Shown piece after piece: positions 1-22,103 of a stretch of 22,103 nucleotides of DNA (its first letter is position 1; the number at the start of each line of letters is the position of its first letter). Source of the DNA: a virus; the IMG/VR virus record IMGVR_UViG_3300020420_000065, positions 1 to 22,103 of that record; one strand, given 5' to 3'. Below the pieces are notes generated by a model, which had not been told where the DNA came from, did no database searches, and saw nothing but the letters and a program-made list of their open reading frames with translations. The position numbers and the translations under genes are program-made.

Positions 1-1
1 A

Positions 2-403
2 AGCATAGAAGTATTAAAATCAGAATTACAACAGAGTACAATGGTTCATAAAAGACTAGATACAGCGATTGAGAAATTAACTGGTATATCTAGTAGCATT
101 AAATCTATGCTCGCCGTTCACGAAGAAAAACTATCACAGGCAGAAAAATTAGACGAAATCATCTTTGCAAAACTTAAAGACAGAGCAGATGATACAGAAA
201 AACGATATTCTGCCTTAAAAGAGAATATAGAACTTACAGAAAAACGAATAATGAACGAAATCAAGTCAATCAAAAATACACTTGGAGATAGAGTAAATGT
301 ACTAGAAAAGTGGAAATGGTTGATTATCGGTGGTTCTATAGTCATAGGCTTCATCTTGGCAAGAAACTTTCCGCTTGTCGTAGAATTGATGAAAGTCCAA
401 TAG
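2..403 (+). CDS. Coiled-coil protein with C-terminal membrane segment (5' partial)
   Basis: The reading frame is open from base 2 with no stop upstream of the first ATG (41), so the true start probably lies outside the window. The visible part is a long charged heptad-rich helix (roughly residues 1-100, e.g. HEEKLSQAEKLDEI) followed by a membrane segment near the C-terminus (WLIIGGSIVIGFILA) and a short tail. This helix-then-membrane layout resembles XhlA-type hemolysin/holin-associated proteins and, from memory, a small conserved protein of marine T4-like phages that also carries an HKRLDTAIEKL-type segment. The function is unknown; membrane association is inferred from hydrophobicity only. 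It ends five bases before the first GCTTGACA promoter, so it belongs to the upstream transcription unit. If ATG 41 is the real start the protein has 120 residues. Confidence 0.8.
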   Translation, partial: SIEVLKSELQQSTMVHKRLDTAIEKLTGISSSIKSMLAVHEEKLSQAEKLDEIIFAKLKDRADDTEKRYSALKENIELTEKRIMNEIKSIKNTLGDRVNVLEKWKWLIIGGSIVIGFILARNFPLVVELMKVQ

Positions 404-407
404 GTGC

Positions 408-436
408 TTGACAAATAGTTAAGAATAGTGTAATCT
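408..436 (+). promoter_or_regulatory. Sigma70-like promoter P1 (GCTTGACA type)
   Basis: A consensus TTGACA at 408-413 is preceded by GTGC. The -10 is either TGTAAT at 429-434 (15-base spacer, 5/6 match) or TAATCT at 431-436 (17-base spacer, keeping the key T, A and final T). Predicted +1 is near 441-443, about 22 bases before the primase ATG. It would drive primase-nrdA-nrdB and following genes. No clear Shine-Dalgarno precedes the primase start. Confidence 0.6.
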
Positions 437-464
437 GTACTCTAAATGAAAAAAGAGTGCTTAT

Positions 465-1469
465 ATGTCAAGTTATATTGACCTAAAATTTATCAACGAA
501 ATATCTGCGAGGCTCGGCCATTTCAAGAAAAAAGGGGATTACCTCTTTAACTTCAGGTGTCCGCATTGTGGCGATAGTCAGAAGTCTAAACTGAAAAGTA
601 GAGGTTATCTCTATCGTAAGAAAAATGATATGTTCTTCAAATGCCACAATTGTGGTATGGGGCAAAACCTTGCAAACTTTCTAAAATTTGTAGACCCAAA
701 ACTCTACGAACAATATCTATTAGAAAGATATAAAACGGCGTCACCAGCGACACCTAAACCAGAGTTTAAGTTTGATTTTAAACCTGATATTAAAGATGAC
801 TATATAAGTGATTTAAAGAGTATTGCTGAACTCTCTAAAGAACATCCAGCACGAAAAGTTGTTGAGAAGAGATTGATACCAGAAAAGTATTATGATAAAT
901 TATTTCTTTGCAATAAGTTTTATGAGTGGGCACATAAGATAGCACCACGAAAATATAATAAGAGTAAATACGACCACCCTAGATTAGTCATACCTTTTTA
1001 TGATGAACAAGGTAAAGTATTTGCTTATCAAGGTCGTGCTTTCGGAAAAGAAAATCCAAAGTATATTACAATTAAGTTAGACGAAGACAAACAAAAAATA
1101 TTTGGTCTTGAAAGAATTAATTATACACAACATATATTTGTGGTTGAAGGTCCAATAGATAGTTTGTTTATAGATAATTGTATAGCGGCAGGTGGGGCAG
1201 ATTTATCTTTAGATAGTAAGATTGACCCGACTAAAGTAACATATATATTTGATAACGAACCAAGGAACAGAGAAATAATAAATCGTATGGAAAAAATAAT
1301 CGAACAAGGATATAATATTTTTATCTGGCCTCACGACATTCAACTCAAAGATGTAAATGACTTAATTATGACAGGTGTAACAAAAGTACAATTGAGTGAA
1401 ATTATAAGTATCAACACATATAACAATTTATCAGCAAGACAGGCATTAACTAATTTTAAGAAAGTGTAG
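465..1469 (+). CDS. 61: T4 gp61-like DNA primase
   Basis: Synthesises RNA primers for lagging-strand replication in partnership with the phage replicative helicase. The 334-residue length is close to T4 gp61 (about 342). The N-terminal zinc ribbon is visible as CPHC (Cys32/Cys35) and CHNC (Cys60/Cys63). The C-terminal half has a TOPRIM-like core: FVVEGPID places the catalytic Glu at about 228 and Asp at 232, followed by the acidic triplet DNE at 263-265 and a WPHDIQLKDVND segment typical of primase TOPRIM domains. The start at 465 follows promoter P1 by a short leader and lacks a strong ribosome site. nrdA begins eight bases after the stop, so the two are probably co-transcribed. Identification rests on the zinc and TOPRIM motifs and size; a different TOPRIM primase subfamily is the main alternative. 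Confidence 0.9.
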   Translation: MSSYIDLKFINEISARLGHFKKKGDYLFNFRCPHCGDSQKSKLKSRGYLYRKKNDMFFKCHNCGMGQNLANFLKFVDPKLYEQYLLERYKTASPATPKPEFKFDFKPDIKDDYISDLKSIAELSKEHPARKVVEKRLIPEKYYDKLFLCNKFYEWAHKIAPRKYNKSKYDHPRLVIPFYDEQGKVFAYQGRAFGKENPKYITIKLDEDKQKIFGLERINYTQHIFVVEGPIDSLFIDNCIAAGGADLSLDSKIDPTKVTYIFDNEPRNREIINRMEKIIEQGYNIFIWPHDIQLKDVNDLIMTGVTKVQLSEIISINTYNNLSARQALTNFKKV

Positions 1470-1477
1470 GAATAATT

Positions 1478-3853
1478 ATGGGTGAAAACGGCGTAAGCGA
1501 AATTTTTGTAATAAAGAGAAATGGCAGAGGAAGAGAACCTCTTAATATTGATAAGATACACGATATGGTAGAGTATGCCTGTGAAGATGTAAAAGGTGTA
1601 TCGGCCTCGCAAGTTGAAATGAATAGTGGCCTTCAATTTTATGATAACATTCCCACCGACCAAATTCAACAAATTCTAATAAAATCTGCTTCAGATTTAA
1701 TCTCACTAGACAATCCTAATTACCAATATGTTGCGGCCAGACTATTACTTTATAGTTTGAGAAAAGCATTGTTTGGTAGATTGTGGGACCATCCTAGTTT
1801 AAAAACTCACATTAAGAAATGTGTAAAACTAGGTGTCTATGATAAAGGAATATTAGATTGGTATACAGAGGCAGACTTTGACCGTATGCAAACTATGATA
1901 GACCACGATAGAGATTATAATTTTACATATGCAGGTTTAAGACAAGTTATGGATAAGTATCTTGTTCAAGATAGAAGTACAGGTGATATATACGAGACAC
2001 CTCAATTTATGTATATTATGATTGCGGCTACTATCTTTGCACAATATCCTAAAAATAAAAGATTAACATATGTGAGAAAGTATTATGAAGCAATATCAAA
2101 ATTTAAAATTAATATTCCAACACCAGTTATGGCGGGTGTTAGAACGCCTATTAGACAATATGCAAGTTGTGTCCTTGTTGATGTGGCCGATAGTCTTCCT
2201 AGTATATTTTCTTCTGACACAGCTATAGGTTACTATACTGCTCAAAGAGCAGGTATTGGTATTAATGCTGGTCGTATCAGAGGTATCAATTCAAAGATTA
2301 GAGGTGGTGAAGTTGCACACACAGGTGTAATACCTTTTCTAAAGAAGTTTGAGGCAACCGTAAAATCTTGTACACAAAATGGTGTAAGAGGTGGTTGTGC
2401 TACGGTTCACTTTCCTATTTGGCACAAAGAGATAGAAGATATTATAGTATTAAAAAACAATAAAGGTAGTGAAGATAATAGAGTTAGAAAACTAGATTAC
2501 TCTATACAGATATCTAAACTATTCTATGAAAGATTTATTAACAATGAAGATATCACTTTGTTTTCACCACACGAAGTAGATGGTCTTTATGAAGCATTTG
2601 GTACAGACGCTTTTGATGAATTGTATTTGAAGTATGAAAAGAATACAAAAATCTATAGAAAGAAAGTATCAGCACAAACATTATTTTTTGACTTATTAAA
2701 AGAAAGAGCAGAAACAGGTCGTATCTATATTATGAATATTGACCACGCAAATTCTCACTCTTCTTTTAAAGACAAAGTTAATATGTCAAACTTATGTCAA
2801 GAGATTACATTACCTACAGACCCTATTGAACACATAGATGGCGAAGGTGAAATTGCATTATGTATTTTAAGTGCAATCAATGTAGGTCTTATTAAGAATG
2901 TAGACGAATTAGAAAACTTATGTGATTTATCAGTAAGAGCATTAGAAGAAGTAATAGACCATCAGAAGTATCCTGTAAAGGCCGCTGAAGTCTCTACAAA
3001 GGCAAGAAGAAGTCTTGGTGTAGGTTATATTGGTCTTGCTCATTACCTTGCGAAAAAAGGTTATACATACGACCAGAAGATGGCGTGGAAAGAAGTTGAT
3101 AAATTAACAGAGGCATTTCAGTATTACCTACTTTCTGCTAGTAATGAACTGGCGAAAGAAAAAACAAAGTGTGATTACTTTGATAGGACAAAATATTCTG
3201 ATGGTATCTTACCTATAGATACTTACAAAAAAGAAGTTGATGAGATTGTAAATCGAAAACTCAGCTTTGATTGGGAAGCATTAAGGAAAGATATAAAACA
3301 ATATGGGTTAAGACATAGCACTCTCTCTGCCCAAATGCCGTCGGAATCCTCTAGTGTGGTTTCAAATGCCACCAATGGTATTGAACCACCTAGAGACTTT
3401 TTGAGTGTTAAGAAAAGTAAGAAAGGGACATTAAAACAAGTTGTGCCTGACTATGCTAGATTAAAGAATAACTATACTTTGTTATGGGATATGAAAGATA
3501 ATACTGGTTACATAAATGTTGTATCAGTAATGCAGAAATATTTTGACCAAGGTATATCAGGTAACTGGTCTTACAATCCTGAACTATTTGCAGAGAACCA
3601 AGTACCTATATCTACTATGGCAAATGACTTATTAACAACTTATAAATATGGTTGGAAAACTTCATACTATCAGAATACTTACGATGGTAAGAAAGAAGAA
3701 GTTGAACCATTACACCCTATGACTTACGATGAGGCGGCTGTAGGTTCTGTAAACCTTCAACCAAACGAAGATAAGAATGTATTGAACGATATCACAATAC
3801 CTCAAACTCCTGAAGTACAGAGTGAAGAGGAATGTGAGGCGTGTAACATATAA
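1478..3853 (+). CDS. nrdA: Ribonucleotide reductase class Ia, large subunit NrdA
   Basis: Reduces ribonucleoside diphosphates to deoxyribonucleotides together with NrdB. At 791 residues it is slightly longer than E. coli NrdA (761). It opens with an ATP-cone-like segment (FVIKRNGRGREPLNIDKI, about residues 10-27), the allosteric activity domain. Active-site residues align with the family: Cys231 (QYASCVLVD), the NLCQEI motif giving Asn438, Cys440 and Glu442, and Cys462 (ALCILSA). The radical-transfer tyrosine pair is in SYYQNTY near the C-terminus, and the tail ends in CEACNI (Cys786, Cys789), the pair re-reduced by thioredoxin or glutaredoxin; a glutaredoxin gene lies at 11779. The start is preceded by AGGA at a suitable distance. 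nrdB follows after 20 bases. The gene appears intact, with no intron or intein seen. Confidence 0.98.
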   Translation: MGENGVSEIFVIKRNGRGREPLNIDKIHDMVEYACEDVKGVSASQVEMNSGLQFYDNIPTDQIQQILIKSASDLISLDNPNYQYVAARLLLYSLRKALFGRLWDHPSLKTHIKKCVKLGVYDKGILDWYTEADFDRMQTMIDHDRDYNFTYAGLRQVMDKYLVQDRSTGDIYETPQFMYIMIAATIFAQYPKNKRLTYVRKYYEAISKFKINIPTPVMAGVRTPIRQYASCVLVDVADSLPSIFSSDTAIGYYTAQRAGIGINAGRIRGINSKIRGGEVAHTGVIPFLKKFEATVKSCTQNGVRGGCATVHFPIWHKEIEDIIVLKNNKGSEDNRVRKLDYSIQISKLFYERFINNEDITLFSPHEVDGLYEAFGTDAFDELYLKYEKNTKIYRKKVSAQTLFFDLLKERAETGRIYIMNIDHANSHSSFKDKVNMSNLCQEITLPTDPIEHIDGEGEIALCILSAINVGLIKNVDELENLCDLSVRALEEVIDHQKYPVKAAEVSTKARRSLGVGYIGLAHYLAKKGYTYDQKMAWKEVDKLTEAFQYYLLSASNELAKEKTKCDYFDRTKYSDGILPIDTYKKEVDEIVNRKLSFDWEALRKDIKQYGLRHSTLSAQMPSESSSVVSNATNGIEPPRDFLSVKKSKKGTLKQVVPDYARLKNNYTLLWDMKDNTGYINVVSVMQKYFDQGISGNWSYNPELFAENQVPISTMANDLLTTYKYGWKTSYYQNTYDGKKEEVEPLHPMTYDEAAVGSVNLQPNEDKNVLNDITIPQTPEVQSEEECEACNI

Positions 3854-3873
3854 AGGAAGAGAAAGAATAATAG

Positions 3874-4977
3874 ATGGCGAGTAGCGTTTTTAATAAAGAA
3901 AAGGGTTTAGACTTTACTAAACAACCGATGTTTTTCGGTGAAGATTTACAAGTACAAAGATACGATAGTATGAAATATCCTATCTTTGATAAGTTGACCC
4001 AGCAACAATTAGGTTTCTTTTGGAGACCTGAAGAAGTATCTTTACAAAAAGATAGGTCAGATTGGTCTATATTAAGACCAGAACAAAAGTTTATATTTAC
4101 TTCTAATTTGAAATACCAAACAATGTTAGATAGTGTACAAGGCAGAGGACCTTGTTTGGCATTTTTACCTTTTGTATCATTACCAGAATTAGAAGGTTGC
4201 ATTGTAACTTGGGACTTTATGGAAACTATTCATAGTAGAAGTTATACATACATCATTAAGAACTTATATTCTAATCCAGGCGAAGTATTTGATACTATCA
4301 TTGACGATAAGAATATAGAAGTTAGAAGTGAAAGTATTACTAAACATTACGATGAGTTGATACTATTAGGTAATAAGAAATCAATTGGTCAAGACATAGA
4401 TGAGTACGAACTAAAAGAGAAACTATGGCGTACATTAGTAACGGTAAACATATTAGAAGGTTTGAGATTTTATGTATCGTTTGCTTGTAGTTTCGCATTT
4501 GGTGAACTTAAATTAATGGAAGGTAGTGCGAAGATTATATCATTTATTGCAAGAGACGAAAGCCAACATCTTGCAGTATCACAAAGAATTATTAATAACT
4601 ATCGTGGACCAGAGAACGATAAAGTTATGAATAAGGTAATTAAGAACAACGAAAAATATGTAGAGAAGTTATATGATGAGGCAGTTGCAGAAGAGAAAAG
4701 GTGGGCAACCCATTTGTTCTCAAAAGGTTCTATGGTAGGTTTATCAGAAAAACTACTACACAATTATGTTGAATGGACAGCAAATAAAAGAATGAAAGCA
4801 ATTGGTATGAAACCAAAGTATGACCAAGGTAGTCAAAATCCATTACCTTGGACTGAACATTGGTTCAATTCAAGAAGTCTACAAAATGCACCACAGGAAA
4901 CAGAAATTGAAAGTTATGTAATTGGTGGCATTAAACAAGATGTAGAGAAAGACCAGTTTAAGAAATTCAAATTATAA
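3874..4977 (+). CDS. nrdB: Ribonucleotide reductase class Ia, small subunit NrdB
   Basis: Carries the diiron-tyrosyl radical that NrdA uses for catalysis. The 367-residue protein keeps all expected ligands: Asp86 (MLDSVQGR), Glu117 and His120 with the radical tyrosine Tyr124 in METIHSRSYTYI, Glu195 (ILEGLRF), and Glu229/His232 (ARDESQH). The C-terminal tail (VEKDQFKKFKL) resembles the NrdA-docking tail of the E. coli protein. It follows nrdA by 20 bases in the same operon. An oxygen-dependent Ia enzyme implies use in an aerobic host. The next small ORF begins one base after its stop. Confidence 0.98.
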   Translation: MASSVFNKEKGLDFTKQPMFFGEDLQVQRYDSMKYPIFDKLTQQQLGFFWRPEEVSLQKDRSDWSILRPEQKFIFTSNLKYQTMLDSVQGRGPCLAFLPFVSLPELEGCIVTWDFMETIHSRSYTYIIKNLYSNPGEVFDTIIDDKNIEVRSESITKHYDELILLGNKKSIGQDIDEYELKEKLWRTLVTVNILEGLRFYVSFACSFAFGELKLMEGSAKIISFIARDESQHLAVSQRIINNYRGPENDKVMNKVIKNNEKYVEKLYDEAVAEEKRWATHLFSKGSMVGLSEKLLHNYVEWTANKRMKAIGMKPKYDQGSQNPLPWTEHWFNSRSLQNAPQETEIESYVIGGIKQDVEKDQFKKFKL

Positions 4978-4978
4978 T

Positions 4979-5152
4979 ATGAAGAACAAGAAGAAGTACC
5001 ATTGTCCTCATTGTGAGGAAGAGTTTACATTGATATGGGAGCAAGAAGATTTAGAACCAATCTCTTGCATATTTTGTGGTGGCGCATTAGACAACGGAGA
5101 TGAAGAAGAACTTTTAGAGGAGCAGGAGGATGACGAAGATAATTGGAATTGA
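4979..5152 (+). CDS. Small zinc-ribbon protein (57 aa)
   Basis: This short ORF starts one base after the nrdB stop and overlaps the next gene by 23 bases, as expected of a real coupled gene. The N-terminal half has two Cys pairs, CPHC (Cys9/Cys12) and CIFC (Cys30/Cys33), separated by 17 residues, which would bind one zinc ion as a ribbon. The rest is a very acidic tail (EEELLEEQEDDEDNW). Zinc ribbons with acidic tails are found in nucleic-acid or RNA-polymerase-associated proteins, but no specific role can be assigned. It lies between NrdB and a RuvC-like nuclease, within the DNA-metabolism operon. The Cys pattern and the overlaps make it unlikely to be a chance ORF. Confidence 0.75.
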   Translation: MKNKKKYHCPHCEEEFTLIWEQEDLEPISCIFCGGALDNGDEEELLEEQEDDEDNWN

Positions 5153-5696
5153 TTATTCTTTGACTTGTCCTTGTTGTGCTGTATTTGAAACTGGAGAAAT
5201 TGATTATGAAAATGCAAAATTTTATTATCTTACAAGTACAAAAAAATATGAAGGTGTATTTTTAGATGGTAAAGTTATTGGTGACAAAGTTGAAGATTAC
5301 ACCAATCAACAAGAACGACACGATTTTATATCACAATGGGTATTTGATAGAGTAATAGGTAATACTATTAACCCTACAATATTCATCGAAGACTATTCTT
5401 TTGGTAGTAAAGGTAGAGTTTTTAATCTAGCAGAGAACACAGGTTTACTCAAACACAAACTTTACAAAAGAAGAATAAAATTTTTCACACTAGTACCATC
5501 TGTAATAAAGAAGATGGCAACTGGTAAAGGTAACGCAGATAAAACAAAGATGTATGATAAATTCTACGAAGAGACAGGAGTTAATTTGATGGAAGCATTA
5601 GACCAAAAGACATTATCAAATCCTGTTACCGATATCGTAGATAGTTTTTACATTGCGAGGTGTGGATATGACCAAACTATGGAACAAGATAGGTAA
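5130..5696 (+). CDS. RuvC-like Holliday junction resolvase / RNase H-fold nuclease
   Basis: A 188-residue protein whose start IIGIDYSLTCP is the first beta strand of the RuvC/RNase H fold, with Asp8 as the first catalytic acid. Glu87 in FIEDYSFGSKG is the second, and the C-terminal helix DIVDSFYIARCG supplies Asp168/Asp171. Length and motif order fit phage RuvC-type junction resolvases that cut four-way DNA junctions before packaging and during recombination. T4 itself uses the unrelated gp49, so this would be a functional replacement or an additional nuclease. The start has a good ribosome site (AGGAGG directly upstream) inside the end of the zinc-ribbon gene. Substrate specificity cannot be read from the sequence. 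Confidence 0.85.
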   Translation: MTKIIGIDYSLTCPCCAVFETGEIDYENAKFYYLTSTKKYEGVFLDGKVIGDKVEDYTNQQERHDFISQWVFDRVIGNTINPTIFIEDYSFGSKGRVFNLAENTGLLKHKLYKRRIKFFTLVPSVIKKMATGKGNADKTKMYDKFYEETGVNLMEALDQKTLSNPVTDIVDSFYIARCGYDQTMEQDR

Positions 5697-5913
5697 TAAA
5701 GATAGATGGTTAGGACTTGCAATTGCAATTTCTTCAGTTTACATACTATCTGAAGCCAATATCAATACTCAATGGATAGGTTGGTTCTTATCTATTATTG
5801 CGTGTATGATGTGGGTATGGTTTGGTTGGAGAGATAAAGATTACCCTAGAGCATTAATGGAGTTAATGTATCTTATATTAAGTATGAGAGCAATGTACAA
5901 TTGGTTGATATGA
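5668..5913 (+). CDS. Small multi-span membrane protein (81 aa)
   Basis: I take ATG 5668 as the start because AGGTG lies just upstream; a TTG five codons earlier would add MRGVD. The gene overlaps the end of the RuvC-like gene by 29 bases. The protein has about three hydrophobic segments (LGLAIAISSVYIL, WIGWFLSIIACMMWVWFGW, MELMYLILSMRAMYNWL) and few charges. The tryptophan-rich GW...W spacing and the final YNWL recall a piece of PnuC-type nicotinamide riboside transporters, but it is far shorter than PnuC (about 200+ residues), so this is only a loose resemblance. It is followed, with an ATGA overlap, by another small membrane protein, so the two may act together. Confidence 0.7.
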   Translation: MTKLWNKIGNKDRWLGLAIAISSVYILSEANINTQWIGWFLSIIACMMWVWFGWRDKDYPRALMELMYLILSMRAMYNWLI

Positions 5914-6059
5914 CACAATTAGATTTGATTATTTTATGGATAGGTTTAATATTTGCTGTGAAGATAGGGCAAGCATTGGCAATGTCTAAAATGCCTTTCT
6001 GGCAAGTACTTGCTATATGTGGTGCAATCAAATTCCTAGAAATGGCATATACAGGATGA
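5910..6059 (+). CDS. Small membrane protein (49 aa)
   Basis: The ATG overlaps the stop of the preceding gene (ATGA) and its own TGA overlaps the ATG of the sufE-like gene, so the frame is tied to both neighbours by termination-reinitiation. The product is almost wholly hydrophobic with two likely spans (LDLIILWIGLIFAVKIG and FWQVLAICGAIKFLEMA). No family is recognised. Coupling to the 81-residue membrane protein suggests a two-component membrane unit. The precise fit between two genes argues that it is translated. Confidence 0.65.
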   Translation: MTQLDLIILWIGLIFAVKIGQALAMSKMPFWQVLAICGAIKFLEMAYTG

Positions 6060-6451
6060 TTGATAAGATTATTGCAAGAGGTGAAGAGTTAAAGACATTA
6101 CAAGGACACGATAGATTACAATATCTGGTTGATATCGCAAAAGAGGTAAAACCTCTATCAGACGATGAAAAGATAGAAGACAATAAAATCAGAGGTTGTG
6201 CCAGTAATCTATGGGTTGTGGGTGAGAAGAACGCAGATGGCACAATGAACTACAGACACGACGGAGACGCCTTTATCACAAAAGGTACGGCAAAGATAAT
6301 CATAGACATAGTAAACGGCGAAAAAGCAACGGATATCAGTAAGTTGCAGTTAGATGACTTCAAACATCTAGGAATACGAGAATTATTGACTATGCAGAGA
6401 CAAGTAGGATTTGCCAGTTTAATCGAAAAAATCATCAAATTTTCCCTTTAA
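6056..6451 (+). CDS. sufE: SufE-like sulfur acceptor protein
   Basis: SufE accepts persulfide sulfur from the cysteine desulfurase SufS and passes it on for Fe-S cluster assembly. The product has 131 residues (E. coli SufE has 138). The active cysteine is in NKIRGCASNLWV at Cys48, matching the E. coli RGC-S-W motif around Cys51. The N-terminal helix plus the LVDIAKEVKPL segment and the C-terminal LTMQRQVGFASLIEKI helix fit the SufE fold. I chose ATG 6056 (overlapping the previous TGA) over an upstream GTG at 6017 because the family starts here. No sufS is visible in the window, so it would act with the host enzyme. It is the last gene before a promoter. Fe-S assembly genes are known among marine viral auxiliary metabolic genes. 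Confidence 0.9.
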   Translation: MIDKIIARGEELKTLQGHDRLQYLVDIAKEVKPLSDDEKIEDNKIRGCASNLWVVGEKNADGTMNYRHDGDAFITKGTAKIIIDIVNGEKATDISKLQLDDFKHLGIRELLTMQRQVGFASLIEKIIKFSL

Positions 6452-6480
6452 AATCAACAAAAAAAACTTAAAAAAAGTGC

Positions 6481-6509
6481 TTGACAACAATCCCTAGTTG
6501 TGGTAGCTT
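6481..6509 (+). promoter_or_regulatory. Sigma70-like promoter P2 (GCTTGACA type)
   Basis: TTGACA at 6481-6486 preceded by AGTGC; a 17-base spacer gives the weak -10 TAGCTT at 6504-6509, which still keeps T at -12, A at -11 and T at -7. Predicted +1 falls at about 6516, the A of the next gene's ATG, so the message may be leaderless. An A-rich stretch (6450-6478) lies upstream and could act as an UP-like element. Confidence 0.5.
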
Positions 6510-6515
6510 GTATAT

Positions 6516-6758
6516 ATGATGAAAAATAACACTATGACAAATGTACTAAAATGGCTAGGAACTGGTGTTTTGATACTAGGAGTTGGCCTTAACTCACTCA
6601 ATATATACCCTTTAGGACCTATTATAACGGTTCTAGGCGGCTTTTTTTGGGTAATCGTAGGATTTATGTGGAAAGAGAACTCTATCATAACAACAAACCT
6701 TGTATTATCAATAGTCTGTATCATCGGATTATGTATAAATTATGGGGTTTTTCAATGA
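6516..6758 (+). CDS. Small membrane protein (80 aa)
   Basis: Three hydrophobic stretches are visible (LKWLGTGVLILGVGLNSL, PIITVLGGFFWVIVGFMW, TTNLVLSIVCIIGLCI), giving a compact membrane protein with a short charged loop WKEN between spans 2 and 3. No family is recognised. There is no Shine-Dalgarno upstream of ATG 6516 or 6519; ATG 6534 (MTNVLKW) is a possible alternative start. It has its own GCTTGACA promoter and is followed by a hairpin terminator, so it looks like a single-gene transcription unit, separate from the sufE operon. Confidence 0.75.
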   Translation: MMKNNTMTNVLKWLGTGVLILGVGLNSLNIYPLGPIITVLGGFFWVIVGFMWKENSIITTNLVLSIVCIIGLCINYGVFQ

Positions 6759-6785
6759 TTTTAGAACAAAATAAGAACAAAAAAA

Positions 6786-6806
6786 CCACATTTTTATGTG
6801 GATTTT
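6786..6806 (+). terminator. Hairpin terminator after 6516-6758
   Basis: CCACAT (6786-6791), loop TTTT, ATGTGG (6796-6801), then a T-run at 6803-6806. A run of A upstream of the stem can pair with the T-run past one mismatch, so it may work in both directions. Promoter P3 begins three bases later. Confidence 0.7.
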
Positions 6807-6808
6807 GC

Positions 6809-6836
6809 TTGACAATAATAACAGATATGTTATTAT
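6809..6836 (+). promoter_or_regulatory. Sigma70-like promoter P3 (GCTTGACA type)
   Basis: TTGACA at 6809-6814 within TTTGCTTGACA, 16-base spacer, -10 TATTAT at 6831-6836 (5/6). Predicted +1 is near 6843, about 39 bases before ATG 6882, leaving room for the strong ribosome site AAAGGAGG at 6866-6873. It would drive the 6882-8694 gene group. Confidence 0.8.
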
Positions 6837-6881
6837 ATAGTATGAATTTAATTAATAACACTAACAAAGGAGGACAACACT

Positions 6882-7127
6882 ATGTCTAAAACTATGCAAT
6901 GGGCTTGGGATACAGCCGAAAATGAAGTTGATAATCTAATATCTAAAATGATTGATGGTCAATTTGATTGGGATACTTGTAAGAGTAAAATCTTAAAAGT
7001 ACAAAATGTTGAATTAACTGGAATTGACGAAAACAATGTTGATGAAGTTATGGACGAACAATCTAAAAAAGATAGTGATGTAGATATCGCTATCAATTTA
7101 GAAAACGATAGTAAGTTAGGAAAATAA
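6882..7127 (+). CDS. Acidic hypothetical protein (81 aa)
   Basis: First gene of the P3 unit, with the best ribosome site in this part of the window (AAAGGAGG eight bases before ATG), which suggests high expression. The product is soluble, acidic and mostly helical, with a tryptophan-rich N-terminus (MQWAWDTAENEV) and a very acidic second half (ENNVDEVMDEQSKKDSDVD). No family is recognised. Its stop overlaps the ATG of a 24-residue membrane peptide (TAATG). A small, acidic, strongly expressed early protein could be a host-takeover factor or a DNA mimic, but this is speculation. Confidence 0.75.
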   Translation: MSKTMQWAWDTAENEVDNLISKMIDGQFDWDTCKSKILKVQNVELTGIDENNVDEVMDEQSKKDSDVDIAINLENDSKLGK

Positions 7128-7201
7128 TGATATTATCGTTTTTCCTACTTATGGGTTTTATGTTAACAACAATTATATTATTGAGAAAGGTATTATCATA
7201 A
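7127..7201 (+). CDS. 24-aa single-span membrane micropeptide
   Basis: The ORF begins at the ATG overlapping the previous stop (TAATG at 7125-7129) and ends in a TAA whose last A is the first base of the next gene's ATG (7201). The product is a single hydrophobic span followed by a short basic end (ILLRKVLS), so N-out/C-in membrane insertion is likely. The double start/stop overlap is the main evidence that it is a real gene. No family can be assigned at this length; it may alternatively serve only to couple translation of its neighbours. Confidence 0.5.
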   Translation: MILSFFLLMGFMLTTIILLRKVLS

Positions 7202-7698
7202 TGACACTTTTAGAACATCTTAAAAATATCAATGCGAAATCTAAAGAGAAGATGAAGAAAGAACCTGGTCTTTGGATTGGTATGATTACAGAAGATTTAG
7301 AACATTGGAAGAATTATGGTATTACAACTCCTGCTCAACTTGACAGGTATTTCCTAGAAACAGATGTTTACGAAATGCACAAAAGTGCCTATGGCGTAAA
7401 AGGTAGACATTATGAATTTTCTAAAATGTCAGACGATGACCTTAAAAAAGAATTTGAACATTTATGTAAAGTGGCGCAGTACGAAATGGAACAAGAAGAG
7501 AAGGCAGAGAAAGAGGCCTACGACAACTTTGAAAAACAGATTAAGAAAAATCTTGAACTTGGCGCAAGTGATAGAGAGACAGCAATTAAATGGGTGTTAG
7601 ACGCCGAAGGTCTAACAGACGAGAAAGATACAGGTTATATTTGTTATAGTCTAGGTCTTTCATACGATAAAGAATATATTTTTAAAACTAAACACTAA
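7201..7698 (+). CDS. Conserved phage hypothetical protein (165 aa)
   Basis: A soluble, largely helical protein with a charged central coil (EMEQEEKAEKEAYDNFEKQIKK). Two segments look familiar from hypothetical proteins of T4-like and other large phages: YEMHKSAYGVKGRHYEF, and the C-terminal AIKWVLDAEGL...GYICYSLGL. The family has no function known to me. Its ATG is joined to the stop of the 24-residue membrane peptide, and the ribosome site GAGAAAGG lies within that peptide's coding region. It is co-transcribed with the following small genes from P3. Confidence 0.8.
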   Translation: MTLLEHLKNINAKSKEKMKKEPGLWIGMITEDLEHWKNYGITTPAQLDRYFLETDVYEMHKSAYGVKGRHYEFSKMSDDDLKKEFEHLCKVAQYEMEQEEKAEKEAYDNFEKQIKKNLELGASDRETAIKWVLDAEGLTDEKDTGYICYSLGLSYDKEYIFKTKH

Positions 7699-7711
7699 CA
7701 AAGGATACATT

Positions 7712-7966
7712 ATGATAATTAATATTGGTGATACAATCAGAGACGAAAAAGGTAGAGAAGGTGTTATTACAAACATCGGTATTGCTACTGACAAAAATGA
7801 CATTGCCGCCGAACAAGATACGGCCGCAAGTGTAAAGACTTACGATACAGATTTAGATTACACAGGTGCAATTACATTTGGCGACAACTGGTGCTATTTT
7901 ATGCAGATAAAAGAGGTCGTTAAAAAGAATGAATATATAGAAGATAAGAGTTGGATGAATGACTAG
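7712..7966 (+). CDS. Small beta-rich hypothetical protein (84 aa)
   Basis: Preceded by AAAGGA nine bases before the ATG. The N-terminus IGDTIRDEKGREGVITNIG has the strand-turn-strand pattern of KOW or SH3-like small barrels, where a GDxVRxxxGxxGxVxxI motif is common; this is a pattern resemblance only. The C-terminal half is acidic and mixed. No function is assigned. It overlaps the next gene by eight bases. Confidence 0.75.
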   Translation: MIINIGDTIRDEKGREGVITNIGIATDKNDIAAEQDTAASVKTYDTDLDYTGAITFGDNWCYFMQIKEVVKKNEYIEDKSWMND

Positions 7967-8207
7967 TTATGCAATGAATAAAATTGAGGCCAAGTCAACT
8001 TTAGATAAAGTTACTGGTAATGATGGTAGAATTAGACTATCAAGACAATTCAGAAGAGATAGTGTAGGACTTATAGAATTTGTATATGGTAGTGCAGTAG
8101 GTTGGTCTATCTTACCTATATGTGGTCCAAACGAAGAAGATGGTTCTTATGTATATAAACTTGCAAAAGATAAAGTAAAACTTGCTAGAGAGGTATTAAA
8201 GCAATGA
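7959..8207 (+). CDS. Hypothetical protein (82 aa)
   Basis: Begins inside the end of the preceding gene and overlaps the next by four bases (ATGA). An internal ATG at 7974 (MNKIEAKST) is an alternative start. The product is a small basic protein with a likely beta-rich middle (GLIEFVYGSAVGWSILPIC) and a basic C-terminal helix (YKLAKDKVKLAREVLKQ). No family is recognised. Tight coupling to 7712 and 8204 suggests a related role. Confidence 0.7.
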   Translation: MTSYAMNKIEAKSTLDKVTGNDGRIRLSRQFRRDSVGLIEFVYGSAVGWSILPICGPNEEDGSYVYKLAKDKVKLAREVLKQ

Positions 8208-8404
8208 TTGATGTACTTATCGTAATAGACGAACTTAAAAAAATCAAAGAACAATTGAAACTAGGTAACAATGCAATGGCAATGAAACTTATAGATGAAG
8301 GTATTGCCTATCGTGAAAAAGAAGTCAAAGAATTTGAAGAACAAGAGGCACCTAAAATGCCAATGGGTGACCTTGCAAACGACCCAATAAAAACATTTAA
8401 TTAA
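8204..8404 (+). CDS. Small helical hypothetical protein (66 aa)
   Basis: ATGA-coupled to the previous gene. The first 50 residues are amphipathic helix (LIVIDELKKIKEQLKLGNN, IAYREKEVKEFEEQE), suggesting a helical hairpin or coiled coil, followed by a proline/methionine-rich tail (APKMPMGDLANDP). No membrane segment, cysteine or known motif is seen. Function unknown. Confidence 0.7.
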   Translation: MIDVLIVIDELKKIKEQLKLGNNAMAMKLIDEGIAYREKEVKEFEEQEAPKMPMGDLANDPIKTFN

Positions 8405-8415
8405 AAGGAGAGTAT

Positions 8416-8694
8416 ATGTTCACAGAAACATTATTAGGTCTATTTGTACTATCTGTATTAGGTGGTGCATTTGTTTATGTTCTTGTTATGTACAATGACA
8501 AGATTAAATCGAATTTAAAAATCAGAGAAAAAAGGTTCTGGAATAAGTCTGCTCAGATGGAATTACCATTTGGCAAAAGAAAAGAGGCACCTTTATATCT
8601 TTCTGGCAAAAGAAAAAGAAACCAGATGATTAACGAAGGTATTGCCAATAGAGTGAAAAAGGCAAGAACCAGAAAACCAAGGAAAACGAAGTAA
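8416..8694 (+). CDS. Single-span membrane protein with very basic tail (92 aa)
   Basis: AAAAGGAG directly upstream gives a good ribosome site. One N-terminal membrane segment (LLGLFVLSVLGGAFVYVLVMY) is followed by a strongly basic cytoplasmic tail rich in Lys/Arg (FGKRKEAPLYLSGKRKRN and the final KKARTRKPRKTK). The charge pattern predicts N-out/C-in topology. A basic tail at the membrane could bind nucleic acid or anionic lipid. No family is recognised. It is the last gene before a strong terminator, so it closes the P3 unit. Confidence 0.75.
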   Translation: MFTETLLGLFVLSVLGGAFVYVLVMYNDKIKSNLKIREKRFWNKSAQMELPFGKRKEAPLYLSGKRKRNQMINEGIANRVKKARTRKPRKTK

Positions 8695-8739
8695 TTTATG
8701 GTATACAAACATACACAGGTATGCCCTAATGCCGCCCCA

Positions 8740-8763
8740 GCGCCGTCCTACGGCGCCGTTTTT
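8740..8763 (+). terminator. GC-rich hairpin terminator
   Basis: Perfect stem GCGCCG (8740-8745) / CGGCGC (8751-8756), loop TCCTA, then TTTTT at 8759-8763. A second small hairpin GGG-CGAAAA-CCC (8764-8775) follows at once. The GC-rich block stands out in an otherwise AT-rich region and closes the transcription unit ahead of promoter P4. Confidence 0.85.
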
Positions 8764-8800
8764 GGGCGAAAACCCTATAAATCAACGATTATGTCAATGC

Positions 8801-8829
8801 TTGACAAGATTGTAGGTTTATGTTAATAT
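8801..8829 (+). promoter_or_regulatory. Sigma70-like promoter P4 (GCTTGACA type)
   Basis: TTGACA at 8801-8806 within AATGCTTGACA, 17-base spacer, -10 TAATAT at 8824-8829 (4/6, with T-12, A-11 and T-7 kept). A perfect TATAAT also occurs at 8833-8838 but is too far from this -35. Predicted +1 near 8836, upstream of GAGAGAGG and ATG 8859. It would drive the long unit starting at 8859. Confidence 0.7.
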
Positions 8830-8858
8830 GTGTATAATAATTGAGAGAGGTCTAAAAT

Positions 8859-9176
8859 ATGTCGTTTAGTTACACAAAAGAAATGGTCTTTGACGAGTTT
8901 AAACTTGCCACAAAGAAAGACCAAAAAGGCAAAAAAGAAAAATACACAAACAGAGTGCAGTTTCTAAAAGAAATGAAACAACTCAAAAAAGATAATCCAT
9001 CCGCAATGCGTGATGTATCTATTACTCAAAAGCAATTTGACAATCTAATAACTGCTTGGTCTTCACCAAGTCCTAGAGACGCTTTCTATATGAAAGTATT
9101 TGGTAGAACTTATGCAGAACAGAAATCTTTTGAGGCAAAGAAATATGGCAAAGACAAAGAAGAACTACTTAACTAA
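8859..9176 (+). CDS. Basic hypothetical protein (105 aa)
   Basis: First gene after promoter P4, with GAGAGAGG as ribosome site. The product is soluble and strongly basic in its first half (ATKKDQKGKKEKYTNR and KEMKQLKKDN), with the second half containing WSSPSPRDAFYMKVFGRTY. Lysine richness could mean nucleic-acid binding, but no domain is recognised. It overlaps the next gene by 32 bases. Confidence 0.75.
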   Translation: MSFSYTKEMVFDEFKLATKKDQKGKKEKYTNRVQFLKEMKQLKKDNPSAMRDVSITQKQFDNLITAWSSPSPRDAFYMKVFGRTYAEQKSFEAKKYGKDKEELLN

Positions 9177-9471
9177 AGAAATGCGATTACAGATAGTCAG
9201 AGAAAATCACAACAAGTGGTTGAAGTCTATCGGCGTGAATTTAGATAGTAATGGTAAAGTGATAAACAACTTTCAAGGTTATCCTTTTCCTGATTACTCT
9301 TCTAATAGAAAATCACTACCTTGTTCAAACAGGATAGTGTCAGGTGCAACGAAAAGAGAGGTTATCAAACCTAAACTGCCTGAAGGTAAAACAATCAGTA
9401 TTGCATACAACAAAGGTAATTATCAAGTTGTAGACATTGCTGATATTACAACAATGGGAAGGAAAGTATGA
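9145..9471 (+). CDS. Conserved phage hypothetical protein (108 aa)
   Basis: I choose ATG 9145 (MAKTKKNYLTKEM) because GAGG lies about nine bases upstream; an upstream GTG at 9100 and an internal ATG at 9181 (MRLQIVRENHNKW) are alternatives. The C-terminal segment LPEGKTISIAYNKGNYQVV resembles the ending of a widespread phage hypothetical family (PEG...AYNKGxYQV). No catalytic motif is visible and function is unknown. It overlaps the preceding gene by 32 bases and the next, exported, protein by four (ATGA). Confidence 0.75.
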   Translation: MAKTKKNYLTKEMRLQIVRENHNKWLKSIGVNLDSNGKVINNFQGYPFPDYSSNRKSLPCSNRIVSGATKREVIKPKLPEGKTISIAYNKGNYQVVDIADITTMGRKV

Positions 9472-9710
9472 ACAAAGTGCTTTTAGTATGTGCGATGGTG
9501 TTGTTTACGACTACAACTATTGCAGAAGAAAAATCAATTACACCACAAGAGTTTGGTAATGCAATCAAAGAGACGCCAGGCAAACTTGTAACATTTATTC
9601 AAGGTGAAGTTGATAAGACAAAAGAATATCAAAAAGAAAGTTGGGCAGATATGAAAGAACAAACTGCTCAGACTTGGGCAAAATTGAAATCATTGGTGGT
9701 AAAGAACTAA
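9468..9710 (+). CDS. Small Sec-exported periplasmic protein (80 aa)
   Basis: The N-terminus (MNKVLLVCAMVLFTTTTIAEE) is a clear Sec signal peptide: a basic residue, a hydrophobic core and a small-residue cleavage region (TIA before EE). The mature part of about 60 residues is a charged amphipathic helix (FGNAIKETPGKLVTFIQG, YQKESWADMKEQTAQTW) and probably lies in the periplasm. No family is recognised. It is coupled to the next ORF by TAATG and opens a run rich in exported products, so a role in the host envelope is the natural inference. Confidence 0.75.
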   Translation: MNKVLLVCAMVLFTTTTIAEEKSITPQEFGNAIKETPGKLVTFIQGEVDKTKEYQKESWADMKEQTAQTWAKLKSLVVKN

Positions 9711-9916
9711 TGGACTTTCAATTGACAAGTGCAAATGATGGTACATTTCTTATTAGGCCTGTGTCCGCAAGGGCAGAGGTCTGGTGGAAAGACAACAATA
9801 TGAATGAGAGATATGTTGTAGATAATACGGTCAATGACTTTAAAGTAATATTAACAGAAAACAATAAAAAGGTATGCGATGAGATTAGACAAAATAATTT
9901 CGATTTTACTAATTAG
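9710..9916 (+). CDS. Small soluble hypothetical protein (68 aa)
   Basis: ATG 9710 overlaps the previous stop (TAATG). The product has no signal peptide or membrane segment. It seems beta-rich (MDFQLTSANDGTFLIRP, ARAEVWWKDN, DFKVILTEN). It overlaps the following lipoprotein gene by 38 bases, an unusually long overlap that could couple translation. It is the one non-exported product inside the exported-protein run. Function unknown. Confidence 0.65.
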   Translation: MDFQLTSANDGTFLIRPVSARAEVWWKDNNMNERYVVDNTVNDFKVILTENNKKVCDEIRQNNFDFTN

Positions 9917-10436
9917 TATAACACTAGGTGCCTGTAGTACGGCACATAAATTTCCAGACGCTTCTGGTGGTGAACGAGTAGATGTTAACAATACATCTGG
10001 TTTCAAATTTAACAGAAGTCATTTAGGTGCAGGTCTAGGTGCTACGACAGGTGCGATGAGTTGTGTTGAAATGATAAGTGCAGACCCTTATGTGGCCGCT
10101 GGTTGTGCTGTGATTGGTGCCTTTGCAGGTGCAGAATTATTATATGATAGTGATTATGATTTACACCAGGCAGTATTTGTAGACCACTTAAACAATGGTC
10201 CAGGTAATGCAAGTTATACAAACTGGTTGAATAGTAAAACAGGTTCAAATGGAACGATTAAGATTAATAGAAGTTATGCTCAAGGTCCACTTATGTGTAA
10301 AGAGTATGAAAGTGCATTTAATATAAAATCAACTTGGCCTGTAATTGGTATCGCAGATACAGATGTAGACACTAGATTTGGTGTTGTATGTCAAATGCCT
10401 GATGGCAGATGGATTGAGAAAGGTCTAATAAAATAA
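9879..10436 (+). CDS. Predicted lipoprotein with glycine-rich hydrophobic segment (185 aa)
   Basis: The N-terminus ends in the lipobox LGAC (Cys at about 20) after a hydrophobic core (IISILLISITL), so signal peptidase II processing and lipidation are predicted. A Ser at +2 favours outer-membrane sorting by the E. coli rule. Residues about 52-85 are rich in small residues (LGAGLGATTGAMSC, AAGCAVIGAFAGAELL), recalling glycine-zipper segments of bacterial surface lipoproteins. Two more cysteines (LMCKEYESAF, GVVCQMPDG) could form a disulfide. Phage lipoproteins are often linked to superinfection exclusion or envelope change; here that is inference. The next gene starts after a one-base gap. Confidence 0.8.
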   Translation: MRLDKIISILLISITLGACSTAHKFPDASGGERVDVNNTSGFKFNRSHLGAGLGATTGAMSCVEMISADPYVAAGCAVIGAFAGAELLYDSDYDLHQAVFVDHLNNGPGNASYTNWLNSKTGSNGTIKINRSYAQGPLMCKEYESAFNIKSTWPVIGIADTDVDTRFGVVCQMPDGRWIEKGLIK

Positions 10437-10437
10437 T

Positions 10438-11007
10438 ATGAGAACTTTGAAAGATTATGTGTTGTTTATCTTATCACTAATAGTTGTGATTTGGATATCA
10501 ATGAATTGGGCAAAGGCAGATACTTGGGTAATGAATAAAGTAGAACCTTTAGATGGCGAAGTTATGCAGATTAAATCGGCACCTGTAACAGATGTATACA
10601 TAAATGATATACACGAAAAAGTGCAGAAGAAATTAAAACTTCTAAATGAGAATGAGAAAAAAGGTGTATTAAAAGAAACTACACTAGACAGATTTGAACG
10701 AGACGGTCAATGGTGCTTTGTTAAGATTGTCATACGACAACAAGGTGATGATATTATCAAAGAAGAGATTATGGAATGTGCAGATACCGAACACGGTAGA
10801 ACTGATAAAGAAAAGATAAAAGAATTGGAGAAGCAAATTGAACTTGAAAAGGCAAAGAAACCAGGATATTGGGAACTATTTGCCGCTTTTTATTATAAAG
10901 ATTTGAATGCTCCAGAATATTGTAGGTTGTATTCTCAACCTTCACACGCCTTTAAGTCCTTCGGAAGAGCGTGTTTAACCAATGAAGGACAATGGAAGAG
11001 AAGGTAA
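10438..11007 (+). CDS. Sec-exported Cys-containing protein with coiled coil (189 aa)
   Basis: A signal peptide or anchor is visible (YVLFILSLIVVIWISMNWAKAD), with AKA before Asp fitting signal peptidase I cleavage at about residue 27. The mature part has four cysteines (QWCFVK, MECADTEH, PEYCRLY, GRACLTN) that could form two periplasmic disulfides, and a charged coil (KEKIKELEKQIELEKAKK) in the middle. No family is recognised. It lies between two lipoprotein genes and shares the AKAD cleavage end with the exported protein at 15989. Confidence 0.75.
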   Translation: MRTLKDYVLFILSLIVVIWISMNWAKADTWVMNKVEPLDGEVMQIKSAPVTDVYINDIHEKVQKKLKLLNENEKKGVLKETTLDRFERDGQWCFVKIVIRQQGDDIIKEEIMECADTEHGRTDKEKIKELEKQIELEKAKKPGYWELFAAFYYKDLNAPEYCRLYSQPSHAFKSFGRACLTNEGQWKRR

Positions 11008-11008
11008 T

Positions 11009-11164
11009 ATGTTGAAAAACTTGATTATTCTTGGTCTTCTAATTATTATTATGACAGGTGCTACGGCTTCAGATGTGGTCGCCTATGTTGAGGACAACCA
11101 GCTTATTGACAAGTTTAGTGAAATGTTGTATAGTATAATTGGGAGTATAAAAGACAATGTATAA
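11009..11164 (+). CDS. Small Sec-exported or membrane peptide (51 aa)
   Basis: I start it at ATG 11009, which has AGAGAAGG upstream, rather than at 10982 inside the previous gene. The first 20 residues (MLKNLIILGLLIIIMTGATA) look like a signal peptide with cleavage near GATA-SD, leaving a mature peptide of about 30 residues (VEDNQLIDKFSEMLYSIIGS) that could form an amphipathic helix. It overlaps the next lipoprotein gene by eight bases. It may otherwise remain as a membrane peptide. Confidence 0.65.
   Translation: MLKNLIILGLLIIIMTGATASDVVAYVEDNQLIDKFSEMLYSIIGSIKDNV
11106..11134 (+). promoter_or_regulatory. Possible internal promoter before the LPP20-like gene
   Basis: Inside the 51-residue ORF, TTGACA (11106-11111) is followed after 17 bases by TATAGT (11129-11134). 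+1 would be near 11141, 16 bases before the lipoprotein ATG. It lacks the GC before TTGACA seen in the seven main promoters. The coding constraint may explain it, so confidence is limited. Confidence 0.35.
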
Positions 11165-11801
11165 TAATCTAATAAAAGTAGGTCTAATCGCTATTGTGGC
11201 GATAGGTCTAAATGCTTGTTCATCTAAAAACTATAAGATAAAACAAGAGACGGACAAGATAGTAAATGAAGTGCCTAAATGGTATATGGCAGACTTTGAT
11301 AAAAAGAATGCTTGTGATGTATCAATGTGGGCAAACAATGGTGTATGGAAGAACGAAGACGATGACAAGACTTGTATATTCGGTGTAGGTACTTCTGTAT
11401 CTCCTTCACTAGAACTTGCGATTGAGAAGGCAAAATTAATTGCAAAAGCAGAAATGGCAGATATTGTCGCTGGTGAAATGAATAAGAAAGCGAAAATCTT
11501 TGTAACAGAGATAGGTAAAACGAATGTTAAGACCGTGGTTACAGAGGTAGAAACTGCGATGGTGAATGTTATATCTAACACTCCAGTAAGAGGTTACGAA
11601 ATCTTTGCTCAAGAAGTAACTAGAACGAAAAAAGGTTACTATCGTGCTTGGATAGGTTTAAGATTGCCTCTTGGTGAGTTTAACAAGATGTATGATTACA
11701 CTATATCAGAAGTAGTAGACGCCTATAAGGTAAAACTAAAGGCCGCAGACGCTTTCAAAAGTGTTGAGGATACTGCAAATGGTAAAAAAGACGAACAATA
11801 A
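11157..11801 (+). CDS. LPP20-like predicted lipoprotein (214 aa)
   Basis: The signal peptide ends with the lipobox LNAC (Cys21) followed by SSK, predicting lipidation and outer-membrane sorting. The mature part looks like the LPP20 lipoprotein family: an early PKWY, then IFGVGTSVSPSLELAIEKAK and AKAEMADIVAGEMNKKAK (small-residue-rich helix), and later GYYRAWIGLRLP. LPP20-type proteins are bacterial surface or flagella-associated lipoproteins; I recall no function for phage versions. It is the last and largest of the exported run, and its end overlaps the glutaredoxin gene by 23 bases. Assignment to LPP20 is from pattern memory and needs a profile search. Confidence 0.75.
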   Translation: MYNNLIKVGLIAIVAIGLNACSSKNYKIKQETDKIVNEVPKWYMADFDKKNACDVSMWANNGVWKNEDDDKTCIFGVGTSVSPSLELAIEKAKLIAKAEMADIVAGEMNKKAKIFVTEIGKTNVKTVVTEVETAMVNVISNTPVRGYEIFAQEVTRTKKGYYRAWIGLRLPLGEFNKMYDYTISEVVDAYKVKLKAADAFKSVEDTANGKKDEQ

Positions 11802-12063
11802 TATAATCGTATATTCCAAGAACAATTGTGGATATTGCGATAAGGCAAAGGCCTTGTTAAAAGGCCTTGGTCTATCTTTCGAGACAAGAAGAATGGAAGA
11901 GTTTGAGAGTGTTGACGCTATGATAAAAGATATTGGTAGTAGAGTAAGGTCAATGCCTCAAATTAAAATTAATGGTGAATTGATTGGTGGTTATAATCAG
12001 TTAATAGAACATTACAACAAAGAAGGTAAAGTTGACTTTAAGGGTGCAATCATCAATGAGTGA
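11779..12063 (+). CDS. Glutaredoxin
   Basis: A 94-residue thioredoxin-fold disulfide reductase. The active site CGYC (Cys17/Cys20) follows the first strand NNIIVYSKNN, the cis-proline is in RSMPQIKI (Pro60), and GGYNQL (about 70-75) is the conserved glutathione-binding end. I take ATG 11779 over the upstream GTG 11761 because the family starts here. It can reduce the C-terminal CEAC pair of NrdA, so it plausibly recycles the phage ribonucleotide reductase, although about 7 kb separates them. It overlaps the lipoprotein gene upstream and the next gene downstream (ATGAGTGA). Confidence 0.93.
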   Translation: MVKKTNNNIIVYSKNNCGYCDKAKALLKGLGLSFETRRMEEFESVDAMIKDIGSRVRSMPQIKINGELIGGYNQLIEHYNKEGKVDFKGAIINE

Positions 12064-12637
12064 TAACGATAACAAAAAACCAGGCGAGGCCTACAAGAAT
12101 ATAATTTTGTTTCCAGAGAATAAAATCAATAGGCCTCCACAACCAAGTGACCCTAAAGCGGCCAAGAAGATGAGAGACTATCAGGCGGCGAAGTTTGTAG
12201 AAACTGCTACAGATGAAATTGGATTAGATTTAGTTAGAAAATTTGTAAGTATGGGATTAGACACAAAACAAGATGTATTCACAAAAGACTTGGCACTATC
12301 AATGGATGCCATTAGAGGTCTTTTATATAGACAATATGATATAGTACACCCTATACAAAAAGTTGTAGATGACGCTGTAAAATTAAGAATGAATAAGACA
12401 GGTGTAGTAACTGCTAGAATAGAATATGGTAATATGACAGACGAGACTAACGCTACAACGAAACCATTAAATAAACCTGTATCAGACGATTTAAACGAGA
12501 GAAACAATGGGTTCTTTCAATTTACAGAAGACTTTGAATTTAGACCTGATTTTGAAACACCAGAAGGTGATGTTTCATTTGACTTTAATCCAGATAAAGA
12601 TGGTGATGATGGTCCACCAAGTGATACAGAGAAATGA
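12056..12637 (+). CDS. Conserved-looking phage hypothetical protein (193 aa)
   Basis: ATG 12056 overlaps the glutaredoxin stop by eight bases; an upstream alternative start at 12032 is less likely. The protein has a polar start, a helical core (about residues 45-125, e.g. LDLVRKFVSMGLDTKQDVF and LALSMDAIRGLLYRQYD) and a strongly acidic, disordered C-terminus (FNPDKDGDDGPPSDTEK). The core-plus-acidic-tail design occurs in phage regulators and adaptor proteins, but no family is recognised. It overlaps the next gene by four bases. Confidence 0.75.
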   Translation: MSDNDNKKPGEAYKNIILFPENKINRPPQPSDPKAAKKMRDYQAAKFVETATDEIGLDLVRKFVSMGLDTKQDVFTKDLALSMDAIRGLLYRQYDIVHPIQKVVDDAVKLRMNKTGVVTARIEYGNMTDETNATTKPLNKPVSDDLNERNNGFFQFTEDFEFRPDFETPEGDVSFDFNPDKDGDDGPPSDTEK

Positions 12638-12882
12638 TAAAAGACGAATTAAGAAGTATACCAAAAGGTATGAACCACGGCATAGATGACTTCACAAAAG
12701 AAGAAAAGTTATCAGGTGGTGCTGTATTTGAACAAGGTGTAAGACAATCCAAAGAACATAAGGCGATAAGAAGAATTGCAGAACCACTTATGGAAAAACA
12801 TTGGAAAGATAAAGTTACTAATTTACATAGAATTTATAAAGTGGCAGAGTATCTACACAAAAGAACTAAAAGAGCAAAATGA
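12634..12882 (+). CDS. Small basic hypothetical protein (82 aa)
   Basis: ATGA-coupled to both neighbours. The product is soluble and basic, with helical second half (EHKAIRRIAEPLMEKHWKDK, IYKVAEYLHKRTKRAK). A basic helical protein could bind nucleic acid, but no motif is recognised. Function unknown. Confidence 0.7.
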   Translation: MIKDELRSIPKGMNHGIDDFTKEEKLSGGAVFEQGVRQSKEHKAIRRIAEPLMEKHWKDKVTNLHRIYKVAEYLHKRTKRAK

Positions 12883-13088
12883 TAAAAGAGATATTAGACG
12901 ATTTAAGAGAATTAAGAGACGAAATGGTACAGAAGAACTGGCCTGCTCAACGATTAAGTAATATTATTTTGAAGTATGAAACAAAAGAACCAAAAGAAAC
13001 TATGGCAGTACACGATGAGACATATGACCCTAGTGGTATGCCTAAAGATTTTACAGATAAGTTTCATAACGACAATGAAGGAATTTGA
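12879..13088 (+). CDS. Small hypothetical protein (69 aa)
   Basis: ATGA overlap with the preceding gene. It begins with an amphipathic helix (IKEILDDLRELRDEMVQKN), then WPAQRLSNIILKY, and ends in a polar acidic region (TYDPSGMPKDFTDKFHND). No domain is recognised. It forms a trio of coupled small genes with 12056 and 12634. Confidence 0.7.
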   Translation: MIKEILDDLRELRDEMVQKNWPAQRLSNIILKYETKEPKETMAVHDETYDPSGMPKDFTDKFHNDNEGI

Positions 13089-13090
13089 CT

Positions 13091-13177
13091 ATGGAAAACC
13101 ATTATAATGCGATTGACCATAGCAAGTTGTCAGTAAAGACAGAAAAATCAAAAAGGAGGTTAGACAATAATGTTTAA
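13091..13177 (+). CDS. Possible 28-aa peptide
   Basis: A short ORF starting two bases after the preceding stop, with GAAGGAA about ten bases upstream of the ATG, and overlapping the next gene's start by eight bases. The product is polar and basic (SVKTEKSKRRLDNNV) with no recognisable motif. Position and ribosome site support translation, but it could equally be a leader carrying the strong ribosome site of the next gene. Confidence 0.35.
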   Translation: MENHYNAIDHSKLSVKTEKSKRRLDNNV

Positions 13178-13475
13178 CATTTTTAAACTATCATCTAAAG
13201 GAGATGAAAATATGGCTAGAACTAAACTTAGCAAAACAGCAAAAGTGAGAAATCTTTTTGCAAAAGGTAATAGTGTAACTTGGAAACACCTAAGGAACAC
13301 ATTTGACCTTAAATCACCTGCCGCTATGGTGGGTAAATTGAGAAACGAAGGAATGATGATTTATGAAAATAGAACATCATCTGGTGTTTCATACAGAGTA
13401 GGTAATCCATCAAAGGCAATCATTGCCGCTGGTATTACTGCTGTATTCGGTAAACAAGTCGGATACTCTGCTTAA
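13170..13475 (+). CDS. Winged-helix-like small DNA-binding protein (101 or 87 aa)
   Basis: Two in-frame starts each have a strong ribosome site: ATG 13170 after AAAAGGAGG (13151-13159) and ATG 13212 after AAAGGAG (13197-13203). The shorter form starts MARTKLSKTAKVRNLFAKG, which matches from memory a family of small T4-like marine phage proteins, so 13212 may be the main start. The core (VTWKHLRNTFDLKSPAAMVG, LRNEGMMIYENRTSSG) has the helix-turn-helix plus beta-wing pattern of winged-helix proteins. It ends with a hydrophobic helix (AIIAAGITAVFGKQVG). Role is probably DNA binding or regulation; targets unknown. A very stable hairpin follows the stop. Confidence 0.75.
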   Translation: MFNIFKLSSKGDENMARTKLSKTAKVRNLFAKGNSVTWKHLRNTFDLKSPAAMVGKLRNEGMMIYENRTSSGVSYRVGNPSKAIIAAGITAVFGKQVGYSA

Positions 13476-13488
13476 TAAAACATTTGAG

Positions 13489-13508
13489 GAGGCGCTTCGG
13501 CGCCTCTT
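13489..13508 (+). terminator. UUCG-tetraloop hairpin, terminator or RNA-stability element
   Basis: Perfect 7-bp stem GAGGCGC (13489-13495) / GCGCCTC (13500-13506) closed by a TTCG loop, the very stable C(UUCG)G form. Only two T follow before CATATT, so the U-tract is weak. It may stop part of the transcripts or protect the 3' end of the upstream message. No promoter is visible between it and ATG 13529. Confidence 0.7.
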
Positions 13509-13528
13509 CATATTAACAAAAGGCATTT

Positions 13529-13744
13529 ATGACAGATAGTGATGAGAAACAAAGAAGTTTGGATGCTACAATGGAGAACGAAGGTAGTAGAGACTTATCT
13601 CCAATGGTTCAGATTTCAGTTAAAGAGTATGACAAATTAAAAGAACAAGACAAATATATTACAGACCCTACCTTGATTGCAACGATAGATAAGATAGAGT
13701 TTTTTGTAAAAGAATTAAGAAAACATATAGTAAGAAAGTTATAA
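13529..13744 (+). CDS. Small hypothetical protein (71 aa)
   Basis: A soluble polar protein: acidic N-terminus (MTDSDEKQRSLDATMENEG), then a segment MVQISVKEYDKLKEQDKYI typical of small phage coiled proteins, and a basic C-terminal helix (FFVKELRKHIVRKL). The ribosome site is weak (AAAAGG about eight bases before ATG). Its stop overlaps the next start (TAATG). No function known. Confidence 0.65.
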   Translation: MTDSDEKQRSLDATMENEGSRDLSPMVQISVKEYDKLKEQDKYITDPTLIATIDKIEFFVKELRKHIVRKL

Positions 13745-13965
13745 TGAGTTATCAACCACAATTATTTGAAACAGAAGACCAGTATGGTAATGATATCATA
13801 CAAGGTCCTAAATTAGAAAAGAAGAAGTTGACAACAAAAGAAGCAATGATTGACCCTAAAAATCCTAGTAGTGTTGGTACAAGTTTTTGGAATTTAGGTA
13901 ATCACACATTGACAATTATGTTTATATGTGGTATAGTATTTGTTATAGTAGCAAGTTATGGATAG
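13744..13965 (+). CDS. Small tail-anchored membrane protein (73 aa)
   Basis: TAATG-coupled to the preceding gene. A polar N-terminal part (about 50 residues, YQPQLFETEDQYGNDI) is followed by a single C-terminal membrane segment (LTIMFICGIVFVIVASYG). The arrangement suggests the polar domain lies in the cytoplasm with a tail anchor. It overlaps another small membrane protein by eight bases. No family is recognised. Confidence 0.65.
   Translation: MSYQPQLFETEDQYGNDIIQGPKLEKKKLTTKEAMIDPKNPSSVGTSFWNLGNHTLTIMFICGIVFVIVASYG
13909..13937 (+). promoter_or_regulatory. Possible internal promoter
   Basis: TTGACA (13909-13914), 17-base spacer, TATAGT (13932-13937), +1 near 13944, 14 bases before ATG 13958. 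The hexamers are the same pair as at 11106. It lies in DNA coding a hydrophobic segment, which favours T-rich codons, so chance is possible. Confidence 0.35.
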
Positions 13966-14104
13966 ATTGAAAGAAATAGAAGAGATAGAAAAACATAATG
14001 AGTATGTTATGGAGCGTATGCACCCTGCCGTAATGATACCAGGTATGTTTATTGCAGTAATGGTAATTGTGGGTTGCATATTTAAAGGTATAATGGGATA
14101 TTAG
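13958..14104 (+). CDS. Small single-span membrane protein (48 aa)
   Basis: The ORF starts inside the end of the preceding gene (eight-base overlap) and ends one base before the next ATG. A charged amphipathic start (MDRLKEIEEIEKHNEYVMER) is followed by one membrane span (MIPGMFIAVMVIVGCIF) and a short basic tail. The pairing with the 73-residue tail-anchored protein suggests a membrane complex. No family is recognised. Confidence 0.6.
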   Translation: MDRLKEIEEIEKHNEYVMERMHPAVMIPGMFIAVMVIVGCIFKGIMGY

Positions 14105-14105
14105 A

Positions 14106-14399
14106 ATGACAGGTACAGCAAGTTTCGGTGAACTATTTAACAAGACGACTTCAGTTAGAAAACTGAAAGTAAAATTATCAGATGGTAAAGAATGGTCAGT
14201 TGAAAAAGAAGGTTTATCATTTAAGAAGATATTTAAATCAGAGCAAGGTAATGCACCTGAAGGCACTAGATTTATAAGAGTAGAGTATACAAATAGAAAA
14301 GGTAATGCAATTGATAGGTGGCAGAAAGTACCTATAGGTAGATTTAAGAAAGTAGGTAACTGGTTCGCTCCGAAGAAAACAACAACGAGAAGATATTAA
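14106..14399 (+). CDS. Basic hypothetical protein (97 aa)
   Basis: A soluble, strongly basic, probably beta-rich protein (RKLKVKLSDGKEWSVEKEG, RFIRVEYTNRKGN) ending in a basic tail (FAPKKTTTRRY). Alternating hydrophobic and charged residues suggest a small barrel. Possibly nucleic-acid binding; no family is recognised. Its stop shares a base with the start of a 27-residue membrane peptide (TAATG). Confidence 0.7.
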   Translation: MTGTASFGELFNKTTSVRKLKVKLSDGKEWSVEKEGLSFKKIFKSEQGNAPEGTRFIRVEYTNRKGNAIDRWQKVPIGRFKKVGNWFAPKKTTTRRY

Positions 14400-14482
14400 T
14401 GTTAGAACCAGACCCAAGAAAACCCTATTTGTTTTTCAGTTTGATACTGATATCATTTTTATTATTAGTGAGTATGGTATGA
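14399..14482 (+). CDS. 27-aa single-span membrane micropeptide
   Basis: Starts at TAATG with the previous gene and ends in ATGA with the RNase H-like gene, so it is joined to both neighbours. A short polar N-terminus (MLEPDPRKPY) is followed by a single span (LFFSLILISFLLLVSMV) reaching the C-terminus. This is the second such doubly coupled membrane peptide in the window (compare 7127). Real translation is likely from context; function unknown. Confidence 0.5.
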   Translation: MLEPDPRKPYLFFSLILISFLLLVSMV

Positions 14483-15339
14483 TAATAGTTGATATGCACC
14501 AAGTGTTAATCAGTAACTTGATGGCACAAATGGCCAGAGTAACTTACAATGGTACTAAAAAAGGTGAGGCAAGTAAAGAAATGGTCAGACATATGGTCTG
14601 TAACTCTTTACGAGGTTATATCAGAAAGTTTGGTAATGAGTATGGCAAAGATTTAGTACTTGCTTGTGATAGTGCAAATCCTTGGCGTAGAGAATTTTTT
14701 CCACTATATAAAGCGAGTAGAAGACAAGGAAGAGAGGAGTCCACAAATGATTGGGATGTATTATTTAATCTTATATGGGAAATCAAGGAAGAGATATCTG
14801 AAAATTTTCCGTATAAAGTAATCGCTGTTGACAATGCAGAGGCAGACGATATAATTGCAACAATAATTAAGTTGCAGAAAGAAGACAAGTATCTTATTAT
14901 ATCAGGCGATAAAGACTTCAAACAATTACAGAGGTATAGTAATGTAAGTCAATATAGTCCGATACAAAAGGTTATGATTGTAGAAGACAACCCTAGTAGA
15001 TACTTACACGAGCAGATTATAAAAGGTGATAGAAGCGATGGTATTCCGAACATATTATCACCTGATGATGTCTTTATGACAAAGACAAAACAGAGTCCTA
15101 TAACGAAGAAAAAGTTAGAAGAATGGTCTCAAATTGACGATATTCCTTTGGGTAGTGAGACAAAGAAATATTACAATCGGAATAAGAAGTTAATAGACTT
15201 AACTTTAATACCAAACTCACTAGAAGAAACTATTATAAATAGTTACACGAATTACGAAGTGCCTAGTAGGTCCAAACTATTACCGTACTTCATAAATTTT
15301 AAACTTAAATCATTGATTGAAAATATAAATGATTTTTAA
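14479..15339 (+). CDS. rnh: T4 RNase H-like 5' nuclease (FEN family)
   Basis: Removes RNA primers and flaps with 5'-3' polarity during lagging-strand synthesis. The 286-residue protein (T4 RNase H has 305) has the FEN-family acids in order: Asp5 (MIIVDMHQVL), Asp64 (LACDSANPW) followed by the RREFFPLYKASRR substrate-binding helix start, EADD at 121-124, and SGDKDF with Asp144/Asp146. The helix-3-turn-helix signature GDRSDGIPNI is at about 183-192. The C-terminal domain is less conserved, as expected. It is ATGA-coupled to a 27-residue membrane peptide. No phage DNA polymerase lies nearby, but the primase at 465 works on the same Okazaki fragments. Confidence 0.95.
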   Translation: MIIVDMHQVLISNLMAQMARVTYNGTKKGEASKEMVRHMVCNSLRGYIRKFGNEYGKDLVLACDSANPWRREFFPLYKASRRQGREESTNDWDVLFNLIWEIKEEISENFPYKVIAVDNAEADDIIATIIKLQKEDKYLIISGDKDFKQLQRYSNVSQYSPIQKVMIVEDNPSRYLHEQIIKGDRSDGIPNILSPDDVFMTKTKQSPITKKKLEEWSQIDDIPLGSETKKYYNRNKKLIDLTLIPNSLEETIINSYTNYEVPSRSKLLPYFINFKLKSLIENINDF

Positions 15340-15351
15340 TATTGCAATATT
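15324..15351 (+). promoter_or_regulatory. TATAAATG late-promoter-like box plus 14-bp perfect palindrome
   Basis: TATAAATG (15324-15331) is one base from the T4 late promoter box TATAAATA. A perfect palindrome AATATTGCAATATT follows at 15338-15351, overlapping the RNase H stop and ending just before TGAGGAAATATAATG, the ribosome site and start of the next gene. As DNA it could be a dimeric operator. If the late box is used, +1 would fall near the palindrome. Confidence 0.35.
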
Positions 15352-15362
15352 GAGGAAATATA

Positions 15363-15878
15363 ATGGCTGAACAAAACACAAATCCAAATTTGGCAAATCC
15401 TGCCTTAATGGCAAGTGCCAAAACTTCATCAGCAATGGTGTTGACTTTCCACGAAATATTAACTAAAGTAAACAACGCTAAAGATAAGGCGAAGAAAGTA
15501 GAAGTATTGAGACAATACGATAGTCCTGCTTTCAGACAGATATTAAAGGGTGCTTTTGACCCTAATATCTTATGGGACTTACCAAAAGGTCCGCCACCGT
15601 ATATTCAAAACGAGGCACCTTTAGGTACTGAACATACCTATCTTGACCAAGAAGCGAAGAGACTTTGGCATTTCGTAAAAGGTGCAGATATGAACCTATC
15701 AAAAGTCAAGAAAGAAACACTATTCATACAGATGTTAGAAGGTCTCCATCCTACAGAGGCAACATTACTATTAAATGTTGTTGCAAAGAAACTGAATAAC
15801 CAATATAAAGGTTTGACGGCTGCTGTAGTAAAAGAGGCATTTAACTGGAATGATGAATTTGTCAAAATTGAGACATAA
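15363..15878 (+). CDS. Conserved soluble T4-like phage protein (171 aa)
   Basis: GAGGAAA lies upstream of the ATG. The protein has an Asn/Ala-rich N-terminus (NPNLANPALMASAKTSS), then a helical middle (FHEILTKVNNAKDKAKKVEV), a Pro-rich turn (DLPKGPPPYIQNEAPLG) and a helical C-terminal domain (LFIQMLEGLHPTEATLLLNV). From memory this resembles a conserved T4-like cyanophage family listed as a domain of unknown function (possibly DUF6433). The function is unknown. It is flanked by a regulatory palindrome upstream and a clear terminator downstream, so it may be a single-gene unit expressed separately. Confidence 0.8.
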   Translation: MAEQNTNPNLANPALMASAKTSSAMVLTFHEILTKVNNAKDKAKKVEVLRQYDSPAFRQILKGAFDPNILWDLPKGPPPYIQNEAPLGTEHTYLDQEAKRLWHFVKGADMNLSKVKKETLFIQMLEGLHPTEATLLLNVVAKKLNNQYKGLTAAVVKEAFNWNDEFVKIET

Positions 15879-15894
15879 AAAACAACGGTTTTAC

Positions 15895-15925
15895 GAGGTT
15901 TTTACCCTAAAAAAACCTCATTTTT
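15895..15925 (+). terminator. Hairpin terminator after 15363-15878
   Basis: Stem GAGGTTTTT (15895-15903) / AAAAACCTC (15911-15919), nine pairs, loop ACCCTAA, followed by A and TTTTT (15921-15925). A typical intrinsic terminator; promoter P5 follows within four bases. Confidence 0.9.
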
Positions 15926-15928
15926 CGC

Positions 15929-15957
15929 TTGACATTAGTACCCGAATTTGATAGAAT
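15929..15957 (+). promoter_or_regulatory. Sigma70-like promoter P5 (GCTTGACA type)
   Basis: TTGACA at 15929-15934 within TCGCTTGACA, 17-base spacer, -10 TAGAAT at 15952-15957 (5/6). Predicted +1 near 15964, with GAAAGAGAGG upstream of ATG 15989. It would drive the envelope-related block from 15989 onward. Confidence 0.85.
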
Positions 15958-15988
15958 AAATACATAATGAAAGAGAGGTCTATATATT

Positions 15989-16309
15989 ATGCTTAAAGTG
16001 ATAAAAACCTTTGTGGGTATATGTGTTTTCATATGGTTAGTTGGTGTAGGATTACACTTGACTATGCAATATGCAAAAGCAGACGATAGGTCAGTAGCGA
16101 CTGGCGCCCATATAATTAAAGAGACAATAAACGGAAATATCGACCATCAACAAGTACTATCTTCTGAATTGAAGATGTTAGTACATAAGATGGCTATTGA
16201 TATGACTTTTACTTTAGAAAAGCATTTACCTGCTATATTAGAAGGTCTTGCTACTGAAATAAGAGTTAATGGTATTGATAAGGCATATAAAGAAAGTTTA
16301 ACCGAGTAA
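15989..16309 (+). CDS. Sec-exported or membrane-anchored protein (106 aa)
   Basis: First gene of the P5 unit. The N-terminus is a signal peptide (TFVGICVFIWLVGVGLHLTM) ending in YAKADDR, a typical signal peptidase I site (AKA before Asp) and very like the WAKAD end of the protein at 10438. The mature part is helical with a conserved-looking core (LKMLVHKMAIDMTFTLEKHL, AILEGLATEIRVNG). It probably lies in the periplasm, next to genes for a membrane peptide, a protease and a glucosaminidase. No family is recognised; a role in lysis or envelope change is inference. Confidence 0.75.
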   Translation: MLKVIKTFVGICVFIWLVGVGLHLTMQYAKADDRSVATGAHIIKETINGNIDHQQVLSSELKMLVHKMAIDMTFTLEKHLPAILEGLATEIRVNGIDKAYKESLTE

Positions 16310-16318
16310 AGGAGGTCT

Positions 16319-16465
16319 ATGTACGACTTTGTAGAGGCGGTGAACGATTTTTTACAATTATTGTATTCTATCGCACCGAAAGAAATATGGATAATTGTCT
16401 TTGCCTGTATTGTTATGTACATCCAATTAGAGTATACTGACTGGAAGAACAAGAAACAAAAATAG
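16319..16465 (+). CDS. Small single-span membrane protein (48 aa)
   Basis: A strong ribosome site AAAGGAGG ends five bases before the ATG. An N-terminal amphipathic helix (MYDFVEAVNDFLQLLYSIAP) is followed by one membrane span (EIWIIVFACIVMYIQLEY) and a basic tail (WKNKKQK). The size, single span and charged tail, next to a peptidoglycan-hydrolase gene, are compatible with a small holin or spanin-like component, but the primary sequence gives no proof. Confidence 0.65.
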   Translation: MYDFVEAVNDFLQLLYSIAPKEIWIIVFACIVMYIQLEYTDWKNKKQK

Positions 16466-16477
16466 AGAGAGAGACAA

Positions 16478-16903
16478 ATGCCGAAGACAAAAAAACCTAA
16501 ATCTGTTAGGTATGCAACGCTTAAAAAGCGTGTGAAGTCCGAATATGAGCATACTAGACAATATAAAACTACTTACAAAGATATCAAGAAAATATTTAAT
16601 TGGATAAACGAGGCAGTATTTGACGGCAAACTTGCACCGTTTAACGATGTCATAATCAAAGACTTAAAACCACAAAAGTGTTATGGCCAAGTATGTCAAT
16701 GGGAGTGGAAGAGAAAAGGTACAAGTGTATTTCATTTAGAAATGTGTGAGAAATACAAAAACAAAAAAGAATTTATTGATACATTGGCACACGAAATGGT
16801 CCATCTGTATCAAATGAGAAATGCTGGTGATAGTGGTAATCACAATAAATTGTTCTATTCATTTAAACCGATAATGAGAAGAGCAGGCATTGATATGATT
16901 TAA
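16478..16903 (+). CDS. SprT-like zinc metalloprotease
   Basis: The 141-residue protein has the metal-binding motif HEMVH (His105, Glu106, His109) in LAHEMVHLYQ, with a likely third ligand at His122 (GNHNKLFYSF), the SprT/Spartan-type arrangement HExxH...H. The N-terminal helix (IKKIFNWINEAVFDGKL) and the FNDVIIKDL strand also fit the SprT-like fold. Spartan relatives cut proteins crosslinked to DNA; bacterial and phage SprT functions are less clear. The C-terminal zinc ribbon of full SprT is absent, so this is the protease domain only. GAGAGAGA precedes the ATG. It is co-transcribed with the glucosaminidase gene. Confidence 0.9.
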   Translation: MPKTKKPKSVRYATLKKRVKSEYEHTRQYKTTYKDIKKIFNWINEAVFDGKLAPFNDVIIKDLKPQKCYGQVCQWEWKRKGTSVFHLEMCEKYKNKKEFIDTLAHEMVHLYQMRNAGDSGNHNKLFYSFKPIMRRAGIDMI

Positions 16904-16920
16904 TCGGTAGAAAGTATATT

Positions 16921-17619
16921 ATGATAAAAAGAGTGAAACAACAAGTGAAGATACCTAGGTATTCATCAATTAAGACTTGGGTCAAGAGAATATCTGGTGT
17001 AATAGTTTTGGCATTTATAGTATTTGCCTGTGGTACATTTAATCCAAATGATTGGGTTACACAAAAGTTAGAACAAAAATATCAACAGAAATATCTTGAA
17101 GATTTAAAAGCATTAGATTTACGAGAACCAGAATTTAGTTACGAGAACGATACACAATTTGTAAGAGCGACACATAAATGTATTGACTATTTAAACTTTT
17201 CACAACCAGAAATCTTTAGAGTGCCTTATGAAATGATTACGGCACAGGCCGCTTTAGAGAGTGGTTGGGGAACAAGTAGATTTGCAACAAAAGGTAATAA
17301 TCTATTTGGTATAAGAACTTGGAACAAAGATACGCCACATATGATACCGTTATCTATGAACCAAGAGAAGTGGCCAGGTTGGGGAGTAAGAATATTTGCG
17401 AGTAAGTGTGATAGTGTTAAAGAATATATCAGACTTATGAACGAACACCCTGCCTATGAGAAGTTTCGTGATTTGCGAATGAAGATGATTGCAAAAGACG
17501 GAAAATTAGATAGTATAGAATTAATCAAGACACTTGATAAGTTTTCTACAACGCCTGACTATGCGAAAAGGGTCATTGTGATAATCAAAAAAATACGAAA
17601 GTATGAGGAGAAAATATAA
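16921..17619 (+). CDS. Membrane-tethered Bax/LytG-like glucosaminidase
   Basis: Predicted to cut the glycan strands of peptidoglycan. The C-terminal domain (about residues 100-232) has the glucosaminidase signature: MITAQAALESGWGTSRFA with the catalytic Glu113, then GNNLFGIRTW and WPGWGVRIFASKCDSVKEYI, as in Bax and LytG. A basic N-terminus precedes one hydrophobic segment (ISGVIVLAFIVFACGTF, residues 24-40). This could be a signal anchor, as in phage lysis enzymes delivered by Sec, or a lipoprotein signal, since VFAC (Cys37) is a weak lipobox; the long N-region and Phe at -2 argue against lipidation. Either way the enzyme faces the periplasm. Its TAATG overlap couples it to the next gene. 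Confidence 0.88.
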   Translation: MIKRVKQQVKIPRYSSIKTWVKRISGVIVLAFIVFACGTFNPNDWVTQKLEQKYQQKYLEDLKALDLREPEFSYENDTQFVRATHKCIDYLNFSQPEIFRVPYEMITAQAALESGWGTSRFATKGNNLFGIRTWNKDTPHMIPLSMNQEKWPGWGVRIFASKCDSVKEYIRLMNEHPAYEKFRDLRMKMIAKDGKLDSIELIKTLDKFSTTPDYAKRVIVIIKKIRKYEEKI

Positions 17620-17927
17620 TGAGACCTAATAATTGGGAAAACGAAAGTTACAACAATATCAAAGAAGACAATAGACCTTATATGGACCCTTATGTCAAAA
17701 ATCTTATAGAGAAGTCTTTTATAACGATTGAGAGATTAAGAAGTGGTCAACGAAAGGTTTACTTTACAGGTAATTGGCAGAAAGATGTTTTATCTTGCTT
17801 TCCTGGTAGACAATCAAATAAGATATTCAAAAAAATGAGAGTATTTTTAGACAGAGCAGATTTACATTTTGCTCAAAAGAAACTAGATAATTTAGATGGA
17901 TACGAATATATAGTTATGAGGAAGTAA
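17619..17927 (+). CDS. Hypothetical protein (102 aa)
   Basis: TAATG-coupled to the glucosaminidase gene. The product is soluble and basic, with an N-terminal polar region (MRPNNWENESYNNIKEDN) and a compact domain (LIEKSFITIERLRSGQRKVY, IFKKMRVFLDRADLHFAQKK). No signal peptide, so it stays in the cytoplasm. No family is recognised. Confidence 0.75.
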   Translation: MRPNNWENESYNNIKEDNRPYMDPYVKNLIEKSFITIERLRSGQRKVYFTGNWQKDVLSCFPGRQSNKIFKKMRVFLDRADLHFAQKKLDNLDGYEYIVMRK

Positions 17928-17928
17928 T

Positions 17929-19011
17929 ATGGGAATAATAGCATTTTTATCTGCAATCAGTATATCAGCAGTTGCGGCCTTGTATAGTATACTAGGTCTT
18001 GCGGCCATATTTGCTGGTGCAAAAATACCTATTATGATAATGGGTGGTGTACTAGAAGTTGGTAAACTTGTAACTGCCTCTTGGTTGTATCAAAACTGGA
18101 AGAATAAAAACTTACCGAAGACAATAAAATACTATCTTACAACATCGGTTATTGTTCTAGTTTTCGTTACGAGTATGGGTATCTTTGGTTTCTTATCAAA
18201 GGCACACCTAGACCAAGTTACGCCTACATCTAATTTTGAAACTAAAATTACTTTAGTAGATAATCGTATATTACAAGAAGAACGAGTAATAGAACGAGCA
18301 GAAAAAACACTTGCTCAATTAGATAAATCTATCGAAGTCTATCTTGATAATGATTATGCAAGTCGTGGTTTAAGAGAAAGACGAAAACAAGAAGAAGAAA
18401 GAAAAGAATTAAAATTAATAATTGATGGTGCAATGGATAACATTGATGAGTTGATGTTAGAAAAGAATACCATAAAATTAGAACAATCTAAAATAGAGGC
18501 AGAAGTAGGACCTCTAAAATACATTGCAGAATTAATATATGGTGATAATGCAAAAGACTATTTTGACGAGGCCGTAAGGTGGGTTATAATAGTATTGATA
18601 TTTGTATTTGACCCATTGGCAGTATTACTATTGATAGCGGCCAATATATCTTTGGCAGAGTGGTTAGAAAGACGAAGTAAGAAGAAACAAATGTCAATGA
18701 AACAACTTGACTTGAAACTTAAAAAAGAAGACCAGAAACATAAAGAAGCCGCAAAACAGATAAAGAACTATAAAGACTTTTTTACCAAACTTGCAGGTAA
18801 GAATTTGACGAATGAAGACTATGAGAAGTTTTTTCAGATATTAGGTAATAAAGAATTAAGGTCTATGGGTCTTGACCCCGATGAGATACGGATTAAAATG
18901 GACCAAGTTTTAGACTGGAATGCTACAGAAGTACAAGAAGTGCCTGAAAAGGTGCGAGAAAACGACAAAACATTGACTAAATCAATGCTTGACAAAGGAG
19001 AGGAGAAATGA
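17929..19011 (+). CDS. Multi-span membrane protein with periplasmic or cytoplasmic coiled coil (360 aa)
   Basis: Three N-terminal hydrophobic segments (about 5-28, 33-53 and 68-92; e.g. ISISAVAALYSILGLAAIFA and TTSVIVLVFVTSMGIFGFL), a long charged coiled coil (about 105-190, ILQEERVIERAEKTLAQLD, RRKQEEERKELKLI), a fourth span (about 215-240, WVIIVLIFVFDPLAVLLLIA), and a second charged coil (about 245-280). The C-terminus is soluble. From memory, similar large membrane/coiled-coil proteins occur in marine T4-like phages without assigned function. The coils suggest oligomerisation at the membrane. It follows the glucosaminidase and a hypothetical in the same unit; promoter P6 lies in its last codons. 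Confidence 0.85.
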   Translation: MGIIAFLSAISISAVAALYSILGLAAIFAGAKIPIMIMGGVLEVGKLVTASWLYQNWKNKNLPKTIKYYLTTSVIVLVFVTSMGIFGFLSKAHLDQVTPTSNFETKITLVDNRILQEERVIERAEKTLAQLDKSIEVYLDNDYASRGLRERRKQEEERKELKLIIDGAMDNIDELMLEKNTIKLEQSKIEAEVGPLKYIAELIYGDNAKDYFDEAVRWVIIVLIFVFDPLAVLLLIAANISLAEWLERRSKKKQMSMKQLDLKLKKEDQKHKEAAKQIKNYKDFFTKLAGKNLTNEDYEKFFQILGNKELRSMGLDPDEIRIKMDQVLDWNATEVQEVPEKVRENDKTLTKSMLDKGEEK

Positions 19012-19017
19012 TATTAT
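18989..19017 (+). promoter_or_regulatory. Sigma70-like promoter P6 (GCTTGACA type)
   Basis: TTGACA at 18989-18994 within AATGCTTGACA, 17-base spacer, -10 TATTAT at 19012-19017 (5/6). It lies in the final codons of the membrane-protein gene (the -35 codes LDK). Predicted +1 near 19024, one base before an in-frame ATG at 19025 of the next small ORF. Confidence 0.75.
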
Positions 19018-19162
19018 GTATACTATGAATGTGAAAAGATTGCAAGAGAATTGTCTAAAGGCAATATCTAGGTCTATACCTGGTAGTTGGGCAGACAATT
19101 TTTGGACTAACACATACAACGAGTTAGTTGCGAAATATGGTAAACAAACGAGGTTGAACTAA
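19016..19162 (+). CDS. Small hypothetical protein (48 aa)
   Basis: From ATG 19016, with AGGAG (19001-19005) ten bases upstream, or from ATG 19025 three codons later. The product is soluble and mixed (MNVKRLQENCLKAISRSIPG, WADNFWTNTYNELVAKYGKQ), with a composition like a real globular mini-protein rather than random translation. It ends one base before the next ATG. Transcripts from P6 would begin downstream of ATG 19016, so promoter-proximal messages could only use 19025, possibly leaderless. No family is recognised. Confidence 0.6.
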   Translation: MYTMNVKRLQENCLKAISRSIPGSWADNFWTNTYNELVAKYGKQTRLN

Positions 19163-19163
19163 T

Positions 19164-19748
19164 ATGAATATATTTGTACTTGACGAAAATCCAGTTATCG
19201 CTGCCAAGATGGCGTGTGATAAACATATTGTTAAGATGATACTAGAAAGCGCTCAGATGTTATGTACAGCGAAGAGAGTACAAGACGGTGAGTTGTATAT
19301 GGCGAAGACAAAGAATGGTAGAGACATTAAAAGATGGCGATTACCAAATGCTAATCACGAAGCGATTATCTACAAAGCAGGTTGGTTAGGTCACCCTAGT
19401 ACACAATGGGTTATGGAAAGTGCATATAATTATATCTGGTTGTACAAACACTTCAAGGCATTGAACGATGAGTTTATGGAAAGGTTTCCAAAGAACAAAC
19501 CTTTTGGTCATAAATCATTTCAATTACTAGGTGAATTATTGTCAACCCCACCAGAAAACGCTAAACTAAATAAGATAGGCAGTTTACCAACGCCTGCAAT
19601 GCCTGAAGAATGTAAGGTATTTGTAGAAGGTAAGATAGATGTAGTGAAATCTTACCGAAGGTATTATATTATGAAGAAGAAAGACTTTGCAAGATGGTCC
19701 CATCCTGGTTCTGCACCAGTATGGTATCTGGAAGGATTAAATGCTTGA
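19164..19748 (+). CDS. Conserved viral hypothetical protein (194 aa)
   Basis: Begins MNIFVLDENPVIAAKMACDK and continues HIVKMILESAQMLCTAKR, a pattern I remember from a family in many marine phages and some large viruses. Other marks are the WVMESAYNYIWLYKHFKAL helix with a tyrosine/tryptophan-rich face and the end YRRYYIMKKKDF...PVWYLEG. The invariant-looking DKH near the start, a later His and Trp/Tyr could be an enzyme site. A weak resemblance in size and helix pattern to pyrimidine-dimer glycosylases (DenV type) is possible but unproven. The start lies one base after a 48-residue ORF and the end overlaps a small membrane protein gene. Confidence 0.8.
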   Translation: MNIFVLDENPVIAAKMACDKHIVKMILESAQMLCTAKRVQDGELYMAKTKNGRDIKRWRLPNANHEAIIYKAGWLGHPSTQWVMESAYNYIWLYKHFKALNDEFMERFPKNKPFGHKSFQLLGELLSTPPENAKLNKIGSLPTPAMPEECKVFVEGKIDVVKSYRRYYIMKKKDFARWSHPGSAPVWYLEGLNA

Positions 19749-19917
19749 TGTACAGAGTGGTATTGCTCTAGGATTTTTAGGTATAACTTTAACGATTGGT
19801 GGTTTCTTAATCGCCTTTCTAGTTATAAATCATAATCATAAAGAAATGATTAGAAAAGAAGAAGAAAAGAAAAAACCTAAAGTACACGATTATTTTGCAA
19901 ACCAAGATTGTCAATAA
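19741..19917 (+). CDS. Small single-span membrane protein (58 aa)
   Basis: The ATG overlaps the end of the preceding gene by eight bases. One membrane span (IALGFLGITLTIGGFLIAFLV) is followed by a charged cytoplasmic tail (HNHKEMIRKEEEKKKPKVHD). The layout is like the small membrane proteins at 8416 and 16319. Function unknown. Confidence 0.65.
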   Translation: MLDVQSGIALGFLGITLTIGGFLIAFLVINHNHKEMIRKEEEKKKPKVHDYFANQDCQ

Positions 19918-19936
19918 CAAAATATAAGGAACAATT

Positions 19937-20323
19937 ATGATGATAGAAACATTAATAGGTAAGACCATAGTACTTTTAAACAATGTACAAATGGCTCATT
20001 GGCAGACTACAAGTTATGCTCAACACGAAGCATTAGGTGAATTTTATAATAAGATGAATGAACTTAATGATAAGTTAGTAGAGACTTGGCAAGGAAACCA
20101 AAACAAAAGAATACACATTGAAAGTGGACAGAATACAATTCAAAACTTTACTGATATAGAACATACCAATTCAGAGATTGTGCAGTATGGTCAAGATATC
20201 GCTCAGACTTCTTATGATATAAGTCAGAAGAATGATATGAGACAATTTGAAGATATCAAGGCAGTACTAGAAGAAATGGCACAACAGGTATCGCAGACCT
20301 TATATCTTTTGAGTTTAAAGTAA
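19937..20323 (+). CDS. Dps/ferritin-like helical protein (128 aa)
   Basis: Starts at ATG ATG after AAGGA. The segment LNNVQMAHWQTTSYAQHEAL, continuing GEFYNKMNELNDKLVE, resembles the first helices of Dps/ferritin-like proteins, where AHW...HE...FY is typical (HxxxD/E-type metal residues). The protein is shorter than Dps (about 165 residues) and the second metal-binding helix pair is unclear, so iron binding is not certain; similar phage proteins are listed, I believe, as DUF5856. The rest is polar helix ending in EEMAQQVSQTLYLLSLK. It overlaps the next start (TAATG). A structural comparison would decide the fold. Confidence 0.7.
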   Translation: MMIETLIGKTIVLLNNVQMAHWQTTSYAQHEALGEFYNKMNELNDKLVETWQGNQNKRIHIESGQNTIQNFTDIEHTNSEIVQYGQDIAQTSYDISQKNDMRQFEDIKAVLEEMAQQVSQTLYLLSLK

Positions 20324-20616
20324 TGCCAACATATTCATTTTTAAATACCAAAACAGGCAAAGAGTTTACTGAACTTATGGGTATTTCAGAGAAAGAGAAA
20401 TACCTTAAAAAGAATAAGCACATTAAACAACAAATTACTACTATAAATATTATAAGTGGTACAGGTGGTATAAAGAATGATGGTGGGTGGAAAGAAGTCC
20501 AATCTAAAATAGCAGAAAGAAATCCTGGTACACCATTTGCAGATAGACACGGAAGAGCGTCTACAAAAGAAATTAAAACAAGACAAGTATTAAAAAAACA
20601 CAAAATTTTAAAATGA
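20323..20616 (+). CDS. Degenerate FmdB-like protein (97 aa)
   Basis: The start MPTYSFLNTKTGKEFTELMG is the opening strand pair of FmdB-type zinc-ribbon proteins, but the CxxC pairs that should follow are missing: the protein has no cysteine. It then has KKNKHIKQQITTINIISG, a Gly-rich linker and a basic tail (ASTKEIKTRQVLKKHKILK). Similar cysteine-less versions are, from memory, found in T4-like cyanophages. It is TAATG-coupled to the Dps-like gene and ATGA-coupled to the next lipoprotein gene. Function unknown. Confidence 0.75.
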   Translation: MPTYSFLNTKTGKEFTELMGISEKEKYLKKNKHIKQQITTINIISGTGGIKNDGGWKEVQSKIAERNPGTPFADRHGRASTKEIKTRQVLKKHKILK

Positions 20617-20840
20617 GAATACTATTAATATTAATTTTGCTATTTACTACTGGCTGTAGTGCTAGTTTTACGAACCTATTTTCTGTGGGTAGTATTGGTA
20701 CAGCAGTTGCAAGTAAGAACTCTTATAGTATTGCTTACAATGTAGTTGATATTGGAGTGCAAGTAGAAACAGGAAACTCTATCAAAGGTCACGCTTATGA
20801 TAGTTTTATAAAACAAGACGAGGAGTACGAAGATGAGTAA
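20613..20840 (+). CDS. Small predicted lipoprotein (75 aa)
   Basis: The signal peptide MRILLILILLFTTGC ends in a lipobox (TTGC, Cys15) with Ser at +2, which predicts lipidation and likely outer-membrane sorting. The mature part of 61 residues begins with SASFTNLFSVGSIGTAVASK and ends in an acidic tail (FIKQDEEYEDE). It is similar in length to small phage lipoproteins such as the outer spanin, but it lacks their Pro-rich region and no inner spanin is recognisable nearby. It overlaps both neighbours by a few bases. Confidence 0.75.
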   Translation: MRILLILILLFTTGCSASFTNLFSVGSIGTAVASKNSYSIAYNVVDIGVQVETGNSIKGHAYDSFIKQDEEYEDE

Positions 20841-21219
20841 AGATATACCAGATTATATGAGAGGTTTTGACCTTAATGATGATTGGGGTATTGCAGGAAC
20901 GGCCGCTGAAGCGCCTAAATCTCCTACGATAGATACTAGTAAGATTGCTAGTACAGATGAATTAAAGAATTTACAAAAAGATGTTTCATCTATCAAGTCT
21001 GCTATGAATGAGATTTTTCAGATTGTTGCTGAAAAAGATACTATAACAAAAGAGATAACAGACGAAGAAACAACAAAACGATTTAAAGAAGTAGAAAAGA
21101 TAATATTACCATTTCTTTATAATCTATCTAAAACAGATGAACCTTATATACATTGGCCAAACAGAGGTCCGATTATTAAGGCACAAATTGAAAAAATCTT
21201 AAAATTAACGAGAGGATAA
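20833..21219 (+). CDS. Conserved T4-like phage hypothetical protein (128 aa)
   Basis: Overlaps the lipoprotein gene by eight bases. The N-terminal motif DYMRGFDLNDDWGIAG and the C-terminal region (EKIILPFLYNLSKTDEPYIH, then WPNRGPIIKAQIEKIL) match my memory of a family in marine T4-like phages that share a YIxWPNR segment. A coiled region lies between them (LKNLQKDVSSIKSAMNEIFQ). No function is known. It directly precedes the M15 peptidase gene, whose ATG follows its stop by one base. Confidence 0.8.
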   Translation: MSKDIPDYMRGFDLNDDWGIAGTAAEAPKSPTIDTSKIASTDELKNLQKDVSSIKSAMNEIFQIVAEKDTITKEITDEETTKRFKEVEKIILPFLYNLSKTDEPYIHWPNRGPIIKAQIEKILKLTRG

Positions 21220-21220
21220 A

Positions 21221-21691
21221 ATGAAGTTAAGTAAGAATTTTAGTTTAAAAGAAATGACTGCTTCGCAAACGGCAGAGCGTAAGGGTATTAATAATAACCC
21301 TAACGATGACCAGATTACATCATTACAAAAGTTGTGTGAGAATATATTACAACCAGTAAGGGACCATTATGCAACACCAGTTACGGTGTCTAGTGGGTTC
21401 CGTTCGGAAGAGTTGTGCGAGGCAATCGGCTCAAGTAAAAATTCACAGCACGCCAAAGGCCAAGCCGCCGACTTCGAGATATTTGGAGTGGCAAATGCCG
21501 AACTGGCGAAGTGGATTATAGAGAACCTAGATTATGACCAGTTGATATTGGAATTCCACAAACCCGATGAACCGAATAGTGGGTGGATACATTGCTCATA
21601 CAAGAGTGCTACTGATAACAGAAAGTCTACATTAAGAGCATTTAGAAATGACCAAGGTAAAACCCAATATGTAGAGTACAATCCTAGTTGA
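21221..21691 (+). CDS. M15-family peptidoglycan peptidase
   Basis: A zinc D-Ala-D-Ala/L-Ala-D-Glu type peptidase of the M15 group, able to cut peptide crosslinks in peptidoglycan. Residues: SGFRSEELCEAIG, then SQHAKGQAADFE giving zinc ligands His77 and Asp84, and GWIHCSY giving His124; Glu111 (LILEF) is the likely catalytic acid. The N-terminal KLSKNFSLKEMTASQTA is the usual start of this family. There is no signal peptide, so release needs a holin or other route, or the protein is a virion part. The TGA stop (21689-21691) is followed by 19 in-frame codons to TAG 21749-21751, which look like protein. Codons in the 21400-21500 part are richer in G/C than neighbours. Confidence 0.93.
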   Translation: MKLSKNFSLKEMTASQTAERKGINNNPNDDQITSLQKLCENILQPVRDHYATPVTVSSGFRSEELCEAIGSSKNSQHAKGQAADFEIFGVANAELAKWIIENLDYDQLILEFHKPDEPNSGWIHCSYKSATDNRKSTLRAFRNDQGKTQYVEYNPS

Positions 21692-21755
21692 ACGCTTGGC
21701 GAGTACACTAAAGAAGAAGTGATAAAGATGTACGCAGATAAAGGCGTATAGGTGC

Positions 21756-21784
21756 TTGACAAAAGACTTGTTATGTACTATAAT
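21756..21784 (+). promoter_or_regulatory. Sigma70 consensus promoter P7 (GCTTGACA type)
   Basis: TTGACA at 21756-21761 within GGTGCTTGACA, exactly 17 bases, then a perfect TATAAT at 21779-21784. Predicted +1 near 21791, with GGAG at 21795-21798 before ATG 21808. It is the strongest promoter in the window and drives the PD-(D/E)XK nuclease gene. Confidence 0.92.
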
Positions 21785-21807
21785 GATTAAAATTGGAGAA
21801 GAATATA

Positions 21808-22103
21808 ATGGCTAAAGAATTTAAATTTGTTGAGTTGAATAAAGACTTACTACCTCAAACAAAAGGTCGTAGACAAAATGGTGTACGATTTTATGAAGTT
21901 GATGGTGTAAACTATCCATCGGTCACCTCAATACTAGGTATTCGTAAAACAGATGGACTAAAGAAGTGGCGAGAGAACATCGGTGAAGATGTCGCTAACT
22001 TTGAAATGCGAAGAGCCGCCAATCGTGGTAAGGCAACACACAACCTTGTAGAGAATTATTTAAAAGGTGAAGCACCAAGTGAGACTTCCGTATTACCTCT
22101 AGG
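21808..22103 (+). CDS. PD-(D/E)XK nuclease (3' partial)
   Basis: The first 98 residues are visible and the gene runs off the window. YEVDGVNYPSVTSILG, then GLKKWRENIGEDVANF and NRGKATHNLVENYL form the typical opening of RecB/Cas4-type PD-(D/E)XK nucleases in phages, where the HxxxE of THNLVE is part of the active-site fold. The remaining catalytic residues lie beyond the edge. Such proteins in T4-like phages are usually annotated as exonucleases and act in recombination or DNA processing. Its own consensus promoter and GGAG ribosome site suggest strong, separate expression. Confidence 0.85.
   Translation, partial: MAKEFKFVELNKDLLPQTKGRRQNGVRFYEVDGVNYPSVTSILGIRKTDGLKKWRENIGEDVANFEMRRAANRGKATHNLVENYLKGEAPSETSVLPL

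Follow-up and report, generated by a model that had tools for sequence, protein, structure and literature searches.

Acting on FhuA from its periplasmic side, the outer-membrane lipoprotein Llp of phage T5 prevents superinfection (PMC9586334); the same paper, citing Decker 1994, states that it is expressed early. SlyB, as cited in PMC13082787, gathers outer-membrane proteins in lipid nanodomains under stress. In the phage group considered here, the pelagimyophages, an exported curli (T8SS) cluster has been published (PMC7029224, PMC9599517), which is absent in fonsimyophages (PMC7029224), and early promoters drive some of the lysis genes, the endolysin of phage Melnitz being under one of them (PMC9004378). 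An earlier note on the DNA described below called operons for envelope proteins rare among tailed phages, a statement that has to be qualified, since the same group has the published curli cluster.

Here we describe a pelagimyophage cassette of exported proteins and compare it with these systems. It resembles T5 Llp and Cor in coding for phage lipoproteins that would be early (by promoter) and located in the outer membrane (by prediction), although Llp and Cor are single small proteins, while the cassette codes for several larger ones, unrelated in sequence (its lipoproteins have 185 and 214 aa). With the curli cluster (CsgG/CsgF) it has in common the phage group and the targeting of gene products to the envelope. 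In contrast, the curli genes of HTVC008M are gp14-16, with csgF/csgG at 7.5-8.9 kb and a late motif before csgF, and no family is shared. A reading of the cassette as a curli T8SS was rejected, as it had no CsgG/CsgF Pfam match and lies at a separate locus in HTVC008M. Exclusion lipoproteins of phages are already known, as is the curli cluster of pelagiphages, whereas searches of the open-access literature gave no description of the cassette itself.

Results

Gene layout and export signals

The window, the whole of a virus record of 22,103 bases, is a fragment of a T4-like pelagimyophage as judged by gene order and similarity, and the same measures group it with Mosig EXVC030M and HTVC008M, two T4-like phages of Pelagibacter. 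Genes for primase, ribonucleotide reductase subunits, glutaredoxin and a DUF6433 protein are common to all three. The six ORFs between 9468 and 11801 are packed by overlaps or 1-nt gaps; every ORF that the earlier note had named was present at its position, overlapping or nearly touching the next. Genes are named below by their first position, and the features of the region are as follows.

8740..8756, + strand: terminator-like hairpin, which may end the upstream transcription unit (consensus scan; stem of 7 bp, six of them G-C, followed by a T-run)
8801..8829, + strand: putative sigma70-type promoter TTGACA-17-TAATAT, 5' of gene 8859, predicted to open the transcription unit (consensus scan)
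9468..9710, + strand: 80-aa predicted exported protein of amphipathic-helix type (export scan, family searches)
9710..9916, + strand: 68-aa protein without export signal (export scan)
9879..10436, + strand: 185-aa predicted lipoprotein, lipobox C19, 17-kDa surface antigen-type domain at the C-terminus (scan, profile-profile match)
10438..11007, + strand: 189-aa predicted exported protein with four invariant Cys (export scan, homologue alignment)
11009..11164, + strand: 51-aa predicted small membrane peptide, 8-nt overlap with the next gene (dN/dS, export scan)
11106..11134, + strand: putative internal sigma70-type promoter TTGACA-17-TATAGT in gene 11009, at -51 from the LPP20-like gene (consensus, column conservation)
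11157..11801, + strand: 214-aa LPP20-like predicted lipoprotein, lipobox C21 (sub-threshold PF02169, fold matches)
11779..12063, + strand: glutaredoxin, cytoplasmic, overlapping the end of 11157, conserved neighbour (PF00462, E 1e-13)

Export was called with a home-made scan for a hydrophobic core near the N-terminus and a lipobox. Signals were predicted for five of the six genes of 9468-11801, with a lipobox in 9879 and 11157 (at the cysteines listed above) and Sec-type N-termini in 9468, 10438 and 11009. The claim that four of the five larger products carry export signals, two of them as lipoproteins, was literally right by the scan and the invariant lipobox Cys, and the scan agreed that 9710 has no signal. 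The lipobox Cys was invariant in all aligned homologues (17/17 for 9879, 21/21 for 11157), preceded at -3 by Leu, Val or Ile and followed at +2 by Ser, Ala, Gly, Thr or Gln and never by Asp, which fits sorting of both lipoproteins to the outer membrane. In a set of 114 distinct related loci, the scan gave lipoprotein calls for 112/113 LPP20-like and 95/109 17-kDa-type proteins, and export calls for 113/113 small peptides and 101/114 homologues of 10438.

Over the whole window 12 of 43 genes scored as exported, against which five of six in this run corresponds to P ~0.004 (post hoc). The homologous genes of Mosig tied as the densest exported run of that complete genome (5/7 genes, shuffle P 0.032). 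Conservation is a stronger argument than these chance statistics for the run being real.

The genes form a conserved cassette

The unit is a conserved cassette consisting of the 17-kDa-antigen-like 9879, 10438, 11009 and the LPP20-like 11157, followed by the glutaredoxin gene. At least 105 of the 114 distinct loci with the three larger genes had the order 17-kDa-type, 10438, 11009, LPP20-like, with 0 to 4 small ORFs inserted after the 17-kDa-type gene; these were mostly short, often coiled-coil-like and without signals. Because the 114 loci had been selected by means of cassette members, a second set was gathered that was anchored on the DUF6433 gene (15363-15878) alone, chosen because the gene downstream of glutaredoxin is too variable for searching. 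Among these loci, taken from the 80 best matches to the anchor (~59% identity or more), all 28 with at least 4.5 kb upstream had the 17-kDa-type gene, then 10438, then the LPP20-like gene. The LPP20-like gene was present in 40 of the 41 with at least 3 kb upstream, the exception having just 3.3 kb. The earlier note had treated the genes as one set, and this held: rather than lying scattered in close relatives, they remained linked in relatives down to ~35-40% identity.

A tblastn search of 50,697 phage records matched the three larger window proteins to Mosig and HTVC008M only, where the cassette comprises genes 171, 169, 168, 167 and 166 and gp173, 176, 177, 178 and 179 (at 135.8-137.5 kb), respectively. 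A diverged cassette in the same order was found on a single-cell genome contig of a gammaproteobacterium (L237). The OM43 phage Melnitz codes for a diverged LPP20-like lipoprotein (profile E 3e-24). Upstream of its gene lie those of two predicted lipoproteins and a membrane peptide of 45 aa, and downstream that of a cell-wall hydrolase; a glycine-zipper exported protein is encoded at a separate locus. In cyanophage ACG-2014d the glutaredoxin and DUF6433 genes are close together and the cassette is absent at the syntenic glutaredoxin locus; because glutaredoxin occurs there without the cassette, it looks like an old neighbour common with cyanophages. Gene 9710 is no fixed member: only 34 of 82 loci had it close to the cassette, some of them at a different position.

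Family relationships of the cassette proteins

Comparison of the 9879 family with bacterial PF16998 proteins in hhalign gave 98% (E 2.7e-13, 86 columns). As a single sequence 9879 scored 18.1 bits against PF16998, below the Pfam curated cut-off of 26.6, and the best E among family members was 0.00023. By these profiles 9879 is related, as an outlier, to the 17-kDa surface antigen family, which includes Rickettsia-type proteins and many lipoproteins of Pseudomonadota. It shares with this family a lipobox, a glycine-rich hairpin and a C-terminal W-N..TG..G...C.(E/D)Y...G..C..PDG.W domain, but differs in being below the cut-off, phage-borne, equipped with an extra FVDHL motif and part of a multi-gene cassette. 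Residues C140 and C171 were present in 17/17 homologues. The hairpin is glycine-zipper-like (G50xxxG54, C76xxxG80xxxG84), and its GxxxG and CxxxGxxxG elements were kept in 15-16 of the 16 homologues having the segment, with no PF05433 match; the HTVC008M copy, gp173, is without the segment and is already annotated as 'surface antigen protein'. A Bacteriocin_IIc match to the glycine-rich part (E 0.002) was dismissed as chance or low-complexity.

The most conserved member is 11157 (58% to Mosig, near the 61% of primase; dN/dS ~0.09 over 7 pairs). Three of its divergent homologues matched the same region of the PF02169 model below the cut-off (E 0.00097, 0.0044 and 0.12), while the window protein itself had no match. 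A fold search with a poor AlphaFold model (pLDDT 46) placed HP1454, Lpp20 and FlgT on top (Z 6.1, 5.7 and 5.5). In a profile comparison of the family, a thin alignment, with three bacterial LPP20 proteins the signal peptides alone aligned. Taken together, the sub-threshold PF02169 matches and the top structural matches make the 'LPP20-like' label given in the earlier note likely, not certain, a weaker case than that of 9879. Like the LPP20 lipoproteins (PF02169: Helicobacter pylori Lpp20, HP1454, the FlgT domain), 11157 appears to be a lipoprotein with a beta-alpha-beta-beta type core, and its divergent homologues match the same region of the Pfam model. It differs from them in remaining below threshold, in a longer C-terminal helix and in having no flagellar or host-adhesion context.

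None of the other three exported proteins was assigned to a named family. The four Cys reported for 10438 proved invariant across homologues (positions 93, 114, 162 and 179), most of which have an AxA-like signal end. Its C-terminal 30 residues are similar to the CR...G..C...G.W end of the 17-kDa domain (76%, a weak tail match to PF16998 proteins), suggesting, not proving, common ancestry. A PADLOC match of 10438 to Cas8f (E 0.015) was likewise dismissed as chance or low-complexity, and its fold search gave nothing usable. That 11009 is a real protein is supported by its dN/dS of ~0.24 among close relatives. The fast-evolving 9468, usually immediately upstream of the core cassette, carries the motif YQKxSWAxxKxQxAxNWxxIKS and is probably an exported amphipathic helix; family searches gave no significant match. 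T4 Spackle (Sp, PF25676) is likewise a small periplasmic protein of a T4-like phage, but was rejected as a relative of 9468, as 1 of 17 members matched at E 0.01, none matched in five phage records and the hhalign probability was 2.1%.

Sequence searches of solved structures with the cassette families gave no relative, and PADLOC models gave no credible match. The predicted structures of two proteins were poor (pLDDT 45.7 and 64.5), and the fold results are supportive only.

Promoters and timing of expression

A site like the promoter at 8801-8829 lies ~55-70 nt 5' of the gene 8859 homologue in most relatives. In 38 of 41 distinct sequences the internal promoter in gene 11009 agreed with the consensus at 11 or 12 of 12 positions; it was weaker in Mosig (10/12), and in HTVC008M, Melnitz and L237 it was missing or could not be recognised. 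Among close relatives one of its 12 columns was variable, as against 70 of 141 other columns, so its DNA appears constrained beyond the protein. The late motif TATAAATA, which in HTVC008M and Mosig stands 5' of many structural genes and of csgF, had zero occurrences in the cassette; strong sigma70 sites in HTVC008M precede the genes for DNA polymerase, primase and the late sigma factor. Early expression of the cassette is likely, given sigma70-type promoters like those at replication genes and the lack of the late motif.

Discussion

Pelagimyophages have their hosts in the SAR11 clade, whose bacteria rank with the most numerous in the ocean. Studies of the envelope genes of these phages have so far centred on curli, and the cassette, whose genes are mostly annotated as 'hypothetical protein', appears closer to universal. 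The earlier note had proposed an undescribed envelope system here. Export, operon-like packing and co-conservation support this proposal in part, and the open-access literature searched gave no description of the set; gene 9710 is not fixed in it, and glutaredoxin is apparently an old neighbour.

We tentatively propose, at somewhat less than even confidence, that the cassette is an early-expressed core pelagimyophage set that remodels the envelope, with superinfection exclusion as its most likely single purpose. Exclusion was chosen because early phage-encoded outer-membrane lipoproteins with known roles act in this way (T5 Llp, PMC9586334). Host sigma70 polymerase would transcribe the cassette soon after infection; the 17-kDa-type and LPP20-like lipoproteins would be sorted to the outer membrane, on its inner side, protein 10438 with its four Cys would fold with disulfides in the periplasm and peptide 11009 would sit in the inner membrane. 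We would guess that their joint action alters the outer membrane, or the beta-barrel proteins in it, and thereby impairs adsorption or injection by competing phages, an outcome like that of T5 Llp or T4 Sp/Imm reached with unrelated parts. In a more specific and rather doubtful form of this proposal, the zipper-bearing 17-kDa-type protein, the LPP20-like protein, the disulfide-rich protein and the peptide would assemble early into a multi-protein complex that locks outer-membrane proteins against other phages, a new kind of exclusion. A role in early exclusion or envelope conditioning, if true, would help to account for the way infected cells deal with rival phages where viral communities are dense; the presence of the cassette in two cultured phages, Mosig and HTVC008M, makes it testable.

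The export signals, the fixed linkage, the presence in 28/28 loci, the promoters and the family links to bacterial envelope lipoproteins all argue for early envelope conditioning or exclusion. The main counter-arguments to exclusion are the strong conservation of the LPP20-like protein, unlike a rapidly diversifying exclusion factor, and the hydrolase gene after its Melnitz counterpart, which suits a lysis role equally; known exclusion lipoproteins are, moreover, single and small, and no PADLOC model matched credibly. Strong purifying selection suits a housekeeping role, in which the 17-kDa-type and LPP20-like proteins would, in a SlyB-like manner, strengthen or repair a streamlined host's thin envelope so that it lasts through a long infection. 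The layout of 9879 (lipobox, glycine-zipper-like hairpin, 17-kDa domain) is that of the bacterial 17-kDa antigens L259 and L263, and a weak alignment links the L263 zipper to SlyB (7ojf). Such outer-membrane stabilisation nevertheless seems unlikely, with the phage zipper below the Pfam zipper models and missing from HTVC008M, and with no homologue of the four-Cys protein or the small peptide known in such systems.

We consider a lysis or lysis-timing module distinctly unlikely. Here the inner-membrane peptide and the outer-membrane lipoprotein would link the membranes as an atypical spanin-like or lysis-inhibition pair; a small membrane gene overlapping one for a lipoprotein recalls the nesting of spanin genes, in Melnitz a cell-wall hydrolase follows the same pair, and early promoters are compatible with this role, as the Melnitz endolysin has one (PMC9004378). 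Against it, no spanin matched convincingly (Rz-like PHROG E 0.14 over residues 4-52 only; Pfam likewise), the sizes are reversed relative to Rz/Rz1, the cassette is without the late motif and the peptidoglycan hydrolases are 5-10 kb distant. A change in outer-membrane permeability that brings nutrients to the infected cell is highly improbable, as domain searches of the cassette proteins gave no barrel, pore or substrate-binding domain; what speaks for uptake is the many metabolic genes of pelagimyophages and the uptake suggested for the curli pore (PMC7029224).

A diverged version of the cassette was found in the OM43 phage Melnitz as a single run of genes, gp73-gp77:

L376:14681-16742 (Melnitz), genes for two predicted lipoproteins and a membrane peptide of 45 aa, followed by those for an LPP20-like lipoprotein and a cell-wall hydrolase

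Melnitz gp58 (L376:8875-9285), annotated as hypothetical, is an exported protein with a glycine zipper, matching PF05433 at E 0.00035.

In Pelagibacter phage HTVC008M, a T4-type late motif, TATAAATA, is located within 60 nt of csgF (L232:7562-8038), suggesting from sequence that the curli cluster may be expressed late, unlike the cassette.

Among the other small genes of the window, 15989-16309, which has its own sigma70-like promoter, encodes a 106-aa exported helical protein that is kept in both Mosig and HTVC008M, at differing positions. The small basic protein encoded at 13212-13475 presented 82% identity to its Mosig counterpart and 47% to that of HTVC008M, which sits elsewhere in the genome. 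The 75-aa predicted lipoprotein encoded at 20613-20840, for which no homologue was found in Mosig or HTVC008M, is a possible outer-membrane spanin; an M15 peptidase gene (21221) lies two genes downstream.

Two pelagimyophage-like contigs (L235 and L236) were present inside MAGs labelled Porticoccaceae and Planctomycetota, and are probably phage DNA mis-binned into them.
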